A stretch of DNA of 64,000 bases, taken from positions 7,069,001-7,133,000 of the forward strand of contig NZ_FMHW01000002.1 in NCBI RefSeq assembly GCF_900090325.1, read 5' to 3'. The notes beneath the pieces were generated by a model, which worked only from the letters and a program-made list of their open reading frames with translations, ran no database searches and was not told where the DNA came from. The DNA comes from Micromonospora pallida (GTDB lineage: Bacteria > Actinomycetota > Actinomycetes > Mycobacteriales > Micromonosporaceae). Positions 1 to 64,000 of the stretch are shown here, in pieces; the stretch's first letter is position 1, and every line of letters begins with the position of its first letter. Made by a program: the position numbers and the translations under genes.

Positions 1-60
1 CGGTCACAACGGGGAGGAGGCGGCCCCACAGCGTCGCCCCCTCCCCGGTCGGTCTGACGG

Positions 61-228
61 TCAGACCTTCGCCTTGCCGAGAATCCGGTTCACTGTTGTG
101 CCGCAGACCGGGCACTTGCCCTTGGCCATGTTCATGCCGGTCTTGGAAACCTCGACCTTGCCTTCGAAGTCGCGCTTCTCCTTGCACTTGACGCAGTAAC
201 CGTTGTAGGTCTGGGCCTGGTCGGCCAC
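61..228 (-). CDS. DUF5679-type small zinc-ribbon protein
   Basis: A 55-residue ORF starting with GTG, preceded by a strong GAGGAGGG ribosome-binding site four bases upstream. Two Cys pairs, CVKC (Cys12/Cys15) and CPVC (Cys39/Cys42), form a probable zinc ribbon. The C-terminus is basic and ends in GKAKV. The composition and spacing match the actinobacterial DUF5679 family, which has no established function. Its size, basic charge and zinc fold suggest nucleic-acid or ribosome contact, but that is inference. It is transcribed away from the metallopeptidase gene at 763. Confidence 0.85.
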   Translation of the reverse strand: MADQAQTYNGYCVKCKEKRDFEGKVEVSKTGMNMAKGKCPVCGTTVNRILGKAKV

Positions 229-762
229 GGTGCCCTCCTCGTCTCGTCCGCCGGTTCGATGCCGGCGGCTGCCCGGCGGCGGGCCTCGGGGGCACCGGCG
301 CTGGGATCTTCTGCGCGGTCACGCTCGTGACCGCTGGTCCGGCGGACCCTACCCAGGTGTGGGTGGTTCCATGTCAGCGATCTATCGACACTGTGAGCTA
401 GTCGACGTCGAGAGTGTGCATGCCGAATTAGGTCGGATAAGTCAGTTTGGCGGGGACACGCCGGGTGAACCGTCCCGAAGTGGTCGACGGGCACCCCCGG
501 TGCCGCCGTCCCAGGGAAGATCACCTAACGTGGAAAGGTCCGGGTCAAGGCCAGCCCGGCGACCCGCCACCGAGGGTGATCGGCGCGCCGTCCGGAGTCG
601 GGTGGCGGCCTGCCGGATGGGCCCGCAAACATTTTTTTTCGGACTGGACGCCATCAACCTGGAGTTTCCGGGCGCGTGTCGGTGGGTTGACCCTTGCGGA
701 CCCCTGGTCAGAACGCATTAGCTTTCCCATGTGACCGGCACCCGAGGCTGCGCGGGCCAGTG
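229..762. other. Intergenic region between divergent genes
   Basis: About 530 bp with no convincing gene. It must hold promoters for the divergent DUF5679 and metallopeptidase genes. An unusual run of eight T (632-639) stands out in this GC-rich DNA, but no GC-rich stem lies directly before it, so it is not a convincing terminator. A weak candidate promoter for the rightward gene is TTGCGG (694-699) with CATTAG (716-721), 16 bp apart. Confidence 0.4.
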
Positions 763-1293
763 ATGGCAGGCGCGCGGAAACCCGTCGTCGAAGTGCGGCG
801 CAGTCAGCGTCGGCGACGTACGGTGTCCGCGTACCGGGACGGGGAACGGGTGGTCGTCCTCATCCCGGACCAGTTCTCCCGGGCCGAAGAGACCGAGTGG
901 GTCGACCGGATGCTCGCCCGGCTCGCGGCGCGCGAGGACAGGCCGGCCCGGAGCGACGCCGAACTGCTCCAACGAGCCCACCGGCTGATCGGCCTCTACC
1001 TGCCGGAGCACCGTCGGGCAGCGGTCCCCGCGAGCGTCCGGTGGGTGACCAACCAGAACGGCCGCTGGGGTTCGTGCACACCGGCCGACCGGACCATCCG
1101 CCTCTCGCACCGACTTCAGGACATGCCCGACTGGGTGATCGACTACGTCCTCCTGCACGAGCTGGCCCATCTCATCGTGCCGAGCCACAACGCCTCGTTC
1201 TGGGCCCTGGTCTGCCGCTACCCGAAGGCCGAGCGGGCCCGTGGCTACCTCGAGGGAATCGCGTCGGTGGCCGGCGGGCCGCTCACCGACTGA
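763..1293 (+). CDS. YgjP/SprT-like zinc metallopeptidase (M48-type)
   Basis: A 176-residue protein with the zincin signature HELAH at about residues 132-136 (two His ligands plus the catalytic Glu). A downstream His at about 142, in SHNASFW, is the likely third ligand. The RWGSC motif before the active site is typical of the YgjP/DUF45 group. It has no signal peptide, so it is probably cytoplasmic; the substrate is unknown. The ATG at 763 was chosen because family similarity starts just after it; an in-frame GTG lies directly before it at 760. A GC-rich imperfect tandem repeat begins right after the stop codon. Confidence 0.8.
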   Translation: MAGARKPVVEVRRSQRRRRTVSAYRDGERVVVLIPDQFSRAEETEWVDRMLARLAAREDRPARSDAELLQRAHRLIGLYLPEHRRAAVPASVRWVTNQNGRWGSCTPADRTIRLSHRLQDMPDWVIDYVLLHELAHLIVPSHNASFWALVCRYPKAERARGYLEGIASVAGGPLTD

Positions 1294-1295
1294 AC

Positions 1296-1380
1296 CGACC
1301 CGCCGCCGGACCGTTGCCGACCCGCCGCCGGGACGCTGCCGACAGGGCTGACCCGCCGCCGGGCCGCTGCCGGGCCGCTG
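1296..1380. repeat. Imperfect tandem repeat after metallopeptidase stop
   Basis: The block GACCCGCCGCCGG occurs three times, beginning at 1297, 1319 and 1350 (spacings 22 and 31), starting three bases past the TGA of the upstream gene. Similar 3'-end tandem repeats occur at 22755, 43711 and 49254. Confidence 0.6.
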
Positions 1381-1441
1381 TTGCGGGGTCGCCGCCGTCC
1401 ACGGCGCGGACGGCCCGAGCGGGGGAGGTTAGGGTCGGGTC

Positions 1442-2050
1442 GTGACCCGACGAGTGGTGGTGGCGTTGCTCGCCCCGGTGGCCTGGTCGCCGCCGGGCAT
1501 CGACCCGGCGGACTGGCGACATGCCCTGGCCGAGGACGTGGTGGACCTCCTCGCCACCCTCCAGGAGGTCGAGACGGCGGTCGCGGTGACGCCTGCGGAC
1601 CGGTCGCTGGCCGACGCGGTGGTCTGGCCCGGCACCCCGGTCGTCGAGGTGCCGGCACCGACCGTCGACGCGGTTCTCGCCGCGCTGGACGGGTACGACC
1701 AGGCCGCCGTGATCGCGGCCGACGCGCCGGACCTGCCAGGGCTCACCGTGGGCAAGCTGCTGCGTCCGTTGACCACCCGGCCCGTCGCGGTGGCTCCGGC
1801 CGAGGGGACCGGACCGGGGCTGCTCGGCCTCGCCGCCCGGCTCCCCGCGCCGGCGTGGCTGCCGGCGGTCGACCTGGACACCGCGCTGCCCACCGCGATC
1901 CGGGCCGCCGCCCCCCGTCCCGCCGACCTCGCGGTCACCGCCGCCTGGCGACGGGTACGCGGCCCGGCCGACTTCGCCACCCTCGACCCGGCGGTGGAGG
2001 GGTGGGAGGCGACCCGGGCGCTGCTCGCAACCGGCCACCTCTCCGTCTGA
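1442..2050 (+). CDS. Conserved hypothetical protein, GT-A/DUF2064-like
   Basis: A 202-residue soluble protein starting with GTG. The central segment AADAPDLPG followed by a hydrophobic run resembles the nucleotide-binding core of DUF2064/CofC-like GT-A nucleotidyltransferases, in which an Asp in a similar position binds metal-nucleotide. The match is by eye and the N-terminal part is not diagnostic. It is a single gene on the plus strand, followed by an inverted repeat shared with the convergent downstream gene. A role in nucleotide-sugar or cofactor chemistry is possible but unproven. Confidence 0.55.
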   Translation: MTRRVVVALLAPVAWSPPGIDPADWRHALAEDVVDLLATLQEVETAVAVTPADRSLADAVVWPGTPVVEVPAPTVDAVLAALDGYDQAAVIAADAPDLPGLTVGKLLRPLTTRPVAVAPAEGTGPGLLGLAARLPAPAWLPAVDLDTALPTAIRAAAPRPADLAVTAAWRRVRGPADFATLDPAVEGWEATRALLATGHLSV

Positions 2051-2113
2051 CCGCATCACTGCCTGAACGCCCTGCGGCCACACCGCCTCACCGTCCTGGC
2101 GCCCACCGCCCAG

Positions 2114-2171
2114 GTGGTAGCAGGGGTCCCCTGCTCATCAAAAAACGACTGCAGGGGTCCCCTGCTACCAC
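2114..2171. repeat. Inverted repeat, GCAGGGGTCCCCTGC family, copy 1
   Basis: Perfect 21-bp arms (2114-2134 and 2151-2171) around a 16-base A-rich loop. Each arm holds the near-palindrome GCAGGGGTCCCCTGC. It lies between convergent genes ending at 2050 (+) and 2227 (-), so it can act as a bidirectional terminator. Related copies lie at 20935, 35794 and 48121, all between convergent genes. Confidence 0.85.
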
Positions 2172-2226
2172 GCAGCGGGGCGCGCCGGTCGGCGGAAGCG
2201 GGACGCGGACGAGGTGATCGGGCTGG

Positions 2227-3528
2227 TCAGGACCGGTCGGTGTCCTGCGGGGGCGTGCCGTCGCCGCCCGGCGGCTGCTCCTCCGGGCCGCCCGGCTCCG
2301 CCGCGCCGCCCGGGGCGGCGAGGAACTCCTCCAGCTCGCCGAAGTCGAGCTGGGAACGGGCGAAGGCCTCCGGGTCGGCGAAGTCCTCGCCCGAGGGGAG
2401 CAGGTCCGGGTGGCCCCACACGGCGTCCCGGCCGGCGATCCCCCGGTGCTCGGTCAGCGCCGACCAGAGCGCCGCCGCCTCGCGCAGCCGGCGCGGCCGC
2501 AGCTCCAGGCCGACCAGGGCGGCGAAGGTCTGCTCGGCGGGCCCGCCGGCCGCCCGCCGCCGGCGGAACGCCTCACCGAGGGCGACCACGTTCGGCAGTC
2601 GCCCGCCGGCCGCGTTGTCCACCACGTGGCAGACCCAACCTTCGACCAGGGCGAGGGCGGTCTCCAACCGGGCCAGGGACGCCTTCTGCGCCGGGGTGTC
2701 CTCCGGCGTGAAGATGCCCTCCAGGGCGATCGCCCGCATCGACTCCGGGTCGGTCGGGTCGACCCGGCCCATCGCCTCCTCGATCGCCTCCCGGTTGACC
2801 CGGATCCCGGCGGCGTACGTCTCGACGGAGCTGAGCACGTGCCCGCGCAGCCACGGGACGTGCTGGAAGAGGCGCTGGTGGGCGGCCTCGCGCAGGGCGA
2901 CGTAGAGGCGTACCTCGTCCTCGGGCAGTTCCAGGCCCGAGCCGTACTGCTTGATGTTGGCCGGGATGAGCGCCGCCGTGCCGGCCGGGCCGAGCGGCAG
3001 GCCGATGTCGCCGGCGGAGAGCACCTCGGCGGCGAGCGACCCGAGTGCCTGCCCGAGCTGCCCGCCGAAGAGCGCCCCGCCCAGGGTGGCCACCATCGAC
3101 TGCATCGGACCGAGCTGGGCCCGCGCCTCCGGCGGAACCAGGTCGCCCATCGCGCCGACCATCCGGCTGGCCACCGGGTCGCAGAGCTTGCGCCAGACGT
3201 CGAGGGTCTTGTAGATCCACTCGTTGCGGTTCCAGGCGACCGGGGTCTGGATGCCCGACGGCCACGACGAGACCGGCTCCAGCCACAGGTCGGCCAGGCG
3301 CAGGGCCTCCTCCACGGCGTTGCGCTCGTACGGCGTGACGGCCGGGTCGCCCGAGGCGGCGAGCTGGCTGGCCGCCACCTGACGGGCCAGGTCCCAGTTG
3401 ACCGGACCGCTGCCCGGTGCCGAGAGCAGGTGCTGCAACTGGCTCATGAACTGCTGCAGTTGCGCGGGGTCGTTGGGGTCTGGTGGTTGCCCACCCGGGA
3501 GCGCGAAGCCAAACGGAATATCAGGCAC
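2227..3528 (-). CDS. DUF2342-family zinc-dependent metalloprotease-like protein
   Basis: A 433-residue protein of the actinobacterial COG5282/DUF2342 family, often annotated as a putative hydrolase associated with coenzyme F420 biosynthesis. The N-terminus (PDIPFGF) is followed by a Pro/Gln-rich stretch and a helical body. REAAH (about 213-217) and EGWVCH (about 296-301) are candidate zincin-type metal ligands; the first is an HExxH variant with Arg in place of the first His. The C-terminus is Gly/Pro-rich and low in complexity. GTG at 3528 was chosen because family similarity begins there. The same frame stays open upstream across two opposite-strand genes, which is a high-GC artefact. Confidence 0.85.
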   Translation of the reverse strand: MPDIPFGFALPGGQPPDPNDPAQLQQFMSQLQHLLSAPGSGPVNWDLARQVAASQLAASGDPAVTPYERNAVEEALRLADLWLEPVSSWPSGIQTPVAWNRNEWIYKTLDVWRKLCDPVASRMVGAMGDLVPPEARAQLGPMQSMVATLGGALFGGQLGQALGSLAAEVLSAGDIGLPLGPAGTAALIPANIKQYGSGLELPEDEVRLYVALREAAHQRLFQHVPWLRGHVLSSVETYAAGIRVNREAIEEAMGRVDPTDPESMRAIALEGIFTPEDTPAQKASLARLETALALVEGWVCHVVDNAAGGRLPNVVALGEAFRRRRAAGGPAEQTFAALVGLELRPRRLREAAALWSALTEHRGIAGRDAVWGHPDLLPSGEDFADPEAFARSQLDFGELEEFLAAPGGAAEPGGPEEQPPGGDGTPPQDTDRS

Positions 3529-3693
3529 GGGTCTACGGTACGCGCGGCGCGCCGCTGGTCGCCGCCACCGGCGTTGCGCTGAGGGCGAAGTCGCCGACCG
3601 CGGTACGGGCCCGGCGGCCGCGGTGACGGGCGGGCCGCGCCGGTCGGTTCGTCGGCCCCGGAGGACGCCACACCGGTCGGTACGCTCTGCCGC

Positions 3694-4707
3694 ATGAGAC
3701 GTCGCGGTGTCACGGTCCTGCTCGGTGCTCTGCTCACCACCCTGCTCAGCATCGGAGTGCTCGCGGCGCCGATCCCGTACGTGGTGCTCGGACCCGGGCC
3801 GACCGTCGACACCCTCGGCACGGAGAACGGGGAGGAGATCATCAAGGTCGACGGCCGGGAGACCTCCACCTCGGCGGGACAGCTCCGGCTGACCACCGTC
3901 GGCGTGCAGCCGTCGGTGAAACTGCGGTCGGCGATCGCCGGCTGGTTCTCGCCGGACCGGGCGGTGGTGCCCCGGGAGTTGGTCTACCCGCCGGGGCAGA
4001 GCCGGAAGCAGGTCGAGGAGCGTAACGCCGAGGAGTTCACCGCGTCGCAGACCAGCGCCGAGACGGCCGCGCTGCGGAAGCTGGGCTACCCGGTCCAGGT
4101 GGTGGTCCGGACGGTGAGCGCGGACGGCCCCTCGGCCGGCCAGCTCCAGGTCGGTGACCTGATCACTTCGGTCGACGGCGAGCCGGTCACCAGCGCGAAC
4201 GGGTTGACCGGGCTGATCCGGGCGCGTCCGGCGGGCTCGCCGCTGGCCGTCGGCTACACCCGGGGCGGGGTCGCCGGCACGGCCACCGTGACCAGCCGGG
4301 AGCAGGACGGCCGGCCGCGCGTCGGCATCGAGATCGAGCAGCAGCAGCCGCACCCGTTCACTCTGGAGATCGACCTCGGGGACATCGGCGGGCCGAGCGC
4401 CGGGCTGATGTTCGCGTTGGGCATCGTGGACAAGCTGGATCCCGACGACCTCACCGGCGGCCGGATCATCGCGGGCACCGGCACCATCGACGACGAGGGC
4501 CAGGTCGGGCCGATCGGCGGCATTGCCCAGAAGCTGGTGGGCGCCAAGGAGGCCGGGGCCAAGGTGTTCCTGGTGCCGGCGGCGAACTGCGCCGAGGCGC
4601 TGGCCAACCCGCAGCCCGGGCTTCCGCTGCTGAAGGTGAGCAGCCTGGACGAGGCGCTGACCGCCCTGGAGACGCTGCGCGCCGGGGGCGAGCCGACCCG
4701 CTGCTGA
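3694..4707 (+). CDS. YlbL-family PDZ and Lon-like (S16) serine protease
   Basis: A 337-residue membrane-anchored protease. Domains in order are an N-terminal signal anchor (about 5-28), an extracytoplasmic segment, a PDZ domain (about 130-205, with GDLITSVDGEPV), and a Lon-type S16 catalytic domain. The catalytic dyad is readable: Ser235 in GGPSAG and Lys280 in AQKLVGAKEAG, 45 residues apart as in Lon proteases. There is no AAA+ domain, as expected for the YlbL group. The active site is predicted to face outside. It is divergent from the DUF2342 gene and 144 bp before UPF0182; the pairing of YlbL with UPF0182 is seen in other actinomycetes. Confidence 0.9.
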   Translation: MRRRGVTVLLGALLTTLLSIGVLAAPIPYVVLGPGPTVDTLGTENGEEIIKVDGRETSTSAGQLRLTTVGVQPSVKLRSAIAGWFSPDRAVVPRELVYPPGQSRKQVEERNAEEFTASQTSAETAALRKLGYPVQVVVRTVSADGPSAGQLQVGDLITSVDGEPVTSANGLTGLIRARPAGSPLAVGYTRGGVAGTATVTSREQDGRPRVGIEIEQQQPHPFTLEIDLGDIGGPSAGLMFALGIVDKLDPDDLTGGRIIAGTGTIDDEGQVGPIGGIAQKLVGAKEAGAKVFLVPAANCAEALANPQPGLPLLKVSSLDEALTALETLRAGGEPTRC

Positions 4708-4851
4708 CTTCCGCCGGGGGGACCGGAGGTCGGTCGATCGAACCGTGACCGTCAGCGGCGTGACCTTGACCCGAGGTGTCCAGGAACACCACGTACTCTT
4801 GTGGCCTGGTCGGATCCGGTCACAACGAGCGTGCGGAGCCCAACAGTGGTC

Positions 4852-7848
4852 ATGCGTAGCACCCCCCTGCCAAGGATGAGCCGACGCGGACGCGTCACGA
4901 TCGGTGTCCTGATCGGGGTGTTCGTACTCTTCACCCTGCTGGGTTGGGGCGTACAGGCGTGGACGGACTGGCTCTGGTTCGACGAGGTCGACTACACCGA
5001 GGTCTTCACCGGCGTCCTGCTCACCCGGGTGCTGCTCTTCCTGGCCGTGGGCCTGGGCATGGCCGCAGTGATCGGCGTCAACCTGTGGCTGGCCCACCGG
5101 CTGCGCCCCGGGCTGCGGCCACACTCCGCCGAGCAGGCCACCCTTGAGCGGTACCGGATGGTCCTCGGGCCGCGGATCGGCACCTGGATCCTGGTCGTCA
5201 GCGCCGTGGTGGGCCTCTTCGCCGGGCTGTCGGCGCAGAGCCGGTGGAGCCAGTGGCTGCTCTTCCGTAACGGCGGGGACTTCGGTGTGAAGGACCCCGA
5301 GTTCGGGGTGGACGTCGGCTTCTACGTCTTCCAGTTGCCGTTCCTGCGCTACGTGCTCGGGGTGGGCTTCACCGCCGTGGTGCTGTCCGTGGTCGGCGCG
5401 CTGGCCGTGCACTACGTCTTCGGCGGCGTGCGCCTCCAAGGGGTCGGCGACCGGATGACCAACGCCGCGCGTGCCCACCTGACCACCCTGGTCGCGGTCT
5501 TCGTCCTGCTCAAGGCGGTCGCGTACGTGCTGGACCGGCGGGCGATGCTGCTGGAGTACAACGACAGCGCCAAGCTCTACGGCGCCGGGTACGCGGACGT
5601 CAACGCGCTGCTGCCGGCCAAGGAGATCCTCGCCTACATCTCGATCGTGGTGGCCATCGCGATCATCGTCTTCTCCAACGCGGTGATGCGGAACCTGGTC
5701 TGGCCGGGCATCTCGTTGGCCCTGCTCGGGGTCTCCGCGGTGGCGATCGGCGGCATCTACCCCTGGGCGGTGCAGACCTTCGAGGTCAAGCCGAGCGCCC
5801 GGGACAAGGAGGCCCCGTACATCCAACGCAGCATCGACGCCACCCGGGACGCGTTCGGGCTGACCGACGTCAAGGCCACGCCGTACGGGGCGAACAACCT
5901 CACCCCGCCGGCCACCCTGGCCACCGACAAGTCCGTGGTGCCGAACGCCCGGCTGCTCGACCCGCAGTTGGTCTCCGAGACGTACACCCAGTTGCAGCAG
6001 GTCCGGGGCTTCTACGACTTCGGCCCGAAGCTGGACATCGACCGGTACACGGTGGGCGGCCAGACCCAGGACTACGTGGTCGGCATGCGCGAGATCAACT
6101 ACGGCGAGCTGACCGACCAGCAGAGCAACTGGATCAACCGGCACACCGTCTACACCCACGGCTTCGGGCTGGTCGGGGCCCCGGCCAACCAGGTGGTCTG
6201 CGGTGGCCAGCCGTTCTTCGTCTCCGGCTTCCTCGGCGAGAAGGAGCAGGAGCGCTGCTCCGCGCAGACCGACCAGATCCCGACCGAGCAGCCCCGGATC
6301 TACTACGGCGAGCGGATGACCGCCGACGACTACGCGATCGTCGGCTCCACCGACGAGGACCGGCACGCCGAGTTCGACCGGCCCACCCCGACCACCGGGG
6401 GCGAGCAGTACTACACCTACACCGGCTCGGGTGGGGTGGAGGTCGGTTCGTTCAGCCGCCGGCTGCTCTACGCGATCAAGGAGCAGGAGTCGAACTTCCT
6501 CCTCTCCGAGGCGGTCAACGACAACTCCAAGCTGCTCTACGTGCGTAACCCCCGGGACCGGGTGGAGAAGGTCGCCCCGTTCCTCACCATCGACGGCGAC
6601 CCGTACCCGGCGGTGGTCGACGGACGGATCCAGTGGATCATCGACGCGTACACCACGTCGGCGACCTACCCGTACGCCGAGCGGGTCAACCTCCAGCAGG
6701 AGACCACCGACGAGCTGACCGGACGGGGCACCTTCCAGCTCGCCCGGGAGAACGTCAACTACATCCGCAACTCGGTGAAGGCCACCGTCGACGCGTACGA
6801 CGGCACGGTCCGGCTCTACGAGTTCGACGACGCCGACCCGGTGCTGAAGGCGTGGAACAAGGCGTTCGGCGGTGACCTGGTGACGCCGAAGTCGGAGATC
6901 CCGGCCGAGCTTGCCGCGCACTTCCGCTACCCGGCGGACATGTTCAAGGTGCAGCGCAACCTGCTGACCAAGTTCCACGTCACCAACCCGGGCGACTTCT
7001 ACTCCGGTCAGGACTTCTGGCAGGTGCCGAATGTCCCGGACGCCCCGGACAGTGGGCAGAAGCAGCCGCCGTACTACCTCTACACGCAGCTTCCGGAGCA
7101 GGACGCGCCGCGCTTCCAGCTCACCTCGGCGGTCACCCCGAACGGCCGACAGAACCTCGCCGCGCTGATCTCCGGGTCGTACGTCGACGGGAAGCCCCGG
7201 CTGGAGGTGCTGGAACTGCCGGACCAGACCCGGGTCTCCGGTCCGGTCCAGGTGCACCAGCAGATGACCAACAACGCCAACATCCGGCAGCAGCTCAACC
7301 TGCTCTCCTCCAACCAGGCCCAGGTGCAGTACGGCAACCTGCTCTCGCTGCCCTTCGGTAACGGGATGCTCTACGTCGAGCCGGTCTACGTGAAGAGCAA
7401 CCAGCAGGACGCGTACCCGCTGTTGCAGAAGGTGCTGCTCTCCTACGGTGACGGCGGCTCGTACGTGGTGCTCGCCAACAACCTGGAAGAGGGCATCAAG
7501 CAGCTCGTCGAGCAGGGCAAACAGGCCGCCCCGGGCACCACCCCGCCGCCGGCCGGGGAAGGCGAGACTCCGCCCCCGCCGGCCGGCGGCAACGCTCCGC
7601 CGCTGACCGGGGAACTGGCCACGGCCGCCCAGCGGGTGCAGACCGCCATCGCCGAGGTCCGGGCCGCGCAGACCTCCGGTGACTTCGAGCGGTACGGCCG
7701 GGCGCTGAAGGCCCTGGACGAGGCGATCAACGCCTTCCAGCAGGCACAGCAGGCGGCCACCCCGGCCACCCCGGCACCCAGTGGCAGTCCGTCCGCGCCC
7801 GCGCCGAGCAGCGCTCCGTCCTCACCGGCACCGAGCCCGAGCGGCTGA
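4852..7848 (+). CDS. UPF0182 family large membrane protein
   Basis: About 998 residues. The N-terminal third has roughly seven transmembrane segments, starting near residues 16-40. A large extracytoplasmic part rich in Tyr, Asp and Asn follows, with motifs such as GEQYYTYTG and EQESNFLLSEA. The C-terminal 90 residues are low in complexity and rich in Pro, Ala and Ser. UPF0182 is a widespread actinobacterial and cyanobacterial family of unknown function. ATG 4852 was chosen; GTG 4801 and ATG 4876 are in-frame alternatives and none has a clear ribosome-binding site. A hairpin with a short T run follows the gene. Confidence 0.9.
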   Translation: MRSTPLPRMSRRGRVTIGVLIGVFVLFTLLGWGVQAWTDWLWFDEVDYTEVFTGVLLTRVLLFLAVGLGMAAVIGVNLWLAHRLRPGLRPHSAEQATLERYRMVLGPRIGTWILVVSAVVGLFAGLSAQSRWSQWLLFRNGGDFGVKDPEFGVDVGFYVFQLPFLRYVLGVGFTAVVLSVVGALAVHYVFGGVRLQGVGDRMTNAARAHLTTLVAVFVLLKAVAYVLDRRAMLLEYNDSAKLYGAGYADVNALLPAKEILAYISIVVAIAIIVFSNAVMRNLVWPGISLALLGVSAVAIGGIYPWAVQTFEVKPSARDKEAPYIQRSIDATRDAFGLTDVKATPYGANNLTPPATLATDKSVVPNARLLDPQLVSETYTQLQQVRGFYDFGPKLDIDRYTVGGQTQDYVVGMREINYGELTDQQSNWINRHTVYTHGFGLVGAPANQVVCGGQPFFVSGFLGEKEQERCSAQTDQIPTEQPRIYYGERMTADDYAIVGSTDEDRHAEFDRPTPTTGGEQYYTYTGSGGVEVGSFSRRLLYAIKEQESNFLLSEAVNDNSKLLYVRNPRDRVEKVAPFLTIDGDPYPAVVDGRIQWIIDAYTTSATYPYAERVNLQQETTDELTGRGTFQLARENVNYIRNSVKATVDAYDGTVRLYEFDDADPVLKAWNKAFGGDLVTPKSEIPAELAAHFRYPADMFKVQRNLLTKFHVTNPGDFYSGQDFWQVPNVPDAPDSGQKQPPYYLYTQLPEQDAPRFQLTSAVTPNGRQNLAALISGSYVDGKPRLEVLELPDQTRVSGPVQVHQQMTNNANIRQQLNLLSSNQAQVQYGNLLSLPFGNGMLYVEPVYVKSNQQDAYPLLQKVLLSYGDGGSYVVLANNLEEGIKQLVEQGKQAAPGTTPPPAGEGETPPPPAGGNAPPLTGELATAAQRVQTAIAEVRAAQTSGDFERYGRALKALDEAINAFQQAQQAATPATPAPSGSPSAPAPSSAPSSPAPSPSG

Positions 7849-7893
7849 TCCGGTCGGTTGCCGGGGCCCGTCCTGCCGATCCGGTCGGAGGAG

Positions 7894-7926
7894 GGGCCCC
7901 GGTGACCACGGGGAGGGGCCCGTTTT
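7894..7926 (+). terminator. Hairpin terminator after UPF0182 gene
   Basis: Seven-base GGGCCCC arm (7894-7900) pairs with GGGGCCC (7915-7921), followed by GTTTT. It lies about 45 bp past the UPF0182 stop and 40 bp before the tRNA gene. Confidence 0.6.
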
Positions 7927-7965
7927 GCGGGTCCGCGTCGGGTTGCGCTAAGGTTAGTGAGTCGA

Positions 7966-8042
7966 CGCGGGGTGGAGCAGCTCGGTAGCTCGCTGGGCTC
8001 ATAACCCAGAGGTCGCAGGTTCAAATCCTGTCCCCGCTACCA
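7966..8042 (+). tRNA. Initiator tRNA-fMet (CAU), copy 1
   Basis: A 77-nt cloverleaf with encoded CCA. The anticodon loop is CTCATAA (anticodon CAT), on an anticodon stem ending in three consecutive G:C pairs (GGG/CCC). The first acceptor pair is mismatched (C1 with U72). These two features identify the bacterial initiator tRNA rather than elongator Met or Ile2. The sequence is identical to the copy at 9652. Confidence 0.97.
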
Positions 8043-8045
8043 CGA

Positions 8046-8083
8046 CGGAACGGCCCTCCGGTAACCACCGGAGGGCCGTTCCG
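8046..8083 (+). terminator. Strong hairpin terminator of tRNA-fMet copy 1
   Basis: Perfect 17-bp stem (8046-8062 with 8067-8083) around an AACC tetraloop, three bases after the tRNA CCA end. Confidence 0.85.
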
Positions 8084-8107
8084 CTTTCTGTCCTCGTACG
8101 CCTCGCC

Positions 8108-8266
8108 CGAGATTTCCGGTGCCAAGGGCCGACGACGCGCAGACCGACACTCTGCGCACAGATGTCGTCAAGGCCGTCGACAACCGGCGCGGCATCGTGG
8201 CGAACATCGCCGGCACTGCCACCGAACACCGACGGCGGTGTCCACTCCTTCGAGGGCGGCCCCCGG
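8108..8266 (+). pseudogene. Remnant of C39-like secreted protein gene
   Basis: About 159 bp nearly identical to positions 9117-9265 inside the intact gene at 8735. The copy has lost its frame: there is an extra G in GCCAAGGGCC and further small indels near 8225. It starts and stops abruptly within the coding sequence, with no start codon, signal peptide or catalytic Cys. The similarity ends in GAGGGCGGCC, just before the catalytic His codon of the parent. An inverted-repeat element begins seven bases later. Confidence 0.85.
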
Positions 8267-8272
8267 CCCCCT

Positions 8273-8349
8273 CGTCGATCATGGAGTTGGGGCACCGCCC
8301 AAACCTCGCAATCGTCACCAACCATGGCACCACAACTCCATGATCGACG
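8273..8349. repeat. Inverted-repeat element with CGTCGATCATGGAGTTG arms
   Basis: A 17-bp perfect inverted repeat (CGTCGATCATGGAGTTG at 8273-8289; its complement at 8333-8349) extended by a partly matched GGCACC motif, enclosing about 43 bp. It abuts the broken end of the pseudogene fragment. No protein is encoded. It resembles a small intergenic repeat or MITE-like unit; only one copy is in this window. Confidence 0.7.
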
Positions 8350-8734
8350 GGGCGCGGCGGGGCACGGCGGGGGGTGGCGGGGGGTGTGTGCCGGGGTGTC
8401 GTGTTTGGCGTGCGGTACGGCCGGTCCGGGGGCCGGGTGCGGGGTGCGGGGCGGGAATCGGCTTGGGGGTGGGGGTGTTGTACAGGGTTCACCCCCGAGC
8501 ACCCCGACCGGCGTCATCATGCCGGCACCCCGGGGGCGTCGTGCCCGCTGGCCGATGCTCTGCACGCCGGCTTCCGAGCCTGGAATGCCGGCCGGCCTGC
8601 GGGTGTTGTATATGGCTGGCGCACCCCGTGCGGGCTGAGGCCCCGGGACAGGCGCCCAGAATCTTTCCCCCTTTTCGGCGTGTGGCGTCCCCGCGCCCGT
8701 GCCATCCCCCGTGACGGAAAGGCAGGACACCCCC
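8350..8734. other. Non-coding region upstream of C39-like gene
   Basis: About 385 bp of G-rich DNA with no supportable ORF. The motif GGGTGTTGTA occurs twice (about 8476 and 8602); the first sits inside an inverted repeat GGGGGTG/CACCCCC. The second copy, reading TTGTATATGG, could contain the -10 region for the gene at 8735. Nothing else is recognised. Confidence 0.4.
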
Positions 8735-9406
8735 ATGACCACGCTGATCCGTAAGGCTGCTCTGACCGCTGCTGGTGCCGCTCTCGTCGGTGGCGCCCTG
8801 GCCGCCCCGGCCACTGCTTTCGCCGCCCCCGCCAGCACGCACACCCCGACCGCCTCGGTGACCACTGACCGCGGCCACGACCGTGACGGTGGTGGCAAGG
8901 GCGGTAAGGAGCTGCGGGTGCGGTACGAGGCTCAGCCGAACTTCTACTACTGCGGTCCCGCTGCGGCGCGTAACGCGCTCACCACGATGGACAAGAACGT
9001 CTCGCAGGACGACATGGCCCACGAGATGGGCACCACCGAGAACGGCACCGACAGCGCCCACCAGATCACCAAGGCGCTGAACGTCAAGGCGGGTAAGGAC
9101 ACCTTCCGCACGGTGGAGATCTCCAGCGCCAAGGCCGACGACGCGCAGACCGACACCCTGCGCAAGGATGTCGTCAAGGCCGTCGACAACGGTCACGGCA
9201 TCGTGGCGAACATCGCTGGCACCGCCACCGACACTGAAGGCGGTGTCCACTCCTTCGAGGGCGGCCACTACATCAGCGTCGTGGGATACCGTGACGGCGG
9301 CGAGACCGTGAAGATCTCCGACTCCGCCAACCCGGACCAGTCCTCGTACTGGATCACCACCGACGCCCTCGCCGACTGGACCGCCACCCGCGGCTACTCC
9401 GCCTGA
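8735..9406 (+). CDS. Secreted C39-like papain-fold protein
   Basis: A 223-residue protein with a Sec signal peptide (about 1-29, ending AATAFA-like before APAST). The mature part carries a peptidase C39-like triad: Cys73 in YYCGPAAA, His178 in GGHYISVVGY and Asp196 in SDSANPD. There is no ABC-transporter domain, so it is a free secreted member of the fold, either a protease/transpeptidase-like enzyme or an inactive relative. ATG 8735 follows GACGGAAAGG. A truncated copy lies upstream at 8108 and both are bracketed by identical tRNA-fMet genes. A hairpin terminator follows. Confidence 0.85.
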   Translation: MTTLIRKAALTAAGAALVGGALAAPATAFAAPASTHTPTASVTTDRGHDRDGGGKGGKELRVRYEAQPNFYYCGPAAARNALTTMDKNVSQDDMAHEMGTTENGTDSAHQITKALNVKAGKDTFRTVEISSAKADDAQTDTLRKDVVKAVDNGHGIVANIAGTATDTEGGVHSFEGGHYISVVGYRDGGETVKISDSANPDQSSYWITTDALADWTATRGYSA

Positions 9407-9421
9407 CGAGAACAGCATGAC

Positions 9422-9453
9422 CGGGCCGGCCCCCTGCGACAGGGGCCGGCCCG
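9422..9453 (+). terminator. Hairpin terminator of C39-like gene
   Basis: CGGGCCGGCCCC-type arm (9422-9435, one bulged C) pairs with AGGGGCCGGCCCG (9441-9453). It lies 15 bp past the stop codon, followed by GTTGT. Confidence 0.75.
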
Positions 9454-9651
9454 TTGTCGCACGTCCGGACCCACCCCCGCCCGTTCGGCGCGGTATGCCC
9501 GTACTGCCGCCGGCCGATCACGGTCCGGCACCCGAGCCGCCGTGCGGGCGGCACCGAACGGCTCGGCTCGGCACCGAACGCAGCGCCGAACGCCCGGTCC
9601 GGCACCCCGCCCGATACGGCCGGACGGAGTGCGATAGAGTGGTTCTACCGA

Positions 9652-9728
9652 CGCGGGGTGGAGCAGCTCGGTAGCTCGCTGGGCTCATAACCCAGAGGTC
9701 GCAGGTTCAAATCCTGTCCCCGCTACCA
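9652..9728 (+). tRNA. Initiator tRNA-fMet (CAU), copy 2
   Basis: A 77-nt gene identical to the copy at 7966, including C1:U72, GGG/CCC in the anticodon stem and encoded CCA. Identity between the copies extends only three bases upstream and two bases downstream, so each copy has its own promoter and terminator. GATAGAGT at about 9633-9640 is a candidate -10 element. Confidence 0.97.
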
Positions 9729-9730
9729 CG

Positions 9731-9769
9731 CAACGAGGGCCCTCGGAAACTGTCCGAGGGCCCTCGTTG
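9731..9769 (+). terminator. Strong hairpin terminator of tRNA-fMet copy 2
   Basis: Perfect 16-bp stem (9731-9746 with 9754-9769), loop AAACTGT, then TTTCC. It begins two bases after the tRNA. Confidence 0.85.
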
Positions 9770-9997
9770 TTTCCGTTCCCCGTGTCCTTCCCACGCGGCC
9801 CGGCGGGCCCGAGCGGCGTGCCCCGGATGGGGGCTCCGAGCCGCGCACACCTGGAAGGGGTCCCGAGCCGGCGTACCCCCGGACGCCCACCGGCTGCGAT
9901 CGGCCACGCCGAAACTGGACGAGGCCGGTGGGGAGGGTGGGCCAGCCGGGGCGGCGATCGGGGTGCCGTTCTTGCCTGCCTCGGCGAGGATGGGGAC

Positions 9998-10243
9998 ATG
10001 TCTTCCTGGAACAGGTGGTGGGGCCGGCTCGGTGCCGTCCTCGGTGCGGTGGTGCTCTCCGTGTTCGTGCCGGTCGCCGCGTGGGCGTCCACCGGCCCGG
10101 GTGAGCTGGTCGTGGAGGCCGCGCGGCGGCGCTCCCGCGGCGGTGGTTTCGGCCTGGTCGGCCTGCTCTGCTGTCTCGTGGTGGTGGCAGTGGTGGTGCT
10201 GTTGCTGGTGCGCATGATGCGGGGCCGGCGCGGCCCGCGCTGA
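9998..10243 (+). CDS. Small hypothetical secreted or membrane protein
   Basis: An 81-residue ORF. It has an N-terminal hydrophobic segment (about 10-30, signal peptide or membrane anchor), then ELVVEAARRRSRGGG, a second strongly hydrophobic helix (about 53-72) and a basic C-terminal tail. The topology suggests a cleaved signal plus one transmembrane anchor, or a two-helix protein with cytoplasmic tail. ATG 9998 follows GAGGATGGGGAC. I do not recognise a family. A weak hairpin (10259-10282) lies between it and the convergent lipoprotein gene. Confidence 0.6.
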   Translation: MSSWNRWWGRLGAVLGAVVLSVFVPVAAWASTGPGELVVEAARRRSRGGGFGLVGLLCCLVVVAVVVLLLVRMMRGRRGPR

Positions 10244-10386
10244 GGCTCGGCCGGGTGAGGGCGGGCGGCGACCCACCCGCCCGGTACCGCCGCGCCGGCT
10301 GGTCAGACGGCCCGGGAGATCGGGTCGCGGCCGGTCAGTCGGCTGGCGCGGCGGGCGGGTAGCCGGCCACTGCGCTAACCGGATGG

Positions 10387-11721
10387 TCAGACGGCCAGCG
10401 CGGCGGCGGCCTGCGCCATGAACCGCCAGGCGGCGGCCCGGATCGTCGACCGGCCGGACTGCATGCTCTCGGCGGCGGCGACCAGCAGGTGGCTGACATC
10501 GGCGTGCCCGGTGGGCGGCGGCGGGGGTGCGGCACCGAACGTGTCGGTGACGCCGAGTTCGAACGTCGCCGAGGCCCGGACCGCCGCGTCCCGGATGGTC
10601 GGCTCCACGAACTTGCGGATGTTGAGGTGCGGGCTCAGGCCACGGTCGTAACCGAGCACCCGGCCGGCCTCGACGTTCGTGGTCAGAAAATTGATCACGT
10701 CGGCCACCAGGTCCGGATGGCGGGTGCCCCGGAAACCGGCCCAGTACATCGACGCCCGGGCCCACTGCGCGGCCGCCGGGCCGGGGCAGCCGACGATGCC
10801 GAGTTCGTCGCGGCTGTGGCGCTGGAATTCGACCAGTTCGTTCGACCAGGCGAACGAGGCGGCGGTGTGCCCGGTGACCACGAGCTGTCGGGCCGGCCCG
10901 CCGCTGTTCGCCCGCCGTACCAGCGCCGCGCTCGGGGTGGCCCGGGCGGCCCGGGCCCGCTGCCACAGCTCGAACCAGTCGATCAGCTCGGGGGAGTCGA
11001 ACCCGAGCTTGCGCCCCTGGTAGAACTCGCTGCCCCGGGACCGCAGCCAGAGCCAGAGGGCCCGGTGGTCACCGGAGGGATCCATGGTGCCGGCGACCCG
11101 TCCGTCGCTGGCCCGGGTCACCTCGGCCGCCCAGGTGAGGTACTCCGGGTAGCTCATCCCGGTGCGCGGGGCCGGTAGGTCCAGCCGGGCCAGCAGGTCC
11201 CGGTTGAAGACCAGGGCAGCCGCGTTCTGCGCGGCGGCCACCGCCATGGTGCGCCGCTCGACCTGGCCGTACCGGACCAGCCCGGCGGGCAGACCACGGA
11301 GGTCGAGCCGGCGGTCGGCCACGTAACCGGTCAGGTCCAGCAGGATGTCGCGGCGGGCGTACTCGGTGAGGAAGGCGTCGTCGATCTGGAACAGGTCCGG
11401 GACGTTGCCGCCCACCGCCTGGGTGGCGAGCCGCTCGTAGTAACCGTCGAGGCCCTGCCAGGTGACCCGGAAGGTCACCTGGGGGTTCTGGTCGGAGTAG
11501 AGCCGCAGCGCCCGCTCGGTCAGTTGGGCGCGGCGCGCGTTGCCCCACCAGAACACCGACAGCTCGACCGGCCCGCTCTCGGTCAGGGCCGCCGGTTCGC
11601 CCCGGCAGCCGGTCAGCCCGCCCGCCGCGACGACCGGCAGGCCGAGCAGACCGGCGAGCATCCGTCGTCGCCCCGGGTCGACGCCGGTGCGGCGGGTGGT
11701 CGGGTACGGGAGTGCGGGCAC
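10387..11721 (-). CDS. ABC-transporter substrate-binding lipoprotein (sugar-type)
   Basis: A 444-residue family 1 extracellular solute-binding protein. It has a twin-Arg-like basic N-terminus, then a hydrophobic stretch ending in a lipobox-like GLTGC, so it should be an anchored lipoprotein. SVFWWG and TWQGLDGYYERL are typical of carbohydrate-binding receptors of the UgpB/MalE class. GTG 11721 is favoured because CAGGAG stands six bases upstream; an earlier in-frame start at 11757 lacks this. No permease or ATPase gene is adjacent, so the transporter must be encoded elsewhere. It is divergent from purC; a TGACGTCA palindrome (11767-11774) in the shared 200-bp gap could be an operator. Confidence 0.85.
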   Translation of the reverse strand: MPALPYPTTRRTGVDPGRRRMLAGLLGLPVVAAGGLTGCRGEPAALTESGPVELSVFWWGNARRAQLTERALRLYSDQNPQVTFRVTWQGLDGYYERLATQAVGGNVPDLFQIDDAFLTEYARRDILLDLTGYVADRRLDLRGLPAGLVRYGQVERRTMAVAAAQNAAALVFNRDLLARLDLPAPRTGMSYPEYLTWAAEVTRASDGRVAGTMDPSGDHRALWLWLRSRGSEFYQGRKLGFDSPELIDWFELWQRARAARATPSAALVRRANSGGPARQLVVTGHTAASFAWSNELVEFQRHSRDELGIVGCPGPAAAQWARASMYWAGFRGTRHPDLVADVINFLTTNVEAGRVLGYDRGLSPHLNIRKFVEPTIRDAAVRASATFELGVTDTFGAAPPPPPTGHADVSHLLVAAAESMQSGRSTIRAAAWRFMAQAAAALAV

Positions 11722-11924
11722 GGTCGACTCCTGGGGCGCCGGGTGGGATCGGCCCATTCACCCAGGTGACGTCAGCAGGTGTCAACGTCCGGCGGGACGG
11801 GACCTGCGGCCCGGAAAGCCAGTGTGTCGGGACGTGGGTCCTGGTGGCCGGTGCGGTCCCACGGGGGTGCGGTGCGGACGGACAGGAGACGGGGGCCGCT
11901 CCGTCTCGTGGTCTACTAGGCCGC

Positions 11925-12758
11925 GTGGAACTTCTGCACTCCGGCAAGGTACGGGACGTCTACGCCGACGGAGACGACCTCCTCCTGGTCGCCTCGGACC
12001 GCATCTCCGTCTACGACGTGGTGCTGCCCACCCCGGTCCCGGACAAGGGGCGACTGCTCACCGCGCTCTCGGTCTGGTGGTTCGAGCAGCTTACGGAGAT
12101 CGTCCCGAACCACGTCATCTCCACCACCGACGTGCCGGCCGAGTTCGCCGGGCGGGCGATCCGCTGCCGTCGGCTGGAGATGGTCCCGGTCGAGTGCGTC
12201 GCCCGTGGCTACCTGACCGGAGGCGGCCTGAAGGAGTACGAGCGCACCGGCGCGGTGTCCGGGGTCGAGCTGCCCCGAGGGCTGGTGGAGGCGTCGATCC
12301 TGCCCGAACCGATCTTCACGCCGTCGACCAAGGCGCCGATCGGGGAGCACGACGAGCCGATCACCTACGAGGAGGTGGTGGCGAAGGTCGGCCCGGAGAC
12401 CGCCGAGCGGCTGCGGCAGATCACCGTCGACGTCTACCGCCGGGGTGCGGAGATCGCCGCCGACCGGGGCATCCTGGTCGCGGACACCAAGATCGAGCTG
12501 GGCTGGACGCCGGACGGCACCCTCGTCCTCGCCGACGAGGTGCTCACCTCCGACTCGTCGCGGTTCTGGCCGGCCGAGTCGTACCAGCCGGGCCGCCCCC
12601 AGTTCTCCTACGACAAGCAGTACGTCCGGGACTGGGCGGCGGGCAGCGGCTGGAACAAGCAGGCCCCGGCCCCCGAGGTGCCGGCCGAGGTGGTCGAGGC
12701 GACCCGGGCCCGCTACGTCGACGTCTACGAGAAGCTGACCGGCAACCGCTGGCAGTGA
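11925..12758 (+). CDS. purC: Phosphoribosylaminoimidazole-succinocarboxamide synthase
   Basis: A 277-residue SAICAR synthetase, which joins CAIR and aspartate using ATP in purine biosynthesis. The N-terminal ATP-binding segment HSGKVRDVY, the SDRISVYD motif and VARGYLTGGG match the family over full length, and DTKIELGW with LADEVLTSDSSRF forms the substrate-binding C-terminal half. GTG 11925 starts directly at the conserved N-terminus. It is convergent with glpK, with only 19 bp between stop codons and no clear shared terminator. Confidence 0.95.
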   Translation: MELLHSGKVRDVYADGDDLLLVASDRISVYDVVLPTPVPDKGRLLTALSVWWFEQLTEIVPNHVISTTDVPAEFAGRAIRCRRLEMVPVECVARGYLTGGGLKEYERTGAVSGVELPRGLVEASILPEPIFTPSTKAPIGEHDEPITYEEVVAKVGPETAERLRQITVDVYRRGAEIAADRGILVADTKIELGWTPDGTLVLADEVLTSDSSRFWPAESYQPGRPQFSYDKQYVRDWAAGSGWNKQAPAPEVPAEVVEATRARYVDVYEKLTGNRWQ

Positions 12759-12777
12759 GGCCCGTCGGCCGGGGTGT

Positions 12778-14250
12778 TCACTCGACCCAATCGAGGGTGC
12801 GTCGCACCGCCTTCTGCCAGTTGCGCAGCTCCCGCTCGCGGTGGCCGGCGTCCATGCCGGGCGTCCACTGCGCGTCGGCCCGCCACTGCCCGCGCAGGGT
12901 GGCCAGGTCCGGCCAGAAGCCGACGGCCAGGCCGGCCGCGTACGCGGCGCCGAGGCAGGTGGTCTCGGTGATCCGGGAACGCACCACAGGCACGTCGAGC
13001 ACGTCGGCGAGGAACTGCATGAGCAGCGCGTTGGCGGTCATCCCGCCGTCCACCCGCAGCCGGCGCAACGCCACGTCGGAGTCGGCGTTCATGGCGTCCA
13101 CCACGTCCCGGGTCTGCCAGGCGGAGGCCTCCAGCACCGCCCGGGCCAGGTGCCCCTTGGTGATGTAGCCGGTCAGCCCGGCGACGACGCCCCGGGCGTC
13201 GCTGCGCCAGTGCGGCGCGAACAGCCCGGAGAAGGCCGGGACGACGTAGCAGCCCCCGTTGTCGTCGACGCTGCGGGCCAGCTCCTCGACCTGGGCGGCG
13301 GTGGAGATCAACCCGAGGTTGTCCCGTAGCCACTGCACCAGTGACCCGGTGACCGCGATCGCCCCCTCGAGCGCGTACGCCGCCGGCTGGTCGCCGATCC
13401 GGTAGGCGACCGTGGTGAGCAGGCCATGGCTCGACGGCACCGGGCTCGCCCCGGTGTTGAGCAGTAGGAAGCTGCCCGTGCCGTAGGTGCACTTCGCCTC
13501 GCCGGGCTGGAAGCAGGTCTGCCCGAACAGGGCGGCCTGCTGGTCACCGAGAGCGCTGGCCACCGGCACCCCGGCGAGCACGCCGGTGGCGGTGGCGTAC
13601 ACCTCGGCGGAGGAGCGGATCTCGGGCAGCATCCCGGCCGGCACGTCCAGCGCGTCGAGCAGCTCCGGAGCCCAGTCCAGGGTGGTGAGGTCCATCAGCA
13701 TCGTCCGGCTGGCGTTGGTCACGTCGGTGACGTGCCGGCCGGTGAGCTTCCAGATCAGCCAGCTGTCCATGGTGCCGAAGAGCACCTCGCCGGCCTCGGC
13801 GCGCTCCCGCAGCCCGTCGACGTGGTCGAGCAGCCAGCGCAGCTTCGGTCCGGCGAAGTAGGTGGCCAGCGGCAGCCCGGTGCGGGAGCGGAACAGCTCC
13901 TCGTCCAGCCCGCGCAGGATCGGCTCGGTACGGGTGTCCTGCCAGACGATCGCGTTGGCCACCGGCCGGCCGGTGGCGCGGTCCCAGACGAGGGTCGTCT
14001 CCCGTTGGTTGGTGATGCCGACCGCGGCGAGCCCCTCCGGGCCGAGGCCGGCGCCGGCCAGTGCCTCCTGGACGACCCGTTCCACGTTGGCCCAGATCTC
14101 CTCGGCGTCGTGCTCCACCCAGCCGGGCCGGGGGAAGACCTGCCGGTGCTCACGCTGGGCCACGGCGACGATCTCGCCGGAGCGGTCGAAGACGATGCAG
14201 CGGGAGGAGGTGGTGCCCTGATCGATGGCGGCGACATGTTCCGGGCTCAC
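12778..14250 (-). CDS. glpK: Glycerol kinase
   Basis: A 490-residue FGGY-family kinase phosphorylating glycerol to glycerol-3-phosphate. The N-terminal phosphate loop [23 protein letters not shown], the glycerol-contact motif [22 protein letters not shown], and the FGGY-signature region near [16 protein letters not shown] are all present. Length fits the family. GTG 14250 gives the usual N-terminus. No glpF or glpD is nearby. The gene is followed by purC in convergent orientation and lies 32 bp downstream of an anti-sigma-type ATPase gene on the same strand. Confidence 0.95.
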
Positions 14251-14282
14251 CCGGAGCACCGTACCGGTTCGGGCGGTCCCCG

Positions 14283-14744
14283 TCAGTCCCCGTGTCCGGC
14301 GCGCTGGGGGGCTTCCAGGACGGCGCTGATCCGTACGGTGGTGCCGGCCGTGCCGGTCTCCACCTGCATGGTGTCGCTGAGTTCCCGGGCCAGCCAGAGT
14401 CCCCAGCCGCCGGCGGTGTCCGGCGCCGGCCGTTGCCGGTCGTGCAGGCGTTGGACGCTGATGCCCCGGCCGTGGTCGGAGACCTCGCAGAGCACGCTCG
14501 CGGCTTCCCGCCACAGCCGTAGCCAGCCCTGGCCACCGCCGTGTCGGACGGCGTTGGTGATCAGCTCGTTCACGGCCAGGACGAAGTCGTCGAGGCGTTG
14601 TCCGGACAGGCCGGCGGCATGCACGCAGGAGGTGACGGAGTGCCGCAGCTCCGTCACCTGAGCCTGGTCGAAGGCTTCGGCGATCAGCAAGGAACGTTCG
14701 ATGGGCACAACCGTACGCGCTGTGGGGCGCTCGGCGTTCGTCAT
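14283..14744 (-). CDS. RsbW-like anti-sigma regulatory ATPase
   Basis: A 153-residue single-domain GHKL (HATPase_c) protein. The N box [12 protein letters not shown], a G1-like DHGRGIS and a G2-like [11 protein letters not shown] are readable. Such proteins bind sigma factors or STAS antagonists and act as serine kinases in partner-switch systems; which sigma factor is involved cannot be read here. It is divergent from the MacS-type kinase gene (124 bp apart) and on the same strand as glpK. One of three stand-alone or fused anti-sigma ATPases in this window (see 17692 and 43839). Confidence 0.85.
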
Positions 14745-14868
14745 GGCCCGTACCGCCCCTGCGTTCCCGAGGTTGTTCGTGGCATTTCCACCCTACGTCA
14801 CGGTATGTCATGCGAACCCGTCGCCAACCAGACGGGTTCGTTCCCGCCGATGTGGCATCCTGCTGGCC

Positions 14869-16113
14869 ATGCCGACCCCGCCCGGCGGGCTGGAGGTGCC
14901 GCTCTGGCGGGCCATCGCCGTCTACCGCGTCGCCGCGCTGGGGTACGTCTGCGTCGTCATGCTCCGCGACCTCGATCGGTACGCCCACCCGCTGGCCGCC
15001 GGGCCGGCGCTGGCGGCGATGGCGGGCTGGACGGTGGTCACCGCGTACGCGTACGCCCGACCGGCCCGGCGGGGGTGGCCGCTGCTCCTGGCCGACCTCG
15101 GCGTCGTCCTCGGGATCCTGCTGCTCAGCCCCTGGGTGGTCGGCCGCGCGGCGCTCGCCGCCGGGGTGCCCGCCCTCGCGGTCGCCTGGCTCGGTGGCCC
15201 GGTGCTGGCCTGGGCGGTCTCCGGCGGCCGGCGGCGCGGCGCGGTGGCCGCGCTGGTGCTCGGCGCCGGAGACCTCGCGGTCCGCGGCTGGATCACCCCG
15301 TCGGCGCTGAACGGCGCGGTCCTGTTGTTGCTCGCCGGGGTGGTGGTCGGGCACGTGGCACGGCTGGCGGTGACCGCCGAGGAACGGCTCCAGCGGGCGG
15401 TCGAACTGGAGGCGGCGACCCGGGAACGGGACCGGCTCGCCCGGGACATCCACGACTCGGTGCTCCAGGTGCTCGCGCTGGTGCAGCGGCGGGGGGCACA
15501 CCTCGACGGTGAGGCCGGTCAACTCGCCCGGCTCGCCGGCGAACAGGAAGCAGCCCTGCGCGCCCTGATCGCTGCCGGCCCGCCGTCCGGGTCGGCCGGT
15601 TCCGCGTCGGCCGGTCCGGCGTCGGCTTCCGGCGCGCCGTGCGGGCCGGTGGTTCCCCGGCCGTCGGTGGGCCCGGGGTTCGGGCCGGCGGGTGTTCCGG
15701 TGCCGGCGGGGCACGGTCCGACCCTGGACGGGCGGCGGGACCTACGGGACCTGATCCGTCCGTTCGCCGGCCCGGCGGTGTCGGTGGCCGCCCCCGCCAC
15801 GACCGTGCCGCTGCCGGCGTACGCCGCCCGGGAGGTGGCCGCCGCCGTCGCGGCGGCGCTGGACAACGTCGCCCGGCACGCCGATGGCCGGGCCTGGGTG
15901 CTGCTGGAGGACGAGGGAACGGTGGTACGGGTCTCGGTGCGCGACGCCGGCCCGGGTATCCCGCCCGGCCGACTCGACGAGGCCGCCGCGCAGGGCCGCC
16001 TCGGCGTCGCCCAGTCCATCCGGGGCCGGCTGGCCGACCTCGGCGGGACCGCCACGATCACCTCCGCCCCCGGTGAGGGCACCGAGATCGAGTTGGTGCT
16101 GCCGCGCGACTGA
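14869..16113 (+). CDS. MacS-type membrane sensor histidine kinase
   Basis: A 414-residue kinase. The N-terminal half has about six transmembrane helices (roughly 10-160). A HisKA_3 dimerisation helix carries the phospho-acceptor His195 in RDIHDSVLQ, and the HATPase_c domain has N box DNVARHADG and a DAGPGIP G box, ending in GTEIELVLP. An Ala/Ser/Gly/Pro-rich linker (about 240-285) separates the helix from the ATPase. It pairs with the LuxR-type regulator 133 bp downstream. The signal is unknown; the group is named after Corynebacterium MacS. Confidence 0.85.
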
Positions 16114-16246
16114 GCCGCCCACCCGCCACGTCGTGGGGCTGTCCCGCACCGCCGCCACGTCCGGCCGGCTGTCCCGCCCGGCCCTCGCCGGCAGGTCGGC
16201 GTGCCCGACCGGGACGGGGGTCGCGGCGGCGGCCTAGGGTGGCGGC

Positions 16247-16912
16247 ATGGGCGAGGTCGAGGCGGTCCGGGTGATGGTGGTCGACGACCACCCGATGTGG
16301 CGGCACGGGGTGGCGCGCGACCTGACCGAGGCGGGGCATCTGGTGGTGGCCACCACCGGGGAGGGCCACCAGGCCGTCCGGATCGCCTCCGCGGCCCGAC
16401 CCGACGTGGTCGTCCTCGACCTGCACCTACCGGACGCGGGCGGGGTCGAGGTGATCCGGGGCCTGCGGGCGGCGCTGCCCGAGGTGCGAGTGCTGATGCT
16501 CTCCGCCAGCGGCGAGGAACAGGACGTGCTGGAGGCGGTGAAGGCGGGCGCCACCGGGTACCTGCTCAAGTCGGCCGCCGTGGCGGAGTTCCTGGACGCC
16601 GTCCGGTGCACCGCGCGCGGTGAGGCCGTCTTCACCCCGGGACTGGCCGGTCTGGTGCTCGGCGAGTACCGGAGACTGGCCGCCCGGCCCGGAGCACCAG
16701 CCGGTGACGGCGGCACGCCCCGGCTCACCGACCGGGAGACCGAAGTGCTGCGCCTGGTCGCCAAGGGGCTGTCGTACAAGCAGATCGCCGAGCGGCTGGG
16801 GCTCTCGCACCGGACGGTGCAGAACCACGTGCAGAACACACTGGGCAAGCTGCACCTGCACAACCGGGTCGAGCTGACCCGCTACGCGATCGCCCGCGGC
16901 CTCGACGACTGA
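16247..16912 (+). CDS. NarL/LuxR-family response regulator
   Basis: A 221-residue protein with a receiver domain (about 5-125) with Asp13/Asp14 and phospho-acceptor Asp58 in VVLDLHLPD, a conserved Lys in YLLKSA, and a C-terminal LuxR helix-turn-helix (about 160-215; LTDRETEVLRLVAKG). It is the obvious partner of the kinase encoded just upstream. A perfect 12-bp hairpin follows, shared with the convergent DUF5709 gene. Confidence 0.9.
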   Translation: MGEVEAVRVMVVDDHPMWRHGVARDLTEAGHLVVATTGEGHQAVRIASAARPDVVVLDLHLPDAGGVEVIRGLRAALPEVRVLMLSASGEEQDVLEAVKAGATGYLLKSAAVAEFLDAVRCTARGEAVFTPGLAGLVLGEYRRLAARPGAPAGDGGTPRLTDRETEVLRLVAKGLSYKQIAERLGLSHRTVQNHVQNTLGKLHLHNRVELTRYAIARGLDD

Positions 16913-16954
16913 CCGCGCCCCCCGCGACCTCGGGACCCGGGCCGGCTCGGGATG

Positions 16955-16998
16955 CGGCAGAACGGGGTGTCGAAGGCCGCTGACAGCCCGTTCTGCCG
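16955..16998. terminator. Bidirectional hairpin between convergent genes
   Basis: CGGCAGAACGGG (16955-16966) pairs perfectly with CCCGTTCTGCCG (16987-16998), with a 20-base loop. It separates the response-regulator gene (+) and the DUF5709 gene (-). Confidence 0.75.
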
Positions 16999-17048
16999 TA
17001 TGTCGTGCGCGGCAGAGGGCGGGCGCGGCAGAGGGCGGCGGCGCGGGG

Positions 17049-17621
17049 TCAGTGTGACTCGGGCGGGCGGGTCTCGTGGACGGCCAGCTCCTCGGCGCTC
17101 GCGCCGCCCCCGGCCGACCCGGCGTCGTACGCGACGGAGTCGGTCTCGCTGTCGCTGCGTACCCCCTCGTCCGGCTCGACGAGCCGACCGACCTGGGCGT
17201 CGGCGACCCCGCCGAGCTGACCGTGGTCGTAGAGGGAGACCGGGGAGTGCGGGTCGGAGGTCGGGCCGGCGTTCACCACGTCGGCGTCGAGTTGGGCCTG
17301 CGCGGCGGCCTCCTCACTGTCCGCCTCGGCCGCGATGTCCGGGTCGACCGGCCCCGCCAGCGGGTCGTCGGCCGGACGCTCGTACTGTTCGCGGTCGAGC
17401 TTGTAGTCCAGCGATTCGCCGTCGAGCTGTTCCTGGGCGGTGGCCCCGAACCGGTCCACGGCCACCGGCGTACGGTCACCGGGCAGTTGCGCCGGCTCCG
17501 GACCGTCCGCCTCGCGACCGGTCTCGACGTCGTCGTTGGCGGTGGAGTCGTCGTCGGCGGTGTCGGGCAGGCCCTCCGCCTCCGGATCGGACACCGGGGT
17601 CGGGTACTGGTCGTCGCGCAT
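17049..17621 (-). CDS. DUF5709-family acidic protein
   Basis: A 190-residue, very acidic, Asp/Glu/Ala-rich soluble protein without cysteines, membrane segments or signal peptide. Short conserved stretches DYKLDREQYE, GRLVEPDEG and ETDSVAYD match the actinobacterial DUF5709 family (function unknown). The composition suggests a largely disordered protein. It is on the same strand as the STAS-ATPase gene 70 bp upstream, so it may share its transcript. Confidence 0.8.
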   Translation of the reverse strand: MRDDQYPTPVSDPEAEGLPDTADDDSTANDDVETGREADGPEPAQLPGDRTPVAVDRFGATAQEQLDGESLDYKLDREQYERPADDPLAGPVDPDIAAEADSEEAAAQAQLDADVVNAGPTSDPHSPVSLYDHGQLGGVADAQVGRLVEPDEGVRSDSETDSVAYDAGSAGGGASAEELAVHETRPPESH

Positions 17622-17691
17622 GGCTGATCACTACCCACTGCCCACCCGGGATAACCGCGTCCGGTGGGCCGGAGCCGACCCCACCGGGGGA

Positions 17692-18411
17692 CTAACCGGG
17701 CAGACCGGCCTCGTCCTCGGCGTGCAGCACCGCCCAGACCAGCTTTCCGTCCCGCAGCGGGGTGCATCCCCAGCGGCGGGCCACCGTGTCGATCAGCAGC
17801 AGTCCCCGGCCGCCGGTCGAGGTGAGCGGAGCCTGCCCGGTGAAGCGGGGCGTGTGCGGGCTGTGGTCCCGTACGCCCAGCCGCAGCACGCGGTGACCGG
17901 GGGCGAGCCGTACCGTCATCGCGGTCCGCGCGTGGGCCACCACGTTGTTGACCATCTCGGTGACCGCGATGGTCGCCGCCTCCACCAGGTCGGCCAGGTC
18001 CCACCGGGCGCAGCCGGCGGTGACCAACTCGCGGGCCTGCCGCGCCGCGCCGACGGTGGGGGCCAGGTCCACGGTGAGCGACCCCCCGGACGGCAGGCCG
18101 GCGAGCGCCAGGGCCGGGCTCGACCAGACCGGAGCCCCGTCGACCGTCCAGCCGCCGGCCGGATCGCAGACCAGCAGGTCCGCCGCGGGCCAGTCGGCGA
18201 TGGTCCGGCGTACCTCGGTGAACACCGTACGGACGGTGGGGTCGGTGATCCGGAGCCCGGAGAGATCCACCACCACCGGGCCGGTGTGGTCGCCGAGTCG
18301 GGCGAGCAGCGTGTCCCGCACCGTGCCGACGTCGGTGCGGTCGAGCACGCCGGTCAGCCGAACCAGCGCCGGCCCGTCCGTCTCCACCTGGCATCGCACG
18401 TCCGTCGGCAT
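17692..18411 (-). CDS. STAS domain fused to anti-sigma ATPase
   Basis: A 239-residue fusion. The N-terminal STAS (anti-anti-sigma) domain covers about 1-105 and includes VVVDLSGLRITDPTV. The C-terminal GHKL ATPase has N box TEMVNNVVAHAR and a GGRGLLLID G2 motif. Normally these are two interacting proteins of a sigma partner switch; here antagonist and kinase are in one chain. At the usual phospho-Ser position of the STAS domain the sequence reads D-P-T rather than D-S-S, so Thr would have to be the target, or regulation is lost. ATG 18411 with AGGG five bases upstream was chosen. Confidence 0.8.
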   Translation of the reverse strand: MPTDVRCQVETDGPALVRLTGVLDRTDVGTVRDTLLARLGDHTGPVVVDLSGLRITDPTVRTVFTEVRRTIADWPAADLLVCDPAGGWTVDGAPVWSSPALALAGLPSGGSLTVDLAPTVGAARQARELVTAGCARWDLADLVEAATIAVTEMVNNVVAHARTAMTVRLAPGHRVLRLGVRDHSPHTPRFTGQAPLTSTGGRGLLLIDTVARRWGCTPLRDGKLVWAVLHAEDEAGLPG

Positions 18412-18470
18412 AGTTGCCCTATTGTGCACGCCACCTGGGGGACGCGCATCCGGTCGGTCGGGCGGTCGGT

Positions 18471-19457
18471 TCATGGGCCGGACCGGACCCGTCGGGCCAG
18501 GACGACGGCGGTGCCGGCGGCGGCCAGGCCGAGCGCGGTGCCCATCCGGACCAGCTGCCGGCGGCGACCGTGCCAGCCGCCCTCCGGCTCGGCCGTGGCG
18601 TCGGCGCGGAACACGTTGCCGCTGTCGTCGGGGTGGGCCGCCGCGCCGAGTTGGGTATGCGCGGCGTACCAGCCGAGGGCCCGTTCGGTCAGCGCCGGGG
18701 CCATCCGCCACTGCAGGCCGAGCAGGCGGGCGGCCCCGCCCGCGTACGCCTCCCGGCGGGGCCGGCGGATCAGCCGGACGATCGTCTCCGCCACCAGACC
18801 CGGCGGGTAGACCGGCGGTGGCGGGGCCAGCTCCCGGCCGGTGTGGTTCGCCGCGTGCGCGAAGAACGGCGTGTCGATGCTGGCCGGCAGCACGGTGCAG
18901 ATCGAGACAGTGTGCCGGCCGGTGACCCGGAGCTCCTGCCGGACCGTGTCGGCGAACCCCCGGACCCCGTGCTTGGTGGCGTTGTAAGCCGACTGGTACG
19001 GCATCGCCACCTCGGCCAGCACCGAGGCGTTGTTGACCACCACCCCGCCGCCGGCAGCGAGCAGGTGCGGCAGCGCGGCCCGGGTGCCGTGCACCACGCC
19101 GAGCAGGTTCACCTCCACCACCCGGCGGAACTCGTCGGCCGGGATCTCGTCGAACAGCCCCACCGCGCTGACCGCCGCGTTGTTCACCCAGGCGTCGATC
19201 CGGCCGAACTCGGCCGCCGCGCGGGCGGCGAGGTGCCCGACCCGCTCCGGGTCGGTGACGTCGGTGGGGAGGACCAGCGCCCGGCCGCCCAGCCGCCGGC
19301 AACGCTCGGCCACCTCCGCCAGGGCGCCCGCGCTGCGCGCGGCGAGCACCACGTCGGCGCCCCGGCGGGCCAACGCGCAGGCGGTGGCCGCACCGATGCC
19401 GCTGGACGCGCCGGTGACCACCACGGTCGACTCGTCGAGGCTGCGGGTGAGAGGCAT
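18471..19457 (-). CDS. SDR-family oxidoreductase with C-terminal membrane tail
   Basis: A 328-residue short-chain dehydrogenase. The NAD(P)-binding motif TGASSGIG (about 15-22), NNAAVSAVG, the catalytic Ser in NNASVLAEV and YxxxK in YNATKHG define a classical SDR. After the core, a basic linker and a hydrophobic stretch (about 300-322) suggest a membrane anchor. The substrate is unknown; similar actinobacterial proteins are annotated only as SDR oxidoreductases. It lies 59 bp upstream of the STAS-ATPase gene on the same strand. Confidence 0.85.
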   Translation of the reverse strand: MPLTRSLDESTVVVTGASSGIGAATACALARRGADVVLAARSAGALAEVAERCRRLGGRALVLPTDVTDPERVGHLAARAAAEFGRIDAWVNNAAVSAVGLFDEIPADEFRRVVEVNLLGVVHGTRAALPHLLAAGGGVVVNNASVLAEVAMPYQSAYNATKHGVRGFADTVRQELRVTGRHTVSICTVLPASIDTPFFAHAANHTGRELAPPPPVYPPGLVAETIVRLIRRPRREAYAGGAARLLGLQWRMAPALTERALGWYAAHTQLGAAAHPDDSGNVFRADATAEPEGGWHGRRRQLVRMGTALGLAAAGTAVVLARRVRSGP

Positions 19458-19704
19458 CCTCCACCCGTACCCCGGTCCGCCGGTTGCATGCCTGCCGTCG
19501 AGGGTGGCGGCGATCCGGCCTCGCCGCCGGCATGGCCGGCCATCCGGCCCTGCCGCCGGCCACGCGGGTCGCCCTCGGGTCGGCTGGCACGCGGGGCGCG
19601 ACTGGTCCGACCGATCCTGATCTGCCAGGTTTCGACTCCTTGGCCCCAGGTTAATGGGACCCTCTGACCGGAGGACCGTAGCTCGTGATCGCATGGAGGT
19701 GACC

Positions 19705-20904
19705 ATGCTCGTCGGCCTAGTCTGTGCGCACGCCGGGCCGGGCCGGCGTGCCGACGGCCCGGTCGTCGGCACCCACCAGCACATCGCCCGGATCGCCGCC
19801 GAACTGGCCGGCCGGGGCCACGACGTACGGGTCTACGAACGACGCGACGACCCCGACGCGCCCGCGTTCCTGGACCAGGACGGCTACCGGCTGGAGCTGG
19901 TCCCGGTCGGGCCGCCCTCGCCCACCCCCACCGCCCGGCTGGTGCCCCACGTGGCCGAGTTCGGACAGTGGCTGACCGACCGATGGGCCGGCGACTGGCG
20001 TCCCGACGTGGCGCACGGGCACTACTGGGTCGGTGGACTGGCCGCCGCGCACGCCGCCCGGGGCACCGACGTGCCGGTGGTCCAGACCTTCCACTCCCTC
20101 GGCATCGAGCAACTGCGCCACCTCGGCCGGGAGTACGCCGGCCCGGGGGAGCGGATCCCGCTGGAGCGGGCGCTGACCCGCGCGGTGGACATGGCCGTCG
20201 CCCAGTGCAACGACGAGGTCGACGAACTGACCCGGATGGGGCTGCAACGGGCCTCGGTGGCGCTGGTGCCCACCGGGGTGGACACCGAGCAGTTCCACCC
20301 GGACGGGGAAGCCGCGCCCCGGGACCAGCGGCCCCGGATCCTCACCGTCGGCGGGCTGACGCCGTCCAGCGGCCACGACGACCTGGTCCGGGCGTTGCGC
20401 CTGGTCGGTGACGCGGAACTGGTGATCGCCGGGGGACCGCCGGCCGAGCGGCTCGACGGCCACGCCGAGGCCCGCCGGCTGCGCGAGCTGGCCGAACGGG
20501 CCGGCGTCGCCGAGCAGGTACACCTGGTCGGTGACGTGCCGCACGACCAGATGGCCACCTGGTACCGGTCGGCCGACGTGGTCGCCTGCACCCCGCACTA
20601 CGCCTCCGCCGGTCGGGTGTCCCTGGAGGCGATGGCGTGCGGCGTGCCGGTGGTCGGCTACGCCCGGGGCGGGATCGCCGACGCCGTGGTGGACGAGGTC
20701 ACCGGCAAACTGGTGCCGCCCGGCGAGGTTCGCGCCCTGGGGATGGCCCTGCGTCGCCTGCTCGCCGACCACGCCGGCCGGTTCGCCTACGGACACGCGG
20801 CGGTGGACCGGGTGCGGTGCAGCTATACCTGGGAACGGACGGCCGGTGCGCTGGAGCGGCTCTACGAACGGGTGGTCGGCCGCCGCAAACCGGTGGAGGC
20901 GTGA
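19705..20904 (+). CDS. GT4-family glycosyltransferase
   Basis: A 399-residue retaining GT-B glycosyltransferase. The N-terminal domain has THQHIARIAAELAGRGH, typical of the acceptor-side helix. The C-terminal domain has VPTGVDTEQFHP, a switch motif seen in MshA/WcaG-like GT4 enzymes, and a nucleotide-sugar-binding SLEAMACGVPVVGY. It likely uses UDP- or GDP-activated sugar; donor and acceptor are unknown. ATG 19705 directly follows GGAGGTGACC; an upstream in-frame ATG at 19693 is less well placed. The 3' end overlaps the reading frame of the convergent permease gene by 43 bp. Confidence 0.85.
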   Translation: MLVGLVCAHAGPGRRADGPVVGTHQHIARIAAELAGRGHDVRVYERRDDPDAPAFLDQDGYRLELVPVGPPSPTPTARLVPHVAEFGQWLTDRWAGDWRPDVAHGHYWVGGLAAAHAARGTDVPVVQTFHSLGIEQLRHLGREYAGPGERIPLERALTRAVDMAVAQCNDEVDELTRMGLQRASVALVPTGVDTEQFHPDGEAAPRDQRPRILTVGGLTPSSGHDDLVRALRLVGDAELVIAGGPPAERLDGHAEARRLRELAERAGVAEQVHLVGDVPHDQMATWYRSADVVACTPHYASAGRVSLEAMACGVPVVGYARGGIADAVVDEVTGKLVPPGEVRALGMALRRLLADHAGRFAYGHAAVDRVRCSYTWERTAGALERLYERVVGRRKPVEA

Positions 20905-21911
20905 GAAACGTGTGGGCGCGCGCCGTGCCGGGTTGGTAGCAGGGGTCCCCTGTTCCCGCCTGGTGATGAGGAGGGGACCCCTGCTACCACCTCAGCACCA
21001 GCACCAGCAGCAGCACCCGCACCCCCCGGCACCCGGGCGATGGGGAGTGTCGGGCGGGTGCGGCGCTCGGCGGCCGGCCGGTGGTGCTGCGGTTCGGCGT
21101 ACCGGGTCAGCCCGATCACCGCGACCAGCGTGCCCAGGAAACCGACGGCGGCCAGCCACTCCCGGCCGGGCCAGATCTTGTCGTTGAGCAGCAGCAGACC
21201 GACGATCGCGGCGGGCACCGCCCCGGCGGCGTCCATCGCGGCCACCGCCGCCGTGGTCGACCCGCGCTGCATGGCCAGCCCGAGCAGGAGCTGCCCGACC
21301 AGCGAGTGCGCGATCAGCAGGTAGAGCAGCGGGTCACGGAGGAACGCCTCCGTCGAGTCCGCCGACGCCAGCGGGCGGGCGGCCACCGCGGCGGCGGAGA
21401 AGGCCAGCCCGGCGAGGGAGCCGAGCGCCACCGAGCCCGGCGCGCCGTGCAGGCGTACCGCGAAGAAGCCGAGCAGCGCGACGCCGGCCAGGGCGACCGT
21501 CAGGCCGACCAGCCCGGCCGCGCCGAGCTGCCGGGACGGGGCGGGACGGGCGGCCAGCACCAGCGCGGTGATGCCACCGAAGAGCAGGCCGAGCAGCGCC
21601 ACCTCGGCCCTCGGTAGCCGCCATTTCAACACCAGCACGCCGAGCACCGCGGTGACCCCCAGCCCGGCGGCCACGCTGGCCTGGACCAGGAACAACGGCA
21701 GGTCCCGTCGGGCCAGGAAGGCCAGCACGAAACCGGCCACCTGACAGAAGAGCCCGACCAGGTACGTGGGGTGGCAGGCCAGCCGCAGCAGCAGCCCCGG
21801 GTGGAAGCTGTGGTGCACGGTCGTCCGCGTGGCGGCGACGGACTGGAGGAGGTTGGCGATGCCGTACGCGACGATCATCGCCGCGAGGAAACACCAACCA
21901 GAGGAAGACAC
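20862..21911 (-). CDS. DMT-superfamily (EamA-like) permease
   Basis: A 349-residue membrane protein with about nine or ten transmembrane helices in two halves, as in EamA/DMT transporters. The substrate is unknown. It starts with GTG at 21911. The last 65 residues after the final helix are not conserved-looking: the frame runs through the inverted repeat at 20935-20990 and on into the antisense of the GT4 gene. The ancestral stop codon has probably been lost by repeat insertion or point change, adding a soluble tail. It may be co-transcribed with hisN, 26 bp upstream. Confidence 0.8.
   Translation of the reverse strand: MSSSGWCFLAAMIVAYGIANLLQSVAATRTTVHHSFHPGLLLRLACHPTYLVGLFCQVAGFVLAFLARRDLPLFLVQASVAAGLGVTAVLGVLVLKWRLPRAEVALLGLLFGGITALVLAARPAPSRQLGAAGLVGLTVALAGVALLGFFAVRLHGAPGSVALGSLAGLAFSAAAVAARPLASADSTEAFLRDPLLYLLIAHSLVGQLLLGLAMQRGSTTAAVAAMDAAGAVPAAIVGLLLLNDKIWPGREWLAAVGFLGTLVAVIGLTRYAEPQHHRPAAERRTRPTLPIARVPGGAGAAAGAGAEVVAGVPSSSPGGNRGPLLPTRHGARPHVSHASTGLRRPTTRS
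20935..20990. repeat. Inverted repeat, GCAGGGGTCCCCTGC family, copy 2
   Basis: Perfect 18-bp arms (20935-20952 and 20973-20990), starting TGGTAGCAGGGGTCCC. It follows the GT4 gene and lies inside the 3' part of the convergent permease frame, where it encodes a GVPSSS...GPLLPT-type peptide. Confidence 0.85.
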
Positions 21912-21937
21912 CCGGCGAGGATAGATGGTGTCCCGGG

Positions 21938-22741
21938 TCAGCGCTCGGCAGGCCGACGGAGCCGGTCGAGGATGTCCGGGTGCAGGGTGCCGTTGGTCGC
22001 CACGGAGCTGCCGTCACCGGGAGCGGGGGCGCCGGCCAGGTCGGTGAGGGTGCCGCCGGCCTCGGTGACGATGGGCACCAGCGCGGCGATGTCCCACAGC
22101 GACAGCTCCGGCTCGACCATCACGTCCAGTGCGCCCTCGGCCAGCAGCATGTAGCCGTAGAAGTCCCCGTACGCCCGGCTGCGCCAGGTGTCCCGCATGA
22201 TCTGGAGCATCGCGTCCAGCCGGCCGGTCGCCTCCCAGCCGTCCAGCGAGGCGTAGCAGAAACTCGCGTCGGCGAGGCGGCTCACCCGGGAGACCCGGAT
22301 CGGCTCGCCGTGCACCGCGTCCGGGCCGGCGTACGCGCCCGCGCCGCGCGCCGCCCACCAGCGCCGTCCGAGGGCCGGGGCGGAGACCAGGCCGAGCACC
22401 GGCTGGTCGCCCTCCAGCAACGCGATCAGGGTGGCCCAGATCGGCACCCCCCGGACGAAGTTCTTGGTGCCGTCGATCGGGTCGACCACCCAGCGCCGTC
22501 CCGCCGGGCCGGTCGCCGGCTGCTCGCCGTACTCCTCGCCGACCAGGCCGTCCGCTGGGCGGTGCGCGGCGAGCAGAGCGCGGATCTCCCGTTCCACGGC
22601 GGTGTCCGCGTCGGAGACCGGGGTCAGGTCGGGCTTCGCCTCGACCCGCAGGTCGAGCGCGCGGAACCGGGCCGTGGAGACGGCGTCGGCCGCGTCGGCG
22701 AGCCGGTGGGCGAGGGCGAGGTCGTCGGCGTACCCGGGCAT
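21938..22741 (-). CDS. hisN: Histidinol-phosphatase, inositol-monophosphatase family
   Basis: A 267-residue metal-dependent phosphatase. The motif GEEYGEQ, the metal and phosphate site WVVDPIDGTKNFVRGVPIW, and the second metal motif ELSLWDIAALVPIVTEAGG are complete. The PIDGTKNF form plus the WDIAAL context fit the actinobacterial HisN group, which releases histidinol from its phosphate; a broader inositol-phosphatase role cannot be excluded. It is followed by the permease gene and preceded (14 bp) by a tandem repeat that ends in the rsgA stop codon. Confidence 0.85.
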   Translation of the reverse strand: MPGYADDLALAHRLADAADAVSTARFRALDLRVEAKPDLTPVSDADTAVEREIRALLAAHRPADGLVGEEYGEQPATGPAGRRWVVDPIDGTKNFVRGVPIWATLIALLEGDQPVLGLVSAPALGRRWWAARGAGAYAGPDAVHGEPIRVSRVSRLADASFCYASLDGWEATGRLDAMLQIMRDTWRSRAYGDFYGYMLLAEGALDVMVEPELSLWDIAALVPIVTEAGGTLTDLAGAPAPGDGSSVATNGTLHPDILDRLRRPAER

Positions 22742-22754
22742 GGGGAGACGGTAG

Positions 22755-22849
22755 CGCCGCCCGGGTCAGACCGCGCCGCCCGGGTCAGACCGCGCCGCCC
22801 GGGTCAGACCGCGCCGCCCGGGTCAGACCGCGCCGCCCGGGGTCAGGCC
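22755..22849. repeat. 19-bp tandem repeat at rsgA 3' end
   Basis: The unit CGCCGCCCGGGTCAGACCG (19 bp) is repeated about five times between hisN and rsgA; the last copy is imperfect (CCGGGGTCAGG). Each unit contains TCA, and in the last unit that TCA is the rsgA stop codon (minus strand), so the array looks like repeated duplication of the gene's own terminal segment. Confidence 0.9.
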
Positions 22850-23949
22850 GGGGCCGGCGGGTCGGTCTCCGCCCGTGGGTCGGTCTCCCCGGCGCGCGAG
22901 GCGAGCAGCCGGCGGTACGACGCCAGTCGGCGCGGATCCGCCTTTCCGGCGGCCACCCAGGCGTCCAGCGCGCAGTTCTCCTGGTCGGCGGTGTGCTCGC
23001 AGTTGGCCGGGCAGTCGGCGGTCGCCTCCACCAGGTCGGGGAAGCCGTGCAGCAGGCTCTCCGCCGACACGTGTGCCAGGCCGAAGCTGCGCACCCCGGG
23101 TGTGTCGACGATCCAGCCGGGGTCGGCGTCGCTGCCGGGCACCGGGGTCAGCCGCAGCGCCACCGCGCTGGTCGACGTGTGCCGGCCCCGACCGATCGCG
23201 CTGACCGTGCCCACCGCCCGGTCGGCCGCCGGCACCAGCCGGTTGACCAGCGTCGACTTGCCCACACCGGAGTGCCCGACCAGCACCGAGATCCGCCCGG
23301 CGAGCAGCTCGCGTACCCGGGTCAGGTCGGAGTCCGGCCGGACGAGCACGTGCGGCAGGTCCAGCTCGGCGTAGTAGTCGAGGACCGCCTCCGGACCGGC
23401 CAGGTCGGCCTTGGTGAGGCAGAGCAGCGGCTCGACGTCGGCGTCGTACGCGGCGACCAGGCAGCGGTCGATGAAGCCGGTACGCGGCGGCGGGTCGGAC
23501 AGCGAGCTGACGATCACCAACTGGTCGGCGTTGGCCACCACGACCCGCTCCAGCCGCCCCTCGGGGGTGGTCTCGTCGTCGTCGGCGGTGCGTCGCAGCA
23601 CCGAGCTGCGTTCGGCGATCCGGACTATCCGGGCCAACGCGCCGGGTGCCCCGGAGGTGTCGCCGACCAACCCGACCCGGTCGCCGACCACCACCGACCG
23701 GCGGCCCAGCTCGCGGGCGCGCATCGCGGTGATGGTGGGCCCGTCCGGGCCGTCGTCGGGGAGCACGCAGGTGTACCGGCCCCGGTCGACGGCGACCACG
23801 AACCCGTCGACGGCGTCGGCGTGCCGGGGGCGGGTTCGGGTACGTGGACGCGAGGACCTGCCGGGTCGGACCCGGACGTCCTCCTCGTCGTACTCGCGTC
23901 GTCTGGTCGCCAGGACCGCCCCCTGTCCGTCAGTTCCCCCGGTCACCAT
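22843..23949 (-). CDS. rsgA: Ribosome small-subunit-dependent GTPase A
   Basis: A circularly permuted GTPase, 368 residues from ATG 23949, that assists late 30S maturation. An N-terminal OB-like part (RGRYTCVL) is followed by permuted GTPase motifs: G4-like LTKADL, G1 GHSGVGKSTL, and G3 DTPGV. The C-terminal zinc knuckle CPANCEHTADQENC (Cys/His pattern) is present. The start is uncertain: similarity begins around ATRRREYDEED. That segment is preceded by CTG (23913) with AGGGGGCGG upstream, while ATG 23949 and GTG 23946 lie inside the aroA frame. The frame is continuous with aroA (no stop between). Confidence 0.85.
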   Translation of the reverse strand: MVTGGTDGQGAVLATRRREYDEEDVRVRPGRSSRPRTRTRPRHADAVDGFVVAVDRGRYTCVLPDDGPDGPTITAMRARELGRRSVVVGDRVGLVGDTSGAPGALARIVRIAERSSVLRRTADDDETTPEGRLERVVVANADQLVIVSSLSDPPPRTGFIDRCLVAAYDADVEPLLCLTKADLAGPEAVLDYYAELDLPHVLVRPDSDLTRVRELLAGRISVLVGHSGVGKSTLVNRLVPAADRAVGTVSAIGRGRHTSTSAVALRLTPVPGSDADPGWIVDTPGVRSFGLAHVSAESLLHGFPDLVEATADCPANCEHTADQENCALDAWVAAGKADPRRLASYRRLLASRAGETDPRAETDPPAPA

Positions 23950-25236
23950 CCCTGACCATAGTGCCGGGAACTCCGGCATGGTCTTGGAGGTGCACGACAC
24001 GTCGTCGAGTTCGACGCCCGGCACGGCCAGCCCGGTCACCGCGGCGGCGTGCGCCATCCGGTGGTCGTGGTAGGTGTGGAAGATCCCGCCGCGCAGCGGC
24101 CGGGGGCGGATCTCCAGCCCGTCGGCGGACTCGGTGACGTCCGCGCCGAGCGTGGTGAACTCGCGGGCCAGCGCGGCGATCCGGTCGGTCTCGTGACCCC
24201 GGATGTGCCCGATCCCGGTGAACGTCGACGGGGAGTCGGCGAGCATGGCGAGCGCGGTCAGTACCGGGGTCAGCTCGCTGACGTCGGAGAGGTCGCCGGT
24301 GATGCCGTGCACCCGGCCGGTGCCCCGGACGGTCAACCCGGCGGTGGAGAGGCTCACCTGCCCGCCCATCTCGTGCAGCAGCGAGCGCAGCCGCTCGACC
24401 GGCTGGGCGCTGCTGCGCGGCCAGCCGCGCAGGGTGACCTCACCGCCGGTGACCAGGGCGGCGGCGAAGAAGGGCACCGCACCGGAGAGGTCCGGCTCGA
24501 TCTCCCAGACCCGCCCGCTGAGCGGACCGGGCTCGACCGTCCAGACGTCCGGCGTGCCGTCGTCCACGGCCGCCCCGGCGGCCCGGAGCATCTGCACGGT
24601 CATCCGCAGGTGCGGCGCGGAGGGGACCGGTGGACCCACGTGCCGAACCACCACGCCCCGGTCGAAGCGCGCGGCGGCCAGCAGCAGCCCGGAGACGAGT
24701 TGGCTGGACGCGGAGGCGTCGATCACCACCTCGCCGCCGGTCACCCGGCCGGTGCCGAGCACGGTCAGCGGTAGGCTCCCCGGGCCGGTGATGTCGATCC
24801 GGACGCCGAGCGAGCGCAGCGCCTCGACCAACGGGCCGAGCGGACGGGTCCGGGCCGCCGGGTCGCCGTCGAAGGTGACCCGGCCGTCGGTCAGCCCGGC
24901 CACCGGCGGGACGAAGCGCATCACCGTGCCGGCCAGGCCGACGTCCACGTGGGCCGGCCCGACCAGGCGGTGCGGCCGGACCAGCCACCGGTCGTCGTCG
25001 GCGATCGACATGTGCGCGCCCATCGCCCGCAGCGCGCCGGCCATCAGTTCGGTGTCCCGGGCCCGGAGCGCCCCCAACAGGGTGGACGGGCCGTTGGCCA
25101 GGGCGCTGAGCACCAGGGCCCGCGCGGTCAGCGACTTGGAGCCGGGCAGGCGGAGCGTGGCCGTGACCGGGTCACTGGCGGTCGGCGCGGTCCACGGCTG
25201 CAACGGACGGGTCGCGGTCAGATTCCCCACGGTCAC
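23930..25236 (-). CDS. aroA: 3-phosphoshikimate 1-carboxyvinyltransferase (EPSP synthase)
   Basis: An EPSP synthase of about 435 residues, joining PEP and shikimate-3-phosphate in aromatic biosynthesis. The LPGSKSLTARALVL substrate loop, GLAGTVMRF, the SASSQLVSGLLLAA region, DLSDVSELTPVLTALA and HETDRIAALAREF motifs span both domains. Start is GTG 25236 or 25230. In the given sequence no stop separates it from rsgA: after LWSGMVTGG the frame runs on into RsgA. One extra base in the C5 run at 23936-23940 would create a TGA at about 23930, giving a normal-length AroA; the end coordinate assumes this. Otherwise the product is an AroA-RsgA fusion. Confidence 0.85.
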
Positions 25237-25329
25237 ATTCTGCCGGTTCCCGGCACCGGCGGACGAACTCGTCGCGTCGTCTCCCGGCTGGCGGGACAGG
25301 TCCGCCGCCAGCCGAGCCGGGGGCGGGCG

Positions 25330-25405
25330 GCCCTCGACCGGCGGGACGGGAGGACAGCCCTCGACCGGCGGGACGGGACGGACAGCCCTCGACGGGCGGG
25401 ACGGC
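25330..25405. repeat. Imperfect tandem repeat upstream of aroA
   Basis: The block GCCCTCGACCGGCGGGACGG occurs at 25330, 25357 and (with one change) 25385, spacings 27 and 28. It lies in the 285-bp gap between the divergent aroA and SRAP genes, which otherwise shows no gene. Confidence 0.6.
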
Positions 25406-25521
25406 CGACGGGGTGAAGCGTCTCCGGACCGGCGGGCGCGAGGTCGTCGCCGGTCGGCGGCACGGGTCGTCGCTGACCGACGGGACAGCCAGCGTCGGTC
25501 CGGCGGGTTAGCGTGTCCGTC

Positions 25522-26250
25522 ATGTGCGGCAGGTACGCGACCACCCGCGACTCCGGGGCGCTGAGCCAGCTCTTCGAGGCGTACGACGACACCGACGGCC
25601 GGCTGCGGCCGGACTGGAACGTCGCGCCGACGAAACCCGTGCCGGTGGTCCGGGTCGACGACAAGGGCACCCGGGCCCTGTCGCTGGCCCGTTGGGGGCT
25701 GCTGCCGCCGTGGGCGACGTCCCCGTCCGCCGGGGCGCGCATGATCAACGCTCGGGCGGAGACGGTCGCGACCAGCCGGGCGTACGCCACCCCGTTCGCC
25801 CGCCGCCGCTGCCTGGTTCCCGCCGACGGCTGGTACGAGTGGACCCGTACCGATGGCGGCAAGCAGCCCTACTACCTGACCCGGACCGACGGCGACGTGC
25901 TCGCCCTCGCCGGGATCTGGTCGGTGTGGCGGGGCCCGGACGGCCCCTGGCTCACCTGTAGCGTGCTCACCACCTCCGCCGTGGGCGCGCTGGCCGACGT
26001 GCACGACCGGATGCCGGTGCTCCTCCCGCCGCAGCGGTGGGGCCGGTGGCTCGCCCCCACCGCCGACCCGACCGCGCTGCTCGGCGCGGACGAGGACTGG
26101 CTGGCCGGGCTGGAGATCCGTCCGGTCGGGCCGGCGGTGGGCAACGTCCGCAACGACGGGCCGGAACTGACCGCCCGGGTGCCCGGTGTGCCGCTGCCGC
26201 GCCGCCGTCCGTCCACCGTGGAGACGGCGGACGAAATGACGCTGTTCTGA
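25522..26250 (+). CDS. SRAP-family (YedK/HMCES) abasic-site protein
   Basis: A 242-residue SOS-response-associated peptidase-family protein, which covalently caps abasic sites in single-stranded DNA through Cys2. ATG 25522 was chosen because it puts the invariant MCGRY at the N-terminus; the upstream in-frame GTG at 25513 would bury Cys2. Other family motifs are present: WNVAPTKPVPVV, RWGLLPPWA, INARAETV, CLVPADGWYEW with the conserved Glu, and the HDRMPVLLP motif with catalytic His. Length is normal. It is divergent from aroA. Confidence 0.92.
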   Translation: MCGRYATTRDSGALSQLFEAYDDTDGRLRPDWNVAPTKPVPVVRVDDKGTRALSLARWGLLPPWATSPSAGARMINARAETVATSRAYATPFARRRCLVPADGWYEWTRTDGGKQPYYLTRTDGDVLALAGIWSVWRGPDGPWLTCSVLTTSAVGALADVHDRMPVLLPPQRWGRWLAPTADPTALLGADEDWLAGLEIRPVGPAVGNVRNDGPELTARVPGVPLPRRRPSTVETADEMTLF

Positions 26251-26336
26251 ACCGCGTCAGCGCATTGTCGGGTGCTGATTTGCCAGAGTTGCGGGCGAAT
26301 CGTCGTACGAATGTTTGCCGTTTTTCCGGCAGACTC

Positions 26337-26364
26337 TTGTCCCCGTGTGTCCAAGTGCGATAGA
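26337..26364 (+). promoter_or_regulatory. Candidate promoter of WhiB gene at 26447
   Basis: TTGTCC (26337-26342), 16-bp spacer, GATAGA (26359-26364), in a local AT-richer stretch about 80 bp before the start codon. A small hairpin (TGCCG/CGGCA, 26316-26331) just upstream could end the SRAP transcript. Confidence 0.4.
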
Positions 26365-26446
26365 ACACAGCGCCGGTAGTGGGTGTCGATCGCACCGTGT
26401 GATCGACTGTCGCCGATATGGCCGGTCCCACGGGGGAGGTGGGTTG

Positions 26447-26839
26447 ATGACTCGGGCGCGAATGCCCCGCCCGCACGAAGTGGCCGCCGCGCGCCGCGAT
26501 CCGCGACTCTTGCGGGCCCTGCGCGAACGACGGCAGGACGACGCGTGGCGTACCAAGGGAACCTGCCGCAGCGTGGATCCGGAGACGTTCTTTCCGGCGC
26601 CGAACGAACCAGCCGATGCGGCGGTCGCGCTCTGCCGTACCTGCGACGTGCAGGGGTCCTGCCTGGCCTGGGCGTTGGAGGCCGGGGACTATCACGGCGT
26701 GTGGGGTGGCACCACACCCCGGGAACGGCGGGCCATGCTCGTCGCCTGGCGTAGCGAGGTGGAGCCGGACCCGGACGCGGCTGACGAGGCCGGCCCGCCG
26801 GTCCGTGACCACCTGCTCGCCCTGGTGCCGCTCGCCTGA
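26447..26839 (+). CDS. WhiB-family iron-sulfur transcriptional regulator
   Basis: A 130-residue WhiB-like protein. The four Cys ligands of the [4Fe-4S] cluster are present: one in GTCRS (about 36), then CRTCDVQGSC. The turn GVWGGTTPRERR and a basic segment follow, as in the family. ATG 26447 has GGGAGGTGGG upstream. N-terminal residues 1-30 are basic and not part of the core. The short C-terminal extension rich in Asp/Pro does not point to a specific WhiB class. It is a monocistronic gene after SRAP. Confidence 0.85.
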   Translation: MTRARMPRPHEVAAARRDPRLLRALRERRQDDAWRTKGTCRSVDPETFFPAPNEPADAAVALCRTCDVQGSCLAWALEAGDYHGVWGGTTPRERRAMLVAWRSEVEPDPDAADEAGPPVRDHLLALVPLA

Positions 26840-27052
26840 CCCTCGGGCGGGCCATCGCGACCGCCGGCCGCCTCGCCGGCCCGCGACGGGCGGCGTCGCC
26901 GGACTGCCACCGGCCGCCTCGCCAGCCACCAGCCGGCCTCGCCGTTCCGCCACCGGGTGACGGCGTCCGGCGAGGCCGCCGGGCGGTCGGGTGACCCCTC
27001 GTCCGACGGGGACCACGTACGGCAGTCGGGCGCGCCGGCGCAGAATGGGCCG

Positions 27053-27670
27053 GTGCGGCACCGTGTGGAGATCGAGACGCCCCGGGGGCCAGCGTGGCTG
27101 GACACCGATCCGCCCGCCGGAGAGCCGACGAGCCTGCTCGTGCTCGGACACGGTGCCGGCGGCGGGGTGGACGCGCCCGACCTGGTCGCGCTCCGCGACG
27201 CGGCGGTCCGGGCCGGGGTGCTCGTCGTCCGGGTCACCCAGCCCTATCGCGTCGCCGGCCGGCGGGCCCCGGCCCCGGCCGGTCACCTCGACGAAGCCTG
27301 GACGGCGGTGCTGGCCGAACTGCGCCGCCGCCACCCCGCCGTGCCGACGCTGCTGGTGGGTGGACGCTCCAGCGGCGCGCGGGTGGCCTGCCGTACGGCC
27401 CGGGCGGTCGGCGCGGACGGCGTGGTCGCCCTGGCGTTTCCGCTGCATCCGCCGGGCCGGCCGGAGCGTTCCCGGGCGGCGGAACTCGACACCGGGCTGC
27501 CCACCCTGGTCGTCAACGGCGACCTGGACCCGTTCGGGGTGCCGAACGCCGGAGCCGAGGTGCGGGTGGTGGTCCGCCCGGGGGAGCGGCACGAGCTACG
27601 CCGTGATCCGGCGGGGGCCGCCGCCGTGGTTCTCGACTGGCTGCACGCCCGAGGCTGGGCCCTGGGGTGA
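27053..27670 (+). CDS. Alpha/beta-hydrolase (KANL3/Tex30-like)
   Basis: A 205-residue predicted cytoplasmic hydrolase of the KANL3/Tex30 or dienelactone-hydrolase-like group. An oxyanion-side GHGAGGGVD, a nucleophile elbow-like GGRSSGARVA (Ser in the SxxG context), an Asp in NGDLDPFG, and a His in GERHEL give a plausible Ser-Asp-His triad. Substrate unknown. GTG 27053 starts the conserved part; longer in-frame starts upstream lie in unlike sequence. Confidence 0.75.
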   Translation: MRHRVEIETPRGPAWLDTDPPAGEPTSLLVLGHGAGGGVDAPDLVALRDAAVRAGVLVVRVTQPYRVAGRRAPAPAGHLDEAWTAVLAELRRRHPAVPTLLVGGRSSGARVACRTARAVGADGVVALAFPLHPPGRPERSRAAELDTGLPTLVVNGDLDPFGVPNAGAEVRVVVRPGERHELRRDPAGAAAVVLDWLHARGWALG

Positions 27671-27859
27671 CCCCTGACGGGCCTCCAGGCCCGGCTGCCT
27701 GCCCAGGGCCGGCTTCCCTCCGGGGTCGGTCCCACCGTGACCCCCGACGGCGGCGGGTCGTTGCATCGATTGGTGCCGGCCCGTGGCTGGCGCCGCCCTC
27801 CCAGGCCCTTCCTGGTCCCAACGTCACCCCCCGGTGCCGCTGGGGCCGGGAACGGGGGC

Positions 27860-27886
27860 GGAATGTTGCGCCGGTCAGGCGGTGTT
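27860..27886 (+). promoter_or_regulatory. SigR-type promoter upstream of sigR
   Basis: GGAAT (27860-27864) and GTT (27884-27886), 19 bp apart, match the known SigR consensus GGAAT-N18/19-GTT. It lies 42 bp before the GTG that begins the extended sigR frame, so SigR could activate its own longer form, as described for Streptomyces sigR. Confidence 0.55.
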
Positions 27887-27927
27887 GCACCCCCTGGACG
27901 GTTGCGGACAGCTGAGGGGGTGACCGG

Positions 27928-28131
27928 GTGTCGACCGGGACACGGAGCCGGGAACGGGACGAGCAGGACGCGCGCCGACTGCGCCGGCTGCTGGACGGGC
28001 CAGGGTGGCCCGCCGCGGTCGGGGCGGTCCGCGGCGCGGTGAGCACGAGCACACCGGCGGAAAGTGAATCTACGGACAGGTACTTGCGCGTATCCTCGGC
28101 CAGAAGGCATCCGACACGAGGGGAAGCGCGG
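27928..28131 (+). other. In-frame 5' extension of sigR (candidate SigR' leader)
   Basis: The sigR frame is open for 68 codons upstream of the TTG start, beginning at GTG 27928 soon after the SigR-type promoter. In Streptomyces coelicolor the SigR-dependent promoter makes an N-terminally extended, unstable SigR'. The peptide here is Arg/Asp-rich and not obviously a domain. Whether it is translated is not shown by sequence alone. Confidence 0.5.
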
Positions 28132-28746
28132 TTGACCACCGAGAAGACGGACGAGCGCCGGGCGCGCTTCGAGCGTGACGCGCTGCCCTTCGTCGACCAG
28201 CTCTACGCGGCCGCGCTGCGGATGACCCGCAACCCGGCCGACGCCGAGGACCTGCTCCAGGAGACGTTCCTGAAGGCGTACGCCGCCTTCCACCAGTTCG
28301 AGCAGGGGACGAACCTCAAGGCCTGGCTCTACCGGATCCTGACCAACACCTACATCAACTCGTACCGGAAGCGGCAGCGGCAGCCGGTCCAGGCGCCGAC
28401 CGAGGAGATCACCGACTGGCAGCTCGCCGAGGCCGAGTCGCACACCTCCAGCGGCCTGCGTTCCGCCGAGACCGAGGCGCTGGACCGGCTCCCGGACACC
28501 GACGTCAAGGAAGCGCTCCAGCAGCTTCCCGAGGAGTTCCGGCTGGCCGTCTACCTCACCGACGTCGAGGGGTTCTCGTACAAGGAGGTCGCCGACATCA
28601 TGGGTACGCCGATCGGCACCGTGATGTCCCGTCTGCACCGGGGTCGGCGTAATCTGCGAAAGCTGCTGGAGCGCTACGCGGCGGAGCGCGGGTTCTCCGC
28701 GGCCCGTTCCTCCGGTGGTCCGACCAGCGCCGGCCGGGAGGTGTGA
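28132..28746 (+). CDS. sigR: ECF sigma factor SigR (thiol-oxidative stress)
   Basis: A 204-residue group 4 (ECF) sigma factor. Region 2 ([18 protein letters not shown]... [11 protein letters not shown]) and region 4 ([17 protein letters not shown], then an HTH ending [12 protein letters not shown]) are complete. The pairing with rsrA one base downstream identifies it as the disulfide-stress sigma factor controlling thioredoxin and mycothiol genes. TTG 28132 with GAGGGGAAG upstream gives the standard form. An in-frame extension back to GTG 27928 may give a longer SigR'. Confidence 0.95.
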
Positions 28747-28747
28747 C

Positions 28748-29035
28748 GTGAGCTGTGGTGAGCCGCACGAGACGGACTGCCGCGAGGTGCTCGAGGAGAT
28801 GTACCTCTACCTGGATCTGGAGTGCGCGGACGAGCGCCGCCGGCTGATCAGCGAGCACCTGGACGAGTGCGGTCCGTGCCTGCGGGAGTACGGCATCGAG
28901 CAGGAGGTCAAGGCGCTGGTGGCCCGCTGCTGCGGCAACGAGACCGCCCCCGTCGAGCTGCGTGAGAGGCTGCGGATCCGGATCAGCGAACTGGTGGTCT
29001 TCGAGTCTTCGGAGTCCCGCGAACTGACCGACTGA
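28748..29035 (+). CDS. rsrA: Zinc-binding redox-sensitive anti-sigma factor RsrA
   Basis: A 95-residue ZAS-family anti-sigma factor (mycothiol-system type). Cys3, His7, Cys11, His37, Cys41 and Cys44 occupy exactly the positions of the zinc and disulfide residues of Streptomyces RsrA. In the reduced state it holds SigR; oxidation forms a disulfide, releases zinc and frees SigR. It starts with GTG one base after the sigR stop, indicating translational coupling. A 13-bp hairpin follows and also serves the convergent bL37 gene. Confidence 0.95.
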   Translation: MSCGEPHETDCREVLEEMYLYLDLECADERRRLISEHLDECGPCLREYGIEQEVKALVARCCGNETAPVELRERLRIRISELVVFESSESRELTD

Positions 29036-29190
29036 CCGCAGGTCCCGCGCAGTCGACCGCAGCTCTCGACCGCAGCCGCGCGGCCGGACGGGAAAACGCG
29101 CCGGCCGGGAAGCGCGCCGGCCCGGAACGCCGCCAGGCGGGAAACCGGCGGGACGGGAACGCGGCGGCTGGGAAACGATTACTACATACC

Positions 29191-29223
29191 GGTGGCCCGG
29201 GTCGGAGTCCGACCCGGGCCACC
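29191..29223. terminator. Bidirectional hairpin between rsrA and bL37 gene
   Basis: GGTGGCCCGGGTC (29191-29203) pairs with GACCCGGGCCACC (29211-29223), loop GGAGTCC. It lies between the convergent genes. Confidence 0.8.
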
Positions 29224-29285
29224 GCTGTCCTGACACCCGATCACCGTGCCACCGGTCAGCTCGACCGGCGGTTGGTGGCCGACGG

Positions 29286-29360
29286 TCAGGAGTTGGGGCG
29301 CTTGCCGTGGTTGGCGCCGCTCTTCTTACGGGCCTTCTTCTTACGGGCCTTCTTCGCCAT
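29286..29360 (-). CDS. 50S ribosomal protein bL37
   Basis: A 24-residue, extremely basic protein beginning MAKKARKKKARKK and ending ANHGKRPNS. It matches bL37, the tiny ribosomal protein found in mycobacterial 50S subunits, whose C-terminal ANHGKRPN segment is conserved. GAGGAGGTCACC directly precedes the ATG, a near-perfect ribosome-binding site. Its shortness means it is often missed in annotation. Confidence 0.9.
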   Translation of the reverse strand: MAKKARKKKARKKSGANHGKRPNS

Positions 29361-29631
29361 GGTGACCTCCTCGTGACGTTCTGTCGGCCGCCGAGCGACC
29401 GTGGAGCCGCTCCCTGCACCGGTCTCCCGGCGCCTGCGGTCCGACCCGCTGATGCTAGTGCGGTTGGCGTCCGTCGTACCGGGTGGGGCGGAATCCGGCC
29501 GGACGGGCCGTGCCGCCCGGCGCCGGCCCGACTCTCCCGAGGTGCCGCGTGGTCGGTCCGGGTGGGACCCGGGAGGGGCCGCCACGTGATTGGATACGGC
29601 GAAGCAATCCGTGGAGAGGGAGGGCCGTCCG

Positions 29632-29847
29632 ATGGCCGAGGAGATCCGCGCCGAGATGGTGGCCAATGTCTGGAAGGTCGTCGCGTCGGCCGGGGACACC
29701 GTGTCCGAAGGGGACACGCTGGTGATCCTGGAGTCGATGAAGATGGAGATCCCGGTGCTGGCCGAGAGCGACGGTGTGGTCCAGCAGCTCGCGGTCAACG
29801 AGGGTGACGTCGTCCAGGACGGCGACCTGATCGCGGTGATCGACTGA
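29632..29847 (+). CDS. Biotin/lipoyl-attachment carrier protein
   Basis: A 71-residue single biotinyl domain with the modification site ESMKMEIPV (Lys37). It corresponds to a free-standing biotin carboxyl carrier module; the partner carboxylase is not in this window. Start at ATG 29632 (MAEEIRAEM). A hairpin terminator follows. A 93-bp copy of its 3' end lies at 30408, in front of the second secreted-protein gene. Confidence 0.9.
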   Translation: MAEEIRAEMVANVWKVVASAGDTVSEGDTLVILESMKMEIPVLAESDGVVQQLAVNEGDVVQDGDLIAVID

Positions 29848-29878
29848 CGTCCTCCGACACTCCGTGGGCAGTGGGAAC

Positions 29879-29908
29879 ACGCGGGCGCGTCACCGGGCGC
29901 GCCCGCGT
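29879..29908 (+). terminator. Hairpin terminator of biotinyl carrier gene
   Basis: ACGCGGGCGCG (29879-29889) pairs with CGCGCCCGCGT (29898-29908), 32 bp past the stop codon. Confidence 0.7.
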
Positions 29909-30035
29909 CGGCGTCCGATCGGACGACACTGAAAAACCCGGGCAACCCGATCGACCCCTTCCGTTCGACTGATTGACCAATATCGATTGGGATGGCAGGC
30001 TCGCGGGTATCCCACCGCAACAGAACGGAGCTGCC

Positions 30036-30341
30036 ATGCGCACGATCCGCAAGGTCCTCGCGGCCACCGCCGTCGCCGGGGCGTTCACCGCGTCGCTGCT
30101 GGCCGGCGCGGCCCCCGCGTCCGCCACGACCGAGGGGACCGCCGGATTCGGCACCTTCACCGGCTGGGGGTCGAGCTCGATCGCCTCGCAGGCCATCTGG
30201 CTGGCCGAACTCGATGCGGAGCGGTGGGCGTCGATGAGTGGCTTCGACCCGTTCTTCGACTGCTTCACGACCTACAGCAGCGCGACCCAGGTCACTCCCA
30301 CCTACTACAACGCGACCGTCCGCATCAGCTGCTTCAACTGA
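30036..30341 (+). CDS. Small secreted protein, paralogue 1
   Basis: A 101-residue protein with a clear Sec signal peptide (about 1-30, cleavage near ASA). The mature part is about 70 residues, rich in Ser, Thr and aromatic residues, with two Cys (FDCF and ISCF) that could form one disulfide. It has a near-identical N-terminus and similar mature part to the gene at 30619. No family is recognised; candidate roles such as secreted inhibitor, signal or antimicrobial peptide are speculation. ATG 30036 follows AACGGAG. A very strong hairpin follows. Confidence 0.75.
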   Translation: MRTIRKVLAATAVAGAFTASLLAGAAPASATTEGTAGFGTFTGWGSSSIASQAIWLAELDAERWASMSGFDPFFDCFTTYSSATQVTPTYYNATVRISCFN

Positions 30342-30360
30342 CGGCGGCCCTCCTCGGCGC

Positions 30361-30410
30361 CACCACGTACGGCGCGTCCGTCGGCATCGACGGGCGCGCC
30401 GTACGTGGTG
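30361..30410 (+). terminator. Very strong hairpin terminator
   Basis: CACCACGTACGGCGCG (30361-30376) pairs perfectly with CGCGCCGTACGTGGTG (30395-30410); an inner CCGTCG/CGACGG extends the stem to a GCAT loop. The right arm fuses into the duplicated carrier fragment at 30408, marking the junction of the duplication. Confidence 0.85.
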
Positions 30411-30500
30411 CTGGCCGAGAGTGGCGGCGTGGTCGAGCAGTTCGCGGTCAACGAGGGTGGCGTCGTCCAGGACGGCGACCTGATCGCGGTGATCGACTGA
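30408..30500 (+). pseudogene. 3' fragment of biotinyl carrier gene
   Basis: 31 codons, from VLAESGG to VID and stop, align to the last 31 codons of the carrier gene at 29632 with a few substitutions (for example AVNEGG for AVNEGD). There is no start codon and no biotinylation motif, so it is a remnant of a tandem duplication and not a functional carrier. Confidence 0.9.
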
Positions 30501-30618
30501 GTCACGTCCAACGAAACACCGTGGTAATCCCATCGACTTGTTTCTCTACATAAGTTGATTGACGTCGATGGGAATGGCAGGATCGGCGCAGCCAACCACC
30601 GAGCAGAACGGAGCTGCC

Positions 30619-30930
30619 ATGCGCACCTTCCGCAAGGCCCTCGCGGCCACCGCCGTCGCCGGGGCGTTCACGGCCTCGCTGCTGGCCGGCGCCGCCCCGG
30701 CATCCGCCGCCAGCGAGGGCACGAACGCGAGCGGTTGGTACACCGGTTACGGGTCGAGCTCCACCTCCTCGCTGGCCCTCATGTGGGCGCAGGACGACGC
30801 CGAGTGGAAGGCGGAACTGGCTGGGTTCAACTCGTTCCTGGACTGCCGGGTCACGTACAGCAACGTCCAGCAGATCTCGCAGTACTACTACAGCGCGACC
30901 GTCCAGCTCTACTGCTACAACTTCAACTGA
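30619..30930 (+). CDS. Small secreted protein, paralogue 2
   Basis: A 103-residue protein with a Sec signal peptide almost identical to that of the gene at 30036. The mature part keeps the pattern of a WYTGYGSSS-like start, a Cys in LDCRVTY and a Cys near the C-terminus (LYCYNFN), but other positions have diverged, especially toward Tyr and Gln. The upstream region also matches that of the first copy. ATG 30619 follows AACGGAG. The differing mature parts suggest that both copies are expressed and under different selection. Confidence 0.75.
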   Translation: MRTFRKALAATAVAGAFTASLLAGAAPASAASEGTNASGWYTGYGSSSTSSLALMWAQDDAEWKAELAGFNSFLDCRVTYSNVQQISQYYYSATVQLYCYNFN

Positions 30931-30950
30931 CGGACATCGTCCTCGCGCCA

Positions 30951-30985
30951 CGACAGCCGGTCGGCACCACGCCGACCGGCTGTCG
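30951..30985. terminator. Bidirectional hairpin after secreted paralogue 2
   Basis: Perfect 15-bp stem: CGACAGCCGGTCGGC (30951-30965) with GCCGACCGGCTGTCG (30971-30985), loop ACCAC. It sits between the convergent genes ending at 30930 and 30988. Confidence 0.85.
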
Positions 30986-30987
30986 TG

Positions 30988-32805
30988 TCAGCGGCGGAAA
31001 GGCCGGGCGAGTCGTTCCCAGAGCCGGCGCAGCCGGCCCCTCCTCGGCGGAACGCCGGCAGCCTGCCAGGCCAGCAGGGTGCTGGCCTCGTCCAGGTCGG
31101 GCGTGGCGAGCGCCAGGTGGGCCAGGGAGACGAGGATGGGCACCGGACGATCCCGGCCCACGGCGACCGCGTCGGCGAGTCGCGCGGCCACCACCCCGGC
31201 GACGTCGGGGCGTACCGAGGGGTCGACCCAGGCGGCGGTGACCAGCGCGAACAGGGCGGCCTCGGTGGTCCAGTCCTCCACTCCCCAGACCAGGTCGAGC
31301 AGCATCCGACGGCGGGCGGAGTCGGGCCACGGCTCGTCGGTGCGGTGGTGCAGCAGCCCCAGGCAGGTCCAGACCTGCACGCAGCGCACCCAGAGCGCCG
31401 GATCCTGGCCGAGCACCCGGCCGAGCGCGGTGGGCGGGGCGGTCGGTGGGTGCGCCAGCAGGCCGAGCAGGTCGCTGCCATCCAGGGTGGCCAGCCCGAC
31501 CGCAGCGTCGTACGCGGCCGGGGGATGTGGCCAGGCCGGGTGGGCGAGCTGCCGGATCCGTTCCACCGCCTCGGCCGACGGCGTCGACACCAGGGGTACG
31601 ACGCCGTCGCCGGAGTAGCGCCACAGCGGTCGTACCCCGGCCCGTCGGGGCAGGCGGGGATCGGGTCCGGTCACCCCGGCGGTCAGTACCCGCAGCCCGG
31701 GCCGGGCCACGGCGAGGGTCCGCAGTGCGCTCGGCGGGGGCGGGGCGGGCAGCCGCAGGGGCGGCCCCTCGGCGGTCCGGTCGGTGGCGGTGAGCCGGCG
31801 CAGGGCTTCCACCGCCGGCCCGCCGGCCGGGGTGAGCTGCCCGAGCCAGGGCCGGCCCCGGCAGCACTCGGCGAGGTCGCCGTGCTCGTGGGAGTCGTCG
31901 AGGTGGTCCCGGGCGAAGTCGGCGAGCGCCACCAGGTGACCGACCCGGCCGTCCCGCTGGTGGCGCAGCCGGTGGGCGGTGTGCACCGCGCAGTCGAAGG
32001 TCGGGTCCCGGGCCAGCGCCCGGTCGATCCAGGTCAGCGCCTCGTCCAGGCGACCGTTGTCGGCCAGGGTGCCGGCGATGTCCGCGTAGACCGCGAGGTC
32101 GTCGGGGTCGTGGTCGACGGCGCGGCCGAGCGCGGCGAGCGCCTCGCGGGTGCGGCCGGCGCTGCGGTACGCGTACCCGAGCCAGACCTCGCCCAGCTTG
32201 GACGGCTGCGCGCGGACCCCCCGGCTGGCCCATTGGATCGCCAGCTCGATCTCGCTGACTCGGCGGGCCAGCGCGGACGCCGCGCCCAGCAGCAGGCCGT
32301 GCTCGGGGTGCGCGGTGACGGCGTGCCGGGCCAGTGTGAGGTACGGCCGCAGCGGCGTCCGGGCGGCCTTCGGCACCGGGTCGGGCACGGCCGCGCAGAC
32401 CTGCATGAGGATCCGTGCGCTCCGCTCCGGGTCGAGTCGTTCGGCCAGCTCGGGCGCGGTGACCCAGGGCACGCCGGCCCAGTCGGCCTGTGGCGCGTGG
32501 CCGGTGGCGGCGGCGAGCAGTTCCAGCCCCTCGCCGGGGCGGCCAGCGGCGGCGAGCAGGTGCGCGCGGGCGACCACGGCCCCGACGAAGACGTGCTGTT
32601 CGAGGGGGAAGAGGTCGATGCCGCCGTCGCTGACCGCGGCGATCCGGGCCAGGGTCTCGTGCACCTCGGGCATGGTCGGGGCGTACGCGATGGCGCCCGC
32701 GACGTGACCGGCGGCGTGCCGCAGGTCGCCCTGGGCCAGCGCGAGTCGGGCCAGGGCGAGTTCGCCCTCGGCGGAAAGGTGGGGGTCGTCCTCTCCCTCG
32801 GACAC
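30988..32805 (-). CDS. TPR-repeat protein of unknown function
   Basis: A 605-residue Ala/Leu-rich protein. The N-terminal half contains tetratricopeptide-type helical pairs (for example LARLALAQGDLRHAAGHVAG, and a clear run around residues 205-265). The C-terminal half lacks a recognised domain. There is no signal peptide or transmembrane segment. TPR proteins mediate protein contacts; nothing in the neighbourhood defines a partner. GTG 32805 with GAAAGG upstream. It is divergent from the SIS-domain gene. Confidence 0.75.
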   Translation of the reverse strand: MSEGEDDPHLSAEGELALARLALAQGDLRHAAGHVAGAIAYAPTMPEVHETLARIAAVSDGGIDLFPLEQHVFVGAVVARAHLLAAAGRPGEGLELLAAATGHAPQADWAGVPWVTAPELAERLDPERSARILMQVCAAVPDPVPKAARTPLRPYLTLARHAVTAHPEHGLLLGAASALARRVSEIELAIQWASRGVRAQPSKLGEVWLGYAYRSAGRTREALAALGRAVDHDPDDLAVYADIAGTLADNGRLDEALTWIDRALARDPTFDCAVHTAHRLRHQRDGRVGHLVALADFARDHLDDSHEHGDLAECCRGRPWLGQLTPAGGPAVEALRRLTATDRTAEGPPLRLPAPPPPSALRTLAVARPGLRVLTAGVTGPDPRLPRRAGVRPLWRYSGDGVVPLVSTPSAEAVERIRQLAHPAWPHPPAAYDAAVGLATLDGSDLLGLLAHPPTAPPTALGRVLGQDPALWVRCVQVWTCLGLLHHRTDEPWPDSARRRMLLDLVWGVEDWTTEAALFALVTAAWVDPSVRPDVAGVVAARLADAVAVGRDRPVPILVSLAHLALATPDLDEASTLLAWQAAGVPPRRGRLRRLWERLARPFRR

Positions 32806-32972
32806 GGTGACCTTTCACTCGGTGTGTTTCTGGGGTGTGCGGTCAGCGTAGGGGTTGACGGACCTCCTGTGACCCCCCTTGCGCGTTCCTGCTCGTTGCG
32901 TTGCCCTGACAGAGCAAAAGATGCAAGACTGAGCATGAAGCGCGCGGTAACGCGCAGAAGGAGGAGGTTCCG

Positions 32973-34025
32973 GTGACCGTTCCGGGGGCTGGCATGACCG
33001 CCGACATCGAGGAGCAGCCGGCCGGCTACGCGCGCCTGCTCTCCGCCGAGCACACCGGGCCGATCGCCCGGGTGGCCGAGGCGGTCGCCCGACGCCGCCC
33101 CCGGCACGTGGTGTTCACCGCGCGCGGCACCTCCGACCACGCCGCGCTCTACGCCGCGTACCTCACCGAGATTCGCCTCGGTATCCCCGCCGGCCTCGCC
33201 TCGCCGAGCACGATCACCGTCTTCGGCGCCCGGCCCGATCTCTCCGACGCCCTCGTCGTCGGGGTCAGCCAGAGCGGCGGCTCACCCGACCTGGTCGAGG
33301 TGATCCGGGTGGCCCGCGCCGCCGGGGCGCTCACCCTCGCGGTCACCAACGCGCCACAGTCTCCGCTGGCCGGGGCCGCCGAGCTGAGCGTGGACATCGC
33401 CGCCGGGCACGAGCGGGCGGTCGCCGCCACCAAGACGTACACCGCCGAGCTGCTGGCGCTGCTGCTGCTGGTCGAGGGGATCCGCGCCGGCGACGGCACG
33501 CTGCCGGCCGACGAGCGCGCGGCGCTCGACGCCCTGCCCGACCTCGCCGCGCGTACCCTGGCCGACCCCACCCCGGCCCAGCTCGCCGCCCGTTACCGGT
33601 TCGCCGCGCGCCTGGTCACCACCGGCCGGGGGTACGCCTACCCGACCGCCCGGGAGGCGGCGCTGAAACTGATGGAGACTTCGTACCTGCCGGCGCTGGC
33701 CTTCTCCGGGGCCGACCTGCTGCACGGTCCGCTGGCGATGACCGACCCGGACGTGCCGGTGCTGGCCGTGGTCGGCTCCGGCCCCGGCGGGCGCGCCATG
33801 CGCGAGGTGCTGCCCCGGCTCGGCGAACGCCGTGCCGACGTGGTGGTGGTCGGCTCCGCCGACGTCGAGGGGGCCACCCGGATGGTCGTGCCCGAGGTCG
33901 ACGAGCGGTACGCGCCGCTGCTCGACATCCTGCCGTTGCAGCGGCTCGCGCTCAGCCTGGCGCTCGCCCGGGGCGAGGACCCGGACGCCCCGCGCGGCCT
34001 GAAGAAGGTCACCACGACGATGTGA
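32973..34025 (+). CDS. SIS-domain sugar isomerase/deaminase (GlmS-like, NagB-II type)
   Basis: A 350-residue protein with two SIS domains, matching the isomerase half of GlmS without the glutaminase domain. TARGTSDHAALYAAY, SQSGGSPD and ATKTYTAE in the first domain, and GRGYAYPTAREAALKLMET with the C-terminal LKKVTTTM (the flexible tail that closes the active site in GlmS) are all present. Likely reactions are conversion between glucosamine-6-phosphate and fructose-6-phosphate (NagB-II) or a related amino-sugar step. GTG 32973 follows AGGAGGAGG. A GCGCGCGGTAACGCGC palindrome just upstream (about 32940-32956) could be an operator. Confidence 0.85.
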   Translation: MTVPGAGMTADIEEQPAGYARLLSAEHTGPIARVAEAVARRRPRHVVFTARGTSDHAALYAAYLTEIRLGIPAGLASPSTITVFGARPDLSDALVVGVSQSGGSPDLVEVIRVARAAGALTLAVTNAPQSPLAGAAELSVDIAAGHERAVAATKTYTAELLALLLLVEGIRAGDGTLPADERAALDALPDLAARTLADPTPAQLAARYRFAARLVTTGRGYAYPTAREAALKLMETSYLPALAFSGADLLHGPLAMTDPDVPVLAVVGSGPGGRAMREVLPRLGERRADVVVVGSADVEGATRMVVPEVDERYAPLLDILPLQRLALSLALARGEDPDAPRGLKKVTTTM

Positions 34026-34087
34026 CCGGCGGCCCCCGGACGACGGCCGGCCGGGCGACGGGCCGCTCGGCGTGGCACGCTTCTGGG

Positions 34088-35797
34088 GTGTCCACGCTGC
34101 GCGAACTCGCCGACGAGCACACCCAGCTCCGTCCGGCCGACGTCGACCACCTGCACCGGATCGCCGGTGACTGGCAGCTCCTGTCCGACCTCTCCTTCGC
34201 CGACCTGCTGCTCTGGGTGCCGGTCGACGGTGACGAGAGCTTCCTCTGCGTCGCCCAGGTACGCCCGACGACCGCCCCGACCGCGTACCTGGACGACCAG
34301 GTGGGACGGATCGTCGGCGGACCGGAGGTGGCACACCTGACCATCGCGTACAGCGAGGGCCGGATCTGGCGGGAGGGCGACCCGGTCTGGTACGGCGACG
34401 TTCCGGCCCGGCACGAGGCGATCCCGGTGCGGCTGCGCACCGCCGACGGCGAGGCCGGCGAGGTGATCGCCGTGGTGGGGCGGGACACCAACCTCTCCAC
34501 CGCCCGTACCCCCAGCCAGCTCGAACTGAACTACCTGACCACCGCCGACGACCTGGCGCAGATGCTCGCCGACGGCACCTTTCCACCGCCCCGGCACCAG
34601 GGCGAGACGACCTCCGCGCCCCGCGTCGGCGACGGGCTGGTGCGCCTCGACGCCAGCGGGAAGGTCACCTACGCCAGCCCGAACGCGCAGTCGGCGTACC
34701 GGCGGCTCGGGTCCGCCTCCCACCTGGTCGGCGAGGACCTGGCGGCGCTGCACCGCAGGCTCGCCACCGACCCGCTGGAGGGCACCGACGCGGCCAACGG
34801 CATCCTCGCCGCCCTGCGCGGCGAGGCCCCGCCGCGCCGCGAGATCGACGCCCGGGGCGCGACCATGCTCACCCGGGCACTGCCGCTGATGCCGGCCGGG
34901 GTGCCGATCGGCGCGTTGGTGCTGGTGCGGGACATCACCGAGGTCCGTCGCCGGGACCGCGCGTTGATCACCAAGGACGCCACCATCCGGGAGATCCACC
35001 ACCGGGTGAAGAACAACCTCCAGACCGTGGCGGCCCTGCTGCGACTCCAGGCCCGCCGGGTCGGCATCCCGGCCGCGAAGGCCGCGCTGGAGGAGTCGGT
35101 ACGCCGGGTCGCCTCGATCGCGCTGGTGCACGAGACCCTCTCCATGTCCAGCGACGAGGCGGTGGAGTTCGACGGGATCGTCGACCGGGTGGCCAGCGCG
35201 GCGGCCGAGGTCGCGGCGACCGACACCCCGGTGCGGATGCGTCGGGAGGGGAGCTTCGGCGTGCTCCCCGCCGAGATCGCCACCTCGCTGGTGATGATCC
35301 TCAACGAACTGCTGCTCAACGCGGTGGAGCACGGCTTCCCACCCAGCGACACCGCCCCCGAGGTCCCTCCCACCGTCGAAGCGTCCGGCGCCGCCGAAGC
35401 GTCCGGCGCCGCCGAAGCGTCCGGCGCCGCCGAAGCGTCCGGCGCCGCCGAAGCGTCCGGTGCCGCTGGGGCGTTTGGTGCCACTGGGTCGCTTGGTGCC
35501 GCCGGTCCCGCTACCGGCTCCGCCGAGGCGCCCACCGGCTCCGCCGCTGGTCCTGTGGCGGCCGAGGTGGTGGTCTCCGCGCACCGGTTCCGCAAGCAAC
35601 TGCACGTCACCGTCGCCGACAACGGTCGGGGGCTGCCCGCCGATTTCGACGCCGAACGCGGTGGCAACCTGGGCCTGCAGATCGTCCGCGCCCTGGCTAC
35701 CGGGGAGTTGCGGGGCAGCATCGAGTTGCGCAACCGGGCCGGTGGCGGCACCGAGGCGGTGCTGGTCGTCCCCCTCGCTGGCCCCCGTTCACGCTGA
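34088..35797 (+). CDS. PdtaS-like cytosolic sensor histidine kinase
   Basis: A 569-residue kinase without membrane segments. Order: GAF-like H_kinase_N domain (about 1-150), PAS-like domain (about 185-290), HisKA_2 helix with the phospho-acceptor in EIHHRVKNNLQ (about 304/305), then HATPase_c with N box NELLLNAVEHGF (about 405) and G box ADNGRGLPADF (about 511). This is the architecture of PdtaS-type kinases that act through ANTAR regulators. The ATPase domain carries an unusual insertion of about 60 residues with five EASGAA-like repeats (431-460) between N and G boxes. GTG 34088 chosen. No cognate regulator is adjacent. Confidence 0.85.
   Translation: MSTLRELADEHTQLRPADVDHLHRIAGDWQLLSDLSFADLLLWVPVDGDESFLCVAQVRPTTAPTAYLDDQVGRIVGGPEVAHLTIAYSEGRIWREGDPVWYGDVPARHEAIPVRLRTADGEAGEVIAVVGRDTNLSTARTPSQLELNYLTTADDLAQMLADGTFPPPRHQGETTSAPRVGDGLVRLDASGKVTYASPNAQSAYRRLGSASHLVGEDLAALHRRLATDPLEGTDAANGILAALRGEAPPRREIDARGATMLTRALPLMPAGVPIGALVLVRDITEVRRRDRALITKDATIREIHHRVKNNLQTVAALLRLQARRVGIPAAKAALEESVRRVASIALVHETLSMSSDEAVEFDGIVDRVASAAAEVAATDTPVRMRREGSFGVLPAEIATSLVMILNELLLNAVEHGFPPSDTAPEVPPTVEASGAAEASGAAEASGAAEASGAAEASGAAGAFGATGSLGAAGPATGSAEAPTGSAAGPVAAEVVVSAHRFRKQLHVTVADNGRGLPADFDAERGGNLGLQIVRALATGELRGSIELRNRAGGGTEAVLVVPLAGPRSR
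35378..35467 (+). repeat. 18-bp coding tandem repeat inside kinase ATPase domain
   Basis: Five copies of GAAGCGTCCGGCGCCGCC (Glu-Ala-Ser-Gly-Ala-Ala), the last with two changes, in frame and without disruption of the gene. It is followed by a looser Gly/Ala/Thr-rich stretch to about 35560. Confidence 0.9.
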
Positions 35798-35896
35798 GGT
35801 GGTTGCGCGGCTGCTGCTGAGGTGGTTGCAGGGGACCCTTCCTACCGCTTTTTGAGGAGCAGGGGTCCCCTGCAACCACCCCTGCAACCACCTCAG
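35794..35896. repeat. Inverted repeat, GCAGGGGTCCCCTGC family, copy 3 (compound)
   Basis: Inner arms GGTGGTTGCAGGGGACCC (from 35821) pair with the complementary sequence ending at 35880. Outer motifs CTGAGGTGGTTG (35794, 35817) and CAACCACCTCAG (35885-35896) extend the symmetry. The TGA of the kinase gene (35795-35797) and the TCA stop of the convergent GT39 gene (35893-35895) both lie in these CTGAG/CTCAG motifs. Confidence 0.85.
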
Positions 35897-37596
35897 CCCG
35901 GCTGGGTGAGCAGAACGAGGGTGACGCCTGGCACCGTCCAACGGTCGGTGGGGGAGAAGGCGTCGAGCGCCGCCCGCTTCGCCGGGGACAGCGCGGCCAC
36001 CGGATCGGCCCGGTGGCCGGCCACCACCAGCCACACCCGGTCCACCCCCGCCAGGCAGTGGACCGGCCGGTCGCACTCCACCGCCCGCAGGTCGCCGGCC
36101 CGGCGCGGGTCCCGCACCGCCAGCACGTCGCGGGGACGCTCGTCGCCCAGGTGGTACGCCAGGCCGAGGTCGAGGAAGAGGAAACCGTCCCGGGACCCGT
36201 AGACGACCGCGTCGCCGGGGCGCTGTCCGGCGGCGACGACGCGGGCCGCCGCCCGGTAGTCCACCGGGGCGGAGCGCGGCCAGTCGTGGGTACGCCGCAG
36301 GTCGAGCTGGGCCGGCGCGCCGAGGACGGCGGCGAGGCCGACCACCGCCAGGGCGGGCGGCAGACGTACCGAGGCGAGTAGGGCCCCGGCCGGCAGGCAG
36401 AGGAACGGTGTGGTGAAGACCAGGTAGCGCGGCACCCAGACGGAGGTCACCAACCCGGCGACGAAGAGCAGCGCGACCGGTGCCGCCACCGCCGCCAGCA
36501 TGAGCCATCCCCACCGCCCCGGACAGCCGACCGGGTCGGTACGAGGGTTCGCGTGCTCCTGGGCGCCGGCGGCGACCGGGTCGGTACGAGGTCCGGTACG
36601 GACGGCGACCGGGCCGGTACGAGGAGGTCCGGCGCGGTCGGCGACTGGACCGGTACGGGCGGCGCCGAGCACGGCCAGTCCGACCAGCAGTCCACCCACC
36701 ACCGCACTGGCGGTGAGCGAACCGGGCAGTCCGGCCAGGTCACCGAGGCGGGAACGGTCCACCCAGCTCAACTGGCGGGACTGCTGCCCCCGGGCGAGTA
36801 GCGCCAGCGGGGCCAGCAGCACCGCCGCCGGCAGCAGGGCGAGCAACCAACGCCACGCCGCCCCACCGCGCACTCCCAAGCCACCGCGCAACACCGGCCC
36901 AGCGGGCAACACTGGCCCGCTGCGTACTGCCGGGCCCCCGCCCACTGCCGGGCCCCCGCCGCGTACCGCCAGGGCGTGGGCGGCGAGCAGAGTCAGCGCG
37001 GCCAGGTGTGTCAGGCCGAGGGCGGCCACCGCCCCGGCGTACGCCGCCCAGCGGCCCCGGCCCGGCCGGCGCAGCGCCGCCACCAGCAGTACGGTCGCGG
37101 CGACCGCGAGCAGCGTGGCGAGCGCGTACGGCCGGGCCTCCTGCCCGTACCGGGAGGTGCTCGGCAGCACGGCGAACAGCAAGCCCGCCAGCCGGCCGGC
37201 CCGGTCGCCGAAGAGCCGTTCCCCGAGGACGGCGGTGAGGCCGGCCGCCCCGGTCATGGCCAGCACAGCGGGGGCCCGCAGCGCCGGTGGCGAGTCGCCG
37301 AAGACCGCCACCCAGCCGTGCATGAGCAGGTAGTACGGGGCGAGCGTGGCGTCGACGGTGGCCGCCAGCCGGGCCAGGTCGGGCAGCGGCCGGGTGGCGG
37401 CGCTCCAGGTGGCCAACTCGTCCCGCCACGGCTGGGCGTGCCCGACGCCGGTGGCGGTGACGACGAGGGTCAGCGCCGTCGGCCAGAGCCACACCGGGCG
37501 GCCGTTCCGCGGAGATTCGCGTGTCCGGAACGGGCCAGCGGCGCGCCGTACCCGCTCCCGCCACCCGCCGCCCGGTACGTCGGATCCACCGACCAC
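35893..37596 (-). CDS. GT39-like membrane glycosyltransferase
   Basis: A 567-residue polytopic membrane protein with about ten transmembrane helices and the GT39/PMT-like signature of an acidic Asp/Glu near the first loop (QPWRDELATWSAA). It would use polyprenyl-phosphate sugar donors at the membrane outer face; the acceptor is unknown. Two low-complexity segments, one of GGGPAV/RSGPV type (about 215-240) and one of RTGPVA type (about 310-350), lie in loops and come from imperfect DNA repeats (about 36535-36665). GTG 37596 chosen. The last codon and stop lie in the shared inverted repeat. Confidence 0.75.
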   Translation of the reverse strand: MVGGSDVPGGGWRERVRRAAGPFRTRESPRNGRPVWLWPTALTLVVTATGVGHAQPWRDELATWSAATRPLPDLARLAATVDATLAPYYLLMHGWVAVFGDSPPALRAPAVLAMTGAAGLTAVLGERLFGDRAGRLAGLLFAVLPSTSRYGQEARPYALATLLAVAATVLLVAALRRPGRGRWAAYAGAVAALGLTHLAALTLLAAHALAVRGGGPAVGGGPAVRSGPVLPAGPVLRGGLGVRGGAAWRWLLALLPAAVLLAPLALLARGQQSRQLSWVDRSRLGDLAGLPGSLTASAVVGGLLVGLAVLGAARTGPVADRAGPPRTGPVAVRTGPRTDPVAAGAQEHANPRTDPVGCPGRWGWLMLAAVAAPVALLFVAGLVTSVWVPRYLVFTTPFLCLPAGALLASVRLPPALAVVGLAAVLGAPAQLDLRRTHDWPRSAPVDYRAAARVVAAGQRPGDAVVYGSRDGFLFLDLGLAYHLGDERPRDVLAVRDPRRAGDLRAVECDRPVHCLAGVDRVWLVVAGHRADPVAALSPAKRAALDAFSPTDRWTVPGVTLVLLTQPG

Positions 37597-37745
37597 CCCC
37601 GAAGCGTCGCACGGGCCGCGCCCCGCCCGTGGAGTGATCGGGACAGGTCGATCACCCCGGGCCGTCCGGCGCGCATGTTCCGAGGTGGCCCGTGATGTGG
37701 GATGGCGCACCAGGACCTTGGCCGGGTTCTCGCAGGTGTGGCAGC

Positions 37746-37841
37746 ATGGTCGACATGACCGCCGCTGTCGAGCGCCGCTTCGTGGCCCGCCGCCACGTCG
37801 ACTACGGTCGCGTTCGCAGCGCCATCTGTCCGGCCTACTGA
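37746..37841 (+). CDS. Cysteine-containing leader peptide of sulfate operon
   Basis: A 31-codon ORF (28 codons from the second ATG, 37755) ending RRHVDYGRVRSAICPAY. The pattern RRHVD-x-x-RVxSAIC matches the short 'putative leader peptide' family that precedes sulfur and cysteine genes in actinomycetes. Ribosome stalling at the Cys codon near its end is thought to sense cysteine supply. It is located 139 bp before sir, followed by potential hairpins. It is below usual gene-calling length. Confidence 0.8.
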   Translation: MVDMTAAVERRFVARRHVDYGRVRSAICPAY

Positions 37842-37980
37842 CGACGCCCGACCCATCCGTCTCGGGCGCGCATCCGCGCCGGCTCCACGACACCGTTGTC
37901 TTTCCGCCCGGCACCCCGGGCGAGCCGCCGCGTCCCGCGCGCATACCGAGGCGACCACCCAGACAACGGAGGACGCCGCG
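37842..37980 (+). promoter_or_regulatory. sir: Candidate attenuator region between leader peptide and sir
   Basis: Two competing structures are readable. A hairpin CGCCCGA/TCGGGCG (37845-37851 with 37862-37868) begins right after the leader stop. A longer-range pairing CCGTTGTCT (37893-37901) with AGACAACGG (37961-37969) would cover the first bases of the sir ribosome-binding site CGGAGGA. This suggests translational control, coupled to leader translation; inference from pairing only. Confidence 0.5.
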
Positions 37981-39693
37981 ATGGCCGTCAACAGCACCCC
38001 GGCTCGGCCCGAGCGCCCGGCGGCAGTCGCCGCCCGGGCTCCCCGCCGGCCTCGGGGTGAGGGGCAGTGGGCGCTCGGACACCGCGAGCCGCTCAACCCC
38101 AACGAGCGGATGAAGAAGGACGACGATCCGCTCAACGTCCGCGCCCGGATCGAGAACATCTACGCGCACCGGGGGTTCGCCTCGATCGACCCGCAGGACC
38201 TGCGCGGCCGGTTCCGTTGGTGGGGCCTCTACACGCAGCGCAAGGCCGGCATCGACGGCGGACGGACTGCCGTGCTGGAGCCGCACGAGCTGGAGGACGA
38301 GTTCTTCATGCTCCGGGTGCGGGTCGACGGCGGGCAGCTCAGCCTGGCGCAGCTCCGGGTGGTCGCGGACATCTCCCGGGAGTTCGCCCGGGACACCGCC
38401 GACATCACCGACCGGCAGAACATCCAGTACCACTGGATCCGGGTCGAGGACATGCCGGAGATCTGGCGACGGCTGGAGTCGGTCGGCCTGCAGACCACCG
38501 AGGCGTGCGGGGACTGTCCCCGGATCGTCCTCGGCAGCCCGGTCGCCGGGGTGGCGAAGGACGAGGTGCTCGACCCGACCCCGGCGCTTGACGAGATCGT
38601 CCGCCGGTACGTCGGCGACAAGCAGTACGCCAACCTGCCCCGCAAGTTCAAGTCCTCGATCTCCTGGCTGGTCGACACCCCGTACGAGGCCAACGACATC
38701 GCCTTCCTCGGCGTCGAGCACCCCGACCACGGCCCCGGCTTCGACCTCTGGGTCGGCGGTGGGCTCTCCACCAACCCGATGCTCGCCAAGCGGCTCGGGG
38801 TCTGGGTGCCGCTGGCCGAGGTGCCCGACGTCTGGGCCGGTGTGGTGGGCATCTTCCGCGACTACGGCTACCGCCGGCTGCGTAACCGGGCGCGGCTGAA
38901 GTTCCTGGTGGCCGACTGGGGCGTGGAGAAGTTCCGCGAGGTGCTGGAGAAGGAGTACCTCGGCCGGGCCCTGCTGGACGGCCCCGCTCCGCAGCTCCCG
39001 GCCAAGCCGGTGGACCACATCGGCGTGCACGAGCAGGCCGACGGCCGGTACTACGTCGGGGCCGCCCCGGTGGTCGGACGGGTCTCCGGCACCCAGCTCG
39101 CCCAGCTCGCCGACGTGGTCGAGGCGCACGGCAGCGACCGGGTGCGGCTCACCGCGTACCAGAAGCTGCTGGTGCTGGACGTGGCGCCGGAGCGGACCGA
39201 CTCGCTGGTGGCGGCGCTGCGCGGGATCGGCCTGGAGGCCCATCCGTCGGCCTGGCGGCGCGGCACGATGGCCTGCACCGGCATCGAGTACTGCAAGCTC
39301 GCGATCGTCGAGACCAAGGCCCGGGGCGAGGAGCTGGTGGCCCGGCTGGAGGAGCGGCTGCGCGGCTTCGACGCGGACATCTCCATCCACATCAACGGCT
39401 GCCCGAACGCCTGCGCCCGTACCCAGGTCGCCGACATCGGCCTGAAGGGGCAGCTCGTGGTCGGCCCGGACGGCCGGCAGGTCGAGGGCTTCCAGGTGCA
39501 CCTGGGCGGTGGGCTCGGCATGGCGCAGGGGCAGACCGCCGGGTTCGGCCGCAAGCTGCGGGGCCTGAAGACCACCGCCGAGGAACTGCCCGAGTACGTG
39601 GAGCGGGTGGCCCGGCGGTACCTGGCCGGCCGGACCGAAGGTGAGACGTTCGCCAACTGGGTGATCCGGGTCGACGAGGAGGAACTCCGATGA
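37981..39693 (+). CDS. sir: Assimilatory sulfite reductase (ferredoxin type)
   Basis: A 570-residue siroheme/[4Fe-4S] reductase of the SirA/NirA family, reducing sulfite to sulfide. The duplicated half-domains are visible, and the four cluster ligands are Cys432 and Cys438 in ACTGIEYC and Cys474 and Cys478 in GCPNAC. Its place directly before cysH and a chelatase gene favours sulfite over nitrite as substrate. ATG 37981 with CGGAGGA upstream. Its last codon overlaps the next gene (ATGA). Confidence 0.93.
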   Translation: MAVNSTPARPERPAAVAARAPRRPRGEGQWALGHREPLNPNERMKKDDDPLNVRARIENIYAHRGFASIDPQDLRGRFRWWGLYTQRKAGIDGGRTAVLEPHELEDEFFMLRVRVDGGQLSLAQLRVVADISREFARDTADITDRQNIQYHWIRVEDMPEIWRRLESVGLQTTEACGDCPRIVLGSPVAGVAKDEVLDPTPALDEIVRRYVGDKQYANLPRKFKSSISWLVDTPYEANDIAFLGVEHPDHGPGFDLWVGGGLSTNPMLAKRLGVWVPLAEVPDVWAGVVGIFRDYGYRRLRNRARLKFLVADWGVEKFREVLEKEYLGRALLDGPAPQLPAKPVDHIGVHEQADGRYYVGAAPVVGRVSGTQLAQLADVVEAHGSDRVRLTAYQKLLVLDVAPERTDSLVAALRGIGLEAHPSAWRRGTMACTGIEYCKLAIVETKARGEELVARLEERLRGFDADISIHINGCPNACARTQVADIGLKGQLVVGPDGRQVEGFQVHLGGGLGMAQGQTAGFGRKLRGLKTTAEELPEYVERVARRYLAGRTEGETFANWVIRVDEEELR

Positions 39694-39896
39694 GTGAAAC
39701 CCGATCGGTGCCGCTGTACTGCCCGTACTGCGGCGAGGAGGACCTGCGGCCCAACGAGACCGGGCACGGCGCGTGGGAGTGCCACGCCTGCCTCCGGGTC
39801 TTCGCGGTGAAGTTCACCGGTCTGCTCTCCCGGGCGGTGTCCGGGCCGGTGGAAGAGGCGGGTTCCGGGCCGGTGGCCGAGGCGGTGACACGATGA
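39690..39896 (+). CDS. Small zinc-ribbon protein of the sulfate operon
   Basis: A 68-residue protein with CPYCGEEDL (Cys pair near 11/14) and ECHAC (Cys pair near 31/34) in a four-Cys zinc ribbon, then an Ala/Glu/Val-rich tail. It overlaps sir by four bases (ATGA) and cysH by four bases, so all three should be translationally coupled. Small proteins at this place between sulfite reductase and cysH are seen in actinomycetes. A role in electron transfer, metal supply or assembly is possible but unknown. Confidence 0.75.
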   Translation: MSETRSVPLYCPYCGEEDLRPNETGHGAWECHACLRVFAVKFTGLLSRAVSGPVEEAGSGPVAEAVTR

Positions 39897-40657
39897 GCGG
39901 CCTGGTGTCGGCGGCCGGGCTCGGACTGGTCGGCACCGGCCACACCGTTCCGGCCGGGTCGGGCCGGCGTGGTCCCGAGGAACTCCGCGAGTTGGCCACC
40001 CGGGCCGGCCGGGAACTGGAGGGTGCGCCCGCCCTGGAGATCGTCCGCTGGGCGGCGGAGACCTTCGGCGACCGGCTCTGCGTCACCAGTTCGATGGCGG
40101 ACGCCGTCCTGGCCCACCTGGTCTCCCGGGTGGCTCCCGGGGTGGACGTGGTCTTCCTCGACACCGGGCTGCACTTCCCCGAGACGCTGCGGGTTCGCGA
40201 CGAGGTGGTCCGTACGCTGCCGGTGAACGTCCGGTCGATCCGTCCCCGGTTGACCGTCGGCCAGCAGGACGGCGAGTACGGTCCCCGGCTGTTCAACAAG
40301 TCGCCGGACGAGTGCTGCCGGCTGCGCAAGGTGGAGCCGCTGGAGCGCGCGCTGGGCGACTACGACGCCTGGGCGGCCGGGCTGCGCCGGGACGAGTCGC
40401 CCACCCGGGCGAACACCCCGGTGGTCGGGTACGACGAGCGGCGCGGCAAGGTGAAGGTCAACCCCATCGCGGCCTGGACGCAAGCGGACGTGGACGGCTA
40501 TGTCGCCCGGCACCGGGTGCCGGTCAACGAACTGTTCCGGCAGGGCTACGGCTCGGTCGGCTGCTGGCCCTGCACCCGGCGGACGAAGGCGGGGGAGGAC
40601 CCGCGCGCCGGCCGCTGGGCGATGTTCGAGAAGACCGAGTGCGGACTGCACACCTGA
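39893..40657 (+). CDS. cysH: Adenylyl-sulfate reductase (thioredoxin)
   Basis: A 254-residue assimilatory reductase. The catalytic Cys250 is in the C-terminal ECGLH motif. Two further pairs, Cys141/Cys142 (ECCRLRK) and Cys224/Cys227 (CWPC), are the [4Fe-4S] ligands of the APS-using type, so the substrate is probably APS rather than PAPS. It overlaps the zinc-ribbon gene by four bases. Sulfite produced here is used by the sir product. Confidence 0.93.
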   Translation: MSGLVSAAGLGLVGTGHTVPAGSGRRGPEELRELATRAGRELEGAPALEIVRWAAETFGDRLCVTSSMADAVLAHLVSRVAPGVDVVFLDTGLHFPETLRVRDEVVRTLPVNVRSIRPRLTVGQQDGEYGPRLFNKSPDECCRLRKVEPLERALGDYDAWAAGLRRDESPTRANTPVVGYDERRGKVKVNPIAAWTQADVDGYVARHRVPVNELFRQGYGSVGCWPCTRRTKAGEDPRAGRWAMFEKTECGLHT

Positions 40658-40665
40658 GCCCGCTG

Positions 40666-41460
40666 GTGCCGGCACCGGCGTCCCCGGTGCTGGTACCCGG
40701 GCGCCTGCCGGCGTTTCGGGGGCCGGTGTCCGGGGCCGATCCGGTGGTCCTGGTCGCCCACGGCAGCCGGGATCCGCGGGCTGCCGCAGCGACCCGGGCG
40801 CTGGCCCGGGCCGTCGCCGCTGCCCGTCCCGGCACGGTGGTCCTGCCGAGCTGGCTGGACCACACCGCGCCCACCCCGGCCGAGGTGCTGTGTGGGCTGG
40901 CCGAGGCCGGGCACGCCCGGGCGGTACTGGTGCCGTTGCTGTTGACCGCCGCGTACCACCGCCGGGTGGACATCCCGGCCGCGGTGGCGGAGGCCGGTGC
41001 CGTCGGCCGCGCGATGGCGGTACGGGTCACCGATGTGCTCGGCCCCGTCGGGGAGCGGGTGGACCCCCTCCTGCTGGCCGGGCTGCGGCAGCGGCTGGCC
41101 GAGGCGGAGCCGGGGCGGTTCGACGCGCTGGTGCTGGCGGCGGCGGGTACCCGGGATCCGGGCGCACGGGCCTCGGTGGGGCGGGTCGCCGCTGCGCTCG
41201 GAGCGAGCTACGGCGTGCCCTGTCGGGTGGCGTACGCCTCGGCCGCCGCGCCGACCACCGGTACGGCAGTGGCCCGGTTCCGGGCCGACGGGGCCCGACG
41301 GGTGGCGGTGTCGGCGTACTTCCTGGCCCCGGGCCTGTTCCACGACGCAGTCACGACGGCAGCCCGCGAGGCCAGCGCGGTGGCCGTCTCGGCCCCCCTG
41401 ACCGACACCCCCGACCTGGCCCACCTGATCCTCCGCCGTCTCCACGCTTTCAGCGGCTGA
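40666..41460 (+). CDS. Sirohydrochlorin chelatase-like protein (CbiX/SirB)
   Basis: A 264-residue member of the CbiX/SirB class-II chelatase family, with LVAHGSRDPRAA at the N-terminus carrying the conserved metal-site His, and a second half containing VSAYFLAPGLFHD with another His. It likely inserts Fe into sirohydrochlorin to make siroheme for the upstream sulfite reductase; cobalt for cobalamin is the alternative. GTG 40666 lies eight bases after the cysH stop; GTG 40687 is a possible later start. Its stop codon is part of a 22-bp hairpin. Confidence 0.85.
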   Translation: MPAPASPVLVPGRLPAFRGPVSGADPVVLVAHGSRDPRAAAATRALARAVAAARPGTVVLPSWLDHTAPTPAEVLCGLAEAGHARAVLVPLLLTAAYHRRVDIPAAVAEAGAVGRAMAVRVTDVLGPVGERVDPLLLAGLRQRLAEAEPGRFDALVLAAAGTRDPGARASVGRVAAALGASYGVPCRVAYASAAAPTTGTAVARFRADGARRVAVSAYFLAPGLFHDAVTTAAREASAVAVSAPLTDTPDLAHLILRRLHAFSG

Positions 41461-41514
41461 TCAAGAAGCTGGCGTCAGGTCCGGTGCGGATTCCTGACGC
41501 CAGCTTCTTGATCA
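41458..41514. terminator. Perfect 22-bp hairpin after sulfate operon
   Basis: The arm from 41458 to 41479 (beginning TGATCAAGAAGCTGG) pairs perfectly with 41493-41514, with a 13-base loop. The left arm includes the TGA stop of the chelatase gene. It ends the operon and faces the convergent WhiB gene. Confidence 0.85.
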
Positions 41515-41543
41515 ACGTGCTGAATTAGGGGGTGGGGAAGTGA

Positions 41544-41575
41544 AGCGCCCCGCCAGGGTGGGCTGGCGGGGCGTT
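41544..41575 (-). terminator. Hairpin terminator of whiB1/wblE
   Basis: Core stem CGCCCCGCCAG (41546-41556) with CTGGCGGGGCG (41563-41573), loop GGTGGG, 14 bp past the WhiB stop codon on the minus strand. Confidence 0.65.
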
Positions 41576-41588
41576 CGGTGGTGTGTGG

Positions 41589-41849
41589 TCAGGAGGCGGA
41601 GTGAGCGCGCAGCACGCGGAGGCCACCGCGACGCTTCACGGCGCGACGCTCCTCCTCGCTCATTCCACCCCAGACGCCGGCGTCCTGACCGGACTCCAGT
41701 GCCCACTTCAGGCACCCGTCGGTCACGGAGCAACGCCGGCAGACGGCCTTGGCCTGCTCGACCTGCAGCAGAGCCGGACCGGACGTCCCGATCGGGAAGA
41801 ACAGCTCCGGGTCCTCGTCGCGGCAGGCAGCATGGTGGCGCCAGTCCAT
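41589..41849 (-). CDS. wblE: WhiB1/WblE-type iron-sulfur regulator
   Basis: An 86-residue protein starting MDWRHHAACRDEDPELFFP, the hallmark N-terminus of WhiB1 (Mycobacterium) and WblE (Streptomyces). Four Cys ligands of the [4Fe-4S] cluster occur at CRDE, then CRRC and GCLKW. GVWGGMSEEERRAVKRR gives the DNA-binding basic tail. WhiB1 is essential in mycobacteria, binds nitric oxide at the cluster and interacts with SigA. ATG 41849 has GAGGAG upstream. A CRP-type palindrome lies about 195 bp upstream. Confidence 0.93.
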   Translation of the reverse strand: MDWRHHAACRDEDPELFFPIGTSGPALLQVEQAKAVCRRCSVTDGCLKWALESGQDAGVWGGMSEEERRAVKRRGGLRVLRAHSAS

Positions 41850-42268
41850 GGCGGCAACACTCCTCATTCTGGATGGGTGGCAGTTCTTGCTTCGTTTTCC
41901 TAAATGCATCCGCAGTGCCGATGGTGACGGTTCGCGTTCATCAAATCAGCATTGCGTGAGCAGGCTGTTGGCTCTGGGGCGACGTGGAGAGGCTCAACAT
42001 GTCGAGCATATCCCCGCAATGTCCCGGTAACTCAAGTCCGCTTGTGAATACTTTCACGAACTACTGGAATGTCAAGGGTGACGCTCCGAAAAACTTCTAG
42101 GAGGTGAGCAGGCTCACGACCCATTTGTCCGGTTTCCCGAACCGCCCCGGCGATGCCGCCCGTAGCCGGGAATCAATATAGTACAGTCCGCGCGACATTG
42201 CAGGCATATCCGGCACCTCACCCTCCGGCGCGTCGCCACCACCGTCAGCCAAGGGTGTTACCCCAGAC
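41850..42268. other. Long regulatory region upstream of whiB1/wblE
   Basis: 420 bp, noticeably less GC-rich than its surroundings, between the lipid-kinase gene stop and the WhiB start. It carries a CRP-type site (42043-42058) and several AT-rich patches (for example around 42170-42185, AATATAGTAC). No ORF is supportable. The base composition alone marks it as a complex promoter. Confidence 0.55.
42043..42058. promoter_or_regulatory. CRP-family operator upstream of whiB1/wblE
   Basis: TGTGAATACTTTCACG matches TGTGA-N6-TCACA in all but the last base. In Mycobacterium tuberculosis whiB1 is controlled by a cAMP-CRP site; here the site lies about 195 bp before the start codon. No CRP gene is in the window. 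Confidence 0.6.
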
Positions 42269-43216
42269 TCAGCAGATTACTCTCAGTGCGGCTGGTGCGG
42301 ATGTGAATCTAACTTTTTCCCGCTGTCCAAGGTAGTCCCCATCGAGTTGGAACGCCTGCGGACGGCTCGCGACCAAGGTGAACTCGGCCACGTCATGGAG
42401 CCGGAGCACCTGTCGACCCCGGGGGTCCGGCTGGCGGGAGAACATCTGAGTGACCGTCCGTGACGTACTCGCCACCTTTAGCTGACGAAGTGCCATGACG
42501 TCAAGACCAAGGTCGAATGAGGCGTCCGGGTTCGGGTTGATCTCCCGCTCGCCGAGATACGTCCACGGCGCGGTGTTCTGGATGATCACCGTCGCCAACT
42601 CATCTTCTGACTCCGTCCCCGGACGCTCCAGTCGGATCGACGGATGCCGTCGGTCGGAGGCGAGGAAGTACTGATTCACCGTGGCGCGCAGATATAGCGC
42701 GGGAGTGGAAACCCGGCCCCGCTTCCGTGCCATTTCCACGCGATGCACGACCGCCGCGTCCAGCCCGAAGCCGGCGCAGAAGGTGAAGTACCGGTCGTCG
42801 GCGCGGCCGAGCCCGATCGTCCGGGAGCGGCCCAGTCGGAGCCCTTCCAGGATCATGCTGGTGCCCTCCGCCCATTCCCGGGGCAGACCCAGTGCCCGCG
42901 CGAAGACGTTGGTAGAACCGCCCGGCACCGTGGCGAGCGCGGGCAGCCGGTCGGCGGACGTGCCGCCGGTGACGGTCGGCGGCTCCGCGGTCATCAGCCC
43001 GTTGACCACCTCGTTGACCGTGCCGTCGCCACCGAGAGTGACGACCAGGTCGACGCCCTCCTCGGCCGCCTCCCGGGCCAGGTCCGTGGCGTGCCCCCGG
43101 CGTCGGGTGTACCGCACCGAGAGGTCCACCTCACTGCGCAACGCCCGGACCAGCACGTCCCGGCTGCGTTCGCTGGTGGTGGTGGCCTTCGGATTGACTA
43201 CCAGGACGGCCCGCAT
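42269..43216 (-). CDS. Diacylglycerol/lipid kinase (DagK family)
   Basis: A 315-residue lipid kinase. The N-terminal VLVVNPKATT, the nucleotide-binding GGDGTVNEVVNG (about 62-73), VPGGSTNVFARALG and the C-terminal DGD-type segment (LDGDYLG) are characteristic. It would phosphorylate diacylglycerol or a related lipid in phospholipid turnover. Divergent from a small membrane-protein gene. Confidence 0.88.
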   Translation of the reverse strand: MRAVLVVNPKATTTSERSRDVLVRALRSEVDLSVRYTRRRGHATDLAREAAEEGVDLVVTLGGDGTVNEVVNGLMTAEPPTVTGGTSADRLPALATVPGGSTNVFARALGLPREWAEGTSMILEGLRLGRSRTIGLGRADDRYFTFCAGFGLDAAVVHRVEMARKRGRVSTPALYLRATVNQYFLASDRRHPSIRLERPGTESEDELATVIIQNTAPWTYLGEREINPNPDASFDLGLDVMALRQLKVASTSRTVTQMFSRQPDPRGRQVLRLHDVAEFTLVASRPQAFQLDGDYLGQREKVRFTSAPAALRVIC

Positions 43217-43257
43217 GGCCGGACTGTACCGCGCTGCCGCGCGGGTATCGTGTCGCC

Positions 43258-43650
43258 GTGACGATCGACTCGGACCCGCTGCCCACCACGCTGAGTTGGG
43301 CCGCCCGTCTGCTGTGGGGAGAGGCGGTCGCCCTCGGGCTGGTCGCCGTCTGGCTGGCTTACGAGAACCTGACCGCGGACGCGTTCGACCTCGCCTCGGC
43401 TGTGCTGATCACCGTCTTCGCGGCCGGTGGCGCATTGGCGCTCTGGGCGCTCGGCACCGCGCTGGCCCGCCGCCGGGCCGGCGCCCGGGCCCCCGCGATC
43501 GTCCTCCAGCTCATGCTTCTGCCGGTCGGTTGGTACATGATCCAGGGCGGGTTGGGCTGGCTCGGGGTGCCGCTGATGGTCCTCGGGGTGGGGGTGTGCG
43601 CGCTTTTGCTCGCCCCGGCCAGCACCCGGGCGCTCGGTCTGCCGCACTGA
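43258..43650 (+). CDS. Hypothetical four-helix membrane protein
   Basis: A 130-residue protein with four predicted transmembrane helices (about 18-38, 45-65, 83-98, 104-120) and short loops. The N-terminal DSDPLPTTLSWAARLLWGEA is typical of actinobacterial integral membrane proteins annotated only as hypothetical. GTG start at 43258. It is divergent from the lipid kinase gene, 41 bp apart, so the two probably share a promoter region. Confidence 0.7.
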   Translation: MTIDSDPLPTTLSWAARLLWGEAVALGLVAVWLAYENLTADAFDLASAVLITVFAAGGALALWALGTALARRRAGARAPAIVLQLMLLPVGWYMIQGGLGWLGVPLMVLGVGVCALLLAPASTRALGLPH

Positions 43651-43710
43651 CCCTGGGACGGCCACGGCGGCCATCGCCGGGCACGGGACAGGCGGGGCGG
43701 CGGGTGAGTG

Positions 43711-43860
43711 GAGACGTCACCGCCGGGGGCGCGTGGGATCAGTGTGCGGCGCGGCGGGTGGAGACGTCACCGCCGGGGGCGCGTGGGATCAGTGTGCGGC
43801 GCGGCGGGTGGAGACGTTGCTGCCGGGGGCGTGCGGAATCAGTGTGCGGCGCGACGGGTG
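43711..43860. repeat. 50-bp tandem repeat at 3' end of anti-sigma gene
   Basis: Three copies of exactly 50 bp, beginning GAGACGTCACCGCCGGGGGC at 43711, 43761 and (diverged) 43811. Each ends in ATCAGTGTGCGGCGC-type sequence, which encodes the anti-sigma protein's final RRAAH plus stop on the minus strand. The third copy is the one overlapping the gene end (from 43839). Confidence 0.92.
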
Positions 43861-44249
43861 AGCAGGGAGATGGTCGCCCGGCCGTCGGCGGCGGTCGCGG
43901 CGGCGGCCGTGGTCAGCGCGGTGAGCACCTTCCAGGCGAAGGAGGACTCGGCGGGCAGCTTCGCGCCCCGGACCGTGGGCACGGTCACCTCGACGGTCAG
44001 CGCGTCTTCGGTGACCGCGAAGGAACACTCCAACTCGGCGTCGCGGGTGGCGATCGCGAGCAGCATGGCGCAGGCCTCGTCGACCGCGATCCGCAGGTCC
44101 TCGATCTCGTCGAGGGCGAACTGGAGCCGCGCGGCGAGGCCCGCGGTCGCGGTCCGCAGCACGCTGAGGTAGCCGCCGTCGGCGGGCACGGTGAGGTGTA
44201 CGACGTCCTCGTCGGCCGTCGTCCGCCCGGTCAGTTGAGTCACGCTCAT
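43839..44249 (-). CDS. RsbW-like anti-sigma regulatory ATPase
   Basis: A 136-residue GHKL-type protein. N-box-like VDEACAMLL and the LQFALDEIEDLRIA helix resemble the anti-sigma F/B factor family (RsbW/UsfX). The C-terminal half lacks an obvious G2 lid, so catalytic activity is uncertain. It likely binds a sigma factor or STAS protein encoded elsewhere. Its last residues and stop codon are part of a threefold 50-bp tandem repeat that continues beyond the gene. Confidence 0.8.
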   Translation of the reverse strand: MSVTQLTGRTTADEDVVHLTVPADGGYLSVLRTATAGLAARLQFALDEIEDLRIAVDEACAMLLAIATRDAELECSFAVTEDALTVEVTVPTVRGAKLPAESSFAWKVLTALTTAAAATAADGRATISLLTRRAAH

Positions 44250-44266
44250 CCCCCCGGTCGCGGACT

Positions 44267-44797
44267 CTACCCGGTCGAGCCCGGTGCCGCTTCGTCAGCG
44301 GCGGCCTCCGCCGCGAGCCGCCGCAACGCGGCCCCGTCCAGCCGGTACGGCACCCAGTCGTCGATCGTGCTGGCGTCGATCGCGCGGTAGAAGCCCGCGG
44401 CCGGATTCCAGTCGAGCATCATCCACTCCAGTCGCCGGTAGCCCCGCTCGACGCAGCGCGCGGCGAGGGTCGCCAGCAGCCGCCGACCCACCCCGGTGCC
44501 CCGGGCGGACGGCCGGACGTAGAGGTCCTCCAGGTGGATGCCGTGGGTGCCCGCCCAGGTGGAGAAGTTGAGCAGCCAGAGGGCGAACGCGAGTGGCTGG
44601 TCCGTCTCGTCGACCGCCACGTCACCGAAGAGAGCCGGCTCCGGACCGAACAGCGCCGCGTCGAGTTGCCCGACGGTCAGGTGGCACTGGTCGGCGGCCC
44701 GCTCGTACTCGGCCAACTCGTGCACCATGGCGACGACGGCCGGTACGTCCGCGGGACGTACCGGCCGGATCCTCGGTGCGGCAGCGCCGGAGGTCAC
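44267..44797 (-). CDS. GNAT-family N-acetyltransferase
   Basis: A 176-residue acetyltransferase; motif A is LYVRPSARGTGVGRRLLATLA, binding acetyl-CoA. IHLEDLYV and the C-terminal LDWNPAAGFYRAI resemble diamine/spermidine-type acetyltransferases (SSAT-like). The GTG start overlaps the sodN stop (GTGA), so the two are co-translated. A function related to SodN is suggested only by this coupling. Confidence 0.85.
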   Translation of the reverse strand: MTSGAAAPRIRPVRPADVPAVVAMVHELAEYERAADQCHLTVGQLDAALFGPEPALFGDVAVDETDQPLAFALWLLNFSTWAGTHGIHLEDLYVRPSARGTGVGRRLLATLAARCVERGYRRLEWMMLDWNPAAGFYRAIDASTIDDWVPYRLDGAALRRLAAEAAADEAAPGSTG

Positions 44798-45198
44798 GCC
44801 TGCTTGGTCTCCCAGAAGATCTTGGCGATCTCGTCGATCTTCTGGAGCAGCTCGTCGGCCTTGGCCGGCTCGACGGTGCCCTTGGCACCGGTGGCGCCGG
44901 CCAGCTTGGTGGCCTCGTTGAACAGCGTGTGCAGGTTCGGGTACTTCTCGAAGTGCGGGGCCTTGAAGTAGTCCGTCCACAGCACCCAGAGGTGGTGCTT
45001 GACCAGCTCGGCGCGCTGCTCCTTGATGATCAGGGCGCGGGTGCGGAACTCCGGGTCGGTGTTCGCCTGGTACTTCTCGCAGATCGCCTTGACCGACTCG
45101 GCCTCGATCCGGGCCTGGGCCGGGTCGTAGACGCCGCACGGCAGGTCGCAGTGGGCACTGACAATCACGCGCGGCGTGAAGATGCGAGGAAGACGCAT
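44794..45198 (-). CDS. sodN: Nickel superoxide dismutase
   Basis: A 134-residue Ni-SOD precursor. A 15-residue propeptide (ending IVSA) precedes HCDLPCGVYDP, the nickel hook: after cleavage His16 becomes residue 1, with Cys17 and Cys21 as Cys2 and Cys6. The rest is the four-helix-bundle core. Cleavage is done by the SodX protease encoded divergently. ATG 45198 with GGAGGAT upstream. Confidence 0.97.
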   Translation of the reverse strand: MRLPRIFTPRVIVSAHCDLPCGVYDPAQARIEAESVKAICEKYQANTDPEFRTRALIIKEQRAELVKHHLWVLWTDYFKAPHFEKYPNLHTLFNEATKLAGATGAKGTVEPAKADELLQKIDEIAKIFWETKQA

Positions 45199-45282
45199 CG
45201 GGATCCTCCATGAGACGTTTGCGATGATCCGAGATGACATTACTCCTGGAGATGCTCCCCGACGGCGCGGAGGTGAAACCCG

Positions 45283-45630
45283 GTGACCGCTGGTGGCACG
45301 GGAACTCCCGGGCTGCGGGGACCGCTCACCGCCGTACTGGTGACCGGGCCCTCCATGGCCCCGACGCTGCGGCACGGCGACGCGTTGCTGGTCCGGTGCG
45401 GCGGCCGCGCCGTCCGGCCGGGCGACATCGTGGTCGCGGTCTTCCGTAGCCGTCCGGACCTGCTGGTCGTCAAGCGCGCGGTCCGTCCGGCTGACGGCGG
45501 CTGGTGGGTACGGGGCGACAACGAACTCGTCACCGACGACTCCCGCGTCCACGGCGTGGCCGACGTGCGGGGACGGGTGGTGGCCCGCTACTGGCCGCGA
45601 CCTCGACGGTTCAGTGCGCGACGGTTATGA
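45283..45630 (+). CDS. sodX: Nickel-SOD maturation protease (S26 family)
   Basis: A 115-residue signal-peptidase-like protease without a membrane anchor. The catalytic dyad is Ser24 in GPSMAPT and Lys64 in VVKRAV. It is specific for removing the SodN propeptide; the divergent arrangement with sodN (84 bp apart) is the standard Ni-SOD locus. GTG 45283 follows GGAGGTGA. Confidence 0.95.
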   Translation: MTAGGTGTPGLRGPLTAVLVTGPSMAPTLRHGDALLVRCGGRAVRPGDIVVAVFRSRPDLLVVKRAVRPADGGWWVRGDNELVTDDSRVHGVADVRGRVVARYWPRPRRFSARRL

Positions 45631-45770
45631 CCCTACTCACATTCGAGGTTCGCGTCGGACACTATGCTCGGGCAGTGTCCGGGTGACCCCCGTACCGCGC
45701 GCTGCCCGCTGCCGCTGACCACGTGGCCCGGTTGGCCGGTCCATCTGCCTCGACAGATCCTGGAGTCACC

Positions 45771-46949
45771 ATGTCATCGTCTTCTGTGGATCCCGCTGAT
45801 CCCGTCTTCCGGCTGCACGCCGGCGGCAAGATGGCCGTCGCCTCGACGGTGCCGCTGACGAGTCGCGAGGACCTCTCCCTCGCCTACACCCCCGGGGTGG
45901 CCCGGGTCTGCGAGGCTATCGCCGCCGACCCCGCCCTGGTGGACGACTACACCTGGGTGTCGCACACAGTCGCGGTGGTGACCGACGGCTCGGCCGTGCT
46001 CGGCCTGGGCAACATCGGGCCCCGCGCCGCGATGCCGGTGATGGAGGGCAAGGCGGTGCTGTTCAAGCAGTTCGGCGGTGTGGACGCCGTGCCGATCTGC
46101 CTGGACACACAGGACACGGACGAGATCGTCGCGGCGGTGACCGCGCTCGCCCCGTCGTTCGGGGGGATCAACCTGGAGGACATCAGCGCGCCGCGCTGCT
46201 TCGAGATCGAACGCCGCCTCGACGAGGCCCTCGGCATCCCGGTCTTCCACGACGACCAGCACGGCACCGCCATCGTCGTGCTCGCCGCCCTGCGTAACGC
46301 CGCCCGCCTGCTCAACCGCAAGCTCGGTGACCTGCGGGTCGCGGTCAGCGGTGCGGGCGCGGCCGGCATCGCGGTGACCAAGATGCTGATCGCCGGCGGC
46401 GTCAACCCGGACGACGTGGTGGTCTGCGACTCGCGGGGCATCATCGGCCGGGACCGCACCGATCTCACCGCGACCAAGGCCGAGTTGGCCGCCATCACCA
46501 ACGCTGCCGGCCGGCGTGGGGACATCACCGAGGCGCTGCGCGACGCCGACGTCCTGATCGGCGTCTCCGGCGGTCAGATCCCGGAGGCGGCGGTCGCCGG
46601 GATGGCCTCCGGTGGCATCGTCTTCGCCCTGGCCAACCCCACCCCGGAGGTGCACCCCGAGGTGGCCGCCCGGCACGTCGAGGTGGTCGCCACCGGCCGG
46701 AGCGACTACCCCAACCAGATCAACAACGTGCTCGCCTTCCCCGGCGTGTTCCGGGGCGCGCTGGATGCCCGGGCCACCCGGATCACCGAGAACATGAAGG
46801 TGGCGGCGGCCGACGCGATCGCCGGGGTGGTCAGTGAGACGTTGACCGCGGACGCGATCGTGCCCTCCCCGCTCGACCCCCGGGTCGCCCCCGCCGTAGC
46901 CGAGGCGGTCGCCGAGGCGGCCCGCGTCGACGGCGTTGCCCGCGCCTGA
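45771..46949 (+). CDS. NAD(P)-dependent malic enzyme
   Basis: A 392-residue oxidative malate decarboxylase of the short prokaryotic type. The N-terminal domain has LAYTPGVA and EGKAVLFKQFGG. The metal and substrate motif is NLEDISAPRCFEIE, and the nucleotide-binding domain has VSGAGAAGIA and FALANPTPE. The small size means it lacks the phosphotransacetylase-like C-terminal extension. ATG 45771 with TGGAG upstream. A hairpin terminator follows. Confidence 0.93.
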   Translation: MSSSSVDPADPVFRLHAGGKMAVASTVPLTSREDLSLAYTPGVARVCEAIAADPALVDDYTWVSHTVAVVTDGSAVLGLGNIGPRAAMPVMEGKAVLFKQFGGVDAVPICLDTQDTDEIVAAVTALAPSFGGINLEDISAPRCFEIERRLDEALGIPVFHDDQHGTAIVVLAALRNAARLLNRKLGDLRVAVSGAGAAGIAVTKMLIAGGVNPDDVVVCDSRGIIGRDRTDLTATKAELAAITNAAGRRGDITEALRDADVLIGVSGGQIPEAAVAGMASGGIVFALANPTPEVHPEVAARHVEVVATGRSDYPNQINNVLAFPGVFRGALDARATRITENMKVAAADAIAGVVSETLTADAIVPSPLDPRVAPAVAEAVAEAARVDGVARA

Positions 46950-46990
46950 CCCCGCCGGGAGGCCGCGCCTGGCCCGTCGCGAAGTCCGAA

Positions 46991-47025
46991 GGGGTCCCTA
47001 CCGTCGTCCGACCGGGAGGGACCCC
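46991..47025 (+). terminator. Hairpin terminator of malic enzyme gene
   Basis: GGGGTCCCT (46991-46999) pairs with AGGGACCCC (47017-47025), 17-base loop. Located 42 bp past the stop codon. Confidence 0.7.
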
Positions 47026-47151
47026 GCCGGAAAGTTGGACGAGGTGGGTGAAACGGGGCGACCGTCGTTCGACGCGGCGGAGTGAGGTGACTGCTCAGCG
47101 TCACGGGTTGGGGGGCTGCGCGGCACCGCCATCCTTGTTACCGTGCCGATC

Positions 47152-48105
47152 ATGCGTGCCGCCTTCGCCTCCCGTTTCGACGACGCCGACCCGCTCGCCG
47201 CGCTCACCGTGGGAGAGCAGCCCGAACCGACCCACTGGGCCGACGACTGGGTGACCGTCCAGGTCGTGGCCAGCTCGCTCAACCACCACGACCTCTGGTC
47301 GCTTCGCGGCGTCGGCCTGGGCGAGGACCGGCTGCCGATGATCCTCGGCTGCGACGCGGTGGGCATCGACCCGGACGGCAACGAGGTCGTCGTCTACCCG
47401 GTGATCCCCGACCCGGGCGACCCGCGCGGCACCTCCCTCCTCTCCGAGCACGCCCAGGGCACCCTCGCCGAGCGGGTGGCCGTACCCCGGTCGAACCTGC
47501 TGCCGCTGCCCGACAAGCTCTCCGCCACCGACGCCGCCTGCCTGCCCACCGCCTGGCTCACCGCCTGGCGGATGCTCACGACCATGGGGCGGGTCGACGA
47601 GGGCGAGGCGGTGCTCGTGCAGGGCGCCGGCGGCGGGGTCGCCACGGCGGCCGTGGCGCTCGCCCTGGCGATGGGCAAGCGGGTCTACGCGACCAGTCGG
47701 GACGAGGCCAAGCGCGAGCGGATCGCTGCGCTGGGCGCGACCGCCGTGCCGCCGGGAGCCCGGCTGCCGGAGCGGGTCGACGTGGTCGTCGAGACGGTCG
47801 GCGCGGCCACCTTCGACCACTCCCTGAAGTCGGCTGCGCCGATGGCCCGGATCGTCGTCTCCGGGGCGACCGCTGGGCACGAGCCGAAGGTCAACCTGCG
47901 CCGGATCTTCGCCATGCAGTTGCAGATCCTCGGTACCTCGATGGGCACCCGGGACGACCTGGCGCAGCTGCTCGCCTTCTGCGCCGAGCGCGACGTGCGG
48001 CCGGTCGTCGACAGCGTGCACCCGTTCAGCCAGGTGTCGGAGGCGTTCGCCCGGCTGCACTCCGGTGACGTCTTCGGCAAGGTCGTCGTCGACCACAACC
48101 GCTGA
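47152..48105 (+). CDS. Zinc-type alcohol dehydrogenase/quinone oxidoreductase-like protein
   Basis: A 317-residue medium-chain dehydrogenase/reductase. NHHDLWSLRG and GCDAVG match the catalytic GroES-like domain; VQGAGGGVATAAVALA is the NAD(P)H-binding site. The zinc-ligand set of classical ADHs is not complete, so it is nearer to the quinone-oxidoreductase group; the substrate is unknown. ATG 47152 chosen (GTG 47143 in frame). It is followed by copy 4 of the inverted repeat family. Confidence 0.85.
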   Translation: MRAAFASRFDDADPLAALTVGEQPEPTHWADDWVTVQVVASSLNHHDLWSLRGVGLGEDRLPMILGCDAVGIDPDGNEVVVYPVIPDPGDPRGTSLLSEHAQGTLAERVAVPRSNLLPLPDKLSATDAACLPTAWLTAWRMLTTMGRVDEGEAVLVQGAGGGVATAAVALALAMGKRVYATSRDEAKRERIAALGATAVPPGARLPERVDVVVETVGAATFDHSLKSAAPMARIVVSGATAGHEPKVNLRRIFAMQLQILGTSMGTRDDLAQLLAFCAERDVRPVVDSVHPFSQVSEAFARLHSGDVFGKVVVDHNR

Positions 48106-48120
48106 CCTCGCCGGCTGGGT

Positions 48121-48176
48121 TGGTAGCAGGGGACCCTTCCTCCGCAAAAAGCGGTAACAAGGGTCCCCTGCTACCA
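48121..48176. repeat. Inverted repeat, GCAGGGGTCCCCTGC family, copy 4
   Basis: Perfect 18-bp arms, TGGTAGCAGGGGACCCTT (48121-48138) and its complement (48159-48176). The loop holds a second small hairpin CCGC-AAAAA-GCGG. It lies between the convergent genes ending at 48105 and 48248. Confidence 0.88.
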
Positions 48177-48247
48177 CCTCACACGTACGAGCACCACTCC
48201 GTGTGGCAGCGCCCCGGCCGCCCCGAGCCGGGGCACCGGGAACGCCC

Positions 48248-49219
48248 TCAGAGGCGGTTGTCGAGGGTGGCGAGGCCGCCCCGGGTCGCGTTCGCCGGCA
48301 GTCGGCGCTTGGCCGCCTGGTCGCCGTAGAGGCTCCAGCGGAGGAAGTCGACGGTGGTGTCCGAGACGACCCGCAGGGACGCGCGGTCGGTGAGCAGGGC
48401 CCGCCCGTGGTCGCCCTGCGGCAGGCTCAGCATCGCCTTGGGCCAGGGCACCCGGTCGTAGGCGTCCTTGCCGGAGGAGTAGTCGACCACCTCGTCGAGT
48501 TCGCCGTGCACGAAGAGCTGCGGGGCGGCGGTGCCGGCGAACGTGCTGCCCACGCCGAGCGCGGTGCCGGCGAGGACCACCCCGGCGTCGAGCCGCTCGT
48601 CGCGGCCGAGGGTGAACAGGCCGATGGTGGTCACCCCGCCGGCCGAGTGCCCGGTGGCGGCCACCCGGTCGGTTGCCAGCCGCCCGCGCAGCGGGTCGCC
48701 CGCCCGCTGGTCGAGCGCCAGCACCTCGGTCAGCACGTACGACACGTCGGCCGGCTGGTTCAGCACGTCGAGCGGGTTGACCTGGGCGGCGCCCCGGCTG
48801 GTGTTCGGGAAGGTCGGCGCGGCCACCACGAAGCCCGCCGCCGCCCACCGGGTGAGCAGGGTGGCGTAGTCGGTCGGGCGGGCGTTGAGGCCGTGGCTGA
48901 ACACGACCACGGGGAACCGGCCCCCGGCGACCGGGGCCGACCGTTCCGCCGCCCCACCGGCCTCGCCCCTGGCCGGATACCAGAGGGTCACCGGCAGGGG
49001 CCGGTCACCGTCCCGGTTGACCCGGAGCTGGCGTACCCCGACCGCGAACGCCTCCTCCGGTGCCTGCCCCGGCGGGATCCCGGCGGCAGTGGGCGTGGCG
49101 GACGGCGACGGCTCGGCCGGCGGGGACCAGACGGCCGGGGCGGCCTCCGTCGAGCACGCGGCCAGGCCCACCGTGAGCAGCGCGGCGACGACCAGTGCAG
49201 GGGTACGACGGCGGGGCAT
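48248..49219 (-). CDS. Lipoprotein alpha/beta-hydrolase, paralogue 1
   Basis: A 323-residue exported hydrolase. The signal sequence ends in a lipobox-like GLAAC. The core has VVFSHGLNARP (oxyanion side), nucleophile GHSAGG, an acidic residue in FVHGELDEVVD and a His in QGDHGR, completing a Ser-Asp/Glu-His triad. The fold and motifs resemble chlorophyllase/PET-hydrolase-like dienelactone hydrolases; the natural substrate is unknown. The next gene is a paralogue (see 49346). Confidence 0.85.
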   Translation of the reverse strand: MPRRRTPALVVAALLTVGLAACSTEAAPAVWSPPAEPSPSATPTAAGIPPGQAPEEAFAVGVRQLRVNRDGDRPLPVTLWYPARGEAGGAAERSAPVAGGRFPVVVFSHGLNARPTDYATLLTRWAAAGFVVAAPTFPNTSRGAAQVNPLDVLNQPADVSYVLTEVLALDQRAGDPLRGRLATDRVAATGHSAGGVTTIGLFTLGRDERLDAGVVLAGTALGVGSTFAGTAAPQLFVHGELDEVVDYSSGKDAYDRVPWPKAMLSLPQGDHGRALLTDRASLRVVSDTTVDFLRWSLYGDQAAKRRLPANATRGGLATLDNRL

Positions 49220-49253
49220 GCCCTCGATTGTGCCTCGCGCCCCCGGGCCGACC

Positions 49254-49351
49254 CGGTCGGGCGGCTCAGCGACGAAAGCCGACCCCGGTCGGGCGGCTCA
49301 GCGACGAAGGCCGTGCCAGTCGGGAGGTCGTGCCGGTCGGGCGGCTCAGCG
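49254..49351. repeat. Tandem repeat at 3' end of hydrolase paralogue 2
   Basis: CGGTCGGGCGGCTCAGCG occurs at 49254, 49286 and 49334; the first two are part of 32-bp copies. In the last copy the TCA is the stop codon of the minus-strand hydrolase gene (49346), so the stop region has been duplicated downstream. Confidence 0.85.
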
Positions 49352-50239
49352 GGAGATGCCGAGCTGGTCCTCGAAGGCGGTCACCCCGGGCAGCCGCGCG
49401 CCGGTCGCGATTCGCCGTCCGGCCGCCGGGTCGTCGTAGAGCCGCCAGCGCAGCAGATCGGTGGTGGCGGCGATGACCTGTTCGAACCCGGGACGGCCGG
49501 GGGTGAGGTACTCGCCGTGTCCCTGGCCGGGCAGGGTCAGGAAGGCCCGGGGCCAGTCCGTGCGGTCGTACCCGGCCCGGCCGACGTGCCAGGGCACGAT
49601 CCGATCGGCCTCGCCGTGCACGAAGAGCAGGGTGGCCGGCGGGCCGGCGAAGCTGCCCGCCATGCCGCCCCCGGCGATGACGATGCCCGCCCGCAGCCGG
49701 GCCGGGTGTCCCGAGGTGAACATGCCGGCGGTGGTGAAACCTCCGGCGGAGTGCCCGGCGGCGGCCACCCGGTCGGTGTCCAGGTGCCCGGCGAGGGGAT
49801 CGCCCCGGAGACCGTCCAACCGGATCAGATGCCGGATCACCCGCCAGGCGTCCGCCGGCTGGTTGCGGACGTCGGCCCGGTCGAACTGGGCCGACCGGCG
49901 GTTGGTGTGCGGGTACGCCGGCGCGGCCACCACGAAGCCCGCCGCCGCCCACCGGCTGGTCACCTCGGCGTGCAGCACGGGCAGGCTGTGCAGTCCGTGG
50001 CTGTACAGCACCAACGGGAAACGGCCCGGTGCGACCGACCGGCCGGCCGCCGGGTACCAGACCGTCACGGGCAGCGGGCGGGCCGACCCGGGCTCGACGG
50101 TGAGCGTCCGCACGCCGACGGCGTACGCCTCCCGGGGGACCGGGCGGGGCGACGGGCTCAGCCCGGTCGCGGCGGTGGCCGGGCCGCAGCCGGCGAGCAG
50201 CGCCGTCAGCAACGCGACGAGCAGGCGCGGCATCCTCAT
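49346..50239 (-). CDS. Lipoprotein alpha/beta-hydrolase, paralogue 2
   Basis: A 297-residue paralogue of the product of the gene at 48248. Lipobox-like LLAGC, VLYSHGLHSLP, nucleophile GHSAGG, LFVHGEADRIVP and a His in GQGHGE are in the same order. Shared segments such as SRWAAAGFVVAAPAYPHTN show recent common origin. ATG 50239 chosen; a second ATG at 50233 is in frame. The two genes are transcribed in tandem but separated by about 130 bp with a repeat. Confidence 0.85.
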   Translation of the reverse strand: MRMPRLLVALLTALLAGCGPATAATGLSPSPRPVPREAYAVGVRTLTVEPGSARPLPVTVWYPAAGRSVAPGRFPLVLYSHGLHSLPVLHAEVTSRWAAAGFVVAAPAYPHTNRRSAQFDRADVRNQPADAWRVIRHLIRLDGLRGDPLAGHLDTDRVAAAGHSAGGFTTAGMFTSGHPARLRAGIVIAGGGMAGSFAGPPATLLFVHGEADRIVPWHVGRAGYDRTDWPRAFLTLPGQGHGEYLTPGRPGFEQVIAATTDLLRWRLYDDPAAGRRIATGARLPGVTAFEDQLGISR

Positions 50240-50472
50240 AAATCGACGGTAGGTGGCGACGGGGCGGCGCGGTCCCGCCTTCCGGACCGGGTACGCCCAC
50301 CACCCGGCCGACCCGACCCCGCCGACCCGGTTGGGCCGACCGGCCCCGCGTCGCCCGCCGGCCCTCCGGTGGACCATCGATCGGCCCGTGATGCCCCGAC
50401 CATCGGTCCGCAGGGTGGGCGCCCGGCGCGCTCGCCCGGCCGGGGTGGCGCGGCTTCGTTAGGGTCGTCACC

Positions 50473-50655
50473 ATGGCGGACGAGTACGTCGACCCGAGCG
50501 GGACCAGCGAGGTGTTCCGCGCCTTCGTCCCCGCTCCGGAGTTGGCCACCCAGGCCGGCCATCCGGTGCGGGAACCGTCGAGACTGCCCCTGCCCGTCGC
50601 GGTCGTGATGGCCGCGGTCATGCTCGCCATGGCGTTCTGGATCGCCCTGAGCTGA
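50473..50655 (+). CDS. Small hypothetical membrane protein
   Basis: A 60-residue protein: a polar N-terminal part (MADEYVDPSG) and a single hydrophobic helix at the C-terminus (about 41-58, VAVVMAAVMLAMAFWIAL). Tail-anchored topology is likely. No family is recognised. It stands alone between the divergent hydrolase gene and the convergent ackA. Confidence 0.6.
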   Translation: MADEYVDPSGTSEVFRAFVPAPELATQAGHPVREPSRLPLPVAVVMAAVMLAMAFWIALS

Positions 50656-50745
50656 CCGCCCCGCCGGCCCGGCGGCCGACCTCCGCCGGCCCGCGCAACC
50701 GGCGATCGGCCGGCCCGCCCCGCGTATCCGGCTCGCTCCGCCGGC

Positions 50746-51867
50746 TCAGCTTTCGGCGACCACGGCGCGGGCCGCGCGGGCGATCTCCCGTTCCTCGTCG
50801 GTGCCGACCACGCAGACCGCCACCTCGGCACCGTCCGGCGAGATGATCCGGTCCCCGTCGCCGGTGGCGTTGCGGGCCGGGTCGACGCTGATCCCCAATC
50901 GCTCCAGTCCGGCCAGCGCGGCGGCGCGGACCGGCGCGGCGTGCTCGCCCACCCCGGCGGTGAAGGTGACCGCGTCGACCCGCCCGAGCAGGGCGTAGTA
51001 CGCCCCCACGTAGCCGGTGATCCGCCGGCAGTACACGTCGAAGGCGAGCACCGCCGCCGCGTCGCCGTCGGCGCGGCGGGCGAGTACCTCCCGCATGTCG
51101 TTGGCCCCGGCCAGTCCGAGCAGGCCGCTGCGGTGGTTGAGCAGGTCGTCGATCTCGTCCACGCCGAGACCGCCCTCGCGGCGCAGGTGGAAGACGATCG
51201 TCGGGTCGAGGTCACCGCTGCGGGTGCCCATCACCAGGCCCTCCAGTGGGGACATGCCCATCGAGGTGGCGACGCTGCGTCCGCCGGCCACCGCGCAGAC
51301 GCTCGCCCCGTTCCCCAGGTGCAGGGTGATGGTGTTGGTCTCCTCGTACGCCCGGCCGAGCAGTTCGGCGGTGCGCCGGGAGACGTACCCGTGCGAGGTG
51401 CCGTGGAAGCCGTACCGGCGGACGCCGTACCGCCGGGCGGTCTCCCGGTCGATCGCGTAGGTGGCGGCGGCCTCGGGCAGGGTGTGGTGGAACGCGGTGT
51501 CGAAGACCGCGACCTGCGGGGTCTCCGGCAGCAGGTGCCGGGCCACCTCGATGCCGGCCAGGTTCGCCGGGTTGTGCAGCGGGGCGAGCGGGAACAGGTC
51601 GCGGATCGCGGCGAGCACCCCGTCGTCGACCAGCACCGGCTCGGTGAAGCGCTGGCCGCCGTGCACCACTCGGTGCCCGACCGCGACCAGGTCGGTCAGG
51701 TCCAGCCCGGCGAGCACCGCCCGGACGGCGTCGGTGTGGTCGGCGGGGCCACCACCGGGCTCGCCGATCCGCTCGACGGTGCCCTTGGCGAGGACGGCGT
51801 CCCCGGCGTAGAGGCGGTACTTCACCGACGACGACCCGCAGTTGAGCACCAGCACCCGATCGGTCAC
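50746..51867 (-). CDS. ackA: Acetate kinase
   Basis: A 373-residue member of the acetokinase family making acetate and ATP from acetyl phosphate and ADP (reversible). LVLNCGSSSVKYRL (phosphate loop), the catalytic-Arg-bearing GHRVVHGG, FDTAFH, YGFHGTSH and HLGNGASVCAV are complete. Its GTG start overlaps the pta stop by the GTGA pattern, so pta-ackA is one operon. Length is slightly shorter than the usual 400 residues. Confidence 0.95.
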   Translation of the reverse strand: MTDRVLVLNCGSSSVKYRLYAGDAVLAKGTVERIGEPGGGPADHTDAVRAVLAGLDLTDLVAVGHRVVHGGQRFTEPVLVDDGVLAAIRDLFPLAPLHNPANLAGIEVARHLLPETPQVAVFDTAFHHTLPEAAATYAIDRETARRYGVRRYGFHGTSHGYVSRRTAELLGRAYEETNTITLHLGNGASVCAVAGGRSVATSMGMSPLEGLVMGTRSGDLDPTIVFHLRREGGLGVDEIDDLLNHRSGLLGLAGANDMREVLARRADGDAAAVLAFDVYCRRITGYVGAYYALLGRVDAVTFTAGVGEHAAPVRAAALAGLERLGISVDPARNATGDGDRIISPDGAEVAVCVVGTDEEREIARAARAVVAES

Positions 51868-53930
51868 GACGGCTCCCCGGCGGCCTGGATGGCGGTGATC
51901 GCCACCGTGTTGACGATGTCGGCGACGGTAGCGCCCCGGGACAGGTCGTTCACCGGCCGCCGGAGGCCCTGCATCACCGGGCCGACCGCGACCGCGCCCG
52001 CCGAACGCTGCACCGCCTTGTACGTGTTGTTGCCCGTGTTCAGGTCCGGGAAGACGAACACCGTCGCGCGTCCGGCCACCGGGCTGCCCGGCAGCTTCGT
52101 GGCAGCGACCAGCGGGTCGATCGCGGCGTCGTACTGGATCGGCCCCTCGACCAGCAGGTCCGGCCGGCGCAGGCGGACCAGTTCGGTGGCCGCCGCGACC
52201 TTGTCCACGTCTGCGCCCGCGCCGGAGCCACCGGTGGAGTAGGACAGCATGGCGACCCGGGGTTCGATGCCGAACCGGGCGGTGGTCTCGGCCGAGGAGA
52301 TCGCGATGTCGGCGAGCTGGGCGGCGTCCGGGTCGGGGTTGACCGCGCAGTCGCCGTAGACCAGCACCCGGTCGGCCAGCAGCATGAAGAACACGCTGGA
52401 AGCCACCGAGACCTCCGGCAGCGTACGGATGATCTCGAAGGCCGGGCGGATCGTGGCGGCGGTGGTGTGCGTCGCCCCGGAGACCATGCCGTCGGCGTGC
52501 CCGGCCTGCACCATCATCGTGCCGAAGTAGTTCGGCTGCGCCATCACGTCGTGCGCCAACTCGACCGTCATGCCCCGATGGGCCCGCAGCTTGGCGTATC
52601 CGGCGGCGAACTCGTCCCGCCACTCGCTGGTGATTGGGTCGACCACCTGCGCGTCGCCGACGTCGATGCCCAGCTCACGGGTGCGTCGGGCGATGTCGTC
52701 GGGGCGGCCCAGCAGGGTCAGGTCGGCCACGCCCCGGCGCAGCAGCACCTCCGCCGCCCGCAGGATCCGCTCCTCCGACCCCTCGGGCAGCACCACCCGT
52801 CGCCGCCGCGCCCGGGCCCGGTCGATCAGGTCGTACTCGAACATCAGCGGGGTGACCCGCGCGGAGCGGCTGACCGCCAGCCGGCGGGCCAGGTCGACGG
52901 TGTCCACGTGCGACTCGAACGCGCCGAGCGCGGCCTCCACCTTGCGCGGGTGTGCCGGGCTGGGCCGGCCGTGGATCCGGCTCGACGCGGAGATGGTGTC
53001 GTAGCTGTCGGTCGGCACCGACAGCACCGCCAACCCGGTGTTCAGGCCGTCGAAGACCCGCATCGCCCGGGGGTCGGGCCGCGCGCCCAGGGTGAGCACC
53101 AACCCGGCCACCGACACCTGGCCGGCGACGTGCGCGGCGCTCGCCGCCACCAGCAGGTCGTCCCGGTCCCCGGGGGTGATCACCAGGCAGCCGTCGGTCA
53201 GGTGCTCCAGCACGGTCGGCACGTGCGCCGCGCCGACCACGTAGTCGAGCACGTCCCGGCCGAGCGCGGCGTCGTCGCCGGCGAGCAGGGTCGCGCCGAG
53301 CGCCGCCGCCACCTCGGCCACCGTCGGCGCCGACACGGTCGGCACCTCCGGGATCGCGTACGCCGGGACGGGCAGCTCCGGCAGCGTCATCGGCCCGGAC
53401 ACCCGGTTGGCGATCACCGCCAGCACCGTCGCGCCCAGGTCCGCCAGATCGTGGTACGCCCCGCGCGCCGCCGCCGCGACCGCCTCCGGCTCCTGCCCGA
53501 AGCCGTCCACCACGGGCACCACCACGCTGCCGAACTCGGTCGCCAGCCGGGCGTTGAAGGCCAGCGCGCGGGGGTTGCCCGGGTCACCGGTGTCGTCGAA
53601 GTCGCTGCCCACCACCACCATGGCCGGGCAGCGTCGCTCCACCGCGCGGTACCGCTCGACGATCCGGCCGATCAGCTCCTCCCGCCGGCCCTCGCCGACC
53701 AGCGTGGCCGCCTCCGCGTACGTGGTGCCGTACCGGTCGGCCATCGGCAGGTCGATCGGGTACCGGTCGCCGAGCAGGGTGAGGATCGGGTCGGGCGTGG
53801 TGCCGGACACCAGGGGCCGGAACGCGCCGATCCGCTCGACCTGCCGGGAGAGAAGCTCGGCGAGCCCGAGCGCGATGGTCGACTTGCCGCCGCCCGCGCC
53901 CACGCCGGTGAGGTAGACACTGCGCGCCAC
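51864..53930 (-). CDS. pta: Phosphate acetyltransferase
   Basis: A 688-residue long-form Pta: N-terminal P-loop-type (DRTGG/CobB-like) domain with VGAGGGKSTIALGLAELL, a central DRTGG domain (about 200-310), and C-terminal catalytic phosphotransacetylase domain with GSEERILRAAEVLL and SYSTGGSGAGADVDKV. It interconverts acetyl-CoA and acetyl phosphate. GTG 53930 with GTGAGG upstream. First gene of the pta-ackA operon. Confidence 0.95.
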   Translation of the reverse strand: MARSVYLTGVGAGGGKSTIALGLAELLSRQVERIGAFRPLVSGTTPDPILTLLGDRYPIDLPMADRYGTTYAEAATLVGEGRREELIGRIVERYRAVERRCPAMVVVGSDFDDTGDPGNPRALAFNARLATEFGSVVVPVVDGFGQEPEAVAAAARGAYHDLADLGATVLAVIANRVSGPMTLPELPVPAYAIPEVPTVSAPTVAEVAAALGATLLAGDDAALGRDVLDYVVGAAHVPTVLEHLTDGCLVITPGDRDDLLVAASAAHVAGQVSVAGLVLTLGARPDPRAMRVFDGLNTGLAVLSVPTDSYDTISASSRIHGRPSPAHPRKVEAALGAFESHVDTVDLARRLAVSRSARVTPLMFEYDLIDRARARRRRVVLPEGSEERILRAAEVLLRRGVADLTLLGRPDDIARRTRELGIDVGDAQVVDPITSEWRDEFAAGYAKLRAHRGMTVELAHDVMAQPNYFGTMMVQAGHADGMVSGATHTTAATIRPAFEIIRTLPEVSVASSVFFMLLADRVLVYGDCAVNPDPDAAQLADIAISSAETTARFGIEPRVAMLSYSTGGSGAGADVDKVAAATELVRLRRPDLLVEGPIQYDAAIDPLVAATKLPGSPVAGRATVFVFPDLNTGNNTYKAVQRSAGAVAVGPVMQGLRRPVNDLSRGATVADIVNTVAITAIQAAGEPS

Positions 53931-53957
53931 GCCCTCACGTTACAAGATCGTGCCTGG

Positions 53958-54644
53958 TCAACGCCCGGGTCCGTGGTCCCGGCCGGCGCTGCTCTCCTCC
54001 CGGGGCGGCTGGGCCGCCCGGAAGATCGCGTCGCTGCGGGCCAGCCACGCCGCGCCGAAGGCGAACACCGCCACCGCCTCGCACCACAGCACCGGCCGGA
54101 GCGTGTCGCGGAGGTCGTCGGGCAGGGCGTTGCTGGCCACGGCGAGCGCGATCGCCGCGACGATCAGATACCCGCAGGTGCGGTAGAACCGGTTCCCGGG
54201 CACCGGGTCGGGGCGGACCGTCGGGTCGGACCGGGTGAACAGGACCAGGCAGAAGACGGCGAGCAGCAGGAACAGCACCGCCGCGCAGACCTGGTGCACC
54301 ACGCCGACGAGCCGTTCGGTGTCGGTCGGGTCACCGGTCGCGGTCGGGAACAGTGCCACCCCGATCGCCAACACCCCGGCGATCGTGCTGATCAGGTCGT
54401 CGGGTTGCCGGTGCCGGTAGCTGATCAGGAAGACGCCGATCGCGCACATCCCGCCGACGAAGACGTCCCGCAGCGGGCTGTGGTAGTAGCCGCTGAGCGA
54501 GCCGAGCAGGACGAACCGGTCGGCGACGAGGGCGTACCCGACGATCAGCGCGATCGGCAGGGCGATACCGACGGAGCCGATGCCGACCCGGAGCCGGCGT
54601 ACGGTGACCGCGTCCTGGGGCGGCTTGCGGGGTTCGGGGCTCAC
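53958..54644 (-). CDS. DUF998-like integral membrane protein
   Basis: A 228-residue protein with about six transmembrane helices. YYHSPLRDVFVGGMC and SYRHRQPDDLISTIAG are distinctive loops; the first resembles the SxYYHxxxRD-type motif of DUF998-like membrane proteins. No enzymatic motif can be assigned. GTG 54644 chosen. It is upstream of pta on the same strand? No: it lies downstream of kgd/DUF6104 and before pta in transcription order, separated from pta by 27 bp only at its own 3' end. Confidence 0.65.
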   Translation of the reverse strand: MSPEPRKPPQDAVTVRRLRVGIGSVGIALPIALIVGYALVADRFVLLGSLSGYYHSPLRDVFVGGMCAIGVFLISYRHRQPDDLISTIAGVLAIGVALFPTATGDPTDTERLVGVVHQVCAAVLFLLLAVFCLVLFTRSDPTVRPDPVPGNRFYRTCGYLIVAAIALAVASNALPDDLRDTLRPVLWCEAVAVFAFGAAWLARSDAIFRAAQPPREESSAGRDHGPGR

Positions 54645-54769
54645 TTGCGCCTCCCTGGCTCGGGCGGCGTACGGTCCGGCCGGACGGACCGGACCGTGGT
54701 CGCTGCCTACCAGTGCACCCGACGGTGACGCTGGGTGTCAATCGCGGGGTCGACACCCCCTTGGCGAGA

Positions 54770-54967
54770 TCAGTCGTCGTCCTCGTCGTCCAACCGGGCC
54801 AGCCAGGTGGCGAACCGCTCGATCGGCGTCTCGAACTCCGGGTTCAGGTCGACGAAGTCGCGCAGCCGCTCGCCCAGCCACTCGACCGACACGGACTCCT
54901 CTCCGCGCCGCTGGACCAGCTCCTCGATACCGCGGTCGGTGAAGTACACGATGTTCTCCTCGAACAT
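54770..54967 (-). CDS. DUF6104-family small acidic protein
   Basis: A 65-residue acidic protein: YFTDRGIEELVQRRGEESV, EWLGERLRDFVDLNPEFE, and a C-terminal WLARLDDEDDD. It matches the conserved actinobacterial DUF6104 family (unknown function), which is commonly found next to kgd/sucA. It lies 57 bp downstream of kgd on the same strand; a hairpin between them may reduce, but not necessarily stop, read-through. Confidence 0.8.
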   Translation of the reverse strand: MFEENIVYFTDRGIEELVQRRGEESVSVEWLGERLRDFVDLNPEFETPIERFATWLARLDDEDDD

Positions 54968-54969
54968 GC

Positions 54970-55013
54970 CGCTGGGGCAGGCCCGCCCGATGTCGGCGGA
55001 CGCTGCCCCAGCG
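54970..55013 (-). terminator. Hairpin downstream of kgd
   Basis: CGCTGGGGCAG (54970-54980) pairs with CTGCCCCAGCG (55003-55013). It lies between kgd and the DUF6104 gene; the latter starts two bases from its distal arm, so it may also control that gene's translation. Confidence 0.6.
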
Positions 55014-55023
55014 TGGGACGGGG

Positions 55024-58000
55024 TCAGGGACGGGGCAGGGCCGCCTCGATGAGCGCCGTCTGCTCGACGTCGTGCATCTTGGCCGACCCGACGGCCGGGG
55101 CCGCCGCCGCCGGGCGGGAGATCCGGCGCAGCCGGACGTCGGACAGGTGCTCCAGCAGGTTGAGCGCGACGAAGCTCCAGCCACCCTGGTTGGCCGGCTC
55201 CTCCTGCACCCAGGCGAAGTCCTCGGCGTTCGGGTACTCGGCCAGGGCGGCCCGGATCTCCTCCACCGGCAGCGGGTAGAGCTGCTCGAGGCGGACGATC
55301 GCGGTGTCCGTGACGCCCCGGTCGGCGCGTGCCTGGAACAGGTCGTAGTAGACCTTGCCCGAGCAGAGCAGCACCCGCTTCACCTGCTCCGGAGCCGGCG
55401 CGGCCCCGTCGCGCAGCACCGGCTGGAAGGTGCCCGAGGTGAAGTCCGCCACCTGCGAGATGCAGAGCTTGTGCCGCAGCAGCGACTTCGGCGTGAACAC
55501 CACCAGCGGCTTGCGCTTCGGCGACAGCGCCTGGCGACGCAGCAGGTGGAAGTAGTTCGCCGGGGTGGTCGGGATGGACACCCGCATGTTGTCCTCGGCG
55601 CACATCTGGAGGAACCGCTCCGGCCGGCCGGAGGTGTGGTCCGGGCCCTGGCCCTCGTGGCCGTGCGGCAGCAGCAGAGTGACCGCGGAGCGCTGGCCCC
55701 ACTTCACCTCGCCCGAGGAGATGAACTCGTCGATCACCGACTGGGCGCCGTTGACGAAGTCACCGAACTGGGCCTCCCAGGCGACCAGCGCGTTGACGTT
55801 CTCCACCGAGTAGCCGTACTCGAAGCCCATCGCGGCGTACTCGCTGAGCAGCGAGTCGTGCACGAAGAACCGGGACCGCTCGCCGTCGCCGGTGAGCGAC
55901 CGCAGCGGGAGGTAGTCCTCACCAGTCTTCGAGTCGACCACCGCCGCGTGCCGCTGCACGAAGGTGCCCCGGCGGGAGTCCTGCCCGGCGAGCCGGACGG
56001 TGACCCCGTCGTGCAGCAGCGAGCCGAAGGCGATGATCTCGCCGAAGCCCCAGTCGATGCCCCCTCGACGGCCATCTTCGCCCGGCGGTCGAGCAACTGC
56101 TGGATCCGCTTGTGCGGGTTGAAGCCCTCGGGGAGGTTGACGTGCGCGTCGCCGATCGCCTTGACGATCTCGGCGCTGGTCGCGGTCTCCACCTGCGGCT
56201 CCGGCTCGTCCTCCCGGCGCGGTCGGGTGACCTGCTTCGGGGCCGACGCGGCGTCCCGGGTGGCCTTGAAGACCCGCTCGAGCTGGGCCTGGTAGTCGCG
56301 GAGCAGCTCCTCCGCGTCCTCCACGGTGATGTCGCCCCGACCGATCAGCTCCTCGGTGTAGAGCTTCCGCACCGAGCGCTTCGAGTCGATGATCTGGTAC
56401 ATCTGCGGGTTGGACATCGACGGGTCGTCGCCCTCGTTGTGCCCACGCCGCCGGTAGCAGACCATGTCGACGACGACGTCCTTGTTGAACGCTTGGCGGT
56501 ACTCGAACGCCAGCCGGGCGACCCGGACCACGGCCTCGGGGTCGTCGCCGTTGACGTGGAAGATCGGCGCCTGGATCATCCGGGCCACGTCGCTGCTGTA
56601 GAGGCTGGACCGGCTGTACTCCGGGGCGGTGGTGAAGCCGACCTGGTTGTTGACCACCACGTGCACCGTGCCGCCGGTGCGGTAACCGCGCAGCTGGGAG
56701 AGGTTCAGCGTCTCGGCGACCACACCCTGGCCGGCGAAGGCGGCGTCACCGTGCACCGCCAGCGGCAGCACGGTGTACCCCTCCAGCTTCAGGTCGATCC
56801 GGTCCTGCTTGGCCCGGACGATGCCCTCCAGCACCGGGTCGACGGCCTCCAGGTGCGACGGGTTCGCCACCACCGAGACCTTGACCGCGTGCTCGCCGTC
56901 CGGGGTGCTGAACTTGCCGTTCTGGCCGAGGTGGTACTTGACGTCGCCGGAGCCCTGCGTCGAGCGCGGGTCGAGGTGCCCCTCGAACTCCGAGAAGATC
57001 TTCTCGTACGGCTTGCCGACGATGTTGGCCAGCACGTTCAGCCGGCCCCGGTGGGCCATGCCGATGACGACCTCGTCCAGCCCCGCCTCGGCGGAGCACT
57101 CCAGCACCTCACCGAGGAGCGGGATCAGCGACTCGCCGCCCTCCAGCGAGAAGCGCTTCTGCCCGACGTACTTGGTCTGGAGGAAGGTCTCGAACGCCTC
57201 GGCCGCGTTGAGCCGGTTGAGCACGTGCTTCTGCTCGTCGGCGGTCGGCTTCTCGTACTTGCGCTCGATTCGCTCCTGGATCCAGCGCCGCTCCTCCGGG
57301 TCCTGGATGTGCATGTACTCCACGCCGACCCGACGGCAGTAGGAGTCACGCAGGACGCCCAGGATCTCGCGCAGCTTCATCCGCTGCCGGCCGGCGAAGC
57401 CGTTGACCGGGAACTCGCGGTCCAGGTCCCACAGGGTCAGCCCGTGCTGGAGCACGTCCAGGTCGGGGTGCTTGCGGATCTTGAACTCGAGCGGGTCGGT
57501 GTCGGCCATCAGGTGGCCGCGCACCCGGTACGCGTGGATCAGCTCGTGCGCCCGGGCGGTCTTGTTGATCTGGCCCTCGTTGTTCACCGCGACGTCGCGC
57601 ACCCAGCGCACCGGCTCGTACGGGATGCGCAGCGAGGTGAAGAGCTGGTCGTAGAAGCCGTGCTCGCCGAGCAGCAGCTCGTGCATGACCTTGAGGAACT
57701 CGCCGGACTGCGCGCCCTGGATGATCCGGTGGTCGTACGTGCTGGTCAGCGTGATCACCTTGCTGACCGCCAGCTCGGCCAGGGTGGCCTCGCTCATGCC
57801 CTGGTACGGGGCCGGGTACTCCATCGCGCCGACGCCGATGATCGCGCTCTGCCCCTGCATCAGCCGGGGCATCGAGTGCACGGTGCCGATGCCGCCCGGG
57901 TTGGTCAGCGAGATCGTGGTGCCGGAGTAGTCCTCCATGGTCAGCTCGTTGCGGCGGGCGCGCCGAACGACGTCCTCGTACGCCTGCCAGAACTGCCGGA

Positions 58001-58778
58001 AGTCCATCTGCTCGCAGGCCTTGATGGAGGGGACCACCAGGTTGCGGCTGCCGTCCGGCTTGGTCAGGTCGATCGCGATGCCGAGGTTGACGTGCTCCGG
58101 CGAGACCATCGCCGGCTTGCCGTCGACCTCGGTGAAGGAGTTGTTCATCTCCGGGTGCTGGACCAGCGCCCGGACCATCGCGTACCCGATCAGGTGGGTG
58201 AAGCTGACCTTGCCACCGCGCCCCCGGGCCAGGTGGTTGTTGATCACGATGCGGTTGTCCACCAGGAGCTTCGCCGGCACGGCCCGGACGCTGGTCGCGG
58301 TGGGGACGGCCAGCGAGGCGTCCATGTTCTGGACGATCTTCGCGGCCACGCCGCGCAGCGGGGTGGTGCGGGCGCCGTTCGGCGACGGCTGGGCGCTGAC
58401 CTTGGCGGGCGCGGCCTTGGCGGCCGGCTTCGCCGGAGCGGGCTTGGTGGCCTTGGCGGGCTCGGCGGCCGGCTTGGCCGCGCGGCCGTTGTCCGGCTGA
58501 CCGGCGGCCGGGCGGGCGGTGGGCTGGGCCACGGCGGCTGCGGGTTCCGGCTGCCCGGCCGGCTCCGCCTGCGCGGGCGGGGCCGGTGGCGTCTTCGTCG
58601 GCGCCGTCGCCGGGGTGCCGGCGCCCGGACCGGGTCGGTAGTCGGCAAAGAAGTCGTGCCAGGCCGAATCGACGCTATTGGGGTCGGCGAGGTAGCGCTG
58701 GTACATCTCCTCGACGATCCACTCGTTCGGGCCGAAACCCGCCAGTGGGTTCTCCTGCGAAGTCTGCTGGGTCGACAC
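55024..58778 (-). CDS. kgd: Multifunctional 2-oxoglutarate decarboxylase/dehydrogenase Kgd, frameshifted
   Basis: An actinobacterial E2o-E1o fusion (about 1251 residues if the frame is restored). Order: N-terminal E1 segment ([15 protein letters not shown]), Ala/Pro-rich linker, succinyltransferase-like domain with [17 protein letters not shown], then the ThDP-dependent E1 domain ([39 protein letters not shown]). It links 2-oxoglutarate to succinyl-CoA or succinic semialdehyde in the TCA cycle. The frame breaks after about residue 903, where AVEG should continue as GIDWGFGE; one base is missing in the C5 run 56060-56064. The remaining 3' part is intact from there to 55024. The upstream frame would end at 55734 with a foreign tail. 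Confidence 0.9.
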
Positions 58779-59058
58779 GGCCGGTAATCGCCTCTTTCAC
58801 GCGCGTTGTGTGTCTCGCGACGTCCGCGGGTTAATCCCCTGGGGGAGCGGACAGACGGGTCCCAGGCTACGCCGTGCGCCTGCCGGAGGCATTGCCGCCT
58901 CCAACCCGTGTCACGTTTCACAGAAGGCGCAAGAAATTCACCAACTGCCGGGTACGGTGTCGCCGCCTGCTAGCGAGTCTGCCCTGGGTGGAGCGGCTCT
59001 TCGCCGGTGCGGTTCGTCCCGGTGGGGCGGCTCCTCCTGGGCGCGGCTCTTCTTCCCC

Positions 59059-59094
59059 GGGTGGGGGCGGCGCGCTGGCGCGCCGCCCCCACCC
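59059..59094. terminator. Strong 17-bp hairpin downstream of ABC permease
   Basis: GGGTGGGGGCGGCGCGC (59059-59075) pairs perfectly with 59078-59094; the central two-base gap would open to a larger loop. It lies just past the permease stop, in the 320-bp kgd upstream region, which otherwise shows no gene. Confidence 0.75.
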
Positions 59095-59098
59095 ACGC

Positions 59099-59923
59099 TC
59101 AGGAGATGTCCCGGCGGCGGGTGATCAGGATGCCGGCCAGGCCGGAGGCGATCGCGTATCCGATCAATACCAGGGCCCCGGTCCACCAGGCCGGCAGCAG
59201 CGGCGAGTCGACACCGCTGATCATGACCTGCGAGGCGATGGCGGGCCAGAGCACCTGCCACTCCAAGATGCTCTGGGTCTTGAGCAGGTTGGACAGCAGC
59301 AGGAAGAGCAGCCCCACGACCTGCGTGCCGACCAGGTAGACCACCGAGGCGGTGATCACCGCGCCGAGCTGGTTGGTGATCAGCGTGCCCAGACCGACGC
59401 CGAGGACCGTCCAGATCGCGTACGCCAGCAGGTTGAGCAGCAGGGCGCGCTGCACGGTCCACTCGCCGAGCTGGGTGCCGTAGTCGTTGAGGGACAGGTA
59501 AACCGCCCCCGCCACCAGGTCGACCACCGTGGTGACCAGCCAGTAGGCGAAGCCGACCAGGGACGCGGCGACCAGCTTGCTGAGGATCACCGAGGTGCGT
59601 CGGGGGGTGCTGAGGAACGTGGTGGTGGCCGTCTGGTGGAAGAACTCGTTGGTCACCATCAGGATGCCGATCAGCATCACGAACAGCAGGCCGAAGAACT
59701 GGCCGGAGGTGTAGATGTTCGCCGCCTGCCCGGCCACGTCGGCCTGGGCACCCGCCTCCGGGGGGAGGCCGAGCTCGCCGGCGTCGCCGGAGAGGGCGAG
59801 GTGGGCGAGCCAGGCGTTGAAGGCGAACGCGATCACCACCGCGAGGAAGGCCCCGATCGCCAGCAGCCACCAGGTGCTGGTCGTACGGATCTTGACCAGT
59901 TCGGCGCGGACCAGGTTCATCAT
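59099..59923 (-). CDS. ABC-2-type transporter permease
   Basis: A 274-residue membrane protein with six transmembrane helices (first at about 18-38). A large extracytoplasmic loop (about 40-75) follows the first helix. MVTNEFFHQTATTTFLSTPRR is typical of ABC-2 permeases in drug or bacteriocin exporters. Its start ATG-ATG overlaps the ATPase gene by four bases (ATGA). The substrate is unknown. Confidence 0.85.
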   Translation of the reverse strand: MMNLVRAELVKIRTTSTWWLLAIGAFLAVVIAFAFNAWLAHLALSGDAGELGLPPEAGAQADVAGQAANIYTSGQFFGLLFVMLIGILMVTNEFFHQTATTTFLSTPRRTSVILSKLVAASLVGFAYWLVTTVVDLVAGAVYLSLNDYGTQLGEWTVQRALLLNLLAYAIWTVLGVGLGTLITNQLGAVITASVVYLVGTQVVGLLFLLLSNLLKTQSILEWQVLWPAIASQVMISGVDSPLLPAWWTGALVLIGYAIASGLAGILITRRRDIS

Positions 59924-60855
59924 CGGATGTCCGCCTTTCCGGCCGTCAGGTCCAGGAAGACCCGTTCCAGGTCGGGTCGTTCGGTCGTCAGTTCGTGCAG
60001 TTCGACCCGGGCGGTCAGCGCGGCCCGGCCGACGGCTGGGGCGTCCACCCCGGCGACCAGGAGGCCACCCTGCCCGTCCGGCTCGACGGTGGCGGAGAGT
60101 TCCCGCAGCGCGGTGGTCAGTTCCTCGGCCTGCGGCGTGCGCACCCGCACGCGCGCGCCCTGGACCATCGACCCGGCGACCTCGTCCACCGGCCCCTGCC
60201 GGACCAGCCGGCCGGCCGCGATGATCACCACGTCGTCCGCGAGGAGCTGCATCTCCGAGAGCAGGTGGCTGGAGACCAGCACGGTCCGCCCCTGCTGGGC
60301 CAGCCCCTTGAGGAAGCCGCGCATCCAGCGGATTCCCTCCGGGTCGAGGCCGTTGGCCGGCTCGTCCAGGATCAGCACCCGGGGGTCGCCGAGCATCGCC
60401 GCGGCGATGCCGAGCCGCTGCTTCATGCCGAGCGAGTAGCCCTTGAACTTGCGCTCCGCGGCCGGCGTCAGGCCGACCATGGCCAGCGCCTCGTCGGCCC
60501 GCTGCTTCGGCAGACCGGCCGCCGCGCAGATCACCCGCAGGTGGTTGATTCCGGTACGCCCCTTGTGTGCGCTCGACGCCTCCAGCACCGCACCGACGTG
60601 CCGGAGCGGTTGAGCCAGGTCGGCGTACCGCGCTCCGCTGATGGTGGCCGTACCCGAGGTCGGGGTGACCAGGTTCAGCAGCATCCGCAACGTGGTGGTC
60701 TTCCCGGCGCCGTTCGGACCGAGGAAGCCGGTCACGCGGCCCGGCTGCACGGTGAACGACAGGTTGTCGACCGCTCGCACGTTGCGATACTGCTTCGTCA
60801 GGCCGGACACCACGATCCGACCGTTGTCGGCGGGGCTCCGCTGCCCGTCAGACAT
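59920..60855 (-). CDS. ABC transporter ATP-binding protein (exporter type)
   Basis: A 311-residue ATPase. Walker A GPNGAGKTT (about 47-55), signature YSLGMKQRLGIA, Walker B VLILDEPANGLDPEG and H-loop SSHLLSEM are complete. The C-terminal 90 residues are the DrrA-like regulatory extension. With the overlapping permease it makes a two-gene ABC-2 exporter. ATG 60855 with GGGGAGGAG upstream. Confidence 0.92.
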   Translation of the reverse strand: MSDGQRSPADNGRIVVSGLTKQYRNVRAVDNLSFTVQPGRVTGFLGPNGAGKTTTLRMLLNLVTPTSGTATISGARYADLAQPLRHVGAVLEASSAHKGRTGINHLRVICAAAGLPKQRADEALAMVGLTPAAERKFKGYSLGMKQRLGIAAAMLGDPRVLILDEPANGLDPEGIRWMRGFLKGLAQQGRTVLVSSHLLSEMQLLADDVVIIAAGRLVRQGPVDEVAGSMVQGARVRVRTPQAEELTTALRELSATVEPDGQGGLLVAGVDAPAVGRAALTARVELHELTTERPDLERVFLDLTAGKADIR

Positions 60856-61068
60856 CTTTCTCCTCCCCTGGCGCAGAGAAGCGCCGTTACCCAGCGTGAT
60901 GGCTGCGCCGGGCAAGGTCAATCACGCTCGACTCCGAGATGTGTCTCCACCTCAGGCAGGAGCCGGTCCTCCGCAGGGACTACAGCACCACCTTCGGTGG
61001 TCGCTCCATCACGGGAGGGGCCTCGTTGTGCGTGTTGGTGCTGCCCGCCCAGCGCGGCTTGCCGGTGG

Positions 61069-61812
61069 TCAGCCCGCGGGGAGGGCGATCCAGGTGGCCC
61101 GCGCGTGGGCGAGGAGACTGCCGTCCGGGCCGTACAGGCTGGAGTGCACCAGGGCCTTGCGCCCCTCGCCACCGCTCGCCGCACCGGTCACCACGCACTC
61201 GTCGCCGGGCCGGGGCAGCGCGGCGACGGCCACCGCGATCCGGCCCAGCACGTACGGACGGCCGGGCGCGATCACGGCCCAGCCACCGGGGCAGTCCAGC
61301 GCCGCCCAGACGGTCTCCGGACGCACCTCGGCCGGTGCCCGGAACGGTGCCGCCGTCCGGCCGTCGGGGAGGCGCCCCGGAAAGATCCGCAGCCCGTCGG
61401 GGTGCTCCGGACCGCAGACGTAGCAGCCGGGGAAGGGATGGTCGGTGAACCCGGGATAGTCGGCGGCGGCGGCCCGCGCCGTGGCCGGGTCCACCGCCGG
61501 CACGCTCGGGGCGAACCCCGCCACCCGCTCCACCTGGGCGACCAACGTTCCGTCCGGGTCCTGGACGTCGTGTCGCCCGGGCCGGTCCGTGGAGGGCGCC
61601 GAGCGCAGCGGCACACCGAGGGGCGGCGGTCGGCGCAGGGTCACCTCGACCGGCCCCGGCGCGCCGACGGCGTCCCCGCCGGAGCGAGCGCCGTCCGTCA
61701 GGCTGTCTGCACCAGACGGGCCACCGCCCGCGACGGTGGTGGCGAAGACCCCGGCACTCCAGCCGCCGTTGCCCGACCCGGGCGGTCCGTTGTAGCGCGC
61801 CTCGATGATCAT
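61069..61812 (-). CDS. Hypothetical protein, possible hot-dog-fold thioesterase-like
   Basis: A 247-residue soluble protein. A two-part structure (about 1-110 and 125-245) with a CYVCG motif near 130 and GWAVIAPGRPYVLGRIAV near 185 fits the double hot-dog proteins of actinomycetes annotated as hypothetical or thioesterase-like; the match is weak. No catalytic residue can be assigned. ATG 61812 chosen over an upstream in-frame start. It is divergent from the GNAT-PlsC pair. Confidence 0.6.
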   Translation of the reverse strand: MIIEARYNGPPGSGNGGWSAGVFATTVAGGGPSGADSLTDGARSGGDAVGAPGPVEVTLRRPPPLGVPLRSAPSTDRPGRHDVQDPDGTLVAQVERVAGFAPSVPAVDPATARAAAADYPGFTDHPFPGCYVCGPEHPDGLRIFPGRLPDGRTAAPFRAPAEVRPETVWAALDCPGGWAVIAPGRPYVLGRIAVAVAALPRPGDECVVTGAASGGEGRKALVHSSLYGPDGSLLAHARATWIALPAG

Positions 61813-61978
61813 CCGGTGGACCCTCCGTACCCCAGGTCGGCACCGATGCCGCCCTATCCGGCAGCCTTCCACCTCTCCCGCCGGCGGGGACGGGCGGGGG
61901 CGGGCGCTTGGCGGGCGTTCATTTGATCGACACCCGCCGAACCGGTACCTGGCAACCCGGGTCGCCTACACAGTGCTC

Positions 61979-62872
61979 ATGGCCGTTCCGCATGCCACTG
62001 GCACCCCACTGACGACCAGTGGATACACCCTGCACATCGCCGACGACCCGGCCGAGGTGGCAGCCGCCCAGCGGCTGCGGCACGAGGTCTTCGCCGTCGA
62101 ACTCGGCGCGACCCTGCGTTCCGGGACCGTCGGGCTGGACACCGACGACCTCGACCCCTGGTGCGACCACCTGATCGTCCGCGAGGAGCGGACCGGTGCG
62201 GTGGTCGGCACGTACCGGCTGCTGCCGCCCGGGCGCACCGACCGGCGGTACGCCGAGCAGGAGTTCGACCTGACCGCGTTCGACCCGCTCCGGGACGACC
62301 TGGTCGAGGTCGGCCGTTCCTGCGTGCACCCGGACCACCGCTCCGGTGCGGTGATCAACCTGATGTGGGCCGGCATCGTCCGCTACCTGCACCTGCGGGG
62401 CCGTCGGTGGCTCGGCGGCTGCGCCTCGGTGTCGGTGGCCGACGGCGGGCTCACCGCTGCCGGGGTGTGGGAACGGGTCCGGGCCGGGCACCTCGCGCCC
62501 CCGCCGCTGCGGGTCCGGCCGCACCGCCCCTGGTTCGCCGAGGCGGCTGCGGTCGCGGGGGAACGGGAGCGGAACCAGTCGGGCGTCGCCCTCGACACCA
62601 GCGGGTCGGTGGTGCCACCGCTGCTGCGCGGTTACCTGCGGCTGGGGGCCTGGGTCTGCGGCGAACCCGCGTACGACCCGGACTTCGCGGTGGCCGACTT
62701 CTACGTACTGCTCAGCCTGGACCGGATGAACCCGCGTTACCTGCGGCACTTCCTCGGCGAGTCGGCGACCGACGCGGCGAGGAGCCGGCCCGCCGGTGCA
62801 CCCGTGACCGCCGGGGCGGCGCTGCGGGCTGGCGGGGGCTCGCCCGGGCGCAGGGCCGGGGCCACGACGTGA
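61979..62872 (+). CDS. GNAT-type N-acyltransferase (OlsB-like)
   Basis: A 297-residue member of the autoinducer-synthase/OlsB branch of GNAT acyltransferases. AAAQRLRHEVFAVELG at the N-terminus, then GTYRLLPP, and FDPLRDDLVEVGRSCVHPDHR are the family hallmarks. Such enzymes transfer a 3-hydroxyacyl chain from acyl carrier protein to ornithine. Directly followed by, and overlapping (GTGA), a PlsC-type acyltransferase, which gives the OlsB-OlsA arrangement of ornithine-lipid synthesis. C-terminal residues 270-297 are low in complexity. Confidence 0.8.
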   Translation: MAVPHATGTPLTTSGYTLHIADDPAEVAAAQRLRHEVFAVELGATLRSGTVGLDTDDLDPWCDHLIVREERTGAVVGTYRLLPPGRTDRRYAEQEFDLTAFDPLRDDLVEVGRSCVHPDHRSGAVINLMWAGIVRYLHLRGRRWLGGCASVSVADGGLTAAGVWERVRAGHLAPPPLRVRPHRPWFAEAAAVAGERERNQSGVALDTSGSVVPPLLRGYLRLGAWVCGEPAYDPDFAVADFYVLLSLDRMNPRYLRHFLGESATDAARSRPAGAPVTAGAALRAGGGSPGRRAGATT

Positions 62873-63720
62873 CCACCGTCGGGTACGACCTGTGGCGTCC
62901 GCTCTCCGCGTGTGGCGCGGACTGCCTGCCGGCCGCCGGGCACCTGCCGGCCGTACCGGTCACCCGGCGGGCGGCCCGCCTGCTGGCCGTACTCGGCATG
63001 CTCCTGGCCGGGATCGGGCTGGTGGCCGCGTTCCCGCTGCTGCCCGCCGTCGCCCGGCGGGCCGGGTGTCGGGCCTGGGCGCGCGGTACGGTGCGGGCGT
63101 TCGGGGCGCGGCTGGTGGTGCGGGGCCGGCCGCCGCGCGGCCGGGCGCTGCTGGTCGCCAACCACGTCTCCTGGCTGGACGTGGTCGCGCTGCTCGCGGT
63201 CACCCCGGCCCGGATGCTGGCCAAGCGGGAGGTACGCGGCTGGCCGCTGGTCGGCCTCCTGGCGGCGGCGGCCGGCACGGTCTTCGTCGACCGGTCCCGG
63301 CCCCGTGAGCTGCCGGTGACCGTACGGCGGGTCGCCGACCTGCTCCGCGCGGGTCGGCCGGTCGCGGTCTATCCGGAGGGAACCACCTGGTGCGGTACGG
63401 TCGACCCGGTCCACGTCCGCCCCCGGCCGGGGTTCCGGCCAGCGGTGTTCCAGGCGGCGGTCGACACGGGTACGCCGGTCGTGCCGGTCCGGATCGGCTA
63501 CCGGTGCGCCGACGCCGGCGTCGACACCACCGCCCCGGCCTTCCTCGGCGAGGAGACCCTCTGGCGGTCGATGCGTCGGGTGCTCGCCATGCGGGACCTG
63601 GTGGTGTCGGTGACGGTCGGTGTGGCGCTGCACCCGGCGTCGGGCGCGGACCGGCGTGCCCTGGCTCGGACGGCGGAGTCCGCGCTGCGGCTGATGCCGG
63701 TGTGGAAGGGTGGTGCCTGA
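62869..63720 (+). CDS. PlsC-type 1-acyl-glycerol-phosphate acyltransferase (OlsA-like)
   Basis: A 283-residue acyltransferase with a hydrophobic N-terminal helix (about 34-58). The catalytic HX4D is in NHVSWLDV; the second motif VFVDRSRP and third motif YPEGTT are present. The GTG start overlaps the GNAT gene. In ornithine-lipid synthesis OlsA acylates lyso-ornithine lipid; a general lysophosphatidate role is the alternative. Confidence 0.85.
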   Translation: MTTVGYDLWRPLSACGADCLPAAGHLPAVPVTRRAARLLAVLGMLLAGIGLVAAFPLLPAVARRAGCRAWARGTVRAFGARLVVRGRPPRGRALLVANHVSWLDVVALLAVTPARMLAKREVRGWPLVGLLAAAAGTVFVDRSRPRELPVTVRRVADLLRAGRPVAVYPEGTTWCGTVDPVHVRPRPGFRPAVFQAAVDTGTPVVPVRIGYRCADAGVDTTAPAFLGEETLWRSMRRVLAMRDLVVSVTVGVALHPASGADRRALARTAESALRLMPVWKGGA

Positions 63721-63740
63721 GTCCGTTTCCGCGCACCGCC

Positions 63741-63770
63741 GACGCTTTCAGGGTTTTTGCAGGAAGCGTC
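63741..63770. promoter_or_regulatory. Inverted repeat between plsC-like gene and response regulator
   Basis: GACGCTT (63741-63747) and AAGCGTC (63764-63770) flank 16 bases including TTTTT. It could be a weak terminator for the acyltransferase gene or an operator for the regulator that starts about 30 bp downstream. Confidence 0.4.
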
Positions 63771-63798
63771 CAGCCCCGGCGCAGCGTCGTCGCGGATG

Positions 63799-64000
63799 AT
63801 GGCACGCATGGCCCCTACCCAGACCGAGGCGCGACTGCTCGTCGTCGAGGACGACCCGAACATCCTCGAACTCCTCTCCGCGAGCCTGCGCTTCGCCGGC
63901 TTCGACGTGGCGACGGCGACCAGCGGCAGCGCGGCGTTGAACGCCGCCAAGGACCACCGCCCCGACCTGGTCGTCCTCGACGTGATGCTGCCCGACCTTG
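63799..64000 (+). CDS. OmpR-type response regulator, 3' end outside window
   Basis: The first 67 codons of a receiver domain: LLVVEDDPNILELLSASLRFAGF and phospho-acceptor Asp61 in VVLDVMLPD. The conserved 'DPNILELLSASLRFAGF' style is that of OmpR/PhoB-type regulators. The effector domain is beyond position 64000. Start is uncertain among in-frame ATGs at 63796, 63799 and 63808. Confidence 0.8.
   Translation, partial: MARMAPTQTEARLLVVEDDPNILELLSASLRFAGFDVATATSGSAALNAAKDHRPDLVVLDVMLPDL

Follow-up and report, generated by a model that had tools for sequence, protein, structure and literature searches.

The window, a 64,000-nt stretch of the 7.76 Mb genome of Micromonospora pallida, carries a short ORF followed on its 3' side by a sir-cysH-cbiX operon (Table 1). 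From the matches to NF002537 and Pfam profiles, cysteine synthesis is what this operon serves, and the role of its CbiX family chelatase is probably in siroheme.

Table 1. Features of the leader region and of the sir-cysH-cbiX operon, with positions counted along the window
Feature	Position	Strand	Remark
Conserved box GATGTGGGAT	37694..37703	+	Upstream of the putative promoter, ~133 nt 5' of the Cys codon
-35-like element TTGGCC	37718..37723	+	57/59 congeners have a loose TTGG/TGTG-like match, suitably spaced
-10-like element CAGCAT	37742..37747	+	7 nt 5' of the leader ATG
Leader peptide ORF MTAAVERRFVARRHVDYGRVRSAICPAY*, 28 aa	37755..37841	+	Leader pattern in 163/164 loci
Putative sensing Cys codon TGT	37827..37829	+	TGT in 173/173 distinct leaders
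Hairpin A, CGCCCGA / TCGGGCG, 10-nt loop	37845..37868	+	86.1% of cells paired, 76 family sequences
Alternative hairpin B, GGCGCG / CGCGCC	37865..37880	+	Overlaps hairpin A at its 3' arm
Left arm CCGTTGTCT	37893..37901	+	Proposed long-range pairing, not conserved
Right arm AGACAACGG	37961..37969	+	Proposed long-range pairing, not conserved
Shine-Dalgarno (SD) GGAGG of sir	37968..37972	+	Columns invariant in an alignment of 58 congeners; sir ATG at 37981
sir, sulfite/nitrite reductase, 570 aa	37981..39693	+	Pfam NIR_SIR and NIR_SIR_ferr above cut-off
cysH, (phospho)adenylyl-sulfate reductase	39860..40657	+	NF002537, 270 bits against a cut-off of 154
CbiX family chelatase	40696..41460	+	PF01903, 101.8 bits against a cut-off of 22

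The short ORF that an earlier note on this DNA had read from 37746 to 37841 (MVDMTAAVERRFVARRHVDYGRVRSAICPAY*, ending in RRHVDYGRVRSAICPAY) is present, with its Cys codon four codons before the TGA stop (37839-37841). A lack of conservation of the leader in relatives had been named there as grounds for dropping the idea of a cysteine leader peptide; we found instead that a Cys-containing leader peptide 5' of the cysteine-biosynthesis operon is conserved. Every one of the 59 congeneric loci has it upstream of sir, and a single pattern run over the genus and family sets recovered it in all but one of 164 loci, whose selection had used sir alone, without regard to the leader. The sole miss (L070) stops at a contig edge. 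Some duplicates remain among these loci, 156 of the 163 being distinct over ~150 nt. For the genus set, sir was found in 60 of 61 genomes and the sequence 5' of it was inspected in 59, the 60th (G040) having a partial sir match only and being left out; for the family set, sir was found in 142 of 150 genomes and 105 loci were read (25 + 80), some repeating genus genomes. Named loci with leaders 89-96% identical belong to Micromonospora and relatives such as Actinoplanes.

Across the class, a search with a profile of 20 leaders gave matches in 150 of 197 genomes, representing 64 of 90 genera, with up to 13 per genome; the other 47 genomes gave no match at E ≤ 0.01. Downstream of the best 30 matches we found sir, including all of those outside the genus (27/27), whereas it followed none of 20 lower-scoring matches that were inspected. 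Two lower-scoring leaders (L203 and L209) sit 5' of CysK-like ORFs. Leader matches were also seen in pairs on opposite strands, ~45-200 bp apart (G270:C172, G329:C520, G339:C29, G359:C103, and G300:C23), an arrangement that suggests divergent operons with one Cys leader apiece. Within the M. pallida genome itself, a second leader-like ORF (...TIRRAIDYLLVNSSLCPSRSV*, with TGT as its Cys codon) was read by eye at L168:1489-1572 (G000:C2 ~2203267-2203350); with a match of E=1.42 it is only suggestive.

The leader probably starts at ATG 37755, on a leaderless mRNA, rather than at 37746. An ATG corresponding to 37755 is found in 59 of 59 congeners, 24 codons 5' of the Cys codon. The 37746 start was considered and rejected: its cATG has a counterpart in 51 of the 59 congeners, in frame in 31 and out of frame in 20, and is absent from 8. 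This cATG is part of a -10-like element, and we take 37755 as the conserved start. The element itself, TGnnA(G/A)CAT, occurs in 59 of 59 congeners; it ends 6 nt from the ATG in 24 loci and 7 nt from it in 35, a distance that suggests a leaderless transcript from 37755. A scan with an E. coli-type consensus found no promoter. The box further upstream, as the pattern G?ATGTGGGA(T/A), was matched in all 59 congeneric loci and, among the 104 other loci of the family, in 12; GATGTGGGAT is a possible regulator site.

We then considered how the peptide is conserved. Among 175 distinct cores, a set that includes one spurious core (a second ORF in L125) and one without Cys at the site (L233), the first R of the motif is invariant while using 5 codons, and R at position 8 is invariant while using 6. 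The D is encoded by GAC in 119 cores and GAT in 56, and S and A are kept in 171 and 160, respectively. Because H, V/I, D, and either R or K at position 8 are prerequisites of the core pattern, part of the invariance seen for H and D in this count is built in; one profile match that the pattern missed (L194) has H at position 8 and TGT as its Cys codon. The fit of the motif to 163 of the 164 sir-chosen loci is a less biased gauge. Residues up to 13 positions before the Cys are kept across the class, and this retention of the motif while synonymous codons vary argues for selection on the amino acids, not on RNA alone. The arrest peptides TnaC and SecM have conserved residues near the pause site. 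This leader shares with them conserved residues within ~13 positions of its presumed pause site; it differs in that pausing here is a prediction and that the sensing of a free amino acid is not part of the case.

The Cys codon behaves differently from the other codons of the core. TGT occupies this position in 163 of 163 family loci and in all 57 distinct leaders from outside the family, two sets that together supply the 173 distinct leaders of Table 1, and also in 80 of 80 named loci, which overlap with them. Left out of the 173 were the spurious second ORF in L125, with an apparent TGC (the real leader of L125 has TGT), and L233. As a control, the sir reading frames of 54 genus and family loci contain 312 TGC against 21 TGT codons (~94% UGC), and sir stretches outside the family give TGC:TGT ratios of 101:4 and 58:4. 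For other Cys codons within the leaders, TGC outnumbers TGT by 19:1 in the family and by 18:1 in 42 leaders from outside it. In 15 Mycobacteriaceae-like leaders, which carry Cys runs, the other Cys codons are TGT 21:TGC 13 (21/34), and the TGT preference there spans more than one codon. The T-ending share of the other 13 core codons is 11.1% in the named loci and 12.1% outside the family. The base following UGU varies (C 44, A 7, and T 6 in 57 non-family leaders), and this speaks against any fixed motif longer than the codon; it is possible that UGU is fixed through RNA pairing. The literature that we found mentions neither an invariant UGU nor a conserved peptide in such leaders, a weak absence given the thin coverage of subscription papers.

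Two tRNA-Cys genes were found in the genome, each with anticodon GCA, and among the stretches of all 80 Rfam tRNA hits, ARAGORN called no tRNA-Cys with anticodon ACA. This search combined Rfam and ARAGORN, the latter returning two genes with unclear four-base anticodons (L350) and none in one stretch (L366); two tRNA-Cys pattern scans matched nothing. In one region (L345, G000:C2:6513900-6517600), 30 tRNA genes covering 19 amino acids, tRNA-Cys included, form an array that possibly belongs to a mobile element.

Directly after the leader stop lies the 7-bp hairpin of the earlier note, here hairpin A (arms at 37845-37851 and 37862-37868), which is likewise conserved in the family. Its pairing was assessed in 76 of 99 sequences (15 were dropped for want of the next conserved element, 4 as duplicates, and 4 as too long). 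The paired fraction of 86.1% compares with a shuffled mean of 83.8, with 0 of 500 shuffles as high, and the five measures applied to the hairpin were reached by 0, 1, 3, 32, and 0 of 500 shuffles. Changes on both sides were seen at 5 of 7 pairs (15 cells). In controls slid along the alignment, 25-56% of cells pair; at ~50% paired, slide -2 shows 15 cells changed on both sides and slide -1 shows 22, against 15 for hairpin A, and the covariation score of slide -2 is 0.126 against 0.124. As slides rival hairpin A in both-sided changes, its support comes mainly from the paired fraction. Both the leader and hairpin A exceed chance.

Of 156 sequences examined, hairpin A was located in 151, and in 138 of these its 5' arm begins +19 to +23 nt from the first base of the Cys codon. 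Among nine loci with a displaced stop, it lies at +18 to +23 in five (L153, L157, L158, L159, and L165) and does not in L155, L156, L163, and L166. That this spacing follows the Cys codon instead of the stop is a suggestion that rests on few loci. Outside the family, no comparable hairpin was evident at a common position. Alternative hairpin B is paired in 91.0% of cells, with covariation not above that expected from composition; a trp-like set of alternative hairpins including it is geometrically possible, though unproved.

The leader is similar to two NCBIfam models of actinobacterial Cys leader peptides, scoring below the curated cut-off in each: NF042936 (leader_Ms4527A; 21.3 bits, E=1.5e-4, cut-off 45) and NF042934 (cis_reg_atten; 15.3 bits, E=0.012, cut-off 27), with the core motif aligning to positions 2-19 of the 19 in the latter profile. 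This likeness makes Cys-responsive attenuation here a known kind of control, and given the scores, we call the leader a variant that would work like Cys leader peptides. With NF042936 and the mycobacterial leaders it has in common a short, probably leaderless ORF 5' of sulfite reductase, the R-R-H-V/I-D...C motif, and a Cys near the stop, and with mycobacterial attenuators the position 5' of a cysteine-metabolism operon. In contrast to the mycobacterial poly-Cys leaders, it has one Cys codon and no Cys run, and is followed by the family-specific hairpin A. Leaders such as RRHVDFKRVCSCCCLP stand upstream of sir in a second family of the order, which we take to be Mycobacteriaceae. Reported mycobacterial cases are poly-Cys, and Canestrari et al. 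2020 are said to have described mycobacterial poly-Cys leaderless short ORFs. Their work is cited in the accessible parts of PMC9094748 and PMC13236596, the latter part stating that translation attenuation was shown for several cysteine biosynthetic genes of M. smegmatis.

Cys leader peptides without terminators 5' of actinobacterial cys operons are described in the available text of Seliverstov et al. 2005 (PMC1262725), the genera named in its section 6 being Mycobacterium, Propionibacterium, and Bifidobacterium only. As far as that text goes, those leaders share with ours Cys codons near the stop, a Cys operon next, and no terminator, but have Cys runs and no conserved hairpin. The Cys attenuator uORFC-8-2, 5' of cysS in Rhodobacterales, is likewise a uORF with Cys control codons; according to the portion available (PMC8632094), it differs in having a terminator-like U run and tandem Cys codons that are mostly UGC.

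Our main reading, which we hold at a probability of roughly 0.7, is that the leader is of the actinomycete Cys leader-peptide kind, in which a pause at UGU favors the hairpin A state and turns up sir-cysH-cbiX. The translating ribosome would have to decode a single UGU, which tRNA-Cys with GCA, the sole anticodon seen for it, would read by G-U wobble. At low Cys-tRNA it would wait with UGU in the A site, perhaps aided by conserved nascent residues touching the exit tunnel. With ~12 nt covered past the translated codon, a figure from the accessible part of PMC4833913, the leading edge of a ribosome paused at UGU would halt a few nucleotides short of hairpin A and leave it free and intact, whereas one that had reached the stop codon would sit over the hairpin's 5' arm. 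The hairpin A state would then raise expression of the operon. That pausing at UGU depends on cysteine we infer by analogy with this kind of system; the direction of the response would be low cysteine, sir up, and the nascent chain may contribute. For the output step, we regard translational control as the leading candidate at somewhat less than even odds, with Rho-dependent termination behind it and any other step least probable.

The region 37600-38000 contained 0 intrinsic terminators in our scan, the element called for in a trp-type attenuator, and an Rfam search of 37600-38050 gave no riboswitch or T-box match up to E=1. With a C-rich spacer and no intrinsic terminator, Rho stays a candidate. 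In a TnaC-like logic, Rho would load on the untranslated spacer once translation had ended at the leader stop, and would halt transcription unless a UGU-paused ribosome or hairpin A blocked it, and both the conservation of the leader peptide, as in arrest peptides, and the proposal of Rho for mycobacterial cys leaders in the available text of PMC1262725 fit such a scheme. The spacer is 45% C and 29% G across 59 congeners (47.6 and 27.8 in the window), but C-richness is common in GC-rich DNA and the spacer folds stably. We consider this version unlikely, while still giving it a real share.

A pure codon-starvation attenuator, in which the Cys codon alone counts and the peptide is incidental, seems to us about equally doubtful. 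Control codons suffice in classical attenuators, where synonymous codon choice matters, according to the part of PMC1183508 that was available. The class-wide retention of the residues preceding the Cys, despite their synonymous variation, speaks against it.

The earlier note had instead proposed that stalling at Cys decides whether CCGTTGTCT pairs with AGACAACGG and so masks the sir ribosome-binding site. The 9-bp complementarity does exist, the two arms being perfect complements in the window, and its distal arm covers the first two G of GGAGG. Among 58 distinct congeners, compared at fixed alignment columns, all nine pairs are kept in 4, eight in 25, seven in 9, and six or fewer in 20, and neither of the two central T-A pairs, broken in 26 and 20 sequences, is restored by a double change. 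As the complementarity decays in this way, we do not regard it as established beyond chance. The folding check proposed in the earlier note gave a similar answer, the pairing being absent from the minimum free energy (MFE) folds of the window.

Predicted accessibility of the SD was compared in 145 of the 163 sequences (7 had spacers out of range, 6 were duplicates, and 5 lacked a recognized SD). It was alike with the ribosome at the Cys codon (0.241) and at the stop (0.244; p=0.88), and between real and shuffled spacers (0.246 and 0.255; 49 of 145, p=0.56). With the whole leader RNA free, it was 0.214, slightly below the stalled value (p=0.009), which favors masking, and in the 58 congeners it was 0.194 free against 0.270 stalled. 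In the window itself, the values were 0.25 stalled, 0.27 free, and 0.40 at the stop, the last opposite to a masking model. Such equilibrium folding is at most a weak hint of control at the ribosome-binding site. A pairing of the SD with bases just 3' of the leader stop, returned by RNAalifold with RIBOSUM scoring, was rejected, as the default consensus and single-sequence folds disagree with it. We consider masking through these arms very improbable; of the proposal of control by stalling on Cys, the conserved leader, its Cys codon, and the nearby hairpin are supported, and the masking arms are not. Least credible of all is that the peptide works in trans as a protein whose gene merely sits 5' of sir, as, despite its strong amino-acid conservation, it is 28 aa only, family members with differing N-termini also precede other genes (the CysK-like ORFs), and a fixed UGU is hard to square with such a role.

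Within the leader-peptide reading, we tentatively suggest, at rather less than even odds, that the invariant, wobble-read UGU and the nascent peptide R-x-H-V/I-D-x-x-R-x-x-S-A-x-C jointly form a class-wide actinomycete cysteine sensor. One codon would here take the place of Cys runs, and outputs would differ by lineage, hairpin A being that of this family. As far as the literature found shows, the single-codon form in the family, the fixed UGU, and the hairpin at a usually fixed distance are new. Control codons alone are the usual explanation of how attenuators work; a synonymous choice fixed against codon bias, together with a class-wide motif, makes the question of codon or nascent chain directly testable. 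If true, one ribosome-based sensor would govern sulfur assimilation in many actinomycetes, including antibiotic producers.

Elsewhere in the window, two tRNA-Met genes (7966-8042 and 9652-9728) with equal Rfam scores lie 1.7 kb apart, and a GAAEAS-type linker is repeated at ~35378-35495 within a sensor-kinase-like ORF (34022-35797).
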